64,000 nt of DNA from Gammaproteobacteria bacterium (GTDB lineage Bacteria > Pseudomonadota > Gammaproteobacteria > Pseudomonadales > Azotimanducaceae), in assembly GCA_012269545.1 (NCBI GenBank), contig JAAXKB010000037.1, forward strand, positions 21,764-85,763. Reading direction: 5' to 3'. Under the pieces are notes generated by a model that ran no database searches, was not told where the DNA came from, and saw only the letters and a list, made by a program, of their open reading frames with translations. The translations under genes and the position numbers were made by a program. This document shows positions 1 through 64,000 of the stretch, piece after piece; the stretch's first letter is position 1; every line of letters begins with the position of its first letter.

Positions 1-51
1 ACACAGATCGCCGCCGTGACACAATCCCTGTTAGGCTCTGCCCAGAACTAG
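1..51 (+). CDS. C-terminal tail of an upstream gene (partial)
   Basis: The first 51 bases read in frame 1 as 16 residues (TQIAAVTQSLLGSAQN) followed by TAG. The stop overlaps the first base of the GGGAG ribosome-binding site of the next gene, as expected for a gene running in from the left. The fragment is too short to identify and could be chance. Confidence 0.4.
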   Translation, partial: TQIAAVTQSLLGSAQN

Positions 52-62
52 GGAGTTCGCTT

Positions 63-416
63 TTGCGGTATTTGTGGATCGGCCTTGGGTGGTTGTTTGT
101 TGGCTTGGGGGTAGTCGGTATCGCCCTGCCCTTGCTGCCGACGACGCCGTTTTTATTGTTGGCGGCACTGTGCTTTAGCCGCGGTTCGGAAAAAATCCAC
201 GGCTGGCTACTCAATCACCCAACCCTTGGGCCGCCGATTCACGATTGGCAGAATAAGCGGGCGATATCCCGGCGCACAAAGGTGGTTGCTAGCGCGTCCA
301 TGCTGGTATTGCTGGTGATCACGCCGCTAGTTGGCGCTCCTCTATGGGCTGCTGCGCTGCAGGGTGTTGTGCTCTTGATCGTTGCCGCCTTTTTGTGGCG
401 GCAACCCGAGCCCTGA
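63..416 (+). CDS. DUF454/YbaN-family small inner-membrane protein
   Basis: This 117-residue protein starts at TTG, with GGGAG 7 bases upstream (51-55). The N-terminus is a hydrophobic segment (residues 3-25) running into the LPLLPTTPFLLLAALCFSRG region typical of the YbaN/DUF454 family. An amphipathic HGWLLNHPTLGPPI stretch follows, then a second hydrophobic C-terminal hairpin (about residues 74-110). The length matches the family (about 115-130 residues). The family has no firmly established biochemical role. Confidence in the family is good; no function is inferred. Confidence 0.8.
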   Translation: MRYLWIGLGWLFVGLGVVGIALPLLPTTPFLLLAALCFSRGSEKIHGWLLNHPTLGPPIHDWQNKRAISRRTKVVASASMLVLLVITPLVGAPLWAAALQGVVLLIVAAFLWRQPEP

Positions 417-429
417 CAACGTTACGGCG

Positions 430-852
430 CTAGGTACGACGCAGACGCACGACAGGAATCTGTCGATCGGTCTTTTCTTGGTATTCGTTATACGGCGGCC
501 AAATTTCCGCCATCATGTCCCAGATACGGGCGCGATCTGTTTCTTCAACAAGTTCCGCCCTCGCAGAGAATTTGTCCGCGGCCACTTGCACGCTCACGGC
601 GTTTGACGCCTGCAGATTGAGATACCACGCTGGATGGTCCGCATGGCCGCCCTTGGAAGCTACAATGATGTGGTCGTCCCCGTCTTTGCCGTAAATCAGC
701 GGCAACATTCTCTGCTCTCCGCTGCTGCGGCCCAGCGTGGTGAGCAGCAGGGTCGGGACGCCCCGCCAAATATGCCCGTCTTCGCCATCCGTTTCCAAAT
801 ACCGGTTCATGTGATCCACCGCCCAGTCTGGCAGGGTGCTTGGGTGACTCAT
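430..852 (-). CDS. deazaflavin (F420)-dependent nitroreductase-family protein
   Basis: This 140-residue protein resembles the DUF385/deazaflavin-dependent nitroreductase fold. It has the signature sequence around GVPTLLLTTLGRSSGEQRMLPLIY and the following IIVASKGG..HPAWYLNLQA block, which in characterised relatives lines the F420 pocket. A frame opens six codons earlier, but GGGAGGAA lies just upstream of the internal ATG at 852 (MSHPST), so I chose that start. Members reduce quinones or nitro-compounds using F420H2. Many proteobacteria with such genes lack proven F420, so the true cofactor here (F420 or another flavin) is open. It is convergent with the gene at 63-416. Confidence 0.75.
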   Translation of the reverse strand: MSHPSTLPDWAVDHMNRYLETDGEDGHIWRGVPTLLLTTLGRSSGEQRMLPLIYGKDGDDHIIVASKGGHADHPAWYLNLQASNAVSVQVAADKFSARAELVEETDRARIWDMMAEIWPPYNEYQEKTDRQIPVVRLRRT

Positions 853-877
853 ACGCTCTTCCTCCCGCATTTTGTCG

Positions 878-1336
878 TTAGTGTATTGCGCTTGCTTCGG
901 ACTGAAATTTACCGCGCGAGCGCAGCAAGGCCACCATTGGTACGGTAAAAATCAGGCCCGAAATAATAGCAGCGTTCAGGCCGCCACCCCTGACGTTGAT
1001 GAAATTCCAGACCACCATGGCGATCACCACTTGGGCAGAGTAGACGCCTGCCCATGGCCACATCCAAGGCTTCATGTGGCGAAACCCATAGGCACCCAAG
1101 CCGTAAATCAGCCAGTGCAGAGGGGCTGTGGCCTTCGCCCACCAGCCAGTTAACGCAAACCCGAACCAAATCTCATGATCTTCGGCAACGGGTTTTACGA
1201 ACAGATCAAAGGGCATGTAAATAAATGTCATGTAGACACAGAAGTAAAAAATCAGGTTCATCCACAGCGGTCTTCGTCGATAGTCCTCTGCTACAGCGGC
1301 GCTGAGCCTGTGTAAACGGTTTGGTTCGATTTCCAT
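878..1336 (-). CDS. small multi-pass membrane protein, unknown function
   Basis: I do not recognise the family of this 152-residue protein. It has about four hydrophobic segments: around residues 26-43 (MNLIFYFCVYMTFIYMPF), 56-80, 92-112 and 120-138. A basic start and a polar tail flank them. The W/Y/F-rich composition and the HWLIYGLGAYGFRHMKPWMW loop are distinctive. It lies between the nitroreductase-like gene (25 bp downstream on the same strand) and the 2-hydroxyacid dehydrogenase (33 bp upstream), so the three may be co-transcribed. Function unknown. Confidence 0.65.
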   Translation of the reverse strand: MEIEPNRLHRLSAAVAEDYRRRPLWMNLIFYFCVYMTFIYMPFDLFVKPVAEDHEIWFGFALTGWWAKATAPLHWLIYGLGAYGFRHMKPWMWPWAGVYSAQVVIAMVVWNFINVRGGGLNAAIISGLIFTVPMVALLRSRGKFQSEASAIH

Positions 1337-1369
1337 ACCTGTCCCTCTGATCCCCTACTGAATTTGCTC

Positions 1370-2344
1370 TCAGACCACTTGGTTGAGTAAGGGCTCTCCT
1401 GCCGCAAACGCCCGAATATTGGCCATTGCACACTCGCCCATCGCCACCCTAGTTTGCGTGGTGCCGCTGCCCATGTGCGGTAACAATACGACATTCGACA
1501 GATCGAGCAAGCCCGGGGCCAACGCTGGTTCTGCTTCGTATACGTCCAGACCTGCCCCAGCGATGACGCCCTGCTGCAGCGCGTCCACCAAATCCGCCTC
1601 GTTAATCACATCACCGCGAGCGGTGTTGATCAAGTGAGCGGTCGGTTTCATGAGCGCAAGAGACTGTGCGTTGATCAAATGATGCGTTTCCGGGGACGCG
1701 GGGCAATGCAGGCTGACAAAATCCGATGCCGCGAGCAGTTCACTTAACGAACGGTACTGCGCGGGCAGACCTTGCAGTGCTGCATCGGAGCGGGGTGTCC
1801 GTGCGCAGTAAAGCACGCGCATGCCGAACCCATAGTGAGCCTGTCGAGCAAAAGCCAGCCCGATACGACCCATGCCGACGATGCCCAAGGTTTTACCGGT
1901 CACTTGAGTCGACAACATATGGGTAGGATGCCAACCCTGCCATCGACCGGAGCGCACCAATCGCTCGCCTTCACCAGCCCGTCGGGCTGAGTTCAACAAC
2001 AAAGTCATGGCGATTTCCGCAGTGGCATCGGTAAGCACGCCCGGCGTATTCGTCACCAATACGCCAGCGGTTTTCGCTGCCGCCATATCGATATGGTTAA
2101 AGCCCACACCAAAATTTGCCAGCAGTCGTGCCCTCACGTTCGGCGCACCGAGCAACTCAGCGGATACCGAATCGGTGACCGTTGGACAAAGCACGTCTGC
2201 CCAAGCCAATCCTTCGGCAAGCTCCGCTTCGGTCATCGGCCTGTTGTCTTGATTGACCCGCAACTCAAAGTCTTGAGCCATGGCATCTTCGACGGCTTGG
2301 GGCCAACGTCGGGTTAACAGCACCCGAAGTTTCGAATTTGTCAT
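1370..2344 (-). CDS. D-isomer-specific 2-hydroxyacid dehydrogenase (glyoxylate/hydroxypyruvate reductase type)
   Basis: This 324-residue NAD(P)-dependent enzyme should interconvert 2-oxoacids and D-2-hydroxyacids. It contains the Rossmann motif TLGIVGMGRIGLAFARQA, the VSLHCPASPETHHLIN block, the catalytic Arg in LINTARGDVINEADL, and the Glu/His pair in DVYEAEP and LLPHMGSGT. AAGGAG lies 6 bases before the ATG at 2344, so the frame extension to 2374 is not used. It most resembles glyoxylate/hydroxypyruvate reductases (GhrB-like), but substrate cannot be fixed from sequence. It is divergent from mmsA across a 106-bp region that probably holds both promoters. Confidence 0.88.
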   Translation of the reverse strand: MTNSKLRVLLTRRWPQAVEDAMAQDFELRVNQDNRPMTEAELAEGLAWADVLCPTVTDSVSAELLGAPNVRARLLANFGVGFNHIDMAAAKTAGVLVTNTPGVLTDATAEIAMTLLLNSARRAGEGERLVRSGRWQGWHPTHMLSTQVTGKTLGIVGMGRIGLAFARQAHYGFGMRVLYCARTPRSDAALQGLPAQYRSLSELLAASDFVSLHCPASPETHHLINAQSLALMKPTAHLINTARGDVINEADLVDALQQGVIAGAGLDVYEAEPALAPGLLDLSNVVLLPHMGSGTTQTRVAMGECAMANIRAFAAGEPLLNQVV

Positions 2345-2450
2345 TAACGCTCCTTGAGGTTTTACCTTCGTCAAGATTCTTTTGTATCGCTTGAGAGAAT
2401 AGACTGTTTCGAATTCGATTTATAAACATCTAAGTGACTGCGGAGAGGCT

Positions 2451-3950
2451 ATGAGTAAATCCTACCAACACTTTATCAATGGGCAGACGGTCCAGGGCGC
2501 GTCTGGGCGAGTCAGCGATATATTTAATCCCAGTTTGGGTGAGGTCAGCGGACACGTCGCCTTAGCCAGCACAGCTGAGCTGAACGATGCAGTGGCAGCG
2601 GCCCAAGCAGCGTTGCCCGAGTGGTCCGCCATGAACCCTCAGAGACGAGCGAGGGTGCTGTTTAACTTCAAGAACTTGGTGGAAACACACGCCAACGAAC
2701 TTGCGCAAATTTTGTCAGAAGAGCACGGCAAAGTTATCGCCGACTCGCTGGGCGACATTCAGCGCGGTCTGGATGTGATCGAATTTGCCTGCGGCGTACC
2801 GCACTTGCTGAAAGGCGAGTACACCCCGGGTGCCGGGCCCGGTATCGACGTCTATAGCATGCGCCAGCCAGTGGGTGTGGCCGCTGGTATTACACCATTT
2901 AACTTCCCCGCCATGATTCCCATGTGGATGTTTGGTGTGGCCATTGCCACGGGCTGCACGTTCGTTCTCAAGCCGTCGGAAAAAGATCCGGGGGTGCCCA
3001 TGCGGTTAGCGGAGCTGATGATGGAGGCCGGGGCACCAGCCGGCGTCTTAAACGTGGTTAACGGCGATAAAGAAGCCGTTGACGCAATCATCAACCACCC
3101 GGACATTCGGGCCGTAAGTTTTGTTGGCTCGTCTGATATCGCACACTATGTCTACCAAGGGTGCGCGCAGCAGGGCAAGCGAGTACAAGCCATGGGAGGC
3201 GCCAAGAATCACGGCATCATTCTGCCGGACGCCGACATGCAGCAGTCAGTTCAAGACATCACCGGGGCAGCCTATGGCTCTGCGGGTGAACGCTGCATGG
3301 CGCTTTCAACCGTGGTCGCCGTCGGCAATGAGACCGGCGATCGTTTCGTCGAGGCCATGACCAACGAACTGGGCAAACTGAATGTCGGCATCTCTACCGA
3401 TTCCGCAGCGGACTATGGCCCGGTCGTAACTGCAGCGCACAAGCAGCGCATTGAAGACTACATTCAAATGGGTGTGGACGAAGGCGCCAAACTCGTGGTC
3501 GATGGCCGTAACTTCTCATTGCAGGGCTATGAAAAAGGTTTTTATGTTGGCCCTACCTTGTTCGATGAGGTGAAGCCCACCATGCAAAGCTATCAGGACG
3601 AAATTTTTGGCCCGGTGTTGCAGGTGCTGCGAGAAGATTCCTTCGAAGGCGCCCTTGAGCTGCCATCCAAGCACCAGTACGGCAATGGCGTGGCCATCTT
3701 CACGCGCAGCGGCGGCGCGGCAAGGGAATTTGCCCAGCGGGTCAATGTTGGGATGGTGGGTATCAATGTGCCAATCCCCGTACCCGTCGCCTATCATAGC
3801 TTTGGCGGCTGGAAACGCTCAGCCTTTGGGGACGCCAACCAGCATGGTATGGAAGGGGTACGCTTCTATACGCAAACGAAAACCGTCACCCAACGCTGGC
3901 CCGACGGCGAGACGCAAAGCGCAGCGTTTAATATTCCTGTGATGGAGTAG
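2451..3950 (+). CDS. mmsA: CoA-acylating methylmalonate-semialdehyde dehydrogenase
   Basis: This 499-residue protein matches the family length. MmsA converts methylmalonate semialdehyde (and malonate semialdehyde) plus CoA and NAD+ to propionyl-CoA (or acetyl-CoA) in valine, inositol or beta-alanine degradation. It shows the aldehyde dehydrogenase fold with GITPFNFPAMIPMWMF, the MmsA-specific MGGAKNHGIILPDAD, the nucleophile Cys in GSAGERCMAL, and EIFGPVL. A GGAGAGG ribosome site precedes the ATG. No mmsB is adjacent, unlike the classical mmsAB operon. Confidence 0.93.
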   Translation: MSKSYQHFINGQTVQGASGRVSDIFNPSLGEVSGHVALASTAELNDAVAAAQAALPEWSAMNPQRRARVLFNFKNLVETHANELAQILSEEHGKVIADSLGDIQRGLDVIEFACGVPHLLKGEYTPGAGPGIDVYSMRQPVGVAAGITPFNFPAMIPMWMFGVAIATGCTFVLKPSEKDPGVPMRLAELMMEAGAPAGVLNVVNGDKEAVDAIINHPDIRAVSFVGSSDIAHYVYQGCAQQGKRVQAMGGAKNHGIILPDADMQQSVQDITGAAYGSAGERCMALSTVVAVGNETGDRFVEAMTNELGKLNVGISTDSAADYGPVVTAAHKQRIEDYIQMGVDEGAKLVVDGRNFSLQGYEKGFYVGPTLFDEVKPTMQSYQDEIFGPVLQVLREDSFEGALELPSKHQYGNGVAIFTRSGGAAREFAQRVNVGMVGINVPIPVPVAYHSFGGWKRSAFGDANQHGMEGVRFYTQTKTVTQRWPDGETQSAAFNIPVME

Positions 3951-4028
3951 CCGGGCACCAGGCTGGAGCGTCGACGGCCGGTCCGTGGCGCCCCGGTCTG
4001 GATAGGCTGCCCCCCGGTTACAGACCGT

Positions 4029-4700
4029 TCAAGACAGCCCACTGACCGGCACAAGCGCGCCGTGCACGGCCTTTGCTGCGTCGCTGCCTAAAAAGCAAAT
4101 CACGTTGCCTAAGTCTTCGGGATCCACCCAATTCGACGGATCGGTAGTTGGCATGTCCGCTCGATTGCGCGGCGTATCAATAACCGTTGGCAGTACCGCG
4201 TTAACGTTCAAGCCTGAGTTCTTTACTTCCTCGCTCAGCGACTCGGTAAGCCGCATCACCACTGACTTAGAGGCCAGATAAGCGCCCATATTAGGCGCGC
4301 CTTTGAGCGCGCCGAGCGCACCCACGTTAATCACACTGCCGCCGCCACGTGCCAGCATGCGAGGCACCGCGACCTGCAAGACCCGCCGCAGAGTGGTGAC
4401 GTTAATGGTAAACATGGCGTCCCAAAATTCATCCTCGGTTTCGTAGACGCTGGGCCCCATGGCGAACCCACCGGCAATATTGGCCAGCACATCGAACTCA
4501 CCGAGTTGATCAAAGCATGCAGCCAAGCCGGTCTGGTCGGTAAGATCCACAGACACAAATTCGCCAATCGCGCCCGCTGGGGGCGCAATCACATCCAGCA
4601 ACGTGACCTCCGCGCCCTGTTGTTTGGCCACACGAGCAACGCCCTGACCCAATACCCCTGCACCGCCAGTTATAACGATCCGTTTGCCCGTGAGTGCCAT
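4029..4700 (-). CDS. short-chain dehydrogenase/reductase (SDR), catalytic Ser position Ala
   Basis: This 223-residue classical-SDR-sized protein has the cofactor loop TGGAGVLGQG near the N-terminus, the acidic LLDV after strand 2 (suggesting NAD), and the NIAGG motif. It also has the catalytic Tyr-Lys in AYLASK. The residue 13 before the Tyr, usually Ser, is Ala (in INVGALGALKG). The C-terminus GALVPVSGLS matches an SDR tail. GAGGTG sits upstream of the ATG. Substrate unknown. It is convergent with mmsA. Confidence 0.82.
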   Translation of the reverse strand: MALTGKRIVITGGAGVLGQGVARVAKQQGAEVTLLDVIAPPAGAIGEFVSVDLTDQTGLAACFDQLGEFDVLANIAGGFAMGPSVYETEDEFWDAMFTINVTTLRRVLQVAVPRMLARGGGSVINVGALGALKGAPNMGAYLASKSVVMRLTESLSEEVKNSGLNVNAVLPTVIDTPRNRADMPTTDPSNWVDPEDLGNVICFLGSDAAKAVHGALVPVSGLS

Positions 4701-4825
4701 AAGTCACCTCAGTCCGTATACATTTGCCCGATATGATACGGACAGCACACCGGAAACCCAACGCTCATTGCAGGTAGGCACGCAATGCCGCTAGGCTTTG
4801 TCCACCACTCACGAGGAGACACTCC

Positions 4826-5206
4826 GTGCTATATCGCATTATTCCGGGACTCGTTGCTGCCCTGCTTGCAACCACCGCCATCTCTTGGCTTTTTGACCCA
4901 GCTGCGGCAGCCGCTGGTCTCGGCATGCCCTATTTGGAAGGCATAGGACGAAGCACGCAGGTTGGCGACTTCAGCGCCTTTTTTGTTTTTCTGGTTGTCA
5001 TGTGTATCGCCGGCGTCATTACACAAACTGGCCATTACCTGCGCAGCGCCTCCTTGCTGCTGCTGCTGGCTGCGGTTTTCCGCACTCTGGCGTGGGCATT
5101 GCACGGCGCCGAGTTGGCAACGACGTTTATTGTTGCGGAACTGGTGATGGCTGGATTGTTGTTTTTCAGCGCCTCCAGAATCGGCCAGCAAGCCAACGCT
5201 GAATAA
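4826..5206 (+). CDS. small integral membrane protein, DUF4345-like
   Basis: This 126-residue protein begins at GTG, with GAGGAG 7 bases upstream. It has four predicted hydrophobic helices (about residues 5-23, 49-67, 72-92 and 100-118) and few charged residues. The pattern, with WLFDP after the first helix and RSASLLLLLAAVFRTLAW in the third, resembles small DUF4345-type membrane proteins. No catalytic motif is visible and function is unknown. It converges on the ferredoxin gene 4 bp downstream. Confidence 0.6.
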   Translation: MLYRIIPGLVAALLATTAISWLFDPAAAAAGLGMPYLEGIGRSTQVGDFSAFFVFLVVMCIAGVITQTGHYLRSASLLLLLAAVFRTLAWALHGAELATTFIVAELVMAGLLFFSASRIGQQANAE

Positions 5207-5210
5207 GGCC

Positions 5211-5549
5211 CTATTCCGTCTCAGAGGGTATCTCGACCACAAGCCCGTCCAGCTCTTGCGTCAATCTGAGCTGGCAGGCTAAGCGGCTGCGATCACACAC
5301 CCCGATGGCGTAACTGAGAAGTTCGGTTTCGTCATTGTGTGCTGGTCTAACCCGGTCCTGCCAGTTTGGATCTATCCAGACGTGGCAGGTGCAGCAGGTA
5401 CAGCCTCCGCCACACTGGCCAATGATACCGGCGACCCCATTGTCTACGGCGACGTCCATCACATGATCCCCTATCGGACCTTGGTGGGTTTCTGTGCGGC
5501 CATCGGGCTGGATAAAGGTGACATTGATGTTGTTGTTCTGCGTGTTCAT
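5211..5549 (-). CDS. [2Fe-2S] ferredoxin, adrenodoxin/ISC type
   Basis: The 112-residue product is the length of bacterial 2Fe-2S ferredoxins. It has the vertebrate-type cluster motif C-x5-C-x2-C (CGGGCTCCTC followed by HVWI) and the fourth ligand in RLACQLRLT. The loop carries extra cysteines (CGGGCTCCTC has five Cys), which is unusual. I chose ATG 5549 (MNTQNNNINVTF), which gives a standard N-terminus; upstream in-frame codons extend into the coaE leader. It is divergent from coaE. It probably donates electrons to an oxygenase or P450, and no partner gene is adjacent. Confidence 0.85.
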   Translation of the reverse strand: MNTQNNNINVTFIQPDGRTETHQGPIGDHVMDVAVDNGVAGIIGQCGGGCTCCTCHVWIDPNWQDRVRPAHNDETELLSYAIGVCDRSRLACQLRLTQELDGLVVEIPSETE

Positions 5550-5625
5550 CACCACATCATAACCGCGGTCGAATTCCCTAGACCAGCCAGATAGAATTGC
5601 GGCACTCATGTAAGGGGACTCTGCA

Positions 5626-6216
5626 TTGATTATTGGTCTTACCGGTGGCATCGCTTCGGGCAAATCGACTGTCGCAAAAACATTGGGCGCGCTGGGAGCC
5701 TACAGCATCGATGCTGACAAACTCGGCCACTCTGCCTACATCAAGGGCACTGCTGCATTTGATCAGGTGGTGGCGTGTTTTGGTGCTGATGTGGTCGGTG
5801 ACGACGGCGAAGTTGACCGCCGGGTAATGGGAAGCAAAGTATTCGGCAATCCCGAGGCACTCAAGCAACTGACCGATATTGTATGGCCGGCCATTAAGTC
5901 CATGGCCCAGAAAGAGATCGATACCGCCTTGACAGCCGATGCCTCACGCCCGGTAGTGTTAGAGGCTGCGGTGCTTATTGAAGCCCAATGGCTGGATTTG
6001 GTCGATCAGGTCTGGGTGACCGTCGTGGAGCCGAGTGTTGCGATCGAGCGGGCCTGTGCTCGAGACAACCTAGATCCTGCAGCGGTCCAAGCCCGCCTCG
6101 ACGCCCAGCTAAGCAATGATGAACGCTGCGCTCACGCCGATCAGGTGATCGACAATTCCGCAGACGAAGCGCACTTGCTGCAGCAAGTCGAGACTCTGTG
6201 GCAAAGCCTTCGGTAA
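5626..6216 (+). CDS. coaE: dephospho-CoA kinase
   Basis: CoaE performs the last step of coenzyme A synthesis, phosphorylating the 3'-OH of dephospho-CoA with ATP. The 196-residue product has the P-loop GLTGGIASGKS at the extreme N-terminus, the DADKLGH motif, and the VVLEAAVLIEAQW and VWVTVVEPSVAIERACARDN region of the lid and CoA domains. Translation starts at TTG with AAGGGG about 8 bases upstream. In many gammaproteobacteria coaE sits beside pilD or yacG/zapD, but here it stands alone between a ferredoxin and a PHP-domain gene. Confidence 0.94.
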   Translation: MIIGLTGGIASGKSTVAKTLGALGAYSIDADKLGHSAYIKGTAAFDQVVACFGADVVGDDGEVDRRVMGSKVFGNPEALKQLTDIVWPAIKSMAQKEIDTALTADASRPVVLEAAVLIEAQWLDLVDQVWVTVVEPSVAIERACARDNLDPAAVQARLDAQLSNDERCAHADQVIDNSADEAHLLQQVETLWQSLR

Positions 6217-6260
6217 CCTGAAGCACGTCCGTTCGCGTAACAGCACTTAAGGAAAGCTAA

Positions 6261-6899
6261 ATGATTTTGGATTTACACGCCCACTCCATCAAATCCGATG
6301 ACGGCCGCGCCAAGGTAAAGAACTACTGCCAGTGGATTAGCGCGAAGAATATTCCAATTGATGGTTTTGTCCTTACCGAACACCGGCAGTTTGATGACGA
6401 GTCAGATTACTCCGAACTGGGCAAAGCGTTTGGTTTGACCATTCTCAAAGGGGCTGAAGTCGAAACCGAATACGGTCATGTCTTAGTTTTCGGCGTCACC
6501 CCAGCGCTGCAGGAAGCCTTTGATTTCAGCAACATCCACCTAGCGTTGGCCGACGTGATCGCCGCCTGCAAGGCCCACAACGCCGTTGCTGTGCCATGCC
6601 ACCCGGGACGGAAGCGGGTTGGCATGTCCGCGCATCTTGAGGAGTTCGGCGTGCCCGAAGATGTGGAAATTGTTGAAATTTACAACGGCGGGAGCCGTGA
6701 CAACGAGGATCAGGTATCCATCGACATGGCGCAAACTCTGGGCTACCGCGGCATTGGTGGCAGTGATGCCCACATTGTCAGTCACATCGGCCGATGCGCC
6801 ACGCGCTTTGAACAGCCCATTGCCAACGAGCAAGAACTGGTTGCCGCTCTGCAGCAGGGCGCGTTTGAGGCGGTCAAACTGCAGGTTGCCGACGCCTAG
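6261..6899 (+). CDS. PHP-domain metal-dependent phosphoesterase-like protein
   Basis: This 212-residue protein has the four PHP metal-binding motifs: DLHAHS at residues 4-9, LTEHRQF, VPCHPGRK, and GIGGSDAHIVSHIG near the C-terminus. The domain forms a trinuclear metal site used for phosphoester hydrolysis in histidinol-phosphate phosphatases and polymerase exonucleases. The protein is a stand-alone domain, so the substrate is unknown. AAGGAAAG precedes the ATG. It is 44 bp after coaE on the same strand and may be co-transcribed with it. Confidence 0.82.
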   Translation: MILDLHAHSIKSDDGRAKVKNYCQWISAKNIPIDGFVLTEHRQFDDESDYSELGKAFGLTILKGAEVETEYGHVLVFGVTPALQEAFDFSNIHLALADVIAACKAHNAVAVPCHPGRKRVGMSAHLEEFGVPEDVEIVEIYNGGSRDNEDQVSIDMAQTLGYRGIGGSDAHIVSHIGRCATRFEQPIANEQELVAALQQGAFEAVKLQVADA

Positions 6900-6953
6900 C
6901 GATCGCACACCTCCGAAGCGAGCGCCAGCAAGACCGGCCGCCCAACCGCTGTT

Positions 6954-7388
6954 TTATACAGGCTTTACCAGCGGTATCGACAGTTCTTCGTGCGCCTCCC
7001 AAGCAAGCTCTACCCGCTGTCCTACAGACACTTCAGTCAACGGATCTTCAATACCTGTCACGTTGGTTAAAAACCTTGGGCCTTCGTCCAGATCCACATA
7101 GGCCACTGCATAGGGCACCTTAGTGCGAAAAAACGGGTGATAGCTCAAACGCACCACGCTATAGGAGTAGATCGTCCCCCGACCGGCGGAGACCTTCCAC
7201 TGCAGATCGCCATCCACGCAACCTGTGCAGTGCGCTCGCGGATGCCAAACGATGGTGCCGCAATTCGCGCACTGCTGGTAGCGAAACTCTTGCTGGGCCG
7301 TGCCCTGCCAAAAGGGTGCAGTATCCATTTCGGTCAACTTGGGCAGTGGACGTGTTGGCACTTTCTTCTCGGTGTTGTTATCGCTCAT
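6954..7388 (-). CDS. Zn-ribbon OB-fold protein (DUF35), partner of the adjacent thiolase-like protein
   Basis: The 144-residue protein has an N-terminal helical linker, then a rubredoxin-like zinc ribbon with two CxxC knuckles (CANC and CTGC). An OB-fold follows (RGTIYSYSVV through GPRFLTNVTGI and the GQRVELAW strand). DUF35 proteins pair with thiolase-like lipid-transfer proteins in steroid side-chain retro-aldol cleavage and related acyl-CoA chemistry. The partner gene lies immediately upstream, with its stop 2 bp before this ATG, so the two form an obvious two-gene unit. GGGAGGG gives a good ribosome site. Confidence 0.88.
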   Translation of the reverse strand: MSDNNTEKKVPTRPLPKLTEMDTAPFWQGTAQQEFRYQQCANCGTIVWHPRAHCTGCVDGDLQWKVSAGRGTIYSYSVVRLSYHPFFRTKVPYAVAYVDLDEGPRFLTNVTGIEDPLTEVSVGQRVELAWEAHEELSIPLVKPV

Positions 7389-7390
7389 TT

Positions 7391-8584
7391 CTAGTCCCTC
7401 CCCAAAATCACTGTGCCGGCAGAATGCCGGGCGCCCAACATGCCGCCATTGCCGTGGGCAATCGCCAAACGCGCATCCTCGACCTGAGAGGTCGATTCGC
7501 CGCGCAGTTGACGGGTCGCTTCCAGCAGCAGGAAGATGCCTCGCATGCCCGGGTGATTGGACGACAGTCCGCCACCATCGGTATTCAGCGCGGGACCGTC
7601 ATTGGGGCGATCAAAACGCAGACGTCCGCCCTGCACCCAGGCACCCCCCTCGCCCTTGGCACAAAAGCCCAAGTCTTCGAGCAGGGTTAACACGGTGATG
7701 CTGAAGGAGTCGTAGATCATGGCGATATCCATTTCCGCGGCACTAACACCAGCCTCAGCGAAGGCAATTGGTGCGGATTGCGCACCTGCCGAGGTGGTGA
7801 TGTCTCCACCGTTTTCCGGGTACTTGGTGGCTTCACCGGTGCCGAGAATCCAGACCGGTGCTTTCCTGCAGTTAGCGGCAACGTCGGCGCTGGCGATCAC
7901 CACGGCACCGCCGCCGTCGGAAACCATGCAGCATTCCAGCAGGTGCAGCGGATCGGCGATCATGCGGGAGTTCACCACGTCTTCGATAGACGTCTCTTGA
8001 ATGCCAACGAACTCTAGGTCCGTCATCGCCTGAACTGCTTCGGGATTCCGCATGGCGTGATAGCGCGTGGCCGTGGAAATTTCAGCCAGCTGCTCACTGG
8101 TGGTTCCGTATTGGTGCATGTGGCGATGGGCCACCATGGCGTAGTTCGCGATCAGTGTTTGACCTGCAAAGGTCTCCATGTTGTCGCCGGGACTGATACC
8201 GCCGCCGCGGCCACCTGCGCCGATGGCCATGGCATTACTGTGTGCGGTCGAGCCATAGGTCAGCAACGCGACTTTCGCCTTGCCCTCACGGATCGCACGC
8301 AGGGCATGCGCCGCATGAAATTCGTAGGAACTGCCGCCAACGCCAGTGGTGTCCATTACCGTTGGCTGAATACCAAAATATTCCGAGATCATCAGGCCGC
8401 TCATGGGGCCGCCCTCGCCTGCGTCGTAGATGGCGTCCACATCCGACCAACTCAAACCTGCATCGGCTAGGGCTTTTGCGGCACTGGCCGCCTTAATTTG
8501 CAGGGCATTAACCCTGCCTTCTACATCCCGTGACGGATACTCGTGAATGCCAACAATGGCCGCATCCCGGCTTTGGGTAGCCAT
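7391..8584 (-). CDS. thiolase-like protein (SCPx/lipid-transfer thiolase family)
   Basis: This 397-residue thiolase fold begins RDAAIVGIHEYPSRD. It keeps the C-terminal AIAHGNGGMLGARHSAGTVIL block typical of the acetyl-CoA acetyltransferase/SCP-x-like branch. Where degradative thiolases have the nucleophilic Cys, this protein reads VGGSSYEFHAAHAL, lacking Cys. That is as in thiolase-like subunits that act with DUF35 proteins in carbon-carbon cleavage (lyase) rather than thiolysis. GGGGAG precedes the ATG. It pairs with the DUF35 gene downstream, and an SDR lies upstream. The exact acyl-CoA substrate is unknown; a sterol or branched-chain acyl role is inference. Confidence 0.82.
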   Translation of the reverse strand: MATQSRDAAIVGIHEYPSRDVEGRVNALQIKAASAAKALADAGLSWSDVDAIYDAGEGGPMSGLMISEYFGIQPTVMDTTGVGGSSYEFHAAHALRAIREGKAKVALLTYGSTAHSNAMAIGAGGRGGGISPGDNMETFAGQTLIANYAMVAHRHMHQYGTTSEQLAEISTATRYHAMRNPEAVQAMTDLEFVGIQETSIEDVVNSRMIADPLHLLECCMVSDGGGAVVIASADVAANCRKAPVWILGTGEATKYPENGGDITTSAGAQSAPIAFAEAGVSAAEMDIAMIYDSFSITVLTLLEDLGFCAKGEGGAWVQGGRLRFDRPNDGPALNTDGGGLSSNHPGMRGIFLLLEATRQLRGESTSQVEDARLAIAHGNGGMLGARHSAGTVILGRD

Positions 8585-8662
8585 ACTCTCTCCCCTTTTT
8601 TTGTTCCAGCTAGATTATCGTGGCTTCGACTTTGCGTACAGATGTGGCGCTGTATTGCCCCA

Positions 8663-9622
8663 TTAAAGCAGTCCACCCAAGTGCTTAAGCTCGTTGATTT
8701 TATCGATCATGGACTTTTCGTAGGCCTCTTCTGGTGATTCTCGTACCAGCCGGTCCAAATCATGAGCGTCTTGACCAATCAGTACGCGCCATTGGTTGTT
8801 GCGCACTGCATCCAATATGACGCTGGAGGCTGTGGCCGCCGTGGTAGGTGCCTCAGTGCGGAAGGCTTCGGCGCGATCCGCCAGCATTTGGCGAATGTGG
8901 TCATCGGGCACATTGCCAACGGGCAAGCCTGCGGCCAGCATACGCTCGCGAATCTTCGCGACTTCTTCCGCAGGCAAGTCCATGCCCGCCGCCTTACCCA
9001 GTACTTTGGACGAGTTTTCCACGATAGATGTGCCAATGTGACCGGGCATTACCACGCTGCATTGTACGTGGGGTGCGTGCAGCCGCAGATCTGTGATCAG
9101 GGCCTCCGTAAATCCTTTAACGGCAAACTTGGCCGCCGCGTAGGAGGTGTGCGCCTGAGTCGTACCGAGGCTGGCCCAAAAACCGTTCACCGAACTGGTG
9201 TTGACGATATGGCCTTCGTCGCTGGCGACCAAGGCATCCATAAACGCGCGGCAGCCAAGGTAAACGCCCTCCCAGCAAACGGCGAAGGTGCGCTCCCACT
9301 CGTCTCGGTCACCCTCGACAAAGGAACCTCCCCCGCCGATACCTGCATTGTTGAACAGCAAGTTGATGTGCCGGGTTTGGTGCTGGGCCAGTACCTCGTC
9401 GCGAAAGCGCAGCATCTGAGATTCCTGACTGACGTCGCAGATGTGGTCGGTCAGCAGACGCTCCTCTGCGCCGGCCAGACGTCGAGTTTCGTCCATGTTT
9501 TCTTGGGAGACATCGCACATGGCCACATGAGCACCCGCGGCGATAAGCTGGCAGACCAGTTCTCGTCCCATGCCGGTGCCGCCGCCGGTGACTACGGCAA
9601 TTTTGTTATCAAAGTTTTCCAT
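8663..9622 (-). CDS. short-chain dehydrogenase/reductase
   Basis: This 319-residue SDR is longer than the classical 250. It has the TGGGTGMGRE cofactor loop, the CDVSQE strand-3 region, NNAGIGGGG, catalytic Ser in VNTSSVNG, and Tyr/Lys in SYAAAK. The C-terminal 90 residues (from about 230) form an extra helical tail with EAYEKSMIDKINELKHL at the end. Its position between aceE and the thiolase/DUF35 pair, all on the minus strand, suggests joint use in lipid or acyl metabolism, but the substrate cannot be read from sequence. Confidence 0.85.
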   Translation of the reverse strand: MENFDNKIAVVTGGGTGMGRELVCQLIAAGAHVAMCDVSQENMDETRRLAGAEERLLTDHICDVSQESQMLRFRDEVLAQHQTRHINLLFNNAGIGGGGSFVEGDRDEWERTFAVCWEGVYLGCRAFMDALVASDEGHIVNTSSVNGFWASLGTTQAHTSYAAAKFAVKGFTEALITDLRLHAPHVQCSVVMPGHIGTSIVENSSKVLGKAAGMDLPAEEVAKIRERMLAAGLPVGNVPDDHIRQMLADRAEAFRTEAPTTAATASSVILDAVRNNQWRVLIGQDAHDLDRLVRESPEEAYEKSMIDKINELKHLGGLL

Positions 9623-9651
9623 ACTGCTCTCGTCTCTCCCAGTCGTTATTG

Positions 9652-12312
9652 TTACGGCTGATCTAATTTGTCAGCGTCGATCAAACCCCGCCGGTACAGG
9701 TTAGACAGCGCGGCGTGCACGATGGCATCGGCGTCTACGCCAAAGTGCGCTCGCAGCGCGGGGCGCGATTCCGACAGGCCGAAACCATCGGTGCCCAACA
9801 CTTCATACCCTGCGGGCATCCAAGCTGCGATGCCTTGCGCCAAACTTGCCATGTAGTCGGTCACCGCGATTATGGCTCCAGTGGCCTCGCCAAACAGCTT
9901 TTCTATCACACTGACTTGTGCTGGGGTCAGAGGGTTGTCCCGGTTGGCTTGGGCCGTCGCCAAGGCGTCCCGCTGCAGCTCAACGAAACTGGTGATACTC
10001 CAGAGGCTCACACTTAACCCTCGCTGTTCAAGGGAATTTTTTGCCTGCATCGCCTGCTGCATCAGACTACCGCTGGCCAACAGATGCACATCGGCAGATG
10101 TTTCCGCGGCGTCAAAGCAATAGCCGCCAGCCAAGATACCTTGTGCAATTCCTGCCTCACTCAGGCCGCTTTGCTGCACAACCTCAGCCATATCCGGCAT
10201 GACGTAATTTTCGTTGTACAGCGTCAGGTAGTAAAAAATGTCTTCTTGCTCCTGATACATGCGTCGCATGCCTTCGCGCACGATCACGGCAAGCTCGAAA
10301 CCGAAGGCGGGATCGTAGCTGAGCATACTGGGTACGGTGCTGGCCAAAATATGGGAGTGGCCGTCTTGATGCTGCAGTCCTTCACCATTGAGGGTGGTGC
10401 GACCGGCAGTACCGCCGAGTAAGAATCCCCTGCACATCATGTCGCCGCAGCCCCACACCATGTCGCCCACCCGCTGCATGCCAAACATCGAGTAGAAAAT
10501 ATAAAAGGGAATCATGGGCAAACCATGCACCGCATAAGCACTGCCTGCAGCCATAAAGGATGCCATGGCACCAACTTCGCAAATGCCCTCCTGCAGAATC
10601 TGGCCGTCGCTGGCCTCCCGATACGGCAGCAGGCTGTCTGCGTCTACCGGGCGGTACTTTTGTCCTTCGGGTGCATAGATGCCCGCCACGTTAAACAATC
10701 CGTCCATGCCGAACGTCCGCGCTTCATCGGGCACAATTGGCACGACGTACTGACCTATATCCGGCATTCGAAGCAAGGTCGACAGCAATCGAACCATCAC
10801 CATGGTCGTGGAGACTTCGCGCTGACCGCTGCCCTTGAGCAGTTCACCAAAGGCTGCCAGTTCGGGGATAGGCAAAGACGGGCAATCGACGTTGCGATTC
10901 GGCACCCACCCGCCTTTCGCCTGTCGCCTATCGCGCAGGTAGGTGATTTCCGGCGCATCATCCTGAGGACGATAAAACTCTGCCGCCGCGGCGTCTGCAG
11001 CACTGATTGGTATGCCCAGTTCAGCGGCGATCCTGACCCGCTCGTCAGCCGACATGTTCTTATACTGATGGGCGGTGTTTTTACCCTGTGCGCCCATGCT
11101 GTCGCCCTTGACGGTTTTCACCAGAATGACCGTTGGCTTGTCCTTGGCGGCGCTGGCGCGAGCGAAAGCGGCGTAGATTTTCTTTTGATCCTGCCCCCCG
11201 CGCTTGATCGCCTTGACCTCTTCATCGGTCAGGGTATTCATCATCTGCTCAAGCTTTGGATTGCCTTCTACCCAATGTTCGCGCTGCACGTCACCGGGCA
11301 ACACAGAATACATTTGGTAATCGCCGTCCAGACACTCATCCATGCGCTGCTGTAATACGCCCTCGTGATCTCTGGCCAGCAGCCCGTCCCAGCCGCCTCC
11401 CCAGATCACTTTCAGCACATTCCAGTCAGCACCGCGAAACGTGCGCTCCAACTCCTGAATGATTTTTCCGTTACCGCGTACGGGACCGTCCAGACGCTGC
11501 AAATTGCAGTTCACCACCAAAATCAGATTGTCGAGCTTTTCTCGCGCAGCGATGTTGATGGTACCCAACACTTCCGGCTCGTCGGCCTCGCCGTCACCAA
11601 TAAAGCACCAAACTTTGCCGCTGGCTTTTGCCTTAAGCCCGCGGTTCTCCAGATACTTGGCGAAGCGGGCTTGGTAAATGGCCGCCGGTGTCGACAGGCC
11701 CATGGACGCATTGGGCAGTTCCCAAAAATCGGGCATGCTGCGCGGGTGCGGATAGGAGGACAACCCTCCTCCGTCGGCCAGTTCTTGACGGTAATTTTCC
11801 AGCTGCGCTGCGCTCAGCCGCCCCTCCAAAAACGCCCGGGCGTAGATTCCCGGCGCTGCGTGGGGCTGCGGCAACAACATGTCAGCCGAGCCGCGGTCAT
11901 TGTTTGGGCCGGCACCCTGAAAGAAATGGTTGAAGCCTACCTCCAGCATGGTGGCACAGGAAGCGTAGGTCGCAATATGTCCGCCCACACCAATACCCTT
12001 GTCCTGGGCTCTGAGCACCATGGCAATGGCATTCCAGCGCAGCAGCTTTTCGATTTTTTCTTCTAACTCAATGTTGCCGGGATAGACCGGCTGTGCGTCC
12101 GGGGCAATGGTGTTGCGATACGGCGTGTTGAGGGTTGCCTCGTCTAAGGGGATGTTCAGACCAAGCACATGATTTTGCAGGCTGCGTAAGATCTCCCGCG
12201 CACCGGCTGCACCGTACTGGGCTACGATTGCATCCAAGGACTCTGCCCATTCGGCCTTGTCATCGGCCAGCAGCTGCTCCAGATCACTGTGCTGCACGGG
12301 TTCATTGATCAT
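9652..12312 (-). CDS. aceE: pyruvate dehydrogenase E1 component, homodimeric type
   Basis: AceE decarboxylates pyruvate with thiamine diphosphate and transfers the acetyl group to the lipoyl arm of E2. The 886-residue length equals that of the E. coli enzyme (887). The ThDP-binding GDGEADEPEVLGTIN motif ending in LVVNCN is present near residue 240. The active-site segment HGLPMIPFYIFYSMFGMQRVGD and the C-terminal GTDGFGLSESRPALRAHFGVDA block are also present. GAGGGAGAGGG precedes the ATG. No aceF or lpd is adjacent, so the rest of the complex must be encoded elsewhere. Confidence 0.96.
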   Translation of the reverse strand: MINEPVQHSDLEQLLADDKAEWAESLDAIVAQYGAAGAREILRSLQNHVLGLNIPLDEATLNTPYRNTIAPDAQPVYPGNIELEEKIEKLLRWNAIAMVLRAQDKGIGVGGHIATYASCATMLEVGFNHFFQGAGPNNDRGSADMLLPQPHAAPGIYARAFLEGRLSAAQLENYRQELADGGGLSSYPHPRSMPDFWELPNASMGLSTPAAIYQARFAKYLENRGLKAKASGKVWCFIGDGEADEPEVLGTINIAAREKLDNLILVVNCNLQRLDGPVRGNGKIIQELERTFRGADWNVLKVIWGGGWDGLLARDHEGVLQQRMDECLDGDYQMYSVLPGDVQREHWVEGNPKLEQMMNTLTDEEVKAIKRGGQDQKKIYAAFARASAAKDKPTVILVKTVKGDSMGAQGKNTAHQYKNMSADERVRIAAELGIPISAADAAAAEFYRPQDDAPEITYLRDRRQAKGGWVPNRNVDCPSLPIPELAAFGELLKGSGQREVSTTMVMVRLLSTLLRMPDIGQYVVPIVPDEARTFGMDGLFNVAGIYAPEGQKYRPVDADSLLPYREASDGQILQEGICEVGAMASFMAAGSAYAVHGLPMIPFYIFYSMFGMQRVGDMVWGCGDMMCRGFLLGGTAGRTTLNGEGLQHQDGHSHILASTVPSMLSYDPAFGFELAVIVREGMRRMYQEQEDIFYYLTLYNENYVMPDMAEVVQQSGLSEAGIAQGILAGGYCFDAAETSADVHLLASGSLMQQAMQAKNSLEQRGLSVSLWSITSFVELQRDALATAQANRDNPLTPAQVSVIEKLFGEATGAIIAVTDYMASLAQGIAAWMPAGYEVLGTDGFGLSESRPALRAHFGVDADAIVHAALSNLYRRGLIDADKLDQP

Positions 12313-12353
12313 CGTCCCTCTCCCTCAAACGATCGCCGCAAAATCCTCGGGGA

Positions 12354-12773
12354 TTACGCCATTGCTGCTTTGATGCGATCCGCGTGAATCTCTAGCTCGG
12401 CAAAATCTGCCAGTTCGCGCGCGTGCATTTGCAGCTCAATGCCTTGGGAGCGCGGCAGCAGGTGGAAGTGCAGATGAAAAACCGTCTGTCCCGCAGCCTG
12501 CCCGTTAAGCTGCGCGACCATGATGCCCGGGACTGCAAAGGCCTTTTTTACCGCCTGCCCAACCTTTTGCACCGTTGCGATCGTATGACCCAAAATTACG
12601 GGATCTGCGTGAAAGAGATCTTCGGTAGGATCCTTGGGGATCACTAACGTATGGCCCGGTACCTGGGGCATTACGTCCATGAACGCCAGGGAGTAGTCGT
12701 CTTCGTAGACCTTAAACGCAGGCGCTTCACCGCGCAGAATTTTGGCGAATATATTTCCGTCATCGTAGGCCAT
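12354..12773 (-). CDS. HIT-family nucleotide hydrolase/transferase (Hint-like)
   Basis: The 139-residue protein begins at ATG 12773 (MAYDDGNIFAKILRGEAPAFKVYEDD), the conserved HIT N-terminus; the open frame extends upstream only by read-through. It has the PGHTLVIPK motif and the histidine triad HLHFHLLP about 100 residues in. HIT proteins hydrolyse or transfer nucleotidyl groups, for example from AMP-linked amines. An AAAGGA ribosome site is present. It lies 41 bp upstream of aceE and 64 bp downstream of the CoA-transferase on the same strand, so the three may share a transcript. Confidence 0.88.
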   Translation of the reverse strand: MAYDDGNIFAKILRGEAPAFKVYEDDYSLAFMDVMPQVPGHTLVIPKDPTEDLFHADPVILGHTIATVQKVGQAVKKAFAVPGIMVAQLNGQAAGQTVFHLHFHLLPRSQGIELQMHARELADFAELEIHADRIKAAMA

Positions 12774-12837
12774 GAGACTATCCTTTCCCTGAACATGCGC
12801 GTTCCGAGTGTGCTTGATAAGGCAAGCCTGATTCAAG

Positions 12838-13959
12838 TCAGGTATTGCGCAGACTGTTAAGCACTTCGTCCGTATGAGCACCCAAGTTTGGCACCCGGGG
12901 GGCGGATTCGGGGTCAGTGTCCACGCCGGGGACTCGGGGCAGCGCGATCGTGGCATCACCCACGGTTACGTTGAACGTATGGAAATCCCCATGAGATCTG
13001 AGGCTGGCCAACTCGTTGACGGGGGCAAAGGCTAAATCAGCTCGGTCGAATCGGTCCTTGACGGCAGCATAAGGCATTTGCGCGATCGTCTCCTGCACAG
13101 CGGCATCAACAAACGGTCGGTTGGCCACTCGGGTTTCGTTGTCCTTACACCTCGGGTCATCGGCCAATTCCGAACGGGACAGGCCGGTGTGACACAGCTG
13201 TTGCCATTCCCTTTCATTTTGAATCGACAGGATAAAATCTTGGCCGCACTGAGCAGTGTAGACGCCATAGGGACAGATCCCAGGGTGGGCGAGGCCGATC
13301 CGTGACGGCGCCCCAGACCCGTATCGGTCCAGCAGATAGGGTACGGCAAGCCACTGGGCGACGGCATCGAATAGGGAGACAGTCAGTGCTGCGCCACGCC
13401 CACTGTTACTGCGCTGGATCAGGGCGCCCAAAATGGCTTCGTAGGCAAATTGTCCGGTCGCAATATCCACCAACGATACGCCCACCCGGCCGGGCGCGTG
13501 AACACTGCCGGTAATGGAACTGAGGCCCGATTCGGCCTGCATCAGTAAGTCGTAGGCTTTGCGGCTGTGACCCGGACCGTCCGGCGCAAAACCTGAAATG
13601 GACATTGAGATCAGCTGCGGAAACTGCCGATGCAGCTCGGTCAAATCAAGCCCGAGCTTACTCAAAGCACCGGGCTTGAGGTTTTGCACCAAGACGTCGC
13701 TGCGCGCAATTAAGCGGCGCAGCAGATCTACCTCCTCCGGTTGCCGCAGATCCAGAACGACGGATTTTTTGCCCGCATTCAGCCAGACGAAGTAGCTGCT
13801 CTGCCCAGCCACGGCAGTATCGTAGCCGCGGGCAAAATCACCCTCCGGGCGCTCGATTTTAACCACGTCAGCACCGGCTTGAGCCAACCTCATAGTACAG
13901 GCAGGCGCTGCAACAGCTTGCTCTAAGGCGACGACCGATGTACCGGATAAAAACCTCAT
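12838..13959 (-). CDS. family III CoA-transferase (CaiB/BaiF type)
   Basis: This 373-residue protein is slightly shorter than the usual 390-420. It has the N-terminal VVALEQAVAAPACTMRLAQAGADVVKIERP signature, FVWLNAGKKSVVLDL, and the acyl-enzyme Asp in KAYDLLMQAESGLSSITG. Near the end lies DLAFAPVNELASLRSH. These enzymes move CoA between carboxylic acids without releasing free CoA. GGAGGC immediately upstream of the ATG fixes the start. The CoA donor and acceptor are unknown; alpha-methylacyl-CoA racemases share the fold and cannot be excluded. Confidence 0.85.
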   Translation of the reverse strand: MRFLSGTSVVALEQAVAAPACTMRLAQAGADVVKIERPEGDFARGYDTAVAGQSSYFVWLNAGKKSVVLDLRQPEEVDLLRRLIARSDVLVQNLKPGALSKLGLDLTELHRQFPQLISMSISGFAPDGPGHSRKAYDLLMQAESGLSSITGSVHAPGRVGVSLVDIATGQFAYEAILGALIQRSNSGRGAALTVSLFDAVAQWLAVPYLLDRYGSGAPSRIGLAHPGICPYGVYTAQCGQDFILSIQNEREWQQLCHTGLSRSELADDPRCKDNETRVANRPFVDAAVQETIAQMPYAAVKDRFDRADLAFAPVNELASLRSHGDFHTFNVTVGDATIALPRVPGVDTDPESAPRVPNLGAHTDEVLNSLRNT

Positions 13960-13989
13960 AACGCCTCCATAAATCTAAATTTTATCCAT

Positions 13990-14016
13990 AAAAAAGAGGG
14001 CCTTAGCCCTCTTTTA
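13990..14016 (-). terminator. rho-independent terminator after the aldehyde dehydrogenase gene
   Basis: A perfect 10-bp inverted repeat (AAAAGAGGGC at 13992-14001, GCCCTCTTTT at 14006-14015, loop of 4) is followed on the minus strand by six T residues. It lies 20 bp beyond the stop of the aldehyde dehydrogenase. It separates that gene from the CoA-transferase and could also work weakly on the plus strand. Confidence 0.88.
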
Positions 14017-14035
14017 TTACAAATTACTAGAAGAT

Positions 14036-15469
14036 CTAGCTTTTTGCGGAGTAGCCTAGGATTGCCTTCGTTTCGAGGAACTCCTCGAATCCATAGCGCC
14101 CCCACTCACGGCCGTTACCCGACTGTTTGTAGCCGCCAAACGGCGCGCTTTGATCGGGTGGGGCACCGTTCACATGCACATTACCTGTACGGATCAGTCG
14201 CGCTATTTTTTTCGCGCGCTCTGGATCCTCTGACGAGATGTAACCGCTCAAACCGTACAGCGTATCGTTGGCGATTCTCACCGCATCTTCGTCGTCTTCG
14301 TAACCGATCATCGCCAATACTGGCCCAAAGATTTCTTCCCGGCTGATGGTCATATCATTGGTCACATGACTGAAAACCGTTGGCTTGACGTAGTAACCCG
14401 CGTTCAAACCGTCAGGGCGTCCAGTACCGCCGGTTTCCAGCTTGGCGCCTTCGTCGATCCCCTGCTGAATCAAACCCTGAATTTTGTTGAACTGCACCTC
14501 AGAGACCACGGGGCCAATGGTCGTGCCTTCGGCGTTCGGATCGCCGACTTTTACTTGCTCCGCTGCGGCCTTGGCAATGGCTGCCGCCTCGTCCATACGG
14601 GCATTCGGCACCAGCATGCGGGTAGGCGCGTTACAGCTTTGACCCGAATTCGTGACCAGACCAAAAACATCACGGGAAATCGCTTTGGCGAAGTCCGCGT
14701 CATCCAATATGATATTGGCTGATTTGCCGCCAAGTTCCTGAGCAACCCGCTTCACTGTCGGTGCTGCAGCCTTGGCCACTTCTACTCCGGCCCGGGTCGA
14801 CCCGGTAAAGGACATCATATCAACATCAGGGTGCGCAGACAGCGTTGCACCAACCGTAGGACCATCACCATTGACCAAATTAAAGACACCCGGAGGCACA
14901 CCCGCTTCATCCAGCACTTCAGCAAACATAATCGCGTTAAACGGGGCGACTTCTGAGGGCTTGAGCACCATGGTGCAGCCCGCTGCCAGCGCAGGCGCTA
15001 CCTTGCAGGCAATCTGGTTGATAGGCCAGTTCCATGGGGTAATGAAGCCGCAGACCCCCGCAGGCTCCCTGATCACTCGGGTGGTGCCCATGTCTTCTTC
15101 GAACTCAAAGTCTTTGAGCACGTTCACTGCCGTCATCAAATGACCGATACCCGTGGGTGCCTGAGCTTTAGCGGCCAGCCCTGCCGGCGCGCCCATTTCC
15201 TCGCTGATCACTGCGGCGATATCACTCATACGCTCCGCATACTTGGCGATTACGGCTTCCAACAAAGCAATACGTTCTTCCTTGGTTGTCTGTGAAAACG
15301 TCTCGAAGGCTTTTTTCGCTGCCGCTACGGCTTTATTGACATCCTCAGCGCCGCCCATGGCGACGGCCTCGATTGGCTGCTCGGTCGCAGGGTTAATAAC
15401 GTCCAGCGTCTCTGTCGTCGTTGGTTGGACCCATTCGCCGTTGATATAAAACTTCTGTCTGTTGCTCAA
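14036..15469 (-). CDS. NAD(P)-dependent aldehyde dehydrogenase
   Basis: This 477-residue ALDH-superfamily enzyme oxidises an aldehyde to the acid. It has FITPWNWPINQIACKVAPALAAGCTMVLKPSE, FTGSTRAG, the general-base Glu in QELGGKSANI, the nucleophile Cys in TNSGQSCNAPTRM, EIFGPVL, and the C-terminal GGYKQSGNGREWG. No good ATG start exists. An in-frame TTG at 15469 (LSNRQKFYINGEW) has AAGGGG 7-8 bases upstream and gives a standard N-terminus, so I chose it over the upstream ATG at 15550. Substrate unknown. Confidence 0.88.
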   Translation of the reverse strand: MSNRQKFYINGEWVQPTTTETLDVINPATEQPIEAVAMGGAEDVNKAVAAAKKAFETFSQTTKEERIALLEAVIAKYAERMSDIAAVISEEMGAPAGLAAKAQAPTGIGHLMTAVNVLKDFEFEEDMGTTRVIREPAGVCGFITPWNWPINQIACKVAPALAAGCTMVLKPSEVAPFNAIMFAEVLDEAGVPPGVFNLVNGDGPTVGATLSAHPDVDMMSFTGSTRAGVEVAKAAAPTVKRVAQELGGKSANIILDDADFAKAISRDVFGLVTNSGQSCNAPTRMLVPNARMDEAAAIAKAAAEQVKVGDPNAEGTTIGPVVSEVQFNKIQGLIQQGIDEGAKLETGGTGRPDGLNAGYYVKPTVFSHVTNDMTISREEIFGPVLAMIGYEDDEDAVRIANDTLYGLSGYISSEDPERAKKIARLIRTGNVHVNGAPPDQSAPFGGYKQSGNGREWGRYGFEEFLETKAILGYSAKS

Positions 15470-15808
15470 GGAAACACCCCTTTTGAAATTGGAACACAGT
15501 GAACCCGCTGCCTCACCCACCCCTATGCAGCTGACCATGACGATCACCACGACGGCCGAGGATCAGAACGATCACTCGAATTTGGGAAAGAAGATTCGAT
15601 TCATTACTCGTAAGCCTCCGGCTTTCAAGCCCGACCAAGCTTACCGTCGATTCGTTGATTTACAAGATTCCTGAGCTCTCCGGCGTTTTCTCAATTAACC
15701 AAGGCTGGGACCGGGGCGTAAATGTGCCTGAGCACTGGGCAGCGCGCTACGAAAACGCTTGCCGCCCTTTAGGCTACAGACTGAGGAGGACTCGAGGACG
15801 CTAAGCCG
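15470..15808. other. 339-bp intergenic region, no gene seen
   Basis: This lies between the start of the aldehyde dehydrogenase and the end of the OmpA-family gene, both on the minus strand. I see no conserved protein in any frame. A possible minus-strand promoter sits at 15601-15628 (TTGAAA, 16-bp spacer, TAATGA), which would give a leader of about 140 nt. A weak 5-bp hairpin overlaps it at 15612-15624. Confidence 0.4.
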
Positions 15809-16945
15809 CTACTTTAATTCCCGCTTCTCCGTGCGGACCGTGGCTTGCACACGTCGATTTTTGGCCCGAGCAGCCGCGCTTTCACCCTGTGCCTTGGGGC
15901 TGTGTTCACCAAAAGCTGCCACGGAAATATCGGCAGCCTTTACCCCGGTTGTCCGGCTCAGCAGTTCGGCAACGGCTTTTGCTCGATTTAGCGAAAGCAC
16001 CATGTTGTACTCGCCGGAGCCCAGACTGTCAGCATGCCCGCCCAGTTCGATGGCACTGTTCACGCCGTCCTGTAGGAATTTTGCGATTTCTTTGGCTTTC
16101 CTTTGATGTGCAGCTTTGATCTCGCTGGAATCAAAATCGAAGTAGAAGGTTTTTTCTACGGTTTTTGGCACCAGAACCACTTCTTTGCGGTAGCAGCCGG
16201 ATACATCCACTTGCCGACTGCGATCAAAGGCGCGCGGGCATTGATCTTTTACGTCGTCTACCCCGTCGCCGTCCGTATCTGCCGGAAGAGCGCAGCCGCG
16301 GACATCTACCGCGACCCCAGCACGGGTGCCCAAGCAAACGTCTTGTGAGTCGATGACGCCGTCACTGTCCGAATCGATCGGAGCACGCCTCACGACTTGC
16401 GCAGCGGACGCTCTGCCAAATTGATAGTGCAAACCGAGATTGAAAGAAAGCTTGAGGTCTCCCCAATCCTGACCATCGTAAAAGTTGAAGGCAGCACGGG
16501 CGTCGAGACTATCGAGAATGTTCCAGCGCAGACCTAAGCCGGCGTTAATCTGGGATTCCGACCCAACACCGGGCAAATCAATGTCCTGCATGCCAACACC
16601 AAGGCTAGCGAAAGGGTGGAACCTGTCTGACTCTAAGAAATAAAACAGCGACCGGATACTCCATACATCCACATCAATTGAGTTGCTGAGATCGGCTTAC
16701 CCTCGTCTGACTGGGTGCTCGGGCTTGGAATCACCGGTCAGAAAATCCAGCTCAACGGCGAAAGGCCCTGCGAAACGATAACCGATACCAAGCCCGATCA
16801 ACGGATCAGTCTCTAAATCGCTGGTATTGGAGTATTGGGCAATTGCCGCCTGCGGAAAAACATACACGCCGCTCTCAGGCTCGGCAGCAACGGTGCCAGC
16901 CCAAGAGAGTAAGGAGAGCAGTGCGATGAGATGCAGATATTTCAT
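15809..16945 (-). pseudogene. OmpA-family outer-membrane protein interrupted by one in-frame TAA
   Basis: One reading frame from ATG 16945 to 15809 encodes a whole OmpA-like protein except for a TAA at 16697-16699. The first part has a signal peptide (MKYLHLIALLSLLSWAGTVAAEP) and the start of an 8-strand barrel (LIGLGIGYRFAGPFAVELDF). After the stop, in the same frame, the barrel continues and ends in LGLHYQFGRASA. TSP3-type calcium repeats follow (DSDSDGVIDSQDVC, DTDGDGVDDVKDQCP). The peptidoglycan-binding OmpA domain comes last (FDFDSSEIKAAHQ, ELGGHADSLGS, NRAKAVAELL). Everything else is intact, so this is a recent nonsense mutation, a sequencing error, or read-through. Full length would be 378 residues. 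Confidence 0.8.
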
Positions 16946-17090
16946 GGCTGACCTTAGCAAAATAAAGAGAGGTTGCGAGAAGCCCAAGGCTCCAACCGCC
17001 AACCCTAGCTAAGTGTCCCGGTGAGTCATCGCTGGAAGCGACAAGTGGTTGTTTTTTTGCCTTGAACGGCTGTTTTGCGTGGGTAACCGC

Positions 17091-18335
17091 TCAGAGATGC
17101 TGGGCGCAGCAGTATCCGCTGGCCCATGCCCACTGGAAGTTGTAGCCACCCAACCACCCGGTAACGTCCAGTGCTTCGCCGATGGCGTACAGCCCGGGGT
17201 AACGCTTTGCTTCAAATGTCTTGGAGGAAAATTCGTCGGTACTGATACCACCCAGCGTTACCTCGGCAGTGCGATACCCTTCTGTCCCGCCGGGCTTGAA
17301 AGTCCACTGCGTTACCTGCCGAGCCAGATGCTCGCGCTGCTCAGCACTTTGATCTGCAAGGGTTCGATCGTCGAACCATTGACCCGCAAGCGCGTCTACC
17401 AAGCGCTTTGGCAGCACAGTTTTCAGCACCGTAGACAACTGGGCTTTTGGGCGTCGGTGCTGCTGCTCCTTTAGCCACTGGGACAGCTGCAGCTCGGGTA
17501 GCAGGTTGATCGCTAGGCTCTCACCCTCTCCCCAATAGGACGAGGCCTGCAGAATGGCCGGGCCACTTAAGCCACGATGGGTAAACAGCAGGTTTTCCCG
17601 AAACGTCTGGCCACGGCTGGTGACTTCACAGTCGATGGCAACGCCGCTAAGTGGCCCAAACAAATCACGATCGCTGTTGTTCCAGGTCAGCGGGACCAAT
17701 GCCGGACAGGGCGGCACGATGTCCATTTGCAGCGTGTCCGCTGTGCGAAGAGCCAGATCACTGGCAATCTTGGGTAGCGACAACCCGCCGCTGGCCAGCA
17801 CGACCGTCGGTATCACCATCTCTTGCGTCTCGCCTGCCTGACCTTTTTTTCCCTTGGCGATTGTCAATTGATAACCACCGGGTATCGGTTGAACGCCGAT
17901 CACTTCATGCCGTAAACGTAAGGTCACCCCCGCCGCCGTCGCTTCCGCCAACAGCATGTCGACAATGTCTTGGGCGCTGTGATCACAGAACAGCTGGCCA
18001 AGCTTTTTTTCGTGGTAGTCAATGCCGTGTGCGTTCACCATATCGATGAAGTCCCACGGCGAGTAGCGTCGCATGGCGGAAATGCAGAAGTGTTCGTTCG
18101 CCGACAAATAGTGATTCGTGGGCTCTGCCCACAGGTTCGTAAAGTTACAGCGCCCTCCCCCCGATACGAGAATTTTCAGTCCCGGTTTGGGGCCTTTCTC
18201 TAGGACCAAGACCTTAAGCCCTCGCCGTCCCGCGTGAATCGCACACATCAGCCCGCTGGCGCCGGCACCGATGACGACAACGTCGTAGGCGCCTTCGCCC
18301 GGGATTTGGGGCGATGCGTTCGATACGTCCTTCAT
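17091..18335 (-). CDS. BaiN/YhiN (HI0933)-family flavoprotein
   Basis: This 414-residue FAD/NAD(P)-binding oxidoreductase has the N-terminal dinucleotide fold VVVIGAGASGLMCAIHAGRRG, the family signature KPGLKILVSGGGRCNFTN, LASGGLSLPKIASD, and a C-terminal FAD contact GLYAIGEALDVTGWLGGYNFQWAWASG. The ATG at 18335 overlaps the upstream PHP gene's TGA (ATGA), so the two are translationally coupled. Family members are widespread; one clade (BaiN) reduces bile-acid intermediates, while the proteobacterial YhiN clade has no settled substrate. Confidence 0.88.
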   Translation of the reverse strand: MKDVSNASPQIPGEGAYDVVVIGAGASGLMCAIHAGRRGLKVLVLEKGPKPGLKILVSGGGRCNFTNLWAEPTNHYLSANEHFCISAMRRYSPWDFIDMVNAHGIDYHEKKLGQLFCDHSAQDIVDMLLAEATAAGVTLRLRHEVIGVQPIPGGYQLTIAKGKKGQAGETQEMVIPTVVLASGGLSLPKIASDLALRTADTLQMDIVPPCPALVPLTWNNSDRDLFGPLSGVAIDCEVTSRGQTFRENLLFTHRGLSGPAILQASSYWGEGESLAINLLPELQLSQWLKEQQHRRPKAQLSTVLKTVLPKRLVDALAGQWFDDRTLADQSAEQREHLARQVTQWTFKPGGTEGYRTAEVTLGGISTDEFSSKTFEAKRYPGLYAIGEALDVTGWLGGYNFQWAWASGYCCAQHL

Positions 18336-19174
18336 GACCAGAGCGTCCATACTGGAACGCAGCGATCGGGCAAGGCCGCAACCCGCCCCAACTCTGCCCA
18401 AGGCTGACCGGGACGATGGAAGTCCGACCCGGCGGACGCATAGAGATCATAGCGATGCGCAAGATCGGCTAACGCGTCAATCCGTTGCGCATCCTGATAG
18501 CCGGTGAGCACCTCGAGCCCTTGGCCGCCTGCCGCGACGAAGGCTTCCAGCAATGCTCGAAGTTTCGTCAGGGTCATTTTGTATTTCATCGGATGGGCAA
18601 TCACGGCGATACCTCCAGCATCCGTTATCCAGCCAACGGCAGTCTCCAACGTCGGCCAATCGGCCTTGATGTCGCCGGGCTTGCCGCTGCCCAGAACGCA
18701 CTTAAAGGCCGCTGCCATCGAGGGCATCTGGTTGGTTGAGACCAAGTGCTGGGCAAAATGTGGTCGGCCGATGACGCCATCTCCTGCCAACGCCTGAACC
18801 TGCGGCAACGCTACATCGAGACCCAATCGCTGCAGTACGTCTCGGATCTTTTGCGCACGATCGTTGCGAGCTTGGGCTTGCAGCGTCATCGCAAGGGCAA
18901 AGCCCGGCGCCGCCAAATCCAGATTCAGACCGACAACGTGAATGCCACGACGCTGCCACTGACAGGAAATTTCGCAGCCGTTCACCAGCGTGATGCCGGC
19001 GGTGGCCGCTGCGGCTAACAGCTGCGGAGAATACGCCCTAACGGTGTCGTGGTCGGTGATCGCCAGCTGCTGTACTTCCCGAGCTTTAGCCAGTTGCAGC
19101 AATTCCTGTGGCGACAACGCGCCATCAGAAAAATGACTGTGACAATGAAAATCGATGGAGGGTATTGCAGGCAT
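18332..19174 (-). CDS. rnm: PHP-domain 5'-3' exoribonuclease (RNase AM/YciV-TrpH like)
   Basis: The 280-residue protein has the PHP motifs IDFHCHSHFSDGALSP, AITDHDTVRAY, NGCEISCQWQRRGIHVVGL, the insertion GVIGRPHFAQHLV, AVIAHPMKYKMT, and SAGSDFHRPGQPW. This is the arrangement of the YciV/TrpH family, shown in E. coli to be a 5'-3' RNase acting on short RNAs and rRNA 5' ends. I chose ATG 19174 (MPAIPSIDFHCH); an upstream TTG at 19210 is possible but its ribosome site is too close. Its stop overlaps the start of the BaiN-like gene. There is no yciO or trp gene nearby. Confidence 0.82.
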   Translation of the reverse strand: MPAIPSIDFHCHSHFSDGALSPQELLQLAKAREVQQLAITDHDTVRAYSPQLLAAAATAGITLVNGCEISCQWQRRGIHVVGLNLDLAAPGFALAMTLQAQARNDRAQKIRDVLQRLGLDVALPQVQALAGDGVIGRPHFAQHLVSTNQMPSMAAAFKCVLGSGKPGDIKADWPTLETAVGWITDAGGIAVIAHPMKYKMTLTKLRALLEAFVAAGGQGLEVLTGYQDAQRIDALADLAHRYDLYASAGSDFHRPGQPWAELGRVAALPDRCVPVWTLWS

Positions 19175-19294
19175 AACGTCAGCCGATGAAGAAGGCGATA
19201 CGTTACACAACTTCCGGCCGTTTAAGAATGCCGACGCAACTCAAGACCGGGGTTGCTGGGCTTCCCTGCTCAGTTGGGGCACACTTTGACGTTC

Positions 19295-19320
19295 CGCTTT
19301 GACGGCCGGCCGTCAAAGCG
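19295..19320. promoter_or_regulatory. 26-bp perfect palindrome, candidate operator for the fadB-like gene
   Basis: CGCTTTGACGGCC at 19295-19307 is followed directly by its exact reverse complement at 19308-19320. The half-site core CTTTGACG also occurs as a direct copy at 19284-19291. The palindrome ends 49 bp before the ATG of the fadB-like gene, as expected for a repressor site of the TetR class or similar. No regulator gene is adjacent. Confidence 0.65.
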
Positions 19321-19369
19321 ACTGAAGACCACGAAACTTAACATCACTTATTTGCAGGGGAGAGGCTTT

Positions 19370-21478
19370 ATGAAAGGAACCGTACATTACGAAGTGCGCG
19401 GCAATGTTGCGCTGATGACAATCGACAACCCACCAGTGAATCCACTGTCGTCCGGCGTGCGCCAAGGGTTGCACGACGGCATCACCGCCGCCTTAGCCGA
19501 TGATTCTGTCGCCGCTGTCGTACTGACCGGTGCGGGCCGAGCCTTTATCGCCGGAGCCGATATTTCCGAGTTTGGCGGCAAAAGCGAGGGTCCCAGCCTG
19601 CACGACTGCTTGACCGCTATGGACAACAGCAGCAAGCCCATCGTGGCTGCCATTAACGGCACCGCCTTTGGTGGCGGTCTGGAAGTCGCCCTGTGCTGTC
19701 ACTACCGAGTCATTGCGCCAACGGCACCTGTGGGATTACCTGAGGTTAAGCTGGGCTTGCTGCCTGGCGCCGGTGGCACCCAACGCCTGCCCCGCCTGAT
19801 CGGCGCGGAAAAAGCCCTGAGCTTTATGCTTTCCGGCGATCCCATTCCCGGACCCGCAGCTGTGGACATGGGCATTGCGGACCAACTGGCCGAGGGCGAT
19901 GTGGTTGCAGCCGGTTTGGCATTTGCCGCAGACCTGATTGCCAAGGGCAGCCCGGTTAGGCGCATTCGCGATGAAGAGGACGTGGTTCGGGCAGCGCGCG
20001 GTAACGCCGAGATTTTTGACGCTGCACGCAAAAACGCTGCGCGCAAGATGCGTAAACGCTTTGCACCGGAAATGATCGTGCAGTGCGTTGAAGCGGCCGT
20101 AAATTTGGGTGATTTCGACGCCGGTATTGCAGTGGAGCAAGAGTGCTTTGCCAAGTGCCTGAAGCACCCGCAGCGTGAGTCGTTGATTCATATGTTTTTC
20201 GCCGAGCGTGAGGTGGCGAAGATTCCCGATGTGCCAAAGGACACGGCAACGCTGCCACTGGAAAGCGCGGCGGTTATTGGCTGCGGTACCATGGGCGGCG
20301 GCATCGCTATGTCCTTCCTCAACGTGGGCATTCCTGTTATCTCGGTAGAAATGAACCACGAGGCGCTGGATCGCGGACTGGGGGTTATCAAGAAAAACTA
20401 CGATATCCAGGTGCAGCGCGGGCGGATGACGGCGGAAGACGTCGACCAGCGTATGTCTCTGATCAGCGGCACCACCGACTACGCGAACATCGCCAATGCC
20501 GATGTCATCATTGAGGCAATCTACGAAAACATTGATGTAAAGGTTGAGACATTCAAGAAGATGGATGCGGTGGCGAAACCCGGTGCCATTCTCGCCAGTA
20601 ATACGTCTGGTCTAGACATCGACAAAATGGCGGCCGCAACCAGCCGACCCGAATCCGTGATCGGACTGCACTTCTTCAGCCCAGCCAACGTTATGCGCCT
20701 GCTGGAAGTTGTGCGCGGTGAAGCCACGAGCAAGGAAGTCATCGCAACATCCATGAAGCTTGGCCGCACGTTGAACAAGATCGCGGTATTGTCCGGCAAT
20801 GCACCCGGATTCATCGGCAACCGCATGTTGGCCGGTTATACCCGTCAGGCAGGCGAAATTATTTTGCAGGGCGCAACGCCGTATCAGGTGGACAACGCCA
20901 TTTTGGGCTTCGGCATGCCCATGGGCCCATTCCAGATGAACGACCTCGTCGGTCTGGATTTGGGCTGGCGTGCACGCAAACTCAACGGCGTTAAGCCAGA
21001 AGATGTGCCCATTACGGCGCGTGTTGCCGACAAACTGTGCGAAATGGACCGCTACGGTCAGAAAACCAGCCGAGGCTATTACATCTATCCAGAGGGCAGC
21101 CGGGCCGGTCAGGCCGATCCTGAAGTGGTGCAAATGGTCGAAGAAACCTCGGCGGAATTGGGCATCGAACGTCGCCCAATTGAGGACGACGAGGTGCTTA
21201 AACGCTGCCTGTATCCGTTGATCAACGAGGGTGCGCGAATCCTAGAGGATGGTATCGCGATTCGTCCATGCGATATCGACATCGTTTACATCAACGGCTA
21301 TGGCTTCCCAGAAGTCACCGGTGGCCCGATGTTTTGGGCCGATCAAATCGGCTTGGACAATATCCTTGCGGATATCAAAAAATTCCAGGCGGAATACGGT
21401 GGGGACATTTGGCAACCAGCGCCACTGCTGGAGAAGCTGGTTGCCGAGGGCAAGAACTTCGCCAGCCTGCAAGGCTAA
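19370..21478 (+). CDS. multifunctional enoyl-CoA hydratase/3-hydroxyacyl-CoA dehydrogenase
   Basis: This 702-residue protein is close in length to FadJ (714) and the peroxisomal bifunctional enzymes. The N-terminal crotonase half has the oxyanion-hole segments [15 protein letters not shown] and [19 protein letters not shown], plus [20 protein letters not shown]. From about residue 300, the NAD domain starts [21 protein letters not shown], followed by [12 protein letters not shown], the catalytic [17 protein letters not shown], and the C-terminal dimer domain ending in [29 protein letters not shown] precedes the ATG at 19370; the longer open frame upstream covers the palindrome and is not coding. 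It works in fatty-acid beta-oxidation. Confidence 0.93.
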
Positions 21479-21539
21479 GTCGCGAGCAGCGGGGTTGCCC
21501 TCGGGCAGCCCTACTGCGTCGCTCAGAGGAACGATAACC

Positions 21540-21911
21540 GTGGACCAACACTCCGTCATTGATACCCAAGGCATCCATCACGTTTCCATCAACGTGAAAG
21601 ACGTCGATGCTGCTGTGGATTTTTATGTCAACGTTCTCAACCTTAAGCGCAAAGACCGCCCGGATTTGGGCTTTCCCGGCGCCTGGCTTCAAGCCGGTGC
21701 GCAGGAAATACATTTGCTCGGCATCGACAGCGGCGCACCGGTCAAAGAGCAGCATTTTGCCTTCGCTGTGGTCAGTGCGAACGCCGTACATAAGACGCTA
21801 GTCGACGGCGGGTTTCAGGCGTCAGAAATTCGAGAAATTCCAAACATTTGCCGTCAATTTTTTACCCACGACCCCAGCGGCAACATGATCGAATTCAACC
21901 AGCGGCTTTAA
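21540..21911 (+). CDS. VOC (glyoxalase/dioxygenase) superfamily protein
   Basis: This 123-residue single-unit VOC protein has the start IHHVSINVKDVDAAVDFYVNVL, the middle LQAGAQEIHLLGI and HFAFAVVSANAVHKTLVDGG, and the C-terminal FFTHDPSGNMIEFNQ, whose Glu is a typical metal ligand. His in IHHVSINV and His in QEIHLL could complete the site. Translation starts at GTG 21540 with AGAGGAA upstream. It lies 61 bp after the fadB-like gene. The reaction (isomerase, glyoxalase or epimerase) cannot be told. Confidence 0.82.
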   Translation: MDQHSVIDTQGIHHVSINVKDVDAAVDFYVNVLNLKRKDRPDLGFPGAWLQAGAQEIHLLGIDSGAPVKEQHFAFAVVSANAVHKTLVDGGFQASEIREIPNICRQFFTHDPSGNMIEFNQRL

Positions 21912-21934
21912 GCACGGTGCTGTCATCACGGATA

Positions 21935-22666
21935 ATGAGCCCACCTACCCTGCTGGCTCCCCCGGTCGCATTGGTTTGTGCCAAGACGCTGCGCTGCCTT
22001 GCTCTGCTCGCTCTGTGTGCCCTGCCCGGCCTGGCCAGCGCCCATAATGTCGATACCAGCGATGCGGCATTTTTGCAGGCCCAATCTGGCGTGGTGTTCT
22101 GGCCCTACCTGTATCTTGGCGCCAAGCACATGGTCACGGGCTTGGATCACCTGCTGTTTCTCGCAGGGGTTGTATTCTTTCTGCGCAGTCTGCGCGACGT
22201 TGCCATATACGTCAGCTTATTCGCGCTGGGCCACAGCCTAACCCTGATTCTTGGCGTCATGTTCGAGCTGAACGCAAACCCCTATTTAGTGGATGCCGTT
22301 ATCGGCTTATCCGTGGTCTACAAGGCTCTGGAAAACTTGGCGCAACAGCGCGGCAGGCACTTTGTCCTTGATACCCGTGCCGCGGTTTTCATTTTCGGCC
22401 TCTGTCATGGGCTGGGTTTGGCCACCAAGCTGCGTCAAATCACCTTGCCTGAAGATGGGCTGCTGATGAACTTGCTGGCTTTTAACCTTGGTGTCGAAGT
22501 GGGTCAGCTACTGGCACTGTCAGCAATTGTTCTGCTGGTTTTTGTCTGGCGCCAACGACCCCAATTTTCAGCTCAAGCCCTAGCTGCAAACTGGCTCACA
22601 ATGACGGGAGGTTTTCTGCTGATGGGTATTCAGCTGAGCGCGTATTGGGTAGCCTCGGCCAACTGA
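21935..22666 (+). CDS. HupE/UreJ-family membrane protein
   Basis: This 243-residue protein has an N-terminal signal-like segment ending CALPGLASAHN, then about six helices. It carries conserved His residues in GLDHLLFLAGVVFFL, FALGHSLTLILG and FGLCHGLGLATK, the pattern of HupE/UreJ proteins proposed to move nickel or cobalt. No hydrogenase or urease gene is in view, so the metal link is only by family. It starts 23 bp after the VOC gene, with no strong ribosome site, and ends 37 bp before the next gene. Confidence 0.75.
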   Translation: MSPPTLLAPPVALVCAKTLRCLALLALCALPGLASAHNVDTSDAAFLQAQSGVVFWPYLYLGAKHMVTGLDHLLFLAGVVFFLRSLRDVAIYVSLFALGHSLTLILGVMFELNANPYLVDAVIGLSVVYKALENLAQQRGRHFVLDTRAAVFIFGLCHGLGLATKLRQITLPEDGLLMNLLAFNLGVEVGQLLALSAIVLLVFVWRQRPQFSAQALAANWLTMTGGFLLMGIQLSAYWVASAN

Positions 22667-22703
22667 AAATTACCAATAACGACAAACCACTTGGGGAAAT
22701 GTT

Positions 22704-23849
22704 ATGGCTACCGCAGATCAAAGTGCGTACTTGCTCGATCAGGCCAATGTCTTAGCTGACCGCTTTATGCCTTGCGCGGCGGATTTTGATCGGGCCCGCA
22801 AACTTGATCAGGGTGCCAGCGATGCCATGGCGGATGCCGGGTTTTATCGCCTTTTCGTGCCAGAGCATCTGGGTGGATTAGAGGCCTCTCCGGTTGTCAG
22901 CGCGCAGATTTTCGAACGATTGGCCCAAGGCAGTGCAGCCTGCGGCTGGATCGCCTTTATCGCAGCAACCAGCGGGTCGACACTGGCAAGCATTCCCGAG
23001 GACACCGCCCGCGCGATATTTAGCCACCCTAACACGATGGTCGCCGGGGTATTTGCACCGTCGGGGAAGGCCGAGGTCGATGCGGGGCAGGTAACCGTCA
23101 ATGGCCGCTGGCAGTGGGGTTCCGGAACACAAAATGCGGATTGGGTTTTGGGCGGGTGCATGGTCGACACTGGCGGTGAAAAACCCAGCCAACACATGGT
23201 GTTGATGCCAACCAGCGAAATCCAGTTCCTCGATACCTGGCACGTATCGGGCCTGCAGGGCACCGGCAGCACCGACTATCAGGTTGCCAACTTACGACTG
23301 AGTGACGGCCACATCGTTGGCTACGGCGGTCACCGTCCGCCCCGCAGGCCGCTGTATCAATTTCCTCAGTTTACTTTGCTCGCCATTGGTATTGGGGCCG
23401 TGGCCCTTGGCATTGCACGCGCCGCCATCGACGAGTTGGTGCAATTAGCACAGAGTAAACGACGGATTAACAGCTCGGCCACACTGGCCGACCGAGCCCA
23501 CTCTCATATCGAAGTTGCACGGGCAGAGGCCACGGTGCGCAGTGCTCGGGCTTTTTTTTACCAGACCATTGAAGCCGCATGGTCAGTGGCGGAGCGTGGC
23601 GACAAGGTGGTTGTGGATCAGCGTCGGGACATCCGCTTGGCAACCACCCATGCGGTGGAAGCGAGCATTAAGGCCGTTAACGCCATGTATACCCTTGGTG
23701 GCGGAAGCGCGGTGTATGCGGACTCTCCGCTGCAGCGGCACTTACGAGATGTCCACATGACGTCTCAGCACATCATGGTGGCCCCCAGTACTCTGGAGAC
23801 CGTCGGCAGACTGTACCTAGGCGTCGAGGCATTAACCGCAACGCTCTAG
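22704..23849 (+). CDS. acyl-CoA dehydrogenase-fold flavin monooxygenase/oxidase
   Basis: This 381-residue protein has an acyl-CoA dehydrogenase fold: an N-terminal helical domain (GFYRLFVPEHLGGLEASP), a beta domain (VNGRWQWGSGTQNADWVLGG), and a C-terminal four-helix domain ending AMYTLGGGSAVYADSPLQRHLRDVHMTSQH. The RHLRDVHMTSQH tail and the GRWQWGSG loop match the two-component monooxygenase clade (HsaA/DszC-like) better than true dehydrogenases, and I see no catalytic Glu at the usual site. It would then need reduced flavin from a reductase; none is adjacent. TGGGGA lies upstream of the ATG. Confidence 0.8.
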   Translation: MATADQSAYLLDQANVLADRFMPCAADFDRARKLDQGASDAMADAGFYRLFVPEHLGGLEASPVVSAQIFERLAQGSAACGWIAFIAATSGSTLASIPEDTARAIFSHPNTMVAGVFAPSGKAEVDAGQVTVNGRWQWGSGTQNADWVLGGCMVDTGGEKPSQHMVLMPTSEIQFLDTWHVSGLQGTGSTDYQVANLRLSDGHIVGYGGHRPPRRPLYQFPQFTLLAIGIGAVALGIARAAIDELVQLAQSKRRINSSATLADRAHSHIEVARAEATVRSARAFFYQTIEAAWSVAERGDKVVVDQRRDIRLATTHAVEASIKAVNAMYTLGGGSAVYADSPLQRHLRDVHMTSQHIMVAPSTLETVGRLYLGVEALTATL

Positions 23850-23869
23850 CCCGTCGCCTTAACCTTGGG

Positions 23870-24571
23870 CTAGGCGTGCACCCAGCCGCCATCGACGTCA
23901 ATGGTGGTTCCGGTGACAAACTCATTTTGCACGACAAACATAATGCCCGCGGCGACTTCTTCCGGCGTGCCTGCTCTGGGAATCAAATTCTTCGCCGTCG
24001 CACCAGCCAGCATTTTTGCTCGTGCTTCGGCGTCGTTGCCAAACATCGGCGTATCGATAACGCCGGGACTGACGACATTGATACGCTTGGGCGCAAGCTC
24101 GGGCGCCACGGCACGAACAAACTGCTCTACTGCACCGCCGACAGAAGCGATAGCGGCCTGACCGGGTTTGGGGCGACGAGCAGGAGCACCTGAAACCAGC
24201 ACGATATTACCGCCGACGCTCAGATGTTCCGTGCCAAGACGCACCACATTCGTATAGCCCCAAAGTTTGTCGAATGATCCGCGATAACCGGCCAGATCCA
24301 TTTGCAGGAAAGGGCCCGCCGCGCGCTCACCACCCGTCGCTGCAGAGATCAGCACGTCATAGGGAGCCTGGGCGGCAAACAGCGCTGCCAAAGCGTTCTC
24401 ATCGCGCACGTCGCAGGCAACCAAGTCGACGCCGGGCAGATCGCCGGCCTTATCCGGGTTGCGGCTGATCGCCACCACTGAAGCACCTTGGGCCTGTAGC
24501 ATTTTGATGGTTGCCAGACCGATGCCAGAAGTTCCACCGAATACCAACGCTTTCTTCCCTTGTAAGTCCAT
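23870..24571 (-). CDS. SDR-family protein lacking the YxxxK motif
   Basis: This 233-residue Rossmann protein begins MDLQGKKALVFGGTSGIGLATIKML, with cofactor loop GGTSGIG. It has ACDVRDENALAALF and the C-terminal INVVSPGVIDTPMF and GTTIDVDGGWVHA, all SDR-like. Where classical SDRs have YxxxK, it reads AAIASVGGAVEQFVRAVAPELAP, with no Tyr or Lys. A known SDR subgroup shows this substitution, and its chemistry is uncertain. GGAGAGGAG precedes ATG 24571; the frame continues upstream without function. It is convergent with the flavoprotein gene. Confidence 0.83.
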   Translation of the reverse strand: MDLQGKKALVFGGTSGIGLATIKMLQAQGASVVAISRNPDKAGDLPGVDLVACDVRDENALAALFAAQAPYDVLISAATGGERAAGPFLQMDLAGYRGSFDKLWGYTNVVRLGTEHLSVGGNIVLVSGAPARRPKPGQAAIASVGGAVEQFVRAVAPELAPKRINVVSPGVIDTPMFGNDAEARAKMLAGATAKNLIPRAGTPEEVAAGIMFVVQNEFVTGTTIDVDGGWVHA

Positions 24572-24763
24572 CTCTACTCCTCTCCTTTGTTCGTCTTCGT
24601 TTATCCATGTCGCTTTCGCGCCGTTGAGTTGGTTACGCTGCGTGAATCGACACGTCGACTCATGCCGCAACACACAATCGCGCCGGCATTGAACCCGAGC
24701 ACAACATTAGCGAGTTTCCGCCTATTTTTCGCTACACTTTCGCTTTCACTGCCGAGAATCAAT

Positions 24764-25357
24764 GTGTACCCCGACCGACCTCTTTCTGAAGCTCTCGAAC
24801 GAATCAGCAGCCGACGGTCGGTCAAAGCAATGGATCTGCAGGAACCCGGGCCAAGCCCTGAATCGCTCAACACCATTTTGGACTCTGCGCTGAGAGTACC
24901 CGATCACGGCAAGCTCGGACCTTGGCGGCTGGTGATTTTTCAGCATGACGACCGTGCCGCCTTCGGAGACATTCTTGCAGCGCGTTGGCGGGTGCTGCAT
25001 CCAGATGCAAATGAGGCGCAACTACGTTTCGAACAAAACCGCTTCATGCGCGCGCCAGTGGTTATCGCCGTCATCAGTGAACGGCAGGCCGGACATAAAA
25101 TTCCTGAGTGGGAGCAGATTTTATCGGCGGGGGCGGTTTGCCAGAATCTATTGGTAGCCGCCAGCCTTGCCGGTTTTGCCGCCCAATGGCTGACCGAGTG
25201 GTATACCTACGATGCGCACATTCAATCGCTGTTCAACATCGGCGAGCACGAGGATATTGCCGGTTTCGTCTATCTTGGCAGTGCCGAGAAAAGGCCCGAC
25301 GAGCGGGCCAGACCAGATAAGCACACTCGAATTCAACGCTGGCAGCAGCCGCGTTAA
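24764..25357 (+). CDS. nitroreductase-family FMN protein (YdjA-like)
   Basis: The protein is 197 residues from GTG 24764. The NTR fold is seen in RISSRRSVKAM (phosphate-binding RRS), LRVPDHGKLGPWRLVIF (the YdjA-type N-terminal block), WEQILSAGAVCQNLLVAASLAGFAAQWLTEW, and FVYLGSAEKRPDERARPD near the C-terminus. Family members bind FMN and reduce nitro or quinone compounds; the physiological substrate is unknown. The open frame reaches back to 24587, but that part overlaps the start of the divergent SDR and lacks family sequence. It lies 47 bp before the thiolase. Confidence 0.85.
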   Translation: MYPDRPLSEALERISSRRSVKAMDLQEPGPSPESLNTILDSALRVPDHGKLGPWRLVIFQHDDRAAFGDILAARWRVLHPDANEAQLRFEQNRFMRAPVVIAVISERQAGHKIPEWEQILSAGAVCQNLLVAASLAGFAAQWLTEWYTYDAHIQSLFNIGEHEDIAGFVYLGSAEKRPDERARPDKHTRIQRWQQPR

Positions 25358-25404
25358 TTGCAACACGTTACGCAACAGACAACTCAGTACACAGGGGAAA
25401 AAAG

Positions 25405-26589
25405 ATGGAAGATGTCGTTATTATTGATGCCGCCCGATCAGCAGTTGGCCGCAAGGGAGGCAGTATCGGAGGCGCGCATCCAGCAGACATGCTGGGTCAG
25501 GTCATGATGCAGCTTTTAGCTCGCAATAATCTGACGTCCGAACACGTGGACCAAGTGGTTGGCGGCTGCGTCAACAAGCTCGCATCCCAGGGCATGAACA
25601 TCACCCGCACGGCATGGCTGGCCAGCGGCGGCGCCATCGAAACCCCGTGCATCACCATTGATTCCCAATGCGGTTCGTCCCAGCAGTCCACGACATTGGC
25701 ACACAACATCATCAGTTCCGGTGCCGCCGACGTGGTGATGGCCTGCGGCGTTGAGAACATGACCCGGGTGCCCATTGGCAGCGATGCAATCCCAGCAAAC
25801 AAAAAAATGGGTAAACCGGTCGGCCGCAGCTACTTTGAGCAGCGCGAATTCACCAGCCAGTTCGAAGCCGCAGAGCGATTGGCCGAAAAATACCAGTTGA
25901 CCCGATCCGACACCGATCATTTCGGCCTGCAATCGCAAACTCGGGCTAAGGCGGCCATTGAAAACGGCCACTTCGACAGCCAGATCATTGCGATTGAAGC
26001 CCCTGAAATGGATGACGATTTCGAACGCACGGACACGATACTGAGCGTCTCCCGAGACGAGGTCCCGCGAGACACCAGCCTCGAGGCGCTGGCAGAGCTG
26101 AAGAGCGTCGCCAGAGAGGACGGCGTACATACCGCAGGCACTTCATCACAAATTGCCGACGGCGCAGCAGCAGTGCTGATGATGCGGGCATCGAAGGCTA
26201 ACGAGTTGGGTCTGACGCCGGTTGCGACCATTCGCGCTTCGGCCTTAGTCGGCTGCGATCCCGTCATGATGTTGGAAGGACCCATTCCGGCCACTGAGAA
26301 AATGCTCAAGCAAACCGGTCTGAGCATTGATGACATCGATGTCTTTGAGGTCAATGAAGCCTTCGCTTCCGTCGTTCTCGCTTGGGCGAAGACGGTTGGC
26401 GCCGATATGGCGAAGGTGAACCCAAATGGCGGAGCCATTGCGCTGGGTCATCCGCTGGGGGCGACTGGATGCATTCTGGTCACAAAGGCCGTGCACGAGC
26501 TGCAGCGAACACGCGGTCGCTATGGTCTGATTTCCATGTGCTGCGGCGGCGGCTTAGGCACCGGCACGCTGATCGAGCGCGTCGCCTAG
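25405..26589 (+). CDS. acetyl-CoA C-acyltransferase (thiolase)
   Basis: This 394-residue degradative or biosynthetic thiolase has the nucleophile Cys in TIDSQCGSSQQS (about residue 89), the His in NGGAIALGHPLGATG and the second Cys in SMCCGGGLGTG. All three catalytic elements are intact, unlike the thiolase-like protein at 7391-8584. GGGGAAAAAAG precedes the ATG. It plausibly completes beta-oxidation together with the fadB-like gene 4 kb upstream, although the two are separated by other genes. The close FadA-versus-AtoB assignment cannot be settled by eye. Confidence 0.9.
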   Translation: MEDVVIIDAARSAVGRKGGSIGGAHPADMLGQVMMQLLARNNLTSEHVDQVVGGCVNKLASQGMNITRTAWLASGGAIETPCITIDSQCGSSQQSTTLAHNIISSGAADVVMACGVENMTRVPIGSDAIPANKKMGKPVGRSYFEQREFTSQFEAAERLAEKYQLTRSDTDHFGLQSQTRAKAAIENGHFDSQIIAIEAPEMDDDFERTDTILSVSRDEVPRDTSLEALAELKSVAREDGVHTAGTSSQIADGAAAVLMMRASKANELGLTPVATIRASALVGCDPVMMLEGPIPATEKMLKQTGLSIDDIDVFEVNEAFASVVLAWAKTVGADMAKVNPNGGAIALGHPLGATGCILVTKAVHELQRTRGRYGLISMCCGGGLGTGTLIERVA

Positions 26590-26607
26590 GATCAGCAGAT
26601 CAAGGAG

Positions 26608-27174
26608 CTAGTTGGCGCCTTGGGCAATCACCTTGGTAAAGGCGCCGCTGGGACCGTAGGTCGTGCCGTGGGAAAAGAAACCCGTGGCCTCCAGCAGAAT
26701 CTCAACCTCTTCGGTGCCCCGGTTTTCCCAGTACCAGCCGTGAACGCCGTCAAAAGGCGCGACAAACGTGCCGCGCTGGCTATCGCCGCGGCTTAACTCG
26801 AAGGTCACGGACTGTTCGGGATCGGCATCCACTTCGCTGTGCATTTCGTAAATCACATCGGCTGTTGCCGAAGGCGTTGCACGCCAGTCAAAGACCATAC
26901 TCTGCCCTTCCGCCAGCGTGTATTTGAATTCGACGGACTCGAATGGCGCAAGCCAAAAGGATGACCGGTCTTGATAGACAGCACCGGATTGGGTCGTAAG
27001 CGCACCCACTTGATAGCCGGACATCCCCTTGATACCCATGCTCTCCCCCAATCCTGTGGGGTCGATATCAAACTCTGCAGGCAGCACGAAAAGCACCAAG
27101 GCGAGAGAAGCCGCAGCCAATGCACCGATCGCAAGTTTTACAAGAGACAGGGAAGCACGGTTATTGGAATTCAT
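26608..27174 (-). CDS. membrane-anchored protein, unknown function
   Basis: This 188-residue protein starts at ATG 27174, with a basic N-terminus then one hydrophobic segment (about residues 9-32, LVKLAIGALAAASLALVLFVLP). The rest is a soluble beta-rich domain with conserved-looking blocks FKYTLAEGQSMVFDW, MHSEVDADPEQS, FVAPFDGVHGWYWENRG and ILLEATGFFS. Similar proteins are annotated only as transmembrane anchor proteins. It overlaps the upstream cytochrome gene by 14 bp, so the two are probably made together and may form a periplasmic complex. Confidence 0.7.
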   Translation of the reverse strand: MNSNNRASLSLVKLAIGALAAASLALVLFVLPAEFDIDPTGLGESMGIKGMSGYQVGALTTQSGAVYQDRSSFWLAPFESVEFKYTLAEGQSMVFDWRATPSATADVIYEMHSEVDADPEQSVTFELSRGDSQRGTFVAPFDGVHGWYWENRGTEEVEILLEATGFFSHGTTYGPSGAFTKVIAQGAN

Positions 27175-27637
27175 CTTGGGCCATATATTGGTTGTGGCAG
27201 GCTCGGCAGACATTGTAAATGGCGCCGCCGGCATCGAACAGCGCGTCGGCGTCTTGGGCCTGAGCCGCACGCTTGGCCTGTAATGCGGCTCTTGTCAGCC
27301 CTTGGGCGTATTCATGCCAGTCTGCATTATCCATTGCCAGCCCGGGCATCATGAGCAGATTACCGCCCTCGGCGACCACCGTGGCCGCCTGCACTACCTT
27401 AAGCCAGCCCTCGTCCGTCGTTGGCTGCAAATCTACTTCGCCCTCTGCGGTCAAAATTGCACCGGCGGAGCCCCAAATAACGTCCGATGGCGGCTCCAGA
27501 TATTCAGTCATGAACTGATATTGGCTGCCTGTGGGCGCATAGGGCACGTCCCCTGAATCCGCGGAACAACCTCCCATCGCCAGTAGCGTTAGCAACACGC
27601 CCCTTGTTAGGCAGCGCCGTTGTTGGCGTATTGTCAT
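27161..27637 (-). CDS. cytochrome c-type lipoprotein (cytochrome c'-like)
   Basis: The 158-residue protein has a basic start, a hydrophobic segment and a lipobox-like LLAMGGC (Cys about residue 24), suggesting an exported lipoprotein. A single heme motif CRACH lies near the C-terminus (about residue 147), as in the four-helix cytochrome c' class, and the region between is helical and Ala-rich. It would be anchored in the periplasm and carry electrons or bind gas. It is followed by the anchored protein (14-bp overlap) and preceded by the MerA-like flavoprotein (28-bp gap). Confidence 0.8.
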   Translation of the reverse strand: MTIRQQRRCLTRGVLLTLLAMGGCSADSGDVPYAPTGSQYQFMTEYLEPPSDVIWGSAGAILTAEGEVDLQPTTDEGWLKVVQAATVVAEGGNLLMMPGLAMDNADWHEYAQGLTRAALQAKRAAQAQDADALFDAGGAIYNVCRACHNQYMAQDEFQ

Positions 27638-27665
27638 CTTAAGCTGTCCTTATCGTTATGTTTCT

Positions 27666-29120
27666 CTAAAGCGTTCGCCCCAACCACCAATCAAAGAGCT
27701 TGGCCACAGTTGGCGTCATGCGACCGCGGTTGTAGGCGTCCCCCAATCGCTTGAGGTACTCGCTGCGGGTCGGGTAACTGAAAATCGTCTTCTGCGCCGC
27801 AGACAAACCCAAACCGTTGCTCATCATCACGCAAATAGGCGCCAACAGTTCACCGGCATCGCTGCCAACGATGGTCGCGCCGAGAATTTTGTCTGAACCT
27901 TTCCGGGTATATACCTCAGCATGCTGTGTGGACGCACTTCGGACTTTGGGATCAGCCCGAGACCGATCCAATTCATTCAAATCAAAGCCGAACGTGTCGT
28001 ACGGCACGCCGGCGACATCGAGAGCGCGCGGTGTTGAGCCGACGCTGGCGACTTCAGGATCCGTATAGGTGCAATGGGGGACGATCAGGCCGTCGACCTT
28101 GGCCGTGGGCGCAAACAACACGTTTTGGATCAGTGCCCTAGCCTGAGCATCAGCGTGATGAGTGAACTGCAGTTCGGCGGTACAGTCGCCGGCAGCAAAG
28201 ATGTGTTTATTGCTGGTTTGCAGCTTCGCGTTGGTTACGACAGAACCTTGAGTATCGAGCCTTACCCCCGCTGCCTCAAGATTTAGGCCCGCGGTGTTGG
28301 GCTTACGCCCCAGTGCCACCAGCACACGTTCACAGTGAATCTCTGTCCCACCGCACACCACTGTGCCCTGGCCCCGTATTTCCTGCACACCTTGACCCAC
28401 GTAAACAGCTACGCCAGCGCCCTCAAGGGCGCTGGCCACGGCCTGACTGGCCAATGGCGTTTCGTTGGGCAACACGCGGTCGGCAAGCTCAAACAGAGAG
28501 ACTTTCACCCCCAGCCCCGCAAAGGCCTGAGCCAGTTCGCAGCCGATGGCGCCAGCACCCAGAACGGCCAAGGATGCAGGCGGCTGGGTGAGATCAAAAA
28601 CGGTTTCATTGGTCAGCGGCTGGGCTTGACTTAATCCGGGGATGGGTGGCACGGCGGCACTGGCGCCAGTACACAGAGCGATACGCCGCGCATTAAGAGG
28701 CATACCGTCCACGCAGATGTCTCCGCTATCGTTGAACGCCGCCTCACCGAGAAATACGTCCACACCCGCGTCGATATAGCGTTCGACAGAATCGTGGGGT
28801 GCGATGCCGGCGCGCACTTCTCGCAGCCAGCGAAAGGCCTGCTGAAAGTCTGCGTCACTGCGCTTGCTGTAGGCGAGCAGCGCCTTGGAGGGCATGCAGC
28901 CTACATTCAAGCAGTCACCGCCCATGCGGTGCCGCTCGATCAAGGCCACCTTTGCGCCAAGACCTGCGGCGCCGATGGCGCTGATCAGTCCCGCCGGACC
29001 GGCGCCGACAACCACCAGATGGTAGCGGGACCAAGGCGTGGGGTTTTCGTAATTCTGAGGGCTCAGCAGCCCCCAGGAGATCTGATCAAAATCCGCGCCG
29101 GGATAGGTTGCAACTGTCAT
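27666..29120 (-). CDS. MerA/Lpd-family pyridine nucleotide-disulfide oxidoreductase
   Basis: This 484-residue flavoprotein has the FAD site LVVVGAGPAGLISAIGAAGLG, the redox disulfide GGDCLNVGCMPSKAL, the NAD(P) site LAVLGAGAIGCELAQAFAGLG and IFAAGDCT. At the C-terminus the HPT.SE catalytic motif of lipoamide dehydrogenase is replaced by SYPTRSEYLKRL, with Tyr for His. So it is a mercuric-reductase-like protein, not a true E3. It lacks the N-terminal metal-binding domain and C-terminal Cys pair of MerA. The ATG overlaps the stop of the TVP38 gene, a recurrent pairing in proteobacteria. Substrate unknown. Confidence 0.85.
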   Translation of the reverse strand: MTVATYPGADFDQISWGLLSPQNYENPTPWSRYHLVVVGAGPAGLISAIGAAGLGAKVALIERHRMGGDCLNVGCMPSKALLAYSKRSDADFQQAFRWLREVRAGIAPHDSVERYIDAGVDVFLGEAAFNDSGDICVDGMPLNARRIALCTGASAAVPPIPGLSQAQPLTNETVFDLTQPPASLAVLGAGAIGCELAQAFAGLGVKVSLFELADRVLPNETPLASQAVASALEGAGVAVYVGQGVQEIRGQGTVVCGGTEIHCERVLVALGRKPNTAGLNLEAAGVRLDTQGSVVTNAKLQTSNKHIFAAGDCTAELQFTHHADAQARALIQNVLFAPTAKVDGLIVPHCTYTDPEVASVGSTPRALDVAGVPYDTFGFDLNELDRSRADPKVRSASTQHAEVYTRKGSDKILGATIVGSDAGELLAPICVMMSNGLGLSAAQKTIFSYPTRSEYLKRLGDAYNRGRMTPTVAKLFDWWLGRTL

Positions 29121-29827
29121 GTGGAGCTTCCGTTAGTAGTGTCGTCCGAGGTCTGCAGCTGTTTATCCAAGGCTCCGGAGGCGAATCGGGTGAGCAGGAC
29201 AGTGAGTGCCAACGTGGCAGCCAGCCCTAGGTAAAGCAATGTATTTCCGATCGGCGACTCAGCCAGCTCGCCATTCAGCAAGGCGGTAAGGTTTTGTGCA
29301 ATGGAGCCCAGATACACATAGAGCAAGGTACCAGGAATCATGCCGAGCCAGGACACGAGGACATAGGTTTTCAAAGGCACCTTGGTTAGACCGAGGGCAT
29401 AGTTCAATAAACTGAATGGGAAAGCCGGTGAGAGTCGGGTCAGCAATACTACCAAGCCACCCCGCTCGCCCACCGCCTGATCCAGAGCGGAGAACTTAGG
29501 CATCGTATTTAGCTTACCGGCGACCCAGTCTCTAGCAAAAAAACGGCCAAGCACGAAGGCGCAGGTTGCGCCTACTGTGCTGGCAAAGGACACGATCACA
29601 AATCCGTAGCCAAGACCAAAGAGATAGCCCGCGCCCAAGGTCAATAAACTGCCGGGCAGCATGAGCACCACGGCACAGACGTAAAAGACGACGAACACGG
29701 CCCATGCAATGGTCGGGTTGGCCTGAACCCAAGCAAAAAAGGCAGTCAGCCAATCCACAACGGGCAAGGTAAGCGCCGCGATGACTAAGCAAGTCAGTGT
29801 CAGACCCAGCGTGGCTTGTTTGGTCAT
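29117..29827 (-). CDS. TVP38/TMEM64-family (VTT/DedA-like) membrane protein
   Basis: The 236-residue protein has about six hydrophobic segments. It shows the VTT domain signature around VLMLPGSLLTLGAGYLFGLGYG, then FVLGRFFARDWVAGKL, LLTRLSPAFPFSLLNYALGLTKV, and FVLVSWLGMIPGTLLYVYLG-like sequence. The ATG 29827 gives a TGATG overlap with the acyl-CoA synthetase stop; a TTG one codon earlier is the alternative. DedA/VTT proteins are linked to lipid scrambling or membrane homeostasis. The 3' end overlaps the MerA-like gene by 4 bp. Confidence 0.88.
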   Translation of the reverse strand: MTKQATLGLTLTCLVIAALTLPVVDWLTAFFAWVQANPTIAWAVFVVFYVCAVVLMLPGSLLTLGAGYLFGLGYGFVIVSFASTVGATCAFVLGRFFARDWVAGKLNTMPKFSALDQAVGERGGLVVLLTRLSPAFPFSLLNYALGLTKVPLKTYVLVSWLGMIPGTLLYVYLGSIAQNLTALLNGELAESPIGNTLLYLGLAATLALTVLLTRFASGALDKQLQTSDDTTNGSST

Positions 29828-31473
29828 CAAATTTTCTCTGCCGTTTCGCGCAGCGCAAATTTCTGAACTTTACCGGTAGACGTTTTCGGCAGGTCCGTGA
29901 AAACCACGTTTTTAGGCACCTTAAAACGCGCCAAATTCTCCCGGCAGAAGTCCAGTACGGCCTCTTCGCTTAGCTGCTCGCCGGGTTTGAGCGCAACGAA
30001 GGCACAGGGTGTTTCCCCCCACTTCTCATCGGTCTTGGCTACCACAGCGGCCTCCATAATGGCCGGATGCCGGAACAGTAAATCCTCAATCTCGATGCTG
30101 GAGATGTTTTCACCGCCTGAAATAATGATGTCCTTGGACCGGTCTTTAATCTGTATGTAGCCGTCTGCTGTCCAGACCGCCAAGTCGCCGGAGTGGAACC
30201 AGCCGCCTGCGAAGGACTCTTGTGTCGCGGCTGGGTTTTTCAAGTAACCCTTCATGACATTGTTTCCACGCATCATCACTTCACCGATGCTGACACCGTC
30301 TTGGGGCACCGGCTGCAAGGTTTCAGGATCGGCAACCATGAGTCCTTCCAGCATTTGACCACCCACCCCTTGCCGAGACTTAAGGTTCGACTGGGCTGCT
30401 GAATCCAAGGCGCCCCACAGGTCTTCGCGCCAGGCGCACAGGGTCACCGGTCCGTAGGTCTCGGTCAGGCCGTAGACGTGTGTGACCTCGACACCCTGCT
30501 CTTGCATACCCTGAATAACCGCGGCCGGCGGCGCGGCACCCGCCGTCATGGTTTTAACGGGTTGTTTCACCAATCGCTTAAGCTCATCCGGCGCATTCAG
30601 CAGCGTGTTTAGCACCACTGGGGCACCGCAGAAGTGCGTTACCCCAAACTGACCGATCGCCTGATATACCGCCTCTTCACGCACTTGGCGCAGGCAAATC
30701 GAGGTTCCCGCGTTCACCGCAAGAGTCCATGGAAAACACCAGCCGTTGCAGTGAAACATGGGCAGTGTCCACAAATAGACGGGATGTTCACCCATATCCC
30801 ATGTCAGTGCATTGGATACCGCATTCAGATAGGCGCCCCGATGGTGGTACACCACACCCTTGGGATTTCCCGTGGTGCCGGAGGTGTAATTCAGGGCGAT
30901 GGCATCCCATTCGTTACCGGGCAAAAAGGCACTCGCGTCCAAGGCCTGCAGCGGCTCGAGATCTACGGGACATTGATTTACCAGATCTTCGTAGCTGTCA
31001 TCCCCCAAGAGCTTGCCATCTTGGTAGGTCGAATCATCAATGTGTATCACCTGAGGCTTAACGGACAGTTGCGCCAGTGCTTGTTCCGTCACAGGCCCAA
31101 ACTCTTTGTCCACAATGACCACGCTGGCTTCGCCGTGCTCGAGAATGAACGCTATTGTGGCGGCATCCAGCCTGATGTTGATGGCGTTGAGAACTGCGCC
31201 GGCCATGGGCACCGCATAGTGCGCCTCGAACATTTCGGGAATGTTGGCGCTGATAATGGCCACGGTGTCGCCACGCTTGACACCCCGAGCCCGCAAGGCC
31301 GCAGCCACATTGACGCTGCGATAGAATACGTCGGCCCAAGTCAGCTTCCTGTCGCCGTAACATACGGCGGATTTATCGCCATAAACCATGGCTGCTCGGC
31401 GCAACATGGATATCGGCGACAAAGGCACAAAATTGGCGGGATTCGCATCTAGGTCTTGATCGTAAATAGTCAT
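29827..31473 (-). CDS. acyl-CoA synthetase (AMP-forming)
   Basis: This 548-residue ANL-family ligase activates a fatty or other carboxylic acid to its CoA ester through an acyl-AMP. Motifs are LNYTSGTTGNPKGVVYHHRG (P-loop), VYGLTETYGPVT, GWFHSGDLAVWTADGYIQIKDRSKD, IISGGENISS, and the catalytic Lys in KTSTGKVQKFALRE. The sequence resembles medium-chain acyl/propionate-type ligases (AlkK-like family). It begins 19 bp after the thioesterase stop and couples to the TVP38 gene. Confidence 0.92.
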   Translation of the reverse strand: MTIYDQDLDANPANFVPLSPISMLRRAAMVYGDKSAVCYGDRKLTWADVFYRSVNVAAALRARGVKRGDTVAIISANIPEMFEAHYAVPMAGAVLNAINIRLDAATIAFILEHGEASVVIVDKEFGPVTEQALAQLSVKPQVIHIDDSTYQDGKLLGDDSYEDLVNQCPVDLEPLQALDASAFLPGNEWDAIALNYTSGTTGNPKGVVYHHRGAYLNAVSNALTWDMGEHPVYLWTLPMFHCNGWCFPWTLAVNAGTSICLRQVREEAVYQAIGQFGVTHFCGAPVVLNTLLNAPDELKRLVKQPVKTMTAGAAPPAAVIQGMQEQGVEVTHVYGLTETYGPVTLCAWREDLWGALDSAAQSNLKSRQGVGGQMLEGLMVADPETLQPVPQDGVSIGEVMMRGNNVMKGYLKNPAATQESFAGGWFHSGDLAVWTADGYIQIKDRSKDIIISGGENISSIEIEDLLFRHPAIMEAAVVAKTDEKWGETPCAFVALKPGEQLSEEAVLDFCRENLARFKVPKNVVFTDLPKTSTGKVQKFALRETAEKI

Positions 31474-31492
31474 TACTTATCCGTCGCTGAAA

Positions 31493-32368
31493 TTATCGAT
31501 TGGGTAACGTGATTCTTTGCGCGTGCAGCTTGTTCAAGGCTTCTTCATCCAAGGTAATGGCCTTGCGAGCCGCAAGATCCATGCGCAAAGCGACTGCTTG
31601 AGCGTTCACGCAACAGGTGTTGGTGCGCAAATTGAAAATCAGGTGTGCGAAGGACTGAACCTTGGGCCCTACTTCGACAATACCCGACATGATTTGGAAT
31701 GGGTCGCCAGACATCAACACGTCTTCGTAGGTGCGGCGAAATTCCACTACGGCACCACCGACTTTTCCGTCGGCATGGCTTTCGGGGAAAATTGTGCCCC
31801 ACAGATGGGGCATGGAATCCGAAATCCTTCCCATACAGTGATAGGGCAAAAGCATGCTTTCGGCCGAGCACTCTTCCTGCTCGATAACGCCGGACCCTAT
31901 GATGCGAAAACCCAGCTCGGCGGCCTGCTCGCAAGACAGATCATGCAGATCAAGATTCCGTTGAATACCCCGCCCCCATGCGTGACCGATGGCATCAGGA
32001 TGCACCGGGTCAGACAGTGCTCGAAGTCTGGATACCAGCCGGTCATCGGCAAAGTCGCAGAGCATGGAACAGGCGACCGTTCCGGTGGCCTCGTTACGCA
32101 GTTCCACCACCACCTGAAAGTCATCACTGACTAGGGCACTGAAATAGCCGCCCAAGGGGGCCGCTATCCGAGACTCGGCCTGAAAGCGTATGTGCTGACG
32201 TCGAACGTTGCGCGGCAGGTCTGCGACATCCGCTACGCCGATGCAATCATTGGCCAGCAGACCGCTAAGCAGAGTCTGATAAAGCTTCTGTTCGCAAAAA
32301 CGCACGTTTAAATGATCGTTCTCGTCGCATTCCCAACGATTGACGCTGCCACGGTAGGTCAGCTGCAT
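31493..32368 (-). CDS. double-hotdog acyl-CoA thioesterase-like protein
   Basis: The 291-residue protein contains two hotdog units. The first begins YRGSVNRWECDENDHLNVRF, with the HxN-type active-site pattern DENDHLNVR. The second starts near residue 165 (ESMLLPYHCMGRISDSMPHLW) and includes VVEFRRTYEDVLMSGDPFQI. This is typical of 4HBT-like thioesterases, which hydrolyse acyl-CoA. Its place between the NSS transporter and the acyl-CoA synthetase fits control of a CoA-ester pool. Substrate chain length cannot be told. Confidence 0.8.
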   Translation of the reverse strand: MQLTYRGSVNRWECDENDHLNVRFCEQKLYQTLLSGLLANDCIGVADVADLPRNVRRQHIRFQAESRIAAPLGGYFSALVSDDFQVVVELRNEATGTVACSMLCDFADDRLVSRLRALSDPVHPDAIGHAWGRGIQRNLDLHDLSCEQAAELGFRIIGSGVIEQEECSAESMLLPYHCMGRISDSMPHLWGTIFPESHADGKVGGAVVEFRRTYEDVLMSGDPFQIMSGIVEVGPKVQSFAHLIFNLRTNTCCVNAQAVALRMDLAARKAITLDEEALNKLHAQRITLPNR

Positions 32369-32407
32369 AGAATATCCTTACTGCTCGAGTGCGCGTGTGA
32401 GCGCAGA

Positions 32408-33748
32408 TTAAAGCCCGGTGAGCAGTATGATAAAGACTGCAGGGACAACCACAAAGCGCATTAAACGAGACCACACCCAAAACCACCGGTCGTCACTGAA
32501 GTTCAGTTCGTTTTCGCTGATCGTCAGGGGCATGCGCCAAGCTACCAGCGTTGCAATAAGGAGGCCGCCCACGGGCAGCATGACTTGATTCGGCAGGTAT
32601 TCCATCCAAAAAGCGATGCTTTGGTCCATTACGCTGTAAAACGACCACGTGCTAAAGGTTAACGCGCTGATGACGGAAAACGGAAACAGCGCACCAAAGG
32701 TCACCAGCGTTGCCTTGGGCCGATTGAGTCCCAGCCGCTCTTCTACGTAGCCTGTTACCGGCTCTGAAAGACCGACAATGGAGGTAATGGCCGCCACACA
32801 GAGCAACAAGAAGAACACCGCGCCGACAATGGCTCCGCCATCCATCCGAGCAAAGGCCACGGGCAAGGTTTGAAAAATGAGTCCGGTGCCGGCACCAACA
32901 TCCAGACCATTGTGAAACACCATGGGGAAAATGACGAGTCCGGCCAGCAAGGCAACTAGCGTATCCGCAGCTACAATGATCATGGCCGATTGGGCAATGG
33001 AGATGTTCTTGGGCAGATAGGCACCAAACATCATCATGCCGGCCATGGCCACCCCAATGGAAAAGAACGCCTGCGACAGTGCGGCGAGGAAGGTGCTGCC
33101 ATCAACCTTGGAAAAGTCTGGTGTGAACAGATAGTCCAGCGCCGCAGGCATCCCGCCGACAAACACATTGAAGACCATGAGCAGTATCAGCAGCATAAAC
33201 AGCATGGGCATCAGTATTTTCACTGCGCGTTCAATACCTTGCTGCACCCCGGACGCGATAATCGCGCCCGCTAGCAGCAACGCCGTGCTGCCCCAAAAAA
33301 TCAGGGTCAGCGGGTCCGCCAGTAAGCCCTCAAAGGCGGTTTGGGCCGCTGCTGCGGAAGGCACCAGCATGTCGCCCAGCAATGCCCTGTAGAAGTAATA
33401 CAGAACCCAGCCCGCCACGACGGCATAGGACATCAAGATGCCGAACGCCGTGAGCACCGTGAGATTGCCCACCAAGGACCAGCGCGGGGTCAATCCCGCC
33501 TCAGCGGTCACCGCAGTAATCGCAAAGGGCGGCGATTTCGCGCCGCGGCGCCCCAGTAAAAATTCCGCCATCAAAATTGGGACGCCAATACCGAAGGCAC
33601 AGAGCAAGTAGATCAGAACAAACGCAGAGCCGCCGTTTTCACCGGTGACGTAGGGAAAGCGCCAAATATTGCCGAGCCCAACGGCGAACCCAACCGACGC
33701 CAAAATGAACCCGCTTTTAGAACCCCAAGAGCTTGTCCCTGCGGTCAC
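32408..33748 (-). CDS. sodium-dependent NSS-family transporter
   Basis: This 446-residue Na+-coupled symporter of the neurotransmitter:sodium symporter (LeuT-fold) family has the signature FILASVGFAVGLGNIWRFPYVTGENGGSAFVLIYL (TM1-TM2). About 11 hydrophobic segments follow, with SQAFFSIGVAMAGMMMFGAYLP around TM6-7 and LLCVAAITSIVGLSEPVTGYVEE near TM8. Substrates are usually amino acids. It starts with GTG at the base after the enoyl-CoA hydratase TAG. The coupling ion fits a cell that runs a sodium-pumping NQR. Confidence 0.92.
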   Translation of the reverse strand: MTAGTSSWGSKSGFILASVGFAVGLGNIWRFPYVTGENGGSAFVLIYLLCAFGIGVPILMAEFLLGRRGAKSPPFAITAVTAEAGLTPRWSLVGNLTVLTAFGILMSYAVVAGWVLYYFYRALLGDMLVPSAAAAQTAFEGLLADPLTLIFWGSTALLLAGAIIASGVQQGIERAVKILMPMLFMLLILLMVFNVFVGGMPAALDYLFTPDFSKVDGSTFLAALSQAFFSIGVAMAGMMMFGAYLPKNISIAQSAMIIVAADTLVALLAGLVIFPMVFHNGLDVGAGTGLIFQTLPVAFARMDGGAIVGAVFFLLLCVAAITSIVGLSEPVTGYVEERLGLNRPKATLVTFGALFPFSVISALTFSTWSFYSVMDQSIAFWMEYLPNQVMLPVGGLLIATLVAWRMPLTISENELNFSDDRWFWVWSRLMRFVVVPAVFIILLTGL

Positions 33749-34558
33749 CTATCGGCCCTGAAACTCAGGTGCGCGTTTTTCAACAAAGGCCTGTGCCGCA
33801 TTCTTATGGTCGTCGGTCGTAAAACAGCGCGCCATACCGACTGCCTCGCGATCCAGAGCCTGGCTTAATGTGCCGGTGTACGCGGCATTCAAATTGCCCT
33901 TCATATAGCCCAAGGCTACCGTGGGCATGGAGGCCAATTGCGCCGCCGTGGCGCTCACCATTGCCTCGTAGCCCGCTGCGTCCGACACCTGATTCACTAA
34001 GCCGAATTCATAGGCTTGTTGACCGGTGATGACCGGAGCCGTAAACAACAGTTCCCGGGCTTTGGCCTGCCCAACCAAGTAGGGTAGGAAATAGGAAATG
34101 CCGTAATCTCCCGACAACCCGACCTTGGCGAATGCCGTGGTCATTTTGGCGGAATCGATGGCAACCCGCAGATCGCAGGCCAACGCCAGAGAGAGTCCCG
34201 CTCCTGCCGCTGCGCCGGGTATGGCCGCCAGCGTTGGCTTGGTAAATTCGTGCAACATTTTGGAGACTTCAAACCCCCCGCGCAGGCCCGCGGCACGCTC
34301 TTCTTGACTCGGCGCTTGACCACCACCACTGCTACTGGATGCAAAACCTTTGACGTCTCCGCCGGCACAAAATGCGCCGCCGGCACCGGTCAGCACAACG
34401 CAGCGAACGGCTGGGTCCTGAGCTAAACGCGGCAGAGCCTCCAGCAAGCCCTGAATCATCTCGCCGGTCATCGCATTGCGCGCATCAGGGCGGTTCATTG
34501 TTAGGGTAGTTACGCCATCCGCATAGGTCTCAAGTAACTGTGCTTGCTCACTCATCAT
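33749..34558 (-). CDS. enoyl-CoA hydratase/isomerase (crotonase family)
   Basis: This 269-residue crotonase has oxyanion-hole segments LTGAGGAFCAGGDVKGFAS and PGAAAGAGLSLALACDLRVA, then FAKVGLSGDYGISYFLPYLVG, where an acidic residue sits at the second catalytic site. An insertion rich in Ser-Gly (FASSSSGGGQAPSQEE) follows the first oxyanion segment. AAAGGAG lies just before two tandem ATGs (34558 and 34555). It is directly joined to the NSS transporter gene. It may be a hydratase or isomerase of acyl-CoA degradation. Confidence 0.88.
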   Translation of the reverse strand: MMSEQAQLLETYADGVTTLTMNRPDARNAMTGEMIQGLLEALPRLAQDPAVRCVVLTGAGGAFCAGGDVKGFASSSSGGGQAPSQEERAAGLRGGFEVSKMLHEFTKPTLAAIPGAAAGAGLSLALACDLRVAIDSAKMTTAFAKVGLSGDYGISYFLPYLVGQAKARELLFTAPVITGQQAYEFGLVNQVSDAAGYEAMVSATAAQLASMPTVALGYMKGNLNAAYTGTLSQALDREAVGMARCFTTDDHKNAAQAFVEKRAPEFQGR

Positions 34559-34639
34559 TCGGCTCCTTTAAATTATTTTTCTTGCGCAGGATGCTACCTC
34601 CGCATCATGCCTCGCGCCAGACCTGACCAAGTCTCCCAG

Positions 34640-35947
34640 TCAGCTATTCTGTCCGTGTCGTTGGGCTGCCCAGTAGACCGCTCCGCCCAGTAAAATCAGC
34701 GCCAAAGCCATTAACCCCTCCAGAGGCCGCTCCGACACCAGATATATGAGGGTCCATAGAATGATGACGGTGTAGACCAGCATCGGCAGCGGATACCAGG
34801 GCATGCTGAAGGGACGCGGTAAATCCGGCTCACGCAGTCGCAGAATCAACACACCCACCACCGTGACCAGGGAATTGAGGGCAAGGATTGCACCGGAAAA
34901 AACGATAATCTGTTCGAAGCTGGAGGTGATGATGAGCAGCAACGTTAGCGAAACCTGCACCGCTACCGCCACCGCGGGTACGCCGCTGGCCGTTGTTCGC
35001 GACAGCATGCCCAATACATTGAAGTCTTCGCCCATAACTTGAAGAGCTCTGGGACCGGCAAGCAACATGGCGCTGACGGTTGAAACCAACAAAATGCCCA
35101 GCATGCCGCCGATCAGCGACGCGCCAGTCGGGCCAAAGGCATAGTCTGCTACAACATAGCCGATCTCGATTTTCCCCATCATGGCCTGCATCGGCGCAAC
35201 GCTCAGGAACATCGCATGCAGCGCCAGATACAAAAGTGTTACTGCAGCTGTCCCGAAGATTAAAATTCGAGGCAAATTCTTGGCGGAATTGTCGACTTCG
35301 CCACTGAGATAGGTGGCTGCATTCCAACCCGTATAAGCATAGTTCACGTAAATCAGAGCCACCGCGAAACCACCGGTGCCAATCAAGGCCAGATCCGCTG
35401 TCTCCGGCAGCCAATCGACCGCTTGCAGAGTTTCGACCTGCCACCAGGCCAGCGCCATAAACAGCAGGATCAGGGCGATTTTGATGGCTGTGAATACCTG
35501 CTGAAAGGCACTGGAGCCACTGCGGCTGCCTAGGTGGATGGCGCCAATGCCCGTGACCAATACCACGCTGGTCGCCACCACGTGCAGCTCTGGGAATACA
35601 GACTTCAGGTAGGTGGCTGCGGTTATCGCGGCGGCGGCGGTTGGCGCGGAAAAGCCCACGGTGACGGAAATCCAACCGGAAACAAAGCCCGCCCCCGGAT
35701 GGTAGATACGGCTCAGAAAGTTGTATTCCCCGCCAGAACGCGGCAACGCGGCACCAAGTTCCGCATAACACAGGGCGCCACACAGAGCCACGATACCCCC
35801 AATCAACCACAGCAGCAGGATGATCCCTGCGTGCTGAATGTCTAACAGCTGAAAACCCAAACTCGTGAACACGCCGGTGCCAACCATGTTGGCAATCACT
35901 AAGGTAATGGCCGTACGCTGACTAAACTTTTGATTCGATTGACTCAT
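34640..35947 (-). CDS. APC-family amino-acid permease
   Basis: This 435-residue membrane protein has about 12 hydrophobic segments. The first carries the unwound-helix motif VIANMVGTGVFTSLGFQL (TM1), and PRSGGEYNFLSRIYHPGAGFVSGWISV marks TM2-3. ALIYVNYAYTGWNAATYLSGEVDN is the TM6 substrate-site region. This is the LAT/APC type that exchanges or imports amino acids. The gene is 81 bp upstream of the enoyl-CoA hydratase and may head the long minus-strand gene run down to 26.6 kb. Confidence 0.9.
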   Translation of the reverse strand: MSQSNQKFSQRTAITLVIANMVGTGVFTSLGFQLLDIQHAGIILLLWLIGGIVALCGALCYAELGAALPRSGGEYNFLSRIYHPGAGFVSGWISVTVGFSAPTAAAAITAATYLKSVFPELHVVATSVVLVTGIGAIHLGSRSGSSAFQQVFTAIKIALILLFMALAWWQVETLQAVDWLPETADLALIGTGGFAVALIYVNYAYTGWNAATYLSGEVDNSAKNLPRILIFGTAAVTLLYLALHAMFLSVAPMQAMMGKIEIGYVVADYAFGPTGASLIGGMLGILLVSTVSAMLLAGPRALQVMGEDFNVLGMLSRTTASGVPAVAVAVQVSLTLLLIITSSFEQIIVFSGAILALNSLVTVVGVLILRLREPDLPRPFSMPWYPLPMLVYTVIILWTLIYLVSERPLEGLMALALILLGGAVYWAAQRHGQNS

Positions 35948-36059
35948 TTGTGCCCCTGTTGGTCACTGGCGCGGCGATGTGTTTTTCCATTCTTCTCTGG
36001 GGTTAGGGAACCCTCTTCCGCCATACTGACGGATTGTTGCCCTGTTAGGTGAATCATAT

Positions 36060-36548
36060 ATGCCAACCACTGCTTTCGATAACGCGATGATATTACGGCC
36101 GGCTGCCGCAGACGACGAATCTCAGATCATTGCCCTACTGCCCTATCTTGCAGACTTCACCATTCCTCCAAGGCGTCAACCCGAACACCTGTGGGCTGGC
36201 GATGCTGAGATGGCCCGAGCCATTCTGTCCGGCCAAACCGAGTTGTCCTTTATCGATGTCGCTGCCGATGATAGCGGTACGATTGCCGGGCTGATTATGG
36301 TGAGCCTGCGGGAAGAGATGCTCAGCCACGATCCCAGCGCGCATCTCGAGGCGATTGTCGTCGATCCGCGAGCACGTGGTACGGGCCTGGGCAAGCGCCT
36401 GATGCAGCACTGCGAGGCACGCGTACGTGATCTGGGTGCGACCTCTTTGACCCTGCATGTATTTCAACGCAACGAACGGGCCAGAGCGCTATACGCCGCA
36501 GAAGATTTTGATGAGGAATTGATTCGAGCGATCAAGTGGTTGGATTAG
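36060..36548 (+). CDS. GNAT-family N-acetyltransferase
   Basis: This 162-residue acetyl-CoA-dependent transferase has the acetyl-CoA-binding motif A in LEAIVVDPRARGTGLGKRLMQHCEARVRDLGATSLTL (R-x-x-G-x-G) and the motif B tail FQRNERARALYAAEDFDEELIRAIKWL. The substrate is unknown. It is transcribed alone, divergent from the APC permease. No strong ribosome site is visible before ATG 36060; an internal ATG (36087) is a possible alternative. Confidence 0.85.
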   Translation: MPTTAFDNAMILRPAAADDESQIIALLPYLADFTIPPRRQPEHLWAGDAEMARAILSGQTELSFIDVAADDSGTIAGLIMVSLREEMLSHDPSAHLEAIVVDPRARGTGLGKRLMQHCEARVRDLGATSLTLHVFQRNERARALYAAEDFDEELIRAIKWLD

Positions 36549-36637
36549 GGTGCTCAGCAGCATGCGATTTTGCTGGAGCCACACGCTTTGCTGACGCTTC
36601 ATGTTGGAACGTGAAACGTCAGCGAGCGGTGAGAAGG

Positions 36638-37435
36638 CTACTGGCCTCTATAGTTGCCCGGTCGCTTTTCGAAAAAGGCTGCAACGGCTTCATGATGATC
36701 GGGTTCCGCATGACAGATCGCTTGATAGCCCGCAGACTTGTCCAGCAGTTCATCTAGCGACGCGTTTTGACTGGCGCGCATGAGTTGTTTGGTTAGGCGC
36801 ACCGCATGAGGTGGATTGGCTGCTATGCCAGCAGCCAACGTCTGTGCCCGCTCGACCAAGGCTTCGGGTTCGACAACCTCAGAGACCAGTCCCATTTGCA
36901 GTGCTGCTTCAGCTTGCACTGGCTCGCCGGCAAAGGCCATCAGACAGGCATTGGAATAGCCGACCGCTCGCGGCAAAAACCACGCGCCGCCGTCGCCGGG
37001 AATAAGGCCCAATTTGGCAAAGCTCTCAGCGAACATGGCCTTGGTGCTGGCAATGCGTATGTCGCACATGGTTGCTAAGTCACATCCGGCGCCTACCGCT
37101 GGTCCATTTACCGCGGCAATAATCGGAACATTCAAACTGTAGATGGCGCGAGGGATACGCTGAATCCCTTTCCGATAGGCTTCAGCCTGATCCATAGGAT
37201 CGCCGGCAAACATACCGGTGCGGTCGCGCATATCCTTCACGTTACCGCCAGCACAAAACGCCGTGCCCTCTCCGGTTAACACCACGGCGCGAATCGACAT
37301 GTTGTCGTTAATCTCTTGGCAGACCTCTACGATATCGTTGAACTGCTCAGCACCGGTCAACGCATTGCGGGTTTCTGGGCTCGACATGGTTAGGGTCAGT
37401 ACGTGGTTATCAACAGATCGAGTTAAAAAGGCCAT
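36638..37435 (-). CDS. enoyl-CoA hydratase/isomerase (crotonase family)
   Basis: From ATG 37435 (MAFLTRSVDNHVLTLTMSSPETRNALTG) the protein has 265 residues, the family norm; the open frame upstream to 37579 overlaps the next gene. Oxyanion segments are LTGEGTAFCAGGNVKDM and NGPAVGAGCDLATMCDIRIA, followed by FAKLGLIPGDGGAWFLPRAVG with the catalytic-side acidic residue. A TGGAG ribosome site supports the start. The second crotonase of the window, it lies 79 bp after the D-aminoacylase gene on the same strand. Confidence 0.9.
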   Translation of the reverse strand: MAFLTRSVDNHVLTLTMSSPETRNALTGAEQFNDIVEVCQEINDNMSIRAVVLTGEGTAFCAGGNVKDMRDRTGMFAGDPMDQAEAYRKGIQRIPRAIYSLNVPIIAAVNGPAVGAGCDLATMCDIRIASTKAMFAESFAKLGLIPGDGGAWFLPRAVGYSNACLMAFAGEPVQAEAALQMGLVSEVVEPEALVERAQTLAAGIAANPPHAVRLTKQLMRASQNASLDELLDKSAGYQAICHAEPDHHEAVAAFFEKRPGNYRGQ

Positions 37436-37514
37436 GAACACTCCAGTTTCTTTGAATTGATACTGCGGCATCAACGCCGCGTTATTGGGCAATGCTAACG
37501 TATTTTGCCGGACT

Positions 37515-39011
37515 CTAGTGCCCGAATGGCGGCCGGCGATAGCGAAGCATTTGGCCGCTGCCCACACCGCTGTGTTCACCAGCCTCTAAAGCGATATGGC
37601 CGTTTACCACGACCATATCGATACCCGAAGCCTCGGTTTTGGGCTCATCATAAGTGGCCTCGTCAATGACAACGTCTGGTTGAAACAGCAGTAGGTCTGC
37701 CCAGTAACCGGACTTGATTTGACCCCGTTCGCCAAGTCCGAAGGTTTTGGCTGACAAAGATGTCATCCGCCGAATTGCTTCCGGCAAGGACAGGACGCTG
37801 CGTTCCCTGACATAGTGACCGAGCACTCGGGGGAATGTGCCGAACAGACGCGGGTGAGGTTTGCCGCGCAGGTCAGGAATGCCATCGCTTCCCACCATCA
37901 TGTCGGCGTAGGCCAAATTGGTCTCTACATCGGCTTCGTCAATAATGAAGTGGATACATAGAGTTCGATCACCAAACGGCGCAGTCAGGATCTTAATCAC
38001 CAGATCCGTCAACGAGATATTTTCCTCCGCTGCGATGTCGACCAGCATGCGCCCCTCGTATGCGCGGAACGCTTTACAGCTGGCGATACGCACCACTTCC
38101 GCGAGTTCCTCGCTGACCCGGTCAAGGTTGAAGTATTCGATCATGCGTCCACTGCCTGCGGTATAGGGATACACGTCCAAGGTCACGGGTTGGCCCTCGC
38201 GCAACGCTGCATCTACGCGCTGAAGGGACTCTTTGACCTTGCCCCAGTTCCCTTTGCCCGCGGCTTTGTGATGAGAAATGTGCAGATGCACGCCTCCATC
38301 CCGAGCGATTTGTAAACTCTCGTCAACGGCTTCCAGCAGACGATCCCCTTCATTGCGCATGTGCGTGGTATACAGGGCATCAAAGGGGGCGGCCATCTTC
38401 GCCAACTCGGTGACTTCCTCAGTATCGCTGAATCGACCGGGCCGATAGATCAAACCACTGGAAAAACCACAGGCACCCTGTTCCAGAGCGTGGGTCACAT
38501 GCCCCTGCATTTCTCTGAGCTGGCTATCCGTCGGTGCGCTCTTGCTGTCGCCCATCACCAGCGACCGCACCGTGTTATGTCCCACCAACATCATGTTATT
38601 GATCGCAGGCCGCCGCGCTAAGGCCGCAGCGTAGTATCCGTCGAGATCCGTAAATTCACCTTCCAGACCGGCCAAAATGCCACCGCTGGCGGCCACTGAG
38701 TCCTTGGTGGGGTCCGCTGGGATCGCCGAAAACCCGCAGTTGCCGCTGACCACTGTGGTGACGCCTTGTGACAGCTTGAACTCCATGCCCGGATGTCGGA
38801 AAAAGGCACCGTCATCGTGGGCGTGGGTATCAATCAGGCCCGGACTCAGCACCGCGCCATTGCCCACCACCTCTCGGCCGCCGCTGACCAGACCTTCGGT
38901 TACCGTCCCTACTTCGTTGATTCGGCCATCACGTACACTGACGTCGCCCACCCATTCGGGACTACCGCTGCCATCCAGAATTCGTACCTGCCGGAAAATC
39001 AGATCGTTCAT
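37515..39011 (-). CDS. D-aminoacylase/N-acyl-D-amino-acid deacylase family amidohydrolase
   Basis: The 498-residue enzyme of the amidohydrolase superfamily shows the N-terminal LIFRQVRILDGSGSPEWVGDVSVRDGRI, the metal-binding GLIDTHAHDD, the Cys in VVSGNCGFSAIP typical of D-aminoacylases, the His ligands in THMRNEGDRLLEAVDE and HLHISHHKAAGKGNWG, and the Asp in VGSDGIPD. Members hydrolyse N-acyl-D-amino acids or related amides. AGGAG lies before the ATG. It lies 28 bp after the GMC oxidoreductase on the same strand; the link between the two is unclear. Confidence 0.88.
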   Translation of the reverse strand: MNDLIFRQVRILDGSGSPEWVGDVSVRDGRINEVGTVTEGLVSGGREVVGNGAVLSPGLIDTHAHDDGAFFRHPGMEFKLSQGVTTVVSGNCGFSAIPADPTKDSVAASGGILAGLEGEFTDLDGYYAAALARRPAINNMMLVGHNTVRSLVMGDSKSAPTDSQLREMQGHVTHALEQGACGFSSGLIYRPGRFSDTEEVTELAKMAAPFDALYTTHMRNEGDRLLEAVDESLQIARDGGVHLHISHHKAAGKGNWGKVKESLQRVDAALREGQPVTLDVYPYTAGSGRMIEYFNLDRVSEELAEVVRIASCKAFRAYEGRMLVDIAAEENISLTDLVIKILTAPFGDRTLCIHFIIDEADVETNLAYADMMVGSDGIPDLRGKPHPRLFGTFPRVLGHYVRERSVLSLPEAIRRMTSLSAKTFGLGERGQIKSGYWADLLLFQPDVVIDEATYDEPKTEASGIDMVVVNGHIALEAGEHSGVGSGQMLRYRRPPFGH

Positions 39012-39039
39012 GCTGTGCTCCTACTATTACTTGATGGCT

Positions 39040-40593
39040 TTACAGACCGTAGGCGGTCGCTCGGGTACGCACCCACTCTCCGATCTGCTCACCAATCATA
39101 AAACAGGTCAGATTCGTATTGGCCCGCGGCACAGATGGTATGATCGATGCATCTGCTACCACCAGCTGCTCCACCCCATGACAGCGCCCCATGGCATCCA
39201 CCACCGCCATCGGATCTTCGGACGGGCCCATTTTTGCGGTACCGCAGGGATGGTATCCAGAGCCAGAAAACTTCCGGCACAACTGCTGCAGATCCTGCAA
39301 GGAGCTGCCCCGCGACAGATCAGGAAAGGTTACTTCTTGGATCATGTCGGCCAAGGCTCCGACCCGTGTAAACGCTAGGGCATCGCGCATACAGGACGCC
39401 AGCCGGCTGGCATCGCGGTGATCCTCACAGAAGCGGTTATGCAGCAAGGGTGCGGTAAAGGTGCCCGTATCAGCCAGCGTTAAGTGGCCGCGCCCGTATT
39501 GGTACTCCAGCACTGGGGCGAGCATGAACAGCGGCGGCCCGCCGGGACGACCGGCAAAACTGATCTGTTCGATTTGCAGGTCGTTGCGCTTGTCAGAGCC
39601 CTCGGCGGTATAGCGCAATATGGTTTGAATAATCGGCCGATCAAAATCAATTAAGGATGGATCTCGCACTTCGCACACCACACCGAGAGCGGGATGGTCA
39701 GATAAATTTTGACCCACGCCCGGAGACTGTCGAACCGTCTCTACCCCTAAGTGCTGCAATTGATCCTGCGGACCAATACCCGAGCGCAGCAACAAAGTCG
39801 GGGACATCAGCGCTCCTGCGCTGAGAATCACCAGTCGGGCACCGATGATGCTGACTCCCTCGCCATCAGCGGCAGAACTGGGTTGTATTTCGACACCGGT
39901 GCAACGAGCGCCCTTGAACAGCAAGCGTCTGACGCTGGTATCCGGTCGCACGGTGAGATTTGGGCGAATACGTGCCGGTGCCAAATAGCCCACCGCGGCA
40001 GAGATTCGCAGCCGTCCCAGCTTGTTCATAGGCTGCGGGCCTGCACCGTATCCGTTGGGGTCGTTGGCATCCGGGCAACAGGGGTAACCCAGCACATCGG
40101 CCGACTCCAGAAAGGCTTGATGCTGCGGCTCCAACTCATTTGCAGGGTAGCGACGAATGGTGATTGGCCCACTGTCGCCGTGGTAATCCTCATTGCCAAA
40201 ATCCAGATCACGTTCCAGACGTTTGAATGCCGGTAACACCGATGTCCAGTTCCAGCCGGCGTTACCCTCTTGAGCCCAATCATCGTAATCCTCAGGCATA
40301 CCGCGCAGGGCAATGGTGGTATTCACTGCAGAAGAACCACCGACAACCCGGCCGCGCGGGAAGCGATCCTTTCGCCCTTGAGTGGGTTCGTAAGCAAAAC
40401 CCCAATCGTGCGCGGTATAGGAATTGTTGTGCGAATTGATGAGGTCATCTGGTGTATCCGCCAGCAGCGGATAATCTGGGCCGGCTTCCAGCAAGCATAC
40501 GTTCAGATTGGGGTCCTCGCTGACTCGAGCTGCGATGGCGCAGCCAGCACTGCCTGCACCAACAATCAGCACATCAAAGTGATCTTCTTGCAT
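39040..40593 (-). CDS. GMC-family FAD oxidoreductase (choline/alcohol dehydrogenase type)
   Basis: This 517-residue flavoprotein has the FAD site FDVLIVGAGSAGCAIAARVSE, the GMC signatures PRGRVVGGSSAVNTTIALRG and VILSAGALMSPTLLLRSGIGP, and the C-terminal active-site segment SGSGYHPCGTAKMGPSEDPMAVVD with the catalytic His. DASIIPSVPRANTNLTCFMIGEQIGEW closes the FAD domain. It oxidises an alcohol; the substrate is unknown. AGGGAG precedes the ATG. It is divergent from mobA over 72 bp. Confidence 0.92.
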   Translation of the reverse strand: MQEDHFDVLIVGAGSAGCAIAARVSEDPNLNVCLLEAGPDYPLLADTPDDLINSHNNSYTAHDWGFAYEPTQGRKDRFPRGRVVGGSSAVNTTIALRGMPEDYDDWAQEGNAGWNWTSVLPAFKRLERDLDFGNEDYHGDSGPITIRRYPANELEPQHQAFLESADVLGYPCCPDANDPNGYGAGPQPMNKLGRLRISAAVGYLAPARIRPNLTVRPDTSVRRLLFKGARCTGVEIQPSSAADGEGVSIIGARLVILSAGALMSPTLLLRSGIGPQDQLQHLGVETVRQSPGVGQNLSDHPALGVVCEVRDPSLIDFDRPIIQTILRYTAEGSDKRNDLQIEQISFAGRPGGPPLFMLAPVLEYQYGRGHLTLADTGTFTAPLLHNRFCEDHRDASRLASCMRDALAFTRVGALADMIQEVTFPDLSRGSSLQDLQQLCRKFSGSGYHPCGTAKMGPSEDPMAVVDAMGRCHGVEQLVVADASIIPSVPRANTNLTCFMIGEQIGEWVRTRATAYGL

Positions 40594-40665
40594 TTGCCAC
40601 TCCCTTCCTCAGCTCGAAAGCCCCGATTGAATCAAAGCCCCTGCCGTGATGATAGTCTTGCAACC

Positions 40666-41265
40666 ATGGAAAAAGTCTTGAAGACAATCAATGAAATCAG
40701 CGCCTTGGTATTGTGCGGCGGTGAGGGACGGCGTTTTGGCGGTGCCGATAAGCCATTGGCGGTGTTCAATGGCGACTTAGGGACACGGCCCATGGTGGAT
40801 TATGTGATCCACCGCCTGCCGGAGCACTCTCGCGTATTCATCAGTGCCAACCGCAATTTCGATCAATATGCCCTGCGCGGACGCGTCGTGCTCGACGAAG
40901 AAACCGCGCTCAGCCAGAGAGGTCCGCTGGTGGGAATCTATGCCGGCATGCTGGCCTGTCCTACCCCTTGGCTGCTGGTCTGTCCCGGTGATATGCCCTT
41001 ACTGCCCGAGGGCTGGTACCAGCCCCTCGTCACCGCGGATTGCGCCGCAGCAGTCTCAAGAGTGCTGCACGACGGCGAACGACTGCAGTCTCTGCTGTGC
41101 TTGATACCAACGGTGCTGACCGCGGCACTGGGTGCCTACATTCGCTCAGGAGGCAAGAGCGTTAAGGAATGGCATGCCATGCATGACGCCGCCATTATTT
41201 CTGTCAGCGAAAGCCAACGCGCCTTCGCTAATATCAATACTCAGGCGGAGCTGGATGCTCTTTAG
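40666..41265 (+). CDS. mobA: molybdenum cofactor guanylyltransferase
   Basis: MobA attaches GMP from GTP to molybdopterin-Mo to give the MGD cofactor of formate dehydrogenases, nitrate reductases and relatives. From ATG 40666 the protein has 199 residues (family about 190-200). It begins with the nucleotidyltransferase signature ALVLCGGEGRRFGGADKPLAVF and has LLVCPGDMPLLP for the metal Asp and a C-terminal RAFANINTQAELDAL. The open frame upstream overlaps the GMC gene and is not used. It converges on bfr one base after its stop. Confidence 0.9.
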   Translation: MEKVLKTINEISALVLCGGEGRRFGGADKPLAVFNGDLGTRPMVDYVIHRLPEHSRVFISANRNFDQYALRGRVVLDEETALSQRGPLVGIYAGMLACPTPWLLVCPGDMPLLPEGWYQPLVTADCAAAVSRVLHDGERLQSLLCLIPTVLTAALGAYIRSGGKSVKEWHAMHDAAIISVSESQRAFANINTQAELDAL

Positions 41266-41266
41266 G

Positions 41267-41740
41267 CTACTCGCCCATTTGCGCCTGCACGTAGTTTTCT
41301 ATGCCCGTCTTTTCGATCAAGCCCAATTGGGTCTCTATCCAGTCCACGTGTTCCTCTTCTGAGATCAATATGCTGTTGAAAAGGTCACGGCTGACGAAGT
41401 CTCCGCAGGCTTCACAATCGACGATGGCGGCGCGAAGATCCGGCACGGCAATCATCTCAAGCGCCAGGTCACATTCGAGCATTTCTTTTACGTTTTGACC
41501 GATCATGAGTTTCCCTAAGTCCTGTAGGTTGGGCAAACCCTCTAAAAACAGAATGCGCTCGATGATGGAATCCGCATGCTTCATCTCGTCGACGGACTCT
41601 TCCATCTCCATCTTGCCCAATTTCTTCAAACCCCAATCGTCCAGCATTTTCGCGTGCAGAAAATACTGATTAATCGCGGTCAGCTCGTTCTTAAGTACGG
41701 TATTGAGGTGTCCGATGACTTTGGAATCTAAACTTTTCAT
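41267..41740 (-). CDS. bfr: bacterioferritin
   Basis: This 157-residue heme-containing iron-storage ferritin has ferroxidase ligands Glu19 ([15 protein letters not shown]), Glu52 and His55 ([27 protein letters not shown]), with Met53 as the inter-subunit heme ligand. A second Glu/His pair lies in [19 protein letters not shown]. All key positions of E. coli Bfr are kept. TAGGAG lies 8 bases before the ATG. It is divergent from bfd, with two Fur-like sites in the shared region, so iron control is likely. Confidence 0.94.
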
Positions 41741-41830
41741 CCAAGAGGCTCCTAATTATTTCGTCCCTGACAATGCATGAAAGCGCAAAAAACATCAACA
41801 AATTATTACGTAAGTTATTGTTTTGTAACG

Positions 41831-41895
41831 ATAATTACTATTATTGGCGCATACTAGTCAGAGCGGTATTGATATCAAGAATGATTTGCATTTAG
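41831..41895. promoter_or_regulatory. two Fur-like inverted repeats between bfr and bfd
   Basis: The AT-rich divergent region holds ATAAT-TACT-ATTAT at 41831-41844 and AATGATTTGCATT within 41880-41892, with inverted AATG/CATT arms. Both resemble halves of the Fur consensus (GATAATGATAATCATTATC). Their position between two iron-storage genes makes Fur binding a reasonable inference; the exact limits are uncertain. Confidence 0.5.
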
Positions 41896-41928
41896 AATAC
41901 CGGCCACCATTCAGATGCCTGCAAATTT

Positions 41929-42180
41929 ATGTACATTTGTTTATGTAAAGCTGTGACCGACCACGACATTGAAGCCTCCGTTTTGGCTGGAGCGCAGTCG
42001 CTATCTCAGGTGCAGAAGCAACTCGCGGTGAGCACTGGCTGCGGCCGCTGCGAATCCGCTGCCCAGCTCGTCGTCGATCAAACCTTGGCTAAGGCTGCCA
42101 GCGGGCAGTTTAACGGGTCAGGGCTTAACATCACTGAGCTGAATTCTGCTGATCTGGCCGCTCTGGTTTACGCCGCTTAA
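41929..42180 (+). CDS. bfd: bacterioferritin-associated ferredoxin
   Basis: This 83-residue 2Fe-2S protein binds bacterioferritin and reduces its core to release iron. Cluster ligands are Cys4 and Cys6 (MYICLCKAVTDHDI) with Cys38 and Cys41 (STGCGRCESAAQ), exactly the Bfd spacing. The C-terminal 20 residues (GLNITELNSADLAALVYAA) extend past the usual 64-residue E. coli length. It is divergent from bfr, as in many gammaproteobacteria. Confidence 0.93.
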   Translation: MYICLCKAVTDHDIEASVLAGAQSLSQVQKQLAVSTGCGRCESAAQLVVDQTLAKAASGQFNGSGLNITELNSADLAALVYAA

Positions 42181-42318
42181 GCCCGTTCGCTTAGTAAGTC
42201 CCGGCGCTCCCGCTGGCACTGATGCCCTACTGCCCTTGCTCTTCTTCACCGTGCCTAGTCTGTTGTCTTACAGTGCGATCTGTTAGGTTGCTGACGTATC
42301 GCAATTCTCGCTAAGAGT

Positions 42319-43269
42319 TTGAATGTGCCCAGTCGACCTCCCGTAGATTATATTGAACGCACCACAGTCCTTTATTCGAGTCTGGGGCACGCACCCTATC
42401 ATTGGGTCAGCCACACCGACCAACCCCCTTGGCATGCGCTAAATAAGCCGTTGAGTGCGTGCAAACTTGGCGTTATCGCGTCAGGTGGTATCTATCGCCA
42501 CGGCCAAGTTGCCTTTCACTACAAGGATGACATCAGCTACCGTCAAATTCCGGTATCAACTGCAGCAGACGAACTGCGCATAACACACTTTGCCTACGAC
42601 CTCAGCGCAGCGCGCACCGACCCCAACGCCGTGCTGCCACTGCAGGCTCTGAATGAATTGGTCGATAGAGGCCGCATCAGTGCCCTTGCGCCGAATGCGC
42701 TGACGTTTATGGGCGGGATTTATTCCGCGCGTAAGGTGCGCGATACGCTAGCGCCGGCCTTGGTTGCTGAACTGCAAAAAGACGAAGTAGATCTCGCGCT
42801 GCTGATCCCGGTCTGACCCGTCTGTCATCAGTCCGTCGGACTGATCGCAAGAGCTCTTGAGGTTGCGGGAATCGCTACTTTGAGTTTGTCCAGTGCCCGC
42901 TCCATTACGCAGTCGGTTGGCACACCACGGGCCCTGTATTTGGACTATCCTCTTGGCCAGACAGCCGGCCGCGCCGGGGATTTGGATGAGCAACGTCAAA
43001 TTTTGGAACTCGCTTGCCATAGCTTTGAAAACATGAGCCATCCCGGCAGCATCGTCGATCTGCCCATGCGTTGGTCCGAAGACGATGCTTGGAAGGACAT
43101 GGTCATGCGGCCACACACTGAGAATGACGGCGAGCTATCCGATGATGCCAGCGTGCTGGCCGGAGACCAGCGCAGGGAGCGGTATGACACGCCTCAGTAT
43201 CAGCATGCCGAAGACGCCTTGACGGCAGACCCAAACTGCCCAACCTGTATTTTTCTGCCGCAGGACTAG
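42319..43269 (+). CDS. GrdB-like selenoprotein (glycine/sarcosine/betaine/D-proline reductase family), in-frame TGA = Sec
   Basis: One 316-codon frame runs from TTG 42319 (GTG 42325 is an alternative) to TAG 43269, interrupted only by TGA at 42814-42816, codon 166. Before it lies HFAYDLSAARTDPNAVLPL, TFMGGIYSARKVRD and LALLIPV; after it PVCHQSVGLIARALE, LSSARSIT and YLDYPLGQTAGR. Both halves belong to one GrdB/PrdB-like protein. The TGA falls in a U-P-V-C motif, the redox-active selenocysteine site of the family. A bacterial SECIS-like hairpin follows at 18 nt. In Clostridia such proteins cleave glycine, betaine or proline; in this apparently aerobic host the substrate is unknown. Ordinary gene callers would report two truncated genes here. 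selA, selB and selD are not in the window. Confidence 0.85.
42827..42845 (+). promoter_or_regulatory. bacterial SECIS-like hairpin downstream of the UGA
   Basis: ATCAGTCC (42827-42834) and GGACTGAT (42838-42845) form a perfect 8-bp stem closed by the loop GTC. The loop begins 18 nt after the TGA and its first base is G. Both points fit the known rules for bacterial SECIS elements, in which a G near the start of the apical loop and a short fixed distance allow SelB to bind. It is coding sequence as well. Confidence 0.75.
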
Positions 43270-43276
43270 GCACGCC

Positions 43277-44173
43277 CTACCGGTCTGGAGCCTGTTCAGC
43301 CTGAGACTCGGCGCTGGCCAGCTGAGACAAAATCATGCCGAGCAACATCAGGCCGCATCCAGTCAACTGACGAGCACTCAACCACTCGTCCAGAATGAGA
43401 TACCCGCCGAGGGCGCCAAACACAGCCTCTAGACTGAGAATGATGCCTGCGTGCACTGGGTTGGCCTGAACCTGAGCAATCACCTGCAGGGTGTAAGCCA
43501 CACCCACGGTGATAACACCCGCGTAGATCAGGGTTGGCCCTGCTGCCATCAGCTGATCAACCGTCGTCGTTTCATTACCAAAAGTAAGGGAAACAAAAAT
43601 GCCCAACGCCGCGCAGACCACAAACTGCCCGCAGGCCAACTGCAAGCCCGGCGCGTACTTCGTGAAGTGATCGATCGCCAGTATGTGCAATGCCCAAATT
43701 GAAGCACCCGCTAGCTGCAGCAAGTCGCCATAAGCCATTTGGTATTGATCATCCACCCCGAGAAGATACAAACCCAGAGCCGCGACCAAACAGCCAACCC
43801 AAGTAATCAAGCCCGTCGCCATACCCAGCATCAAACCGAAGATTGGCACAAAGATCATGTACATCCCGGTGATAAAGCCGGCATTCGAGGCGGTGGTATA
43901 CAGCAAGCCCACCTGCTGGAAGGACGAGGCGACGAACAAAATCGTGCCTAAGACACAGGAAGCGAAGAGCAGGTAACCGCGGCTTGAGCCTTGTTGAGAC
44001 TGCCGCTGGCGGCGCTGCAGGTACCAGATGACGGGCACCAAACTCAGCGCGCCGAGCAAAAAACGAGCGCCGATAAAGGCAAAAGGACCGAGGTAGTCCA
44101 TGCCCAATACCTGAGCGACGAATCCAAAACCCCAGATTGCTGCGGTGAGCAGCAGTAATAGATTCGCGGTCAT
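43277..44173 (-). CDS. EamA/DMT-family transporter
   Basis: The 298-residue protein has ten hydrophobic segments in two EamA repeats. The first starts LLLLLTAAIWGFGFVAQVLGMDYLGPFAFIGARFLLG, and the second starts near residue 150 (GDLLQLAGASIWALHILAIDHFTKYAPG). The C-terminal half has NPVHAGIILSLEAVFGALGGYLILDEWLSARQLTGCGLMLLGM. These exporters move metabolites such as amino acids or nucleosides; the substrate is unknown. It is convergent with the selenoprotein gene, 7 bp apart. Confidence 0.9.
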   Translation of the reverse strand: MTANLLLLLTAAIWGFGFVAQVLGMDYLGPFAFIGARFLLGALSLVPVIWYLQRRQRQSQQGSSRGYLLFASCVLGTILFVASSFQQVGLLYTTASNAGFITGMYMIFVPIFGLMLGMATGLITWVGCLVAALGLYLLGVDDQYQMAYGDLLQLAGASIWALHILAIDHFTKYAPGLQLACGQFVVCAALGIFVSLTFGNETTTVDQLMAAGPTLIYAGVITVGVAYTLQVIAQVQANPVHAGIILSLEAVFGALGGYLILDEWLSARQLTGCGLMLLGMILSQLASAESQAEQAPDR

Positions 44174-44239
44174 ACTTTGGATCCATCAGTGTCCGTCAGG
44201 GCAGACGTTTGTTGTTCTCATCCGACAGCGATCAAGGGG

Positions 44240-44998
44240 TCAGCTAATGCGGCGGACCTGAGGCTTGCTTTGCCAGTCACCCTTTGGCGATTCACAAGCG
44301 GCACCCGCGTAGTGTACCGATATGGCTCGGCGAAAAGTATCGGTTCGATTGCGCCCGGACCCGTGTATCAGCAACGGATGGAACAATAATGTGTCTCCGG
44401 GCTGCATCTCAACATGCATTCGGCGCTCAATGTCCGCGTCCTCAACGGCAAAAAAGCCGTGATTCAAATAATCCCAGTCTGGCGTGCCGTGGCTGAGCAC
44501 GCCTGACCTGTGAGAACCGGGTATCACCGCTAAGCAGCCGTTGTCTCGGGACGTTGGCAGAATCGCTGTCCATGTGGCGACGATCGAAGATACCGGACGC
44601 ATACTGAAATACCTTACGTCTTGGTGCATTGGATGCTTACCGTCAACCTTGGGCGGTTTATTGAACACGTTGCTGGTCAGACTAAATATCTGGGCGCCGA
44701 TCAGGCTCTGAACGCAACTGACAACCTCCGGGTGAGCTGCGAAGCCATTGAGCACCGGGTCATCTTCCAGACAAAAGAGTTTGTTCACGCCATGCAGCGG
44801 AGTCTCAGGCTCGACAACGCCTTTGACAACCATGACGTCGCGCATGATCTTCATAGCGCCCCTGCAGGGCTCGGCACCATCAACGATATCGAGAAAGCGT
44901 TGATTGAATCGGTCCAGAGCCTCGGCGCCGATCAGAGCCGGTAACAGCAGGAACCCATCACGATGGTATTGTTGAATTTGATCTTTCGTGAGCGCCAC
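44240..44998 (-). CDS. phytanoyl-CoA dioxygenase (PhyH)-family protein
   Basis: This 252-residue Fe(II)/2-oxoglutarate-dependent oxygenase shows IQQYHRDGFLLLPALIGAEAL at the start and the iron ligands in MHQDVRYFSM (H-x-D), with the distal His in FHPLLIHGSGRN. LAVIPGSHRSG and MQPGDTLLFHPLLIHGSG are typical PhyH motifs. Translation begins at GTG 44998 with GAGGAG upstream. Substrates in the family range from phytanoyl-CoA to halogenation targets and ectoine, so none is assigned. It sits 147 bp upstream of the 3' end of the nqr operon. Confidence 0.88.
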   Translation of the reverse strand: MALTKDQIQQYHRDGFLLLPALIGAEALDRFNQRFLDIVDGAEPCRGAMKIMRDVMVVKGVVEPETPLHGVNKLFCLEDDPVLNGFAAHPEVVSCVQSLIGAQIFSLTSNVFNKPPKVDGKHPMHQDVRYFSMRPVSSIVATWTAILPTSRDNGCLAVIPGSHRSGVLSHGTPDWDYLNHGFFAVEDADIERRMHVEMQPGDTLLFHPLLIHGSGRNRTDTFRRAISVHYAGAACESPKGDWQSKPQVRRIS

Positions 44999-45088
44999 AC
45001 CACTCTCCTCGTCCCCATGACCCCTAATCTGCGTTGCCTGAGGATGTGATGCAAGCTGGTGGGCGCAAAAATGATGAGAAAAACAGGC

Positions 45089-45117
45089 AAAAAAAAGCCG
45101 CGATATACTCGCGGCTT
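45089..45117 (-). terminator. rho-independent terminator of the nqr operon
   Basis: An 8-bp GC-rich stem (AAGCCGCG at 45095-45102, CGCGGCTT at 45110-45117) with a 7-nt loop is followed on the minus strand by a T-run (the complement of the A-run at 45089-45096). It lies about 30 bp after the nqrF stop. Confidence 0.9.
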
Positions 45118-45145
45118 GCCGACGGCACCTGAGCGGCTCTTGCGG

Positions 45146-46378
45146 TTATCCACCAAAGTCGTCGAAGGCGATGTTCTCTGGCTCTACGCCGAGATCTTCG
45201 AGCATGTTTTGCACAGCCTGAGCCATCATGGGAGGTCCGCACATATAGAACTCGCAGTCTTCGGGGCTGGGGTGATCCTTCAAGTAGTTTTCAAGCACAA
45301 CGTTGTGGATGAAGCCGGTGTAGCCTTCCCAATTGTCTTCTTCCAGCGGGTCTGACAACGCGACGTTGAAGGAGAAGTTTTCATTATTCGCGGCCAGCTC
45401 TTCGAACTCCTCCGTGTAAAACATCTCACGCAGCGATCTCGCACCGTACCAGTAGCTCATCTTGGTCTTCGAGCCTTTGCGCCGCAACTCGTCGAAGATG
45501 TGCGAGCGCAGCGGGGCCATGCCAGCACCGCCGCCGATCCAGATCTTCTCTGCCGGGGTATCCTTGACGAAGAAATCGCCGTACGGGCCAAATACTGTGA
45601 TCTTATCACCGGGTTTAAGATTGGCGACATAGGAAGTCATGGCGCCGGGTGGCAGATGATCCATACGTGGCGGCGGAGGCGATACACGGATGTTAAACTT
45701 CAAAATGCCGCGCTCTTCCGGGTAGTTCGCCATAGAGTAAGCACGAATCGTCGTCTCGTTGACTTCCGACTTTAGATCCCAAAAGTTAAACTTGTCCCAG
45801 TCCTCTCGATACTCTTCCTGAACATCAATGCTGCTCCAGTCCATTTTGTAGGGCGGGATTTCTAGCTGCACGTAGCCGCCGGCACGGAACGCGACATCTG
45901 CGCCTTCGGGGAGTTTTAGGTTCAGTTCTTTAATCATGGAAGCTACGTTGGGATTATCAATGACTTCACACTCCCAGCGCTGCACGCCCAGGGCATCATC
46001 AGGCACCTCAATCTTCATGTCTTGCTTGACCGCTACCTGACAGGATAGGCGCCAGCTTTCATTCACTTCGCCGCGGTTGAAGTGCCCTTCCTCTGTGGCC
46101 AGAATGCTGCCGCCTCCCTCGACCACCCGGCACCGGCATTGCGCGCAAGTACCGCCACCACCGCAGGCGCTAGCCAGAAATATACCCTTGGAAGCCAGCG
46201 TACCCAGCAACTTACCGCCAGCAGGCACCTCGATCGACTTGTCTGGATCATCATTGATTAAAATCGTGACATTACCGGCGCTCACCAGTTTGGATCGGGC
46301 AAACAAGATCACCCCAACCAACGCAAGCACGGTGACGGTGAACATAACGACGCCAAGTAAGACTGTTGAATCAAACAT
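45146..46378 (-). CDS. nqrF: Na+-NQR subunit F, NADH-oxidising flavoprotein
   Basis: The 410-residue subunit feeds electrons from NADH into the pump. One N-terminal helix (about residues 6-27) anchors it. A 2Fe-2S domain has [10 protein letters not shown] with the fourth Cys in RLSCQVAV. The FAD domain carries [13 protein letters not shown], and the NAD domain has [14 protein letters not shown] and [11 protein letters not shown], ending FDDFGG as in other NqrF. It is the last gene of nqrABCDEF and is followed by a terminator. Confidence 0.96.
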
Positions 46379-46396
46379 GATGGTTCCCAGCTAAAA

Positions 46397-47005
46397 TTAA
46401 ATGTCTATACCGCCGAAGGACATGAAGCACATGCTGATCAGTCCAACGGAAATAAAGGTAATACCCAATCCACGAAGCCCTTCAGGTACATCACTGTACT
46501 TGAGCTTTTCCCGAACGCCCGCCAAAGCGGTGATGGCCAGCGCCCAACCAACGCCGGCGCCTAGTCCAAACACGACGCTTTCGGAGAAGGTTTGATCTTG
46601 GTCAACCATCATCAGCGATGCCCCTAAAATAGCGCAGTTAACGGTAATCAGCGGCAAGAAAACGCCCAAGGCGTTGTACAGAACCGGGACATAACGATCC
46701 AAGACCATTTCCAAAATCTGCACCATGGCGGCGATGACCCCGATGTAGGAAAGCAATCCCAAAAAGCTCAGGTCCACGTCGGGGAACCCTGCCCAAGCCA
46801 GCGCGCCTTCACGCAAGAACAAATTAAAAATCAGATTGTTTACCGGCACGGTAATGGCCAGCACGACGATCACCGCAACACCCAAGCCAAAGGCCGTGGA
46901 GATTTTTTTGGATATTGCGATGAAGGTGCACATTCCTAGAAAGAACGTGAGCGCCATATTTTCGATAAAGACAGCGCGTATAAATATGCCTAGGTAATGT
47001 TCCAC
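46397..47005 (-). CDS. nqrE: Na+-NQR subunit E
   Basis: The 202-residue membrane protein has six hydrophobic segments with the NqrE/RnfA signature [20 protein letters not shown] and [17 protein letters not shown]. Its two Cys-bearing segments (FLGMCTF and VNCAILG) hold the intramembrane 2Fe-2S centre shared with NqrD. It starts at GTG 47005, sharing one base with the nqrD stop (TAGTG), with AAGGAGG upstream. Confidence 0.96.
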
Positions 47006-47667
47006 TAGATCGCCTCCTTGTACTGGCCGTTAGGAGCAATCTCGAATTCGGGCTCTTCCACTTGGTCTGTCTTCCAAGACCGGATGGCCCAAATAAACAA
47101 GCCAATGATAAAGAAGGCACTAGGCGCCAGCAGCAACAGGCCATTTGGCACGTACCACCCGCCATTTGCGACAGTGGGAATGATGTCGAAGCCCATCAAG
47201 GTGCCAGAGCCCAGCGGCTCACGCACCAGTGCAACCCCGATCAGTATCACGCTGTAACCCAGCGCATTACCGAACCCATCCAGAGCCGATAGCCACGGCC
47301 CATTCTGCATCGCAAACGCTTCGGCCCGACCCATCACGATGCAATTCGTAATGATCAGGCCCACAAAGACAGAAAGGCTCTTCGAGATATCGTAGGCCAC
47401 CGCCTGTAGCACCTGATCCACAACGATCACCAAGGATGAGATGATGGTCATCTGCACAATAATTCGAATGTTGGTGGGCACTCGATTGCGCACGAGAGAA
47501 ACGGCTAGGTTCGACATGGTGCAAACGAAAATCACCGCCAAACACATCACCAGCGTTGTCGACATATTGATGGTCACGGCCAGCGCGGAACAAATACCCA
47601 GCACCTGCAAGGCAATCGGGTTGTTGTTAAAAATCGGATCAATTAATACTTCTTTCTGTGTCGCCAT
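47005..47667 (-). CDS. nqrD: Na+-NQR subunit D
   Basis: The 220-residue membrane subunit has six hydrophobic segments. [20 protein letters not shown] and [18 protein letters not shown] are the conserved Cys-containing segments that complete the NqrD/E iron-sulfur site, and [18 protein letters not shown] is typical of NqrD. GGGGAAG precedes the ATG. It lies 9 bp after nqrC and shares one base with nqrE. Confidence 0.96.
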
Positions 47668-47676
47668 GGTCTTCCC

Positions 47677-48486
47677 CTACCCCTGCGCCAAGCCGTTTGA
47701 TCTCAGACGCTTCAGATAAGCACCAAAGCCGTCATCGCCCGTCCAGTAATTCACCATGTTCTCAACGCCCTTCGTTGTGAACGTTGCGCCTGACAGAGCA
47801 TCTACTTCATAGCTGGCCGCAGGGTTGGAGCTGGCAGAACGCTGCTTGACCAACTTCACCTGCGGCTGGCCCATGTCATTGAACAGTCGCACGCCCTGCC
47901 ATGACGCCTTCCATTTGCTGTTGTCCACTTCACCGCCCAATCCGGGGGTTTCCTTGTGCTGATAAAAGCCGAGGCCCGCAATCGTGATCAGGTCGCCGTC
48001 CAGAGCCAAGTAGCCGTATAACGTGCCCCACAGACCGTAGCCTCGAACGGGCATGACCACTTTCTCAATGCCAGAGGCAGTTGCCTTGAGGTAGACCAAG
48101 GAAACATTTTCTCTGCGGCGCAACGTCGCGATATCTTCATCTGGCGACAGCGCAATCGACGTAGCTGAATCCTTCGCTGCCCGAATGGGATCGTAAGTCA
48201 CCACATCAATCTCGTCGACGTACTCGCCAGTCTGGAGATCCACTGCCCGCACCGTAAATTCGGCGAACAGCTCTTCAATTGAGCGTCCGTCCGCTGAGAC
48301 GTCTCGATCTGCTGGCAGCATACCCGCCGCACGCAGAATGTTCTTTTTCTGGTCCAGTTCCTTATTGAGTTGCTGAATGGGCTTCAGCGCCACCGACATA
48401 GAAGACACCACGATGGAGCACACGAGGCATAAAAGTATGGCAATGAGGAAGGTATTCGCCAAACTGTCCTTGTTTAAATTAGCCAC
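47677..48486 (-). CDS. nqrC: Na+-NQR subunit C, covalent-FMN protein
   Basis: The 269-residue subunit has one N-terminal helix (LANTFLIAILLCLVCSIVVSSMSVAL) and a periplasmic FMN domain. FMN is bound through a phosphodiester to the Thr of VDALSGATFTTKGVENM. The frame starts at GTG 48486 (VANLNKDSL), which overlaps the end of nqrB by 8 bp. The upstream part of the open frame is not NqrC sequence. Confidence 0.95.
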   Translation of the reverse strand: MANLNKDSLANTFLIAILLCLVCSIVVSSMSVALKPIQQLNKELDQKKNILRAAGMLPADRDVSADGRSIEELFAEFTVRAVDLQTGEYVDEIDVVTYDPIRAAKDSATSIALSPDEDIATLRRRENVSLVYLKATASGIEKVVMPVRGYGLWGTLYGYLALDGDLITIAGLGFYQHKETPGLGGEVDNSKWKASWQGVRLFNDMGQPQVKLVKQRSASSNPAASYEVDALSGATFTTKGVENMVNYWTGDDGFGAYLKRLRSNGLAQG

Positions 48487-49663
48487 GGGCAAGTCTCCGC
48501 TTGATGTTGGATTGCATGACGAAGTGATCGAGCAACGGCGCAAACAAATTGCCGAATAAGATGGCAAGCATCATCCCCTCAGGAAACGCTGGGTTGACCA
48601 CGCGAATCAGTACACACATAAAGCCGATCAAGATGCCGTAAAACCAGCGCCCGTTGTCCGTCATGGCCGCAGAGACGGGATCTGTCGCCATAAAGACCGC
48701 TCCAAAGGCGAATCCACCCAGCACCAGATGCCAGTAAAAAGGCATCGAAAACATCGGATTCGTCGAAGGCAGCAGATTAAACAGCGACGATGTCAAAACC
48801 ATACCGAGGAGGACACCCGCCATGACGCGCCAAGACGCGATACGGGACATGCACAAGAGCGCACCGGCAATCAAAATAGCCAGTGTAGAGGTCTCGCCAA
48901 CGGATCCGGGCATGTTGCCGATGAAGGCGGATATCCAGTCCACGCCGTATGGCAGGTCCGATGCAGCGTTACCCAGAGGGGTTGCCTGAGTCCAGCCGTC
49001 AACGGCAACCCATACCGCATCTCCAGACATCTGGGCGGGGTAAGCAAAATACAAAAAGGCGCGGCCGGTGAGGGCTGGATTCAAGAAGTTCTTGCCTGTG
49101 CCGCCAAATACTTCCTTGGCGATTACGACACCAAACGCCACGCCAACAGCAGCCATCCACAGCGGGATGGAAGGTGGCAGTGTTAGCGTAAATAGAATCG
49201 ATGTAACGAAGTACCCCTCGTTGACTTCATGCCCGCGCTTTGATGCGAACCAGATTTCGAACACGATGCCGGCCACGAAAACGGTGATGTATAGCGGTAA
49301 GAAGTAAGCCAACCCATGGATAAGGCAGTCCCATACGCTGTTTGGATCAAAACCGACGAGGCCATTGAGGAATACACCGCGCCAGTTGTCTACGCTGGTG
49401 AGGCCCAAGGCCTGCATCGCTTCGTTCGCGTTTAATCCAATGAAGTAGCTGCCGACAAATACAGGAATGAAAGCACACAGCCATACCGTGATCATGACTC
49501 GTTTCAGGTTCAAACCATCACGAACATGTGATGCCCCAGCCGTAGTGCTGGATGGCGTATACAAGGCGGTATCTATGGCTTCATAGGCAGGGTACAGCGC
49601 TTCAAACTTGCCCCCCTTCTCAAAGGAAGGCGCAATATCGTCGAGGAACGATCTCAAACTCAT
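48479..49663 (-). CDS. nqrB: Na+-NQR subunit B, Na+-translocating membrane subunit
   Basis: The 394-residue subunit has about ten helices and provides the Na+ channel, riboflavin and a covalent FMN. Recognisable parts are MSLRSFLDDIAPSFEKGGKFE, the FMN-attachment Thr in NMPGSVGETSTLAILIAGALL, and GGTGKNFLNPALTGRAFLYFAYP. A GAGGG site precedes ATG 49663; a start seven codons upstream is possible but overlaps nqrA. It follows nqrA by 4 bp. Confidence 0.96.
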   Translation of the reverse strand: MSLRSFLDDIAPSFEKGGKFEALYPAYEAIDTALYTPSSTTAGASHVRDGLNLKRVMITVWLCAFIPVFVGSYFIGLNANEAMQALGLTSVDNWRGVFLNGLVGFDPNSVWDCLIHGLAYFLPLYITVFVAGIVFEIWFASKRGHEVNEGYFVTSILFTLTLPPSIPLWMAAVGVAFGVVIAKEVFGGTGKNFLNPALTGRAFLYFAYPAQMSGDAVWVAVDGWTQATPLGNAASDLPYGVDWISAFIGNMPGSVGETSTLAILIAGALLCMSRIASWRVMAGVLLGMVLTSSLFNLLPSTNPMFSMPFYWHLVLGGFAFGAVFMATDPVSAAMTDNGRWFYGILIGFMCVLIRVVNPAFPEGMMLAILFGNLFAPLLDHFVMQSNIKRRLARG

Positions 49664-49667
49664 CAAA

Positions 49668-51011
49668 TTAACCCTCTTTCTCAATTTGTGTCAGCAAGTC
49701 GCGCAGGACCGGTCCGAATTCATATTTACCGGGGCAGGCGTAGGTGCACAACGCCACATCTTCTTCATCCAATTCCAAACAACCCAACTCGATGGCTTTT
49801 TCAACATCGCCGACCAGTAGGCTACGCATCAGCGGTGTGGCAAGGATATCCATAGGAATCACCTCATCGTAGGTGCCAATGGGTACCATGCCCCGCGTGC
49901 TGCCATTCGTCGTCGTCGTAAAGGACACAGATTTTTCACCAACCCATTTGGACAAAAACGCAGGGAATACCGAGTGGATACCCCTGCCGGGCGACAGGTA
50001 ACCGAACAGCTTACGCTCGCGGTCCTCGGGAATAACCGACACTTGGTTGTGGTAGCGGCCCAAGTAGGCTTTTTGACCTCGGGCCATGTGCCCGGCCAGT
50101 ACCGATCCAGAGATAACGCGTTGCTCACCTTCGACCAATTCGCCAGCGGTCAGTTCGTCCAAGCTAGCGCCAGCGACGGTTCGCAGTAATCGCGGTGCGG
50201 ATACACCCGGGCCACCCAAGGCCACAATGCGCTCACTGAGCACCGAGCCCTGCAAAAACAGGTGCCCTAGGGCGATGACATCTTGATAGCCGATAAACCA
50301 GACCGTTTTGGACGGACTTACCGGGTCAATAAAGTGGATGTGCGTGCCCGGCAGACCCGCAGGATGAGGACCTTCAAAGACATGACTGGTGACGCCGGCT
50401 TGATCAGATGCCTGCAGCGCGCTCGATCCGTCTTGACATAGATGAACGGCGCCATCGGTTAGGCGCCCCAAAACTGTCAAGCCCGCTGAAAATTCCGCTT
50501 CTCGGGCGGCAATAATCGGTTTTGGATCAGCGGCCAGCGGATTGGAATCCATGGCAGTTACAAAAATCGAGTTGGGTGTGCTTTCTGGAGCTGGGACTCT
50601 GGAGAATGGTCGGGTACGCAGCGCCGTCCACGCGCCACTTTGCAGCATTTGCGACACAACCGCCTGTCTGTCTAACGATGCCAGTGCCGCCGCGTCGTGG
50701 GACTGGAACGTTTCGGCATCATCACCGGCGATATCAATAACGATACTAATGAAGGCGCGCTTGGCGCCGCGGTTGATGCTGGCAATGGTGCCGGCTACCG
50801 GTGAAGTGTAGACCACTCCGGCGGTCTTTTTATCTGAAAAGAGAATCTGTCCCTGCGTCACGGTCTCGCCTACAGCGACCCTCATCGTAGGCTTCATTCC
50901 GGGATAATCGTCGCCCAAAATAGCAACGCTTCGAACCATTTTAGAATCGTCGATCTCTAAGGCTGGCGAACCAGCGATCGGCAGGTTCATCCCTTTCTTA
51001 ATCTTAAACAT
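49668..51011 (-). CDS. nqrA: Na+-NQR subunit A
   Basis: This 447-residue cytosolic-side subunit binds ubiquinone at the membrane surface. ATG 51011 (MFKIKKGMNLPIAGSPALEID) gives the family N-terminus. SVAILGDDYPGMKPTMRVAVGETV, the VTAMDSNPLAADP block, GTHIHFIDPVSPSKTVWFIGYQDVIALG and the C-terminal CLELDEEDVALCTYACPGKYEFGPVLR are diagnostic. It is the first gene of the operon, behind a leader of about 180 nt. Confidence 0.96.
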   Translation of the reverse strand: MFKIKKGMNLPIAGSPALEIDDSKMVRSVAILGDDYPGMKPTMRVAVGETVTQGQILFSDKKTAGVVYTSPVAGTIASINRGAKRAFISIVIDIAGDDAETFQSHDAAALASLDRQAVVSQMLQSGAWTALRTRPFSRVPAPESTPNSIFVTAMDSNPLAADPKPIIAAREAEFSAGLTVLGRLTDGAVHLCQDGSSALQASDQAGVTSHVFEGPHPAGLPGTHIHFIDPVSPSKTVWFIGYQDVIALGHLFLQGSVLSERIVALGGPGVSAPRLLRTVAGASLDELTAGELVEGEQRVISGSVLAGHMARGQKAYLGRYHNQVSVIPEDRERKLFGYLSPGRGIHSVFPAFLSKWVGEKSVSFTTTTNGSTRGMVPIGTYDEVIPMDILATPLMRSLLVGDVEKAIELGCLELDEEDVALCTYACPGKYEFGPVLRDLLTQIEKEG

Positions 51012-51197
51012 ATGATCCCGTCGTTGCCCTCTTACACCGACGCAGCGCATGACGCTTCTGATGCGCCGATCGACACGTCGCCATTCTGTGTTCCATTCCC
51101 CTGATGCGGCATCGAGACGCTCCAACCGCGCTCGACAAGCACTGATAACGGAGCAAGGCCCGGCACTTACAACAGTGACGGCCACGAAGCCGGGAAA

Positions 51198-51226
51198 AGT
51201 ATAGTGGCGCGGCAGGTCAAAGCCAA
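51198..51226 (-). promoter_or_regulatory. candidate sigma-70 promoter of the nqr operon
   Basis: Read on the minus strand, TTGGCT (51226-51221) is followed after a 17-bp spacer by TATACT (51203-51198). This would start transcription near 51190, leaving a leader of about 180 nt before nqrA. The rest of the 381-bp gap (51012-51392) shows no gene and no clear lpxC terminator. Confidence 0.5.
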
Positions 51227-51392
51227 CGGCCTAGAGGGCTGTTTATGAGGATTTGGTGCGAATTATTGCTAATGGGGCTTGGACAAGACCTGTCAAGGTG
51301 CATTGACTAAGAGACTTGAAAAGGGGGACACCAGCGACGGCGCATTGAACCCGAATACGTTCGGTTTCGGCCGCGGCCTAATCAGAGAACGA

Positions 51393-52358
51393 TCAGCGTG
51401 CAGCGCCGCCTGCGGCCGTGTGCAGAATCGGTACGCCGGCGCCACTCTCGGCCCCGGCTGTCAGCGTCACGACCTCCCACGCATCGTCACAGCGCAGAAT
51501 CGCGTGTGCCAACTTATTATTCAGCGCATGGCCAGATTTGTAGCCCGTAAAAGCACCCAAGATTGGCCTGCCAAGCAAATACAGATCACCGATCGCGTCC
51601 AGCAGCTTGTGCTTCACAAATTCGTCTTCGTATCGCAACCCACCTTCGTTCAGCACGCCTTCTTCTGATAGGCCTACCGCATTGTCCAAACTCGAACCCA
51701 AACACTTTTGAATGGATTGGGCATAAGCAAGTTCTTTTTCCAGACCGAACGAGCGAGCACCGCTCACCTGTTCGATATAGGAGGTGCGGGCAAAGTCCAT
51801 TTCAACGTATTTGGGGAAGGGGTCGTACACGGGGTGATTGGCGACAAAAGTGTACCCCGCCTTGAAGCCGTTGAAGGGCGAGATCGAGGCAATCGCATCT
51901 TCTTGGCTTACGGAAATTTCTCGAGTGATGCGGATAAACTGACGAGCTTGTTCTTGTTCAACGACCCCGACGCTTTCAACCATATCGATAAAGGGAGCGG
52001 CACTGCCGTCCATAATCGGCACTTCTTCAGCGGACAGTTCGATGATCAGGTTATCAATGCCCAAACCCCACAGGGCTGACATCAAATGCTCGACGGTAGA
52101 AACACTCACACCGCCGTCTGCCACACTGGTTGCCAACGTTGTATCGGAAACGTTTTCCGCACTGGCTTGGATAGGTTCGGCGCCTTTGATGTCCGTGCGA
52201 AGAAATTGTATCCCTGAATCTGCAACCGCAGGACGCAAGGCAATGCGTACTTTCTCCCCTGAGTGAACCCCGATACCGATGCCGTAGACGGCTTCGCGAA
52301 TCGTTCGCTGCTTCAGGGAGCGGGGTTTCGATCGTGGATGTTTCGGCGGATGATTCAT
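51393..52358 (-). CDS. lpxC: UDP-3-O-acyl-N-acetylglucosamine deacetylase (lipid A synthesis)
   Basis: LpxC carries out the committed, zinc-dependent step of lipid A synthesis. The 321-residue protein has about 14 extra N-terminal residues before the usual LKQRTIREAVYGIGIGVHSG. Zinc ligands are His91 (VSTVEHLMSAL), and His250 and Asp254 (EFVKHKLLDAIGDLYL); the catalytic Glu90 and IMDGSAAPF are kept. It is not behind ftsZ as in most gammaproteobacteria, but between nqr and dusA, divergent from the latter. Confidence 0.95.
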   Translation of the reverse strand: MNHPPKHPRSKPRSLKQRTIREAVYGIGIGVHSGEKVRIALRPAVADSGIQFLRTDIKGAEPIQASAENVSDTTLATSVADGGVSVSTVEHLMSALWGLGIDNLIIELSAEEVPIMDGSAAPFIDMVESVGVVEQEQARQFIRITREISVSQEDAIASISPFNGFKAGYTFVANHPVYDPFPKYVEMDFARTSYIEQVSGARSFGLEKELAYAQSIQKCLGSSLDNAVGLSEEGVLNEGGLRYEDEFVKHKLLDAIGDLYLLGRPILGAFTGYKSGHALNNKLAHAILRCDDAWEVVTLTAGAESGAGVPILHTAAGGAAR

Positions 52359-52695
52359 GCAGCATTCACACTTGTTGTTTTCGAGACTTTTTGCTCTTCA
52401 GGATCAGCATCTCAACCCCAAAGCCCGGCTCACCGCTGAGCGATGACGATGAGCAACAGCAAAAATGTGACCCTCTGCACATTTATTGACTCTCGCCGGC
52501 GACGGATGGTACACATTCATTCCGTGAAAATGAAGGAAAAGTGGAGGAAAAACTGTATAAAAATGAAACAGAATGTTTCAACGATTTTCAATGACAAACT
52601 GGCAGCCTGCCGAACTCGGCTTTGTTCTATGAGCGTCGAATCATGGATCGTTCGCAGCCAATGTCCTGCTACAATCCATGCTCGCAAATTGGCCC
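52359..52695. other. 337-bp divergent lpxC-dusA control region
   Basis: No conserved protein is seen here. A TACAAT element at 52670-52675 could be the -10 of dusA. It would start transcription just after the ATG at 52678, which favours the later ATG 52696 for dusA. A purine-rich stretch lies at 52528-52565. A promoter for lpxC was not identified with confidence. Confidence 0.4.
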
Positions 52696-53715
52696 ATGAC
52701 CATGCAAAAAATTCTCGCCACAGCCCCGATGATGGCTTGGACCGACAAGCACTGGCGTTATCTGCGTCGGCAGTATTCCCCGTCGGCCCTGCTTTTTACC
52801 GAAATGATTACGACCGGCGCTCTGCTGTTCGGCAAGCAGCATCACCTGCTGGACTTTGATCCAAGTGAACATCCCGTTGCCGTGCAACTGGGCGGTAATG
52901 ACCCCATCGCTTTAGCCGAGTGCGCTGCGATGGCCGAGGCAAAGGGCTACGACGAGGTTAATATCAACGTGGGCTGTCCCTCTGACCGCGTGCAAAAAGG
53001 CACGTTTGGGGCTTGCTTGATGCAACAGCCTGAACTCGTTGCAGACTGTGTTCGGGCCATGCAGGCAGCCTGCTCGATTCCGATTACCGTGAAGTGCCGA
53101 ACGGGCATCGTGACCAAGAGCCAGCCCGATGAATGCCGTGACTTGGCCTTTTTAGAACGGTTTGTCGATACTTTGGTGGAGGCTGGCTGTTCGCGCTTGT
53201 ACCTGCACGCTCGGGTGGCGGTTCTGGGCGGTTTATCACCAGCCCAAAACCGTGACATTCCGCCGCTAACCCCAGAAAAGGGGGAAGCCATCAAACGGCG
53301 CCACCCCACTGTCGAACTGATTATGAATGGCGGAATTTCCGACCTGTCCCTTGCCGAGTCTTATTTGGGTTGGGCCGACGGCGTCATGATCGGCAGGGCT
53401 GCCTATCATCAGCCAAGATTCCTCAGCGCACTTGAGTCCGCCATGTGCACGCCGGGCTTTCAAATTGACGAGGACGCAATCGTCGAAAACTACCGAGCCT
53501 ATATGTCTGACCAACTGGAGGCGGGAATTAAACTTCGTGTGCTAACCAAGCATCTGCTCCACTGCTTTAATGGTCGGCCGGGCGCTCGACGGTTCCGCCA
53601 AATTCTCAGTGACGCCAAAAGGCTCAAAAGTAACGACTTAAGCTTAGTTGATGAGGCAATGGCAGCCCTGAGGCCCGCGCACCAATCAGATGGAGAATTA
53701 CAGCGTGCTGGATAA
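52696..53715 (+). CDS. dusA: tRNA-dihydrouridine synthase A
   Basis: This 339-residue FMN enzyme reduces uridines 20/20a of tRNA using NADPH. It has ATAPMMAWTDKHWRYLRRQYSP, FTEMITTGALLFG, AVQLGGNDPIALAECA, the catalytic Cys in EVNINVGCPSDRVQKGTFGACLM, TVKCRTGI, and the DusA-type LSPAQNRDIPPLTPEKG and MNGGIS..LSLAESYLGWADGVMIGRAAYHQP. I prefer ATG 52696 over 52678 (see the control region). In place of the usual ARKAWLQGLSP it has ARVAVLGGLSP, so a tRNA-contacting Lys is changed. It overlaps terB by 11 bp. Confidence 0.9.
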   Translation: MTMQKILATAPMMAWTDKHWRYLRRQYSPSALLFTEMITTGALLFGKQHHLLDFDPSEHPVAVQLGGNDPIALAECAAMAEAKGYDEVNINVGCPSDRVQKGTFGACLMQQPELVADCVRAMQAACSIPITVKCRTGIVTKSQPDECRDLAFLERFVDTLVEAGCSRLYLHARVAVLGGLSPAQNRDIPPLTPEKGEAIKRRHPTVELIMNGGISDLSLAESYLGWADGVMIGRAAYHQPRFLSALESAMCTPGFQIDEDAIVENYRAYMSDQLEAGIKLRVLTKHLLHCFNGRPGARRFRQILSDAKRLKSNDLSLVDEAMAALRPAHQSDGELQRAG

Positions 53716-54148
53716 GTTACTTTCCCTGTTCAGTAGACACGAGACTACCGAAGAGCCTGAAATCGAAACCGATCTGGCCGCAGCATCTCTCATGCTTGAG
53801 GTCTCCTGGTCGGATCATGACGTTGGCGCAGCAGAACTGCTCACCATGCGTCGACTCCTATCAGAACTGTACGATCTCAGTGCGGACAAAGTCGAAGCTC
53901 TCATCGAGGATGCGCAAGATCGCCTAAGCGTCAATGTAGGCCTGCATCCCTACACCAGTTTTCTGAACGAACATTTGGATGAAGAGGCTCGGTTCCAAGT
54001 GATATGCGCACTATGGCAACTGGCGCTAGCCGATGATCGAATCGACAAACTTGAGGAGCACACGATTCGTCGTGCCTCCGACCTCCTCTATCTGAGCCAC
54101 AGCCGCTTTATTGAGGCAAAAATTCGAGCCAAGACCATGCAGCCTTAG
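53705..54148 (+). CDS. TerB-family protein
   Basis: This 147-residue all-helical protein resembles the TerB/tellurite-resistance-associated fold. It has acidic helices with DLAAASLMLEVSWSDHDVGAAELLTMRRLL (metal-binding Asp/Glu), then EARFQVICALWQLALADDRIDKLEEHTIRRASDLLYLS. GTG 53705 has GGAG upstream (53693-53696); ATG 53690 is possible but has no ribosome site. The family is widespread without a settled biochemical role. Overlap with dusA suggests coupled translation. Confidence 0.83.
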   Translation: MLDKLLSLFSRHETTEEPEIETDLAAASLMLEVSWSDHDVGAAELLTMRRLLSELYDLSADKVEALIEDAQDRLSVNVGLHPYTSFLNEHLDEEARFQVICALWQLALADDRIDKLEEHTIRRASDLLYLSHSRFIEAKIRAKTMQP

Positions 54149-54172
54149 AGCGGCCCTCTGGGCCACCGCTGC

Positions 54173-54745
54173 CTAGTTCTGGTCCTGCTCAGGCACTTGC
54201 TTGCTGACAGCGGCTCGCAGCTCATCCAATGGAGCCCCTTCCGTTTGTTCTTGTTCAAGCGCATCCACCAGATCCCGGAAGGTTTCAGCATTCGCGTCAT
54301 TCATCGACATGAGTTGCTTATGAGCCGCAATGACACGTGCTCGCGTACTTTCCATCGCAAGATCGGTGCCCGCTGGCAACTCAATGCCTTCCGGCAGAGC
54401 TGGCAAGGACAGCGCATCGTAAGCGGCTCGGTCTACGATCATGAACACATCGTGGAAACCCATACTCGATAGGATTCGTTTTAGATTGTTTGAGTTGCAA
54501 ATCAGCGTCGGCACACGCTGATTCAGCTTTTTTACTCGAATGGACAGGCGCGCGAGGCAACCCAGAGCGGTACTGTCTAGGTTCTCAGTTTGCTCAAGAT
54601 CTATAACAACCGCATGAAAAGCCGGATCTTTGACCATACGCTCGCAGTAAGCATCCAGTGCTCCGCAAAGGGTCACTCGGATGTCTCCACGAAAGCGTAA
54701 GACATGCGTGCCCTGAAAATCACCGGCACGAATACTGCTGTTCAC
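54173..54745 (-). CDS. STAS-domain anti-sigma factor antagonist-like protein
   Basis: This 190-residue protein has an N-terminal STAS domain (about residues 10-105) with the phosphorylatable Ser in NLDSTALGCLARLSIRV. A C-terminal extension of about 80 residues is helical and acidic (ALEQEQTEGAPLDELRAAVSKQVPEQDQN). STAS proteins are switched by kinase and phosphatase. Here the phosphatase gene lies 39 bp upstream on the same strand. It starts at GTG, and its ribosome site lies inside the 12-bp palindrome at 54746-54757. The target is unknown. Confidence 0.85.
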   Translation of the reverse strand: MNSSIRAGDFQGTHVLRFRGDIRVTLCGALDAYCERMVKDPAFHAVVIDLEQTENLDSTALGCLARLSIRVKKLNQRVPTLICNSNNLKRILSSMGFHDVFMIVDRAAYDALSLPALPEGIELPAGTDLAMESTRARVIAAHKQLMSMNDANAETFRDLVDALEQEQTEGAPLDELRAAVSKQVPEQDQN

Positions 54746-54757
54746 GGGAGGCCTCCC
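54746..54757 (-). promoter_or_regulatory. palindrome covering the STAS gene ribosome site
   Basis: GGGAGGCCTCCC is its own reverse complement and contains the AGGGAGG ribosome site ending at the GTG start. In RNA it could only pair with another copy or form a very tight stem, so a translational role is speculative. Confidence 0.3.
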
Positions 54758-54784
54758 TATCTCGCCCCGAACGAGCCGAGGATA

Positions 54785-55909
54785 TTACGCCGATCCAAGG
54801 TGCTGTACAGCCAGCAAACTCACATCGTCCAAATTTTTCAAAGATTCGCACAAGCGGCTCCAGAGCTTTGTCGGCTCGGGCAGGTTTGCTACAAGAGCCT
54901 GCAGCTCAACCTCTTTATCACCGAGCCCGCCTGCCGGCAGGCAGTCCATTACTCCGTCGGAGAAAACGAACAATGTGCTGCCTTGCGGAAAGTCGACGTG
55001 ATCCGAAACATAGGAGACGCTGGGAAATAGCCCCAAGGGTTTCGCTTCCTGCTGCAGCACTGCGGATTCGCCATCAGCAGATCGCAGTAAGGCCGGCGGA
55101 TATTGCGCCGCCATACTGTAGTGCAGCGTCTGAGTTTCCTTATCGATGATGCCCAAAAACATGGCAACGTGTTTCTCGATACCCTGCCCAATCAGCGTGT
55201 CGTTGATCCAGCTCAACATGTCTCCCGGTGACTTAAACTCAGGCGTGCCAAATTTCTGCTGTAACCGCCAGGAAATGTTTTTCAGCATAACCGTCAGCAA
55301 GGCTGAGGAGGCGCCGTGCCCGGCCACGTCCGCCAAAAAACAGGCCAGATAGCGCTTTTGCAGCGGAAAATAATCAATAAAGTCGCCGCTTAGCAGCAGC
55401 GAAGGCTGCACCCAGCGGGAGAAACAGAATCGATCCATTTGTTTGTGCTGTGCGGGCAACATACCCAATTGAATACTCTGACCAGCCCGCTGATCATCGT
55501 GCAGTTCTTTTTCCAGACTCGATAGCCGGGCAGCTGCCTCACCTTCCTGAGCCGCGCGGTGCGTGGCCCGATGCGTCCGCTGAAGACGAGTCATTAGGCT
55601 TTCGCCCCGCTCCTTGATTTGCTCAATGGGCATGGTCATCGACCAACAATCTACCGCCCCATTACTGAGACTCAGCAGCATGTCTTCCACTCCCAACGCC
55701 TCGTCGCTGAAAAATATCGGCACCATGTTTGGGTGGTGGCACTCCAACAAAGCCTCAGGGCTTCGGCATAACACGGCGATCAACCCGCTACCTTGATGGA
55801 CGGGAATTTGTTGTGCGCTAACAACTACCTCGCAGGTATAGCCTGCCAACTGCACTCTTTTGAGGGCCTCATGCGCTCGGTCATCGGCTGACAGCAAAAA
55901 CACTTTCAC
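54785..55909 (-). CDS. PP2C/SpoIIE-type phosphatase with degenerate receiver domain
   Basis: This 374-residue protein starts at GTG 55909 with AGGGAT upstream. Residues 1-115 look like a receiver domain but lack the usual phospho-acceptor Asp (LIAVLCRSPEALL). A coiled-coil linker (about residues 116-145) follows. The SpoIIE/RsbU phosphatase domain has the metal Asp residues in SGDFIDYFPL, LADVAGHGASSALLT, VFSDGVMDCLP and NLDDVSLLAV. It should dephosphorylate a STAS protein, most likely the one encoded downstream. No HPK-type anti-sigma kinase is adjacent. Confidence 0.85.
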   Translation of the reverse strand: MKVFLLSADDRAHEALKRVQLAGYTCEVVVSAQQIPVHQGSGLIAVLCRSPEALLECHHPNMVPIFFSDEALGVEDMLLSLSNGAVDCWSMTMPIEQIKERGESLMTRLQRTHRATHRAAQEGEAAARLSSLEKELHDDQRAGQSIQLGMLPAQHKQMDRFCFSRWVQPSLLLSGDFIDYFPLQKRYLACFLADVAGHGASSALLTVMLKNISWRLQQKFGTPEFKSPGDMLSWINDTLIGQGIEKHVAMFLGIIDKETQTLHYSMAAQYPPALLRSADGESAVLQQEAKPLGLFPSVSYVSDHVDFPQGSTLFVFSDGVMDCLPAGGLGDKEVELQALVANLPEPTKLWSRLCESLKNLDDVSLLAVQHLGSA

Positions 55910-55985
55910 ATCAGATCCCTACTCAAGGGTAAGCCCGACAGAACCTACCTGATCGATTGGCACGCACGTCCGAAACCTCCGCCGC

Positions 55986-58900
55986 TCAGGCCAGGCCAAC
56001 GCGCTGTTCTTCAAGGCGAATCTTTTCGTCCACGCGCTTAAGCGACACTTTCCAACCAGAGCCGGTAAACGCCGGCTGGGGTCGCTTTTGCTGTGCAACG
56101 GGTTCAGCAAACAATTTCAATCTTAACTCCTGCAGGAAAAAGTGCAGTTCTGCATCATTGACCGGATCGTGCATCTCAGCTGCTTTGATGGCTTCGATCC
56201 GTCGCTGCAAAGGCGCTATCTGCTGCATCAGTAACCGGTCCTTTGGCACATGGCCACGCAGTTGAGCTATACGATACTTCAGGCCCTGAAGATAGTAAGG
56301 CAAACTTGGCAGGTAACGCCAAGGGGTGATCAGCAGCACGTTCTTCGGCACTAACAGCGCTAACTGCGCGCGCAAATCTGCCACGCTTGGCGCAAAACCG
56401 GGCGACTGCAGTTGCTCTAACTCACGAACCATTTCGAAACGCGATTTGAGCACGGTCTCGAGACTGAACAACGTTAACTGGAACACCTCGGCCAGCGCGC
56501 CGCGCTGAGCCGACATACGCTGCTCGAAATCCTCTCGAGTTTGCGGCAAGGCTTGCCCATCAAAGTAGCAGTACCAAGCGACACTGAGCAGTAACTGTTC
56601 GGCCAGCGCCTCCGCATTCCCTAAGGAGGCAAAATACAAGCCAAGCTGTTTATGCTTGCCCAACTCCCGCCGAAAAAACTGTGCTGGTTTCCCCAGGGTC
56701 TGCAGAGCCAATTGCGCATATCCCTGTCTGTTTGCCATCTCTCGCTCTGTTGCGGTGGAGAATATGACAACGTCGACACGAGCTTTTGCGGCCCCCTTCC
56801 CACCTTGATTGGCCTGAGCAGGCTCCACATAAGACAGCCCCGGGAACCCCATGGCGGGCCCGCTGTCAGTTTGCAACACGACGTGGTCGGGCAGTGACGC
56901 CGGGAAGTTTTGGATATCACGCCGTTCGTATTCCGAAAAGTCAGCTTGGCCAGGTGTCGCGGCCCCGCTCAGTTCGCCTTTCAGCACCTGCAGGTCTCGA
57001 CCCAGAGCTAAAACTGAACCTTTTTCGTCGACAACTTTGCAGCACAGACGCAGGTGTTCGGGTATGCGTTCAACGTCCCAGTCCTCGGCCCCTACCTGTA
57101 ACCGATACAAGTCGCTGAGCAGTGTCGCTAAAACGGAAAGCAGACGCCCCTGCCGATAGGTATCAGGACGCAGCAAACGAGCGGTTAAAGTCTCAAGCTT
57201 TTCCGGCAAGGGAGCCAGAGTTTTGCGCTTCGCCTTGGGCAGCGTACGCAGCCAGTGTTCCAGCACCGCTGGCAACATACCCGGCACGGACCACTCAAGT
57301 GACTGGCCGCTGATGCTTTGCAGAACTCCGGCAGGAATCGTCACGGTAATGCCATCGTCCTGCTGCCCCGGAGCGAAGCGATAGCTCAAGGGCAGACTCA
57401 GGCCTCCAAGCACCAACTCTGGCGGGAAATCACTTTCCTGCAGCACAGCATCCGCTCGCCTCAACAACATGTCTTCGGTGAAGAACAGTTGCGCTTTTTT
57501 GTCCTTGGACAACTTTTTAAACCAGTGTCGCAGATCGCTGACTCGACCCACCCGTTTGGGAATCAATGCCGAGTATTTCGCGTACAGGTCTTCATCGCTA
57601 ATCAACAGGTCGCGACGGCGCCCCTTCGCTTCTGCATCTAAAATCTGTGCAGTCAGTTCAAGGTTGTGACGCAGGAATGCCGGCGGATCTTGCACGCCAC
57701 CGCGCACGAGACCCTCACGAATGAGTTGGTCACGACAAAAGTCCGGATCCACCGTGTAGTAGGCCACCGGCCGCCGCTCAGCCAGCACTAATCCGTAAAG
57801 CGAAACTCGCTCAAAAGCGATCACCTCACCACGCTTGACGCTCCAGACGGGATCGCTACTCCGACGGCGCAGCAAATGCTGCGCGTGACCCTCAATCCAC
57901 CGACTTTCGATGGCCGCCACACCACGGGCGAAGACGCGCCGCGTCTCCACAATCTCAGCGGCCACCAGCCATTTTGGTGTTCGTTTCGCCAACCCCGAAC
58001 CGGGGAAAATACTCATGCGCTGATCCCGCGCGCCCAGATACTTGCCCCGCTCTTCGTGCTGAGCGATCTGACTGAGCGAGCCAACCAAGATGGATTCGTG
58101 AATTTGTTGATAATTCGCCGGCGCACTGTTCGCCCTCAACCCCAACTCAGTGCACACGCTCTTAATCTGGCGATGAATTTCGCGCCACTCTCTGACCCGC
58201 ATGGGGTTTATAAAGCGTTTGCGTAACGCCGTTTGCCAGCGGCTGTTGGTGAGCTCTCCGCGCAGCTTTTCGATCCAACGCCACAGGTTCAAATAGGTCA
58301 AAAAATCCGACTGCTCATCCAGAAACATCTCATGCGCGGTATCTGCCGCTTGGGCTTTTTCCATGGGGCGCTCGCGCACGTCCTGCACCGCTAGGGCGGA
58401 TGCGATAATCAGCATTTCGGACAAACACCCTTGCTCGGCTGAGGCAACCAACATCGCCCCCAAACGCGGGTCAACGGGCATTCGCGCCATCATGCGCCCT
58501 AAGGGCGTTAACCGGCCGGCATTGACGGCTCGCAGCTCTGTGAGCAACCGTTCAGCGTCTTTTATCGCCTTGGCTTCCGGCGGGTCAATAAAGGGGAAGC
58601 GATGAATATCGCCCAGCCCCAGTGCCTGCATCTGCAAAACGACGGAAGCCAAGTTAACGCGGCGAATTTCAGCATCAGTGAACTCTGGGCGAGAAAGAAA
58701 GTCACTCTCCTCGTAGAGGCGGAAGCAAACCCCCGGGGCAATGCGACCACACCGCCCTTTGCGCTGGTTTGCACTTGCCTGACTGATCGGTTCCACCGGT
58801 AACCGCTGCAGTTTTGAGCGATAGCTGTATCGGGCGATGCGGGCTAAGCCAGTATCAACAACATAGCCGATATTGGGTACCGTCAGTGAGGTCTCGGCGA

Positions 58901-59873
58901 CATTGGTCGCCAGAACGATCCGCCTGCGAGCAGCCGAGGGGGCAAAAACTCGACGCTGATCGGCAACAGACAAACGCGCGTAGAGGGGCAAAATTTCAAA
59001 GCGGTTAAGGAAGTGCTTGCGCAGTTGCCGCGCCGCATCGAAGATTTCCCGCTCACCGGAGAAAAATATCAACACATCGCGAGCGCCTCCGAGAGGCCTA
59101 GCATCAATCTCTTCCAGCACGGAGATTAACTGGTTTTCAGATTCGTCGATTTGCCCGCGATACTCCACCTCAACCGGAAACGTCCGACCGCCGACTTCAA
59201 CCACCGGCGCACCATCAAAAAACTCAGAGAACCGCTGCACGTCGATGGTCGCGCTGGTGACGATCACTTTCAGATCTGGACGCTTTTTCAATAGGCGCCG
59301 CAGATAACCCAGCAAAAAGTCGATATTCAGGCTACGTTCGTGGGCTTCATCAACAATGATGACATCGTACTTCTCGAGAAACCGGTCTTGGCGGATTTCT
59401 GCTAACAGCAGGCCGTCAGTCATCACTTTGATGAGGGTTTCATCCCGGGTTTGATCGGAAAAGCGAACCGAATAACCCACTTCACGCCCAAGTTCCGCAC
59501 CGGTCTCTTGGGCAATACGCTGCGCCACCGTGCGAGCGGCGATGCGGCGCGGTTGCGTATGCCCTATGACACCCGACGTGCCCAGTCCCGCTTGCAAACA
59601 AATTTTAGGCAGCTGAGTGGTTTTGCCGGAACCGGTTTCACCGGCAACAATCACCACCTGATTGCGCTCAACAAGGGAGAGGATTTGACTTGCCTCATCA
59701 CTGACAGGCAGCCCCGGTGCGAGCACTTTGCTGAGTTTACCGGCGAGGTTCTGTCGACGCGCATAAAGCTCCGCTGAGCCCTGCGCCAAGGCATCAGCTT
59801 TTGCACCGGCGGGCAGGCGCGCGAGCTTAAATACATCGCGCCGCATTACTCCGGCTTGGCTTGAGGCTGTCAT
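55986..59873 (-). CDS. hrpA: DEAH-box ATP-dependent RNA helicase HrpA
   Basis: The 1295-residue protein has the length of E. coli HrpA (1300). The helicase core carries VVIVAGETGSGKTTQLPKICL (motif I), IIVDEAHERSLNIDFLLGYL (motif II, DEAH), VIVTSATID (III), IVLATNVAETSLTVPNIGYVVDTGLAR (V) and QRKGRCGRIAPG (VI). HA2/OB regions and the long DUF3418-type C-terminus follow. HrpA acts in RNA processing and, in some bacteria, mRNA turnover and ribosome rescue. The start ATG 59873 lacks a strong ribosome site. Confidence 0.96.
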   Translation of the reverse strand: MTASSQAGVMRRDVFKLARLPAGAKADALAQGSAELYARRQNLAGKLSKVLAPGLPVSDEASQILSLVERNQVVIVAGETGSGKTTQLPKICLQAGLGTSGVIGHTQPRRIAARTVAQRIAQETGAELGREVGYSVRFSDQTRDETLIKVMTDGLLLAEIRQDRFLEKYDVIIVDEAHERSLNIDFLLGYLRRLLKKRPDLKVIVTSATIDVQRFSEFFDGAPVVEVGGRTFPVEVEYRGQIDESENQLISVLEEIDARPLGGARDVLIFFSGEREIFDAARQLRKHFLNRFEILPLYARLSVADQRRVFAPSAARRRIVLATNVAETSLTVPNIGYVVDTGLARIARYSYRSKLQRLPVEPISQASANQRKGRCGRIAPGVCFRLYEESDFLSRPEFTDAEIRRVNLASVVLQMQALGLGDIHRFPFIDPPEAKAIKDAERLLTELRAVNAGRLTPLGRMMARMPVDPRLGAMLVASAEQGCLSEMLIIASALAVQDVRERPMEKAQAADTAHEMFLDEQSDFLTYLNLWRWIEKLRGELTNSRWQTALRKRFINPMRVREWREIHRQIKSVCTELGLRANSAPANYQQIHESILVGSLSQIAQHEERGKYLGARDQRMSIFPGSGLAKRTPKWLVAAEIVETRRVFARGVAAIESRWIEGHAQHLLRRRSSDPVWSVKRGEVIAFERVSLYGLVLAERRPVAYYTVDPDFCRDQLIREGLVRGGVQDPPAFLRHNLELTAQILDAEAKGRRRDLLISDEDLYAKYSALIPKRVGRVSDLRHWFKKLSKDKKAQLFFTEDMLLRRADAVLQESDFPPELVLGGLSLPLSYRFAPGQQDDGITVTIPAGVLQSISGQSLEWSVPGMLPAVLEHWLRTLPKAKRKTLAPLPEKLETLTARLLRPDTYRQGRLLSVLATLLSDLYRLQVGAEDWDVERIPEHLRLCCKVVDEKGSVLALGRDLQVLKGELSGAATPGQADFSEYERRDIQNFPASLPDHVVLQTDSGPAMGFPGLSYVEPAQANQGGKGAAKARVDVVIFSTATEREMANRQGYAQLALQTLGKPAQFFRRELGKHKQLGLYFASLGNAEALAEQLLLSVAWYCYFDGQALPQTREDFEQRMSAQRGALAEVFQLTLFSLETVLKSRFEMVRELEQLQSPGFAPSVADLRAQLALLVPKNVLLITPWRYLPSLPYYLQGLKYRIAQLRGHVPKDRLLMQQIAPLQRRIEAIKAAEMHDPVNDAELHFFLQELRLKLFAEPVAQQKRPQPAFTGSGWKVSLKRVDEKIRLEEQRVGLA

Positions 59874-60003
59874 ACCGACCCTAGGCTCACTCGTCCCGTT
59901 TACTCGTTTTCAGGCTGCCGGCAAGGTTCCGTTTAGAACCTCTGCTCGGCACCACTACCCGACTTCAGCCCGATTGATTCGTAAATCTTCGATAATTGCC
60001 GCA

Positions 60004-61164
60004 CTACTTGGACAGCTGACCCATACCCTCTTCAAGGCCCTTGATGGTCAAAGGGTACATGTTCCCGCCAACCAACTCTTGAGTCATCATCACAGATGAC
60101 GAGTATTCCCAAGTTTCCTGAGGCGTTGGATTAAGCCATATAACCTTGTCATAGATCTCGCCAAAGCGCTCCATCCATGCTGCCCCGGGTTCTTCGTTCC
60201 AATGCTCAACGCTGCCGCCAGCATGCGTAATTTCATAGGGCGCCATCGTCGCATCACCCACAAAGACCACTTTGTAGTCATGGCTGTATTTGTTGAGAAT
60301 CTCCAGCGTGGACAAGCGTTCACTCATGCGCCGCCGATTATCCTTCCATACTGATTCATAAATGAAGTTATGAAAATAAAAGCTCTCTAGGTGCTTGAAT
60401 TCCGTGCGTGAAGCGGAAAACAACTCTTCGCACACTTTCACGTGGGAGTCCATTGAGCCGCCGATGTCCAGAAATAACAGCACTTTGACCGTGTTGCGGC
60501 GCTCCGGCCGCATCTTAATGTCGAGCATGCCGCCATTGTGCGCGGTGGACCGAATCGTGTGATCGATATCTAGCTCTTCCTCAGAGCCCGTGCGCGCGAA
60601 TTTGCGCAGCCGGCGCAGGGCCATTTTGATGTTACGGGTACCAAGCTCTACCGAATCGTCCAGGTTTTTATACTGACGCTCATCCCATACTTTCTTCGCT
60701 TTTTTCTTCTTGCCGCGGCCGACACCGCCAGGACCGCTCTGTCCTTCTCTCTCTGCGTTGCCCTCATCGCCGTCCTTGCCCTCTTCACCGGCTTTTGCCT
60801 CGGCCTCTTCCTTGGCTTTCTTGAACGCTTCGATGAGCTTTTCCAGCCCGCCCAAGGATTCGATCTCTTTGAGATCTTCTGGCGACAACGATTTTTCAAA
60901 TTCGTGCCGCAGCCACTCATCTGGGATCAAGCTCTCCAGCAGACCATGAAGGTCCTCAAGGCCCTTGAAGTAAGCACTAAACGCCCGGTCGAACTTGTCG
61001 TAATTTTTTTCATCTTTGACCAAGGCAGTCCGGCTCAAAAGATAAAAATCATCCAGGTTCGCGTACACCAGTTGGCTTTTGAGCCCCTGCAGTAAATCCA
61101 TAAGCTCCCGGATGGTGACCGGCAGCTTGTACTTACGTAGCGTAAAAAAGAAGTTAATCAGCAC
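60004..61164 (-). CDS. VWA-domain protein, CoxE-like
   Basis: The 386-residue protein has an N-terminal helical region, a highly charged low-complexity linker (about residues 117-160, K/E/G rich), and a C-terminal VWA domain with a MIDAS-like site LLFLDIGGSMDSHVKVCEELFS. The usual DxSxS is changed to DIGGS, as in CoxE proteins. It follows a MoxR ATPase by 3 bp. Such pairs act as chaperones in cofactor or metal insertion into enzymes such as CO dehydrogenase. The client here is unknown. Confidence 0.87.
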   Translation of the reverse strand: MLINFFFTLRKYKLPVTIRELMDLLQGLKSQLVYANLDDFYLLSRTALVKDEKNYDKFDRAFSAYFKGLEDLHGLLESLIPDEWLRHEFEKSLSPEDLKEIESLGGLEKLIEAFKKAKEEAEAKAGEEGKDGDEGNAEREGQSGPGGVGRGKKKKAKKVWDERQYKNLDDSVELGTRNIKMALRRLRKFARTGSEEELDIDHTIRSTAHNGGMLDIKMRPERRNTVKVLLFLDIGGSMDSHVKVCEELFSASRTEFKHLESFYFHNFIYESVWKDNRRRMSERLSTLEILNKYSHDYKVVFVGDATMAPYEITHAGGSVEHWNEEPGAAWMERFGEIYDKVIWLNPTPQETWEYSSSVMMTQELVGGNMYPLTIKGLEEGMGQLSK

Positions 61165-61167
61165 GGG

Positions 61168-62016
61168 TTAGCCTCGACTGTCTCGACGGTTCATGAATGC
61201 CAATCGCTCGAGCAAATGCACATCTTGCTCGTTCTTCACCAGCGCCCCATACAGCGGCGGGATCGCCTTGCTGGCGTCTCGGTTGGTCAGAATCTCATCA
61301 GGAATATCATCGGCCATCAGCAGTTTGAGCCAGTCAATCAGTTCCGACGTAGACGGCTTCTTCTTCAGGCCAGGCACTTTGCGCACGTCGAAGAAAATCT
61401 CCATGGCTTCTTTGACCATATCCTGCTTCACGGCAGGGAAATGTACGTCAACAATCTGCTGCATGGTTTCTCGATCTGGGAAGTTAATGAAGTGGAAGAA
61501 GCAGCGTCGTAGGAACGCGTCTGGCAGCTCTTTTTCGTTGTTCGATGTAATGATTACGATCGGGCGGTGCTTGGCCTTAATGGTTTTGCCCAGTTCGTAG
61601 ACAAAGAACTCCATGCGATCAATTTCCTGCAGCAAATCGTTTGGAAACTCGATGTCTGCTTTGTCTATTTCGTCGATCAGCAGAACCACTCGCTCTTCGG
61701 ACTCAAAAGCTTCCCAAAGCTTGCCTTTCTTAATGTAGTTCGCGATGTCGTTGACTCGATCATCTCCCAACTGGGAATCGCGCAATCGCGAAACGGCATC
61801 GTATTCGTACAGACCGTTAACCGCCTTCGTGGTGGATTTGATATGCCACTCCAACAGCGGCATACCAAGAGATTTTGCGACTTCGATAGCCAACATGGTT
61901 TTACCCGTGCCGGGCTCACCTTTGATCAACAAAGGGCGTTCCAAACGCACGGACGCGTCTACCGCCATGCTCAGTTCGTCGGTAGAAATATAAGATTCGG
62001 TACTTTCAAAAATCAT
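61168..62016 (-). CDS. MoxR-family AAA+ ATPase
   Basis: This 282-residue ATPase has Walker A LLIKGEPGTGKTMLAIEVAKSL, Walker B VVLLIDEIDKADIEFPND and sensor I VIITSNNEKELPDAFLRRC. ATG 62016 (MIFESTESYISTDELSM) has GAGAG upstream and replaces the earlier ATG 62052. It is co-transcribed with the CoxE-like gene. MoxR/VWA pairs remodel protein complexes or insert cofactors; no catalytic client gene is adjacent to name the role. Confidence 0.9.
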   Translation of the reverse strand: MIFESTESYISTDELSMAVDASVRLERPLLIKGEPGTGKTMLAIEVAKSLGMPLLEWHIKSTTKAVNGLYEYDAVSRLRDSQLGDDRVNDIANYIKKGKLWEAFESEERVVLLIDEIDKADIEFPNDLLQEIDRMEFFVYELGKTIKAKHRPIVIITSNNEKELPDAFLRRCFFHFINFPDRETMQQIVDVHFPAVKQDMVKEAMEIFFDVRKVPGLKKKPSTSELIDWLKLLMADDIPDEILTNRDASKAIPPLYGALVKNEQDVHLLERLAFMNRRDSRG

Positions 62017-62291
62017 GCAGAGCTCTCTCTTCCATATTGGCTTGTTGGGCATGCGGCGCCCTTGCGGGAGTTAGCACGTCTTCAACACATCTTGTTGCAC
62101 CTGCCGCCGCGCGCTGAAACCGAGCAGCGCGTCAGGCCCATTCCGCGTGTGCTGAAACCCGGATTGAAACTTTAAGGCTTGCCGGAAATGAATTATCGCC
62201 CGCGAGCCCCGACCTACTTTAATGGAGCCTGCGTAACGGGCGCAAGGCACCTAGCTGTTGCATTAGCACTTCAGCCATGTTGGCTCTCAGC

Positions 62292-62708
62292 TCATTTGTT
62301 CCGGTTTTCGACGCCAGATGAGACAGTCGACGCCCCCAAACGACGTATCCTCTGCCATGCCATTTGCGCCGCGGCACTGGCGACAAACGTGCCAACAAAA
62401 ACGACGGCCAGCCCGCCCAGCAGACTGCGCCGTGCCGCCGCCGGGTCGCCTTGTGCCTGAAAGAATGACTCGAACATCACAACAATAAAGGCCGGCGCAC
62501 TAATTTGCTCGACCCCGGGCACCGCTGCAGGCAGGGTAAAGGCAGCCAGCACGGTGAGCACAAGTGTCCAGCGCAAGCTCCGCCCGACAACGGAACGGTT
62601 TCCGCCGATGCGTTTCAGCAGGCTGTTGAGGCACAGCGCACCCACTAAGGCGGCTCCGGCGATCGCCAGCCAAGCCAAAGAATATTCCGCAAATGCCTCT
62701 GTGTTCAT
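62292..62708 (-). CDS. small membrane protein, unknown
   Basis: I do not recognise a named family for this 138-residue protein with about four hydrophobic segments (residues 10-29, 45-65, 70-87 and 97-117). Charged loops separate them, and the C-terminal tail is polar. It lies 10 bp after ycgN on the same strand, at the end of the rnd-ycgL-ycgN gene run, so it is probably co-transcribed. The region 62017-62291 between it and the MoxR gene holds nothing I can identify. Confidence 0.6.
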   Translation of the reverse strand: MNTEAFAEYSLAWLAIAGAALVGALCLNSLLKRIGGNRSVVGRSLRWTLVLTVLAAFTLPAAVPGVEQISAPAFIVVMFESFFQAQGDPAAARRSLLGGLAVVFVGTFVASAAAQMAWQRIRRLGASTVSSGVENRNK

Positions 62709-62718
62709 AGGTCTGTGC

Positions 62719-63159
62719 TCACGTTTCCACCCAGCGGATGATCATGTCTTGCTCGTCATCCTCGTCAACCTCCGACTGCGCGATGACCTTGCCCTGAACT
62801 GAAATTTCAGCCGTGTGCACGGTCTCACGACTTCCACTCACCAAGGGATGCCACCACGCCAAAGGGCGCCCTTCCGCCAGCGTGCGGTAAGCGCAGCTCT
62901 TGGGCAGCCAATGAAATTCCTCTACCCGCTCGTTCGTAAGCACAACACAATCCTTCACAAGCGCATGCCTTTTTGCATAGGCCGTACACTGACAGCTGTG
63001 TTGATCGAGTAAATCGCAAACGATTGATGTGTAGTGCACTTCGTCCGTATCTTCATCCTGCAGTTTAATCATGCAACACCGCGCGCAGCCATCGCAGAGA
63101 CTCTCCCACTCCTCCTCACTCATCTGAGCTAGACTTTTGCTCTCCCAAAACGCCGTCAT
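62719..63159 (-). CDS. ycgN: YcgN-family cysteine-cluster protein (UPF0260)
   Basis: The 146-residue protein is rich in Cys: [14 protein letters not shown], then [15 protein letters not shown] and [11 protein letters not shown]. This is the order of the UPF0260/YcgN family, proposed to bind a metal or Fe-S cluster. ATG 63159 overlaps the ycgL stop (ATGA). It is typically found beside ycgL and rnd in pseudomonads and their relatives. Function unproven. Confidence 0.9.
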
Positions 63160-63446
63160 TCGGTGAGGCGCTCGTGCAACACCGGCGCATTACTGGGCGG
63201 CGGCAGCTGTAACACATAGCCCACGTCGGCCAGCGCGCTCAGCACTTCCGCTGCGTTCAGCCGCGACATTTTCAACTCTGGCGTGATCACCAGTTCCATG
63301 GCAAAAATCGCGCGTCCAAAGAGCCGACTGAGTTCATCCGGCAGCGCGTCCAACCCGGTTTCCACCGGAACATACAGATAGGTATCTGCTTTCTTCGCAC
63401 TGCGATACACGGCGACTTCACGAAACTTCAGGGGATCTTGAGTCAT
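63156..63446 (-). CDS. ycgL: YcgL-domain protein
   Basis: This 96-residue protein has the start [38 protein letters not shown] and a C-terminal [11 protein letters not shown], which match the YcgL domain of gammaproteobacteria. Its role is not established. It lies 21 bp after rnd and overlaps ycgN by 4 bp, so the three genes form one unit. Confidence 0.9.
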
Positions 63447-63467
63447 TTGCGCGGATGCTCCGACAGG

Positions 63468-64000
63468 TTAATTGGACAGTATTTGCAAGAACTGAGCACC
63501 GAGAATCGCCTGACGCCATCCTTGGTAGTGCCCAGAAAGTGACGCATCCTTGAGGTAGGCACGCATGCAGGCCTCCACATCCTTGCGCCGGGCCAGAAGC
63601 TCTGCTGCAAAACCAAGCTGCCGCGCTTGCTCTGTGGCCACCGATCGCAGCGCCTTGACTCGGGCGTTCTGCCCTGCCGTCAGAGGCTTATCCAAGGGCG
63701 CAGGCAATTCTGCCTGACTGCCATTGCGGTGCGCGTCGAGTAACGCAGCGCCGTATTTTTTCACCACTGCCTTGGGCAAAAGATCCTGCAATGTGCTCGT
63801 TACCACGTGCTCCTGACATGCCAAAGTCATCAAATGGTCATCCCAGACAACTCTATTACGCGGCATGTTAAAGTGGCGCGCAGCATTTTCTCGCCAACGA
63901 CACAGAGCCTTCAGTCGTGCTAACTCGCGCTGGGACAGTTGCCATGCGCGCTTTATTTGCGCGAAGTACGCTCCCGGGTCTGGTTCGGCGTAGTGTCCTC
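63468..64000 (-). CDS. rnd: ribonuclease D, C-terminal part (runs off the window)
   Basis: The frame is open from the right edge to 63468. The 177 residues seen are the tail of RNase D. YFAQIKRAWQLSQRELARLKALCRWRENAARHFNMPRNRVV leads into the first HRDC domain, and a second HRDC-like domain follows, ending FLQILSN. The 3'-5' exonuclease domain with the DEDD residues lies outside the window. RNase D trims tRNA and small RNA 3' ends. The internal ATG at 63866 is not the start. Gene order rnd-ycgL-ycgN supports the call. Confidence 0.92.
   Translation of the reverse strand, partial: GHYAEPDPGAYFAQIKRAWQLSQRELARLKALCRWRENAARHFNMPRNRVVWDDHLMTLACQEHVVTSTLQDLLPKAVVKKYGAALLDAHRNGSQAELPAPLDKPLTAGQNARVKALRSVATEQARQLGFAAELLARRKDVEACMRAYLKDASLSGHYQGWRQAILGAQFLQILSN

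Follow-up and report, generated by a model that had tools for sequence, protein, structure and literature searches.

A probable PrdB-like selenoprotein in a gammaproteobacterial genome with no match for PrdA/GrdE, GrdA, or PrdC

Introduction

In both D-proline reductase and glycine reductase, the amine is activated by a pyruvoyl group before a selenol attacks. The subunits of both enzymes are laid out in a review (PMC13188914) that, like another (PMC9312934), classes PrdB as D-proline reductase. The PrdB name is also established for marine DNA. Selenocysteine (Sec)-containing PrdB with a UxxC motif was reported from the Sargasso Sea in 2005, where its 42 genes made it the third most abundant known selenoprotein family and where the D-proline function was assigned by homology (PMC1088965). 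Later, 235 PrdB members were counted in GOS (PMC2398784), and the name “proline reductase” is also found in PMC9402790, PMC5029168, and PMC1794560. Surveys of sea-water DNA place PrdB with the commoner selenoproteins (PMC1088965, PMC2398784, PMC9402790).

Here, we analyze a PrdB-like gene within a 64,000-nucleotide stretch of gammaproteobacterial DNA (the window, to which all plain coordinates refer). An earlier note on this DNA, made from its letters alone, had read two short open frames as one selenoprotein.

Results

A single frame, 42319-43269, is interrupted only by a TGA at 42814-42816. Its read-through product has 316 residues with Sec at position 166 in the motif U-P-V-C-H-Q, which places the TGA at the U-x-x-C position, as the earlier note had it; the program-made list of open reading frames begins a second frame at 42880. 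The start is more likely GTG 42325 than TTG 42319, to judge by an AAGAG 7 nt upstream of the former and by an ATG at the same place in the relatives L031 and L032 (comparison by eye), and the predicted protein would then have 314 residues with Sec164. Residue numbers used here (Sec166, Cys169, Cys307, and Cys310) count from TTG 42319. The parts of the locus are as follows.

41267-41740, minus strand: bacterioferritin (TIGR00754, 237 bits)
41929-42180, plus strand: BFD [2Fe-2S] bacterioferritin-associated ferredoxin-like protein, the upstream neighbor on the same strand; lineage-specific
42313-42317, plus strand: AAGAG, probable ribosome-binding site 7 nt before GTG 42325, from sequence reading
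42325-43269, plus strand: coding sequence of the PrdB-like selenoprotein, GTG start (alternative TTG 42319), 314 residues including Sec; from the frame, the family matches, and homologues aligning across the TGA
42814-42825, plus strand: active site Sec-Pro-Val-Cys (TGA CCC GTC TGT), with TGA or Cys at the same site in homologues
42827-42845, plus strand: bacterial SECIS-like hairpin with an 8-bp stem and a 3-nt GTC loop, the loop G lying 18 nt after the TGA
43237-43248, plus strand: C-terminal Cys-Pro-Thr-Cys, residues 307-310, a dithiol conserved in the subclade of the window gene

L031 is 81% identical to the window gene, and the two differ at codon positions 1/2/3 in 18/9/67 cases before the TGA and in 22/16/56 downstream of it. 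This third-position bias on both sides indicates that the downstream half is under selection as protein and, together with a PrdB model that crosses the TGA (see below), bears out the proposal that the codon splits one conserved frame.

Homologues aligning across the TGA with Sec or Cys, for which the earlier note had suggested a search, were found. Among the best 80 of 567 confirmed named loci, 57 have TGA at the aligned codon and 23 encode Cys there, and all 30 loci obtained by genome search (L111-L140, including the window's own gene as L111) have TGA. Every one of the 110 loci L031-L140 has TGA or Cys at one same site. The genome itself (G000) carries four genes of the PrdB-like family, each with TGA at this site. 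The three other Sec genes are located at C18:8135ff, C30:94.4 kb, and C43:88 kb (loci L025, L026, and L027; here, paralogues C18, C30b, and C43). Paralogues C18 (426 residues) and C30b (405 residues) extend about 180 residues past the PrdB-like core, without a Pfam match in that extension. By eye, the neighbors of the three paralogues include TetR-like regulators, TauD-like dioxygenases, sulfatases, and an SSS-like symporter.

When our genome was combined with those of 57 relatives, 35 of the 58 had a family match: 34 of the 37 belonging to its genus, itself counted, and 1 of the 21 from elsewhere in the order. The three genus genomes with no match (G007, G012, and G015) are each 64-70% complete. 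There are up to seven matches per genome and 114 altogether, of which 107 contain exactly one TGA and three an additional stop; the remaining four are short, end before the Sec site, and have no TGA. The position of the TGA within these matches was checked for loci L031-L140 and the own copies.

The Sec machinery, whose absence the earlier note had listed first among the findings that would refute its reading, is present in the own genome, with selA (518 bits), selB (406 bits), selD (260 bits), and tRNA-Sec, the selC product (72.4 bits), all above cut-off. A selA match accompanies the family gene in 29 of 35 genomes (two of the 29 being partial and below cut-off) and occurs in 4 of the 23 genomes that lack the gene; the six gene-bearing genomes without selA are 58-96% complete and consist of 80 to 520 contigs. 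In one relative, G057, the family gene adjoins selA in divergent orientation. The selD gene (G000:C34:734-1639, locus L014) lies inside a 742-residue open frame whose N-terminal half resembles, by eye, an NADH dehydrogenase-type flavoprotein, i.e., a SelD fusion.

The hairpin that follows the TGA largely separates Sec genes from Cys genes. Of seven fixed pairs, at least six are kept by 71 of 73 distinct Sec sequences versus 4 of 23 distinct Cys sequences (Fisher p = 3e-14, a value that ignores relatedness), a set drawn from 111 of 112 matches (96 distinct) and containing none of the three own paralogues. With sequences restricted to those encoding the peptide HQT, the figures are 18 of 19 Sec versus 3 of 19 Cys. 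Covariation was followed in 17 hand-chosen sequences, namely, the window, C18 (two letters short), and 15 others, with C43 and C30b left aside: 99.2% of the cells pair, and double changes occur at five of the seven pairs, two of which owe the change to C18 alone. None of 500 shuffles of this alignment attains any of five measures, and slid versions of the hairpin pair at 13-43%. C18 and C30b each form a hairpin at the matching distance from the TGA, with quite different letters, GTN as the loop, and 6/7 pairs; C43 forms 5/7.

The folding energies of the window are modest, with z-scores of -2.20 (40 nt), -1.27 (50 nt), and -0.30 (71 nt); another fold has the minimum energy in both longer pieces, while the centroid retains the hairpin. 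A control by synonymous recoding, run on the same 111 matches, left the energies of Sec and Cys genes unseparated (p = 0.15), its codon pool being biased in that it came from the same region. An Rfam search of 42700-43000 returned no SECIS family and one chance match at E 7. The comparative evidence suggests that the hairpin at 42827-42845 serves UGA decoding via SelB.

In family searches, Pfam GRDB (PF07355) covers about residues 40-162, with an E value of 5e-7 for the read-through product and 9e-8 for the first half alone; the score is 29.7 bits against a cut-off of 22, and the match is limited to the last third of the model (219-344 of 347). Among NCBIfam models, PrdB (TIGR04483) fits best; it spans the TGA (residues 30-252) and scores 155.8 bits, short of its equivalog cut-off of 300 bits. 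The GrdB-type models NF040795, NF040794, TIGR01918, and TIGR01917 all remain below cut-off at 35-47 bits (TIGR01918, 37 versus 65). On these profile scores, the nearest characterized relative is PrdB rather than GrdB; thus, the earlier assignment to one selenoprotein of the GrdB/PrdB superfamily stands, but the closeness to GrdB that it implied does not. The residues His170, Gln171, Arg178, Glu181, and Pro203-Arg204 are conserved beside the cysteines.

A tree was built from 78 of the 112 sequences (34 near-duplicates were dropped by choice) under LG+G4, with a short search and a long-branched GrdF root. It unites the six PrdB rows (SH-aLRT 99) apart from the stand-alone groups; the deep branching order is weakly resolved, and the tree program warns of long branches. 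Subclade 1, to which the window protein belongs, comprises 43 rows, all with Sec. Subclade 2 comprises 23 rows, 15 with Cys and 8 with Sec, the own paralogue C43 being one of the latter. Further stand-alone groups are the C18/C30b pair and a group of three sequences, L083:7995-8807, L084:7995-8807, and L140, that read U-P-L-D-H-Q (here, UPLD). These have Sec without the resolving Cys, thereby indicating that this Cys is not universal in the family. In L083 and L084, the UPLD gene lies about 5 kb from a UPVC paralogue. The Sec and Cys states on the tree require three changes, one of which is presumably a Cys row within PrdB. The closest named relatives, among the best 80 of 567, are marine metagenome-assembled genomes (MED810, 81%; K189A clade, 70%), and the host is therefore probably a marine gammaproteobacterium.

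The window protein ends in C-P-T-C-I-F-L-P-Q-D. A CxxC motif within the last 50 residues is found in 55 of 57 distinct sequences of the subclade-1 core. Membership of this core was set by hand, with 33 of the 57 placed by the tree and the others by exclusion. Elsewhere, none of 43 sequences has the motif, of which 10 belong to the alphaproteobacterial branch of subclade 1, 30 to subclade 2, and 3 to the UPLD group. The two exceptions in the core are L128, whose end letters look foreign, and L073. A tail of this kind is also missing from C18, C30b, and C43, the own paralogues. Because it is missing from the other subclades, the alphaproteobacterial branch, and the own paralogues, the tail is inessential to the chemistry of the family.

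An AlphaFold2 model based on 64 sequences has a mean pLDDT of 93.0 and a pTM of 0.92. Residues 261-290 form a weak linker (pLDDT of 71, 56, and 78 for successive tens), and residues 291-310 return to 97-98. Among solved structures, phmmer found no match up to E 10, and a profile search found one chance match only (E 2.3). Foldseek likewise gave none at E ≤ 0.001; its best row, at E 0.014, is a phage protein, and the next are dihydroxyacid dehydratase-like chains with a TM of about 0.3 or less and E > 0.001.

The earlier note had seen no partner subunit nearby, and for PrdA/GrdE, GrdA, and PrdC this holds genome-wide. PF09338, which covers PrdA/GrdE and kin, has no match in 13 genomes (the own and 12 of the genus), while both controls, the PrdA-bearing records of pTG1 and P. 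acidaminophilum (W01 and W02), match, the latter at 258999-260039 just before its prdB. In six genomes each, GrdA (PF04723) and PrdC (TIGR04481) likewise gave no match, again with matching positive controls. The description of the protein as stand-alone is therefore apt with respect to PrdA/GrdE, GrdA, and PrdC but not in the sense of a lone gene, as there are four copies in the genome. On these absences, assignments to glycine reductase and to D-proline reductase were considered and rejected. The aerobic appearance of the host, which the earlier note had remarked on, is supported by a haem-copper oxidase of the COX1 type (547 bits), by NqrB, NqrE, and NqrF of Na+-NQR (all above cut-offs), and by PhyH.

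Gene neighborhoods vary and disclose neither a partner nor a substrate. Among 108 adjacent genes of stand-alone loci (of 116, called with a home-made ORF caller, near-duplicate loci omitted), no Pfam family occurs more than 6 times, and the commonest (enoyl-CoA hydratase, ferritin, DUF2799, and AzlC, up to 6 of 108) probably owe some of their recurrence to related genomes. The synteny with bacterioferritin (Bfr) and Bfd is lineage-bound: a Bfd gene on the same strand, no more than 1.7 kb upstream, accompanies 12 of 52 loci L031-L082, 17 of 25 loci L112-L136, and 0 of 28 loci L083-L110, some organisms occurring in both of the first two sets. Genes intervene between Bfd and the family gene in, e.g., L037, L048, L054, L061, and L082. 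In a Rokubacteria locus (L104:4413-9502), the gene appears, by eye, to be flanked on the same strand by genes resembling acyl-CoA dehydrogenase and enoyl-CoA hydratase, which could point to a CoA-linked pathway. In Roseomonas haemaphysalidis (L141:8968-11353), a Cys homologue lies tail to tail with an annotated protein adenylyltransferase SelO.

Discussion

UGA 42814 is almost certainly decoded as Sec. TGA is normally a stop, and the frame list does show a second frame from 42880, as it would if a pseudogene, a sequencing error, or two separate proteins lay behind the interruption. However, the same TGA recurs in 57 of the best 80 of 567 confirmed named loci and in all four own copies, purifying selection acts on both sides, the hairpin covaries, and the genome has the Sec machinery, which together leave a true stop next to no probability. 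Two separate proteins and a pseudogene were in fact discarded on the TGA in homologues and own copies and on the selection on both halves.

What the protein does is a matter of graded likelihood. On the comparative sequence evidence, it is a genuine selenoprotein of a stand-alone PrdB-like family. We tentatively propose, at somewhat short of even chances, that it works as a selenol/thiol reductase without a partner subunit and that the dithiol of its tail regenerates the active site. The Sec166 selenolate would attack a small, already electrophilic substrate, e.g., at a bond next to a carbonyl or at a bond of the S-S/S-O type, and for such a substrate no pyruvoyl partner would be needed. An Se-S bond would then form between Sec166 and Cys169, to be reduced by Cys307-x-x-Cys310 on its flexible linker, and the tail dithiol would in turn be recharged by thioredoxin or glutaredoxin. 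In class I ribonucleotide reductase, a C-terminal cysteine tail recharges the active site in a comparable way. The tail CxxC could thus replace PrdC or GrdA by carrying electrons from thioredoxin, and the several copies per genome, with their differing neighborhoods, may be paralogues for different substrates.

A D-proline reductase function is very unlikely because no pyruvoyl (substrate-activating) subunit was found in the genome. That the protein is nevertheless the PrdB subunit of a true D-proline reductase, with a distant or unrecognized PrdA, would agree with its best family match (PrdB, 155.8 bits), with the UxxCH active site that it has in common with Terrisporobacter PrdB, and with the name used in marine surveys (PMC1088965, PMC2398784); yet the score is barely half of what the 300-bit cut-off demands, PF09338 is found in 0 of 13 genomes while the controls match and PrdC in 0 of 6, and the protein belongs to a separate clade, has an additional C-terminal tail, occurs with up to seven matches per genome, and is found in a host with its own oxygen-reducing oxidase, all of which makes this a very poor prospect. 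More probable, but still unlikely, is an antioxidant that detoxifies peroxides or disulfides, with UxxC used as in peroxiredoxin-like or thioredoxin-like families. Marine selenoproteins commonly have UxxC as a thiol-redox motif (PMC1088965), the host has an oxidase, and the tail CxxC would suit coupling to thioredoxin. Against it, the Foldseek search of solved structures was empty at E ≤ 0.001, although such a miss is no proof, and the conserved His170, Gln171, Arg178, Glu181, and Pro203-Arg204, together with the several paralogues, would suggest a specific substrate.

The position of Bfr and Bfd directly upstream invites the idea of an electron relay for iron release or storage, and Bfd does precede the family gene in part of the two sets named above (12 of 52 and 17 of 25 loci). 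Its absence from all 28 loci L083-L110, the intervening genes in several relatives, the opposite strand of Bfr, and the lack of Bfr, by eye, beside the own paralogues nevertheless make such a relay improbable. Much the same low probability attaches to a role of the UxxC site in binding or transferring selenium or a soft metal instead of reducing a metabolite. A Sec/Cys pair is able to bind soft metals, and the homologue in G057 adjoins selA; but this is a single case of adjacency, the own paralogues lie near catabolic-looking genes (by eye), and Cys versions exist.

For the partner-free reductase, comparison with the literature limits what is new. The PrdB of the marine surveys (PMC1088965, PMC2398784) resembles the window protein in Sec, UxxC, the PrdB/PF07355 assignment, marine origin, and abundance, and it is probably the same family, matched on name, motif, and habitat. 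The family itself is not new, since a Sec-PrdB with UxxC was already published in 2005 (PMC1088965). The earlier note's “different, undescribed redox job” is thus wrong in that the family had been described, whereas a different reaction is what we, too, would infer. The accessible portions of the open-licence marine PrdB surveys and reviews make no mention of a missing PrdA in aerobes or of the tail CxxC, which may be described elsewhere. It is possible, though rather doubtful, that the abundant marine family, under the “proline reductase” label for twenty years, represents a new class of single-protein reductase that uses GrdB/PrdB selenol chemistry without a pyruvoyl partner, with a C-terminal dithiol shuttle in one branch and with paralogues multiplied for reductive steps in aerobic catabolism. 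The PrdB name implies proline reduction, a reaction known from anaerobes; if the enzyme acts alone on another substrate, the wrong reaction has been credited with a sizeable share of the selenium used in the ocean. The question is open to test because Bradyrhizobium and Rhodopseudomonas, which can be cultured, have Cys versions.

Among known systems, PrdB (TIGR04483; Terrisporobacter, Peptoclostridium, Enterococcus, and Ligilactobacillus) belongs to the same superfamily, two of its members being 30% and 33% identical to the window protein. PrdB and the window protein both have Sec in UxxCH and share invariants such as Pro203-Arg204, Gly213, and Gly217, but the motif is UGTCHR in PrdB and UPVCHQ here, and PrdB, with about 240 residues, ends after the core, whereas the window protein has a longer C terminus with the tail CxxC. 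Furthermore, prdB is clustered with prdA (in the annotated loci L143, L147, and L148, prdA is upstream of prdB with one small gene between), whereas the window genome is without PrdA. The component B proteins GrdB, GrdF, and GrdH (PF07355, TIGR01918) have a homologous C-terminal part with Sec at the same place; however, they have about 430 residues against 314-316, and the window genome has no match to PF09338 or GrdA. Cys homologues of Alphaproteobacteria, annotated in Roseomonas haemaphysalidis and Haematobacter massiliensis as “glycine/sarcosine/betaine reductase selenoprotein B family protein,” belong to the same stand-alone family, with CPVCHQ or CPICHQ as their motif. Their hosts we take to be aerobic. 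They differ from the window protein in having Cys for Sec, a hairpin of at least 6/7 pairs in only 4 of 23, and no tail CxxC, and they group with the own paralogue C43, apart from the window protein.
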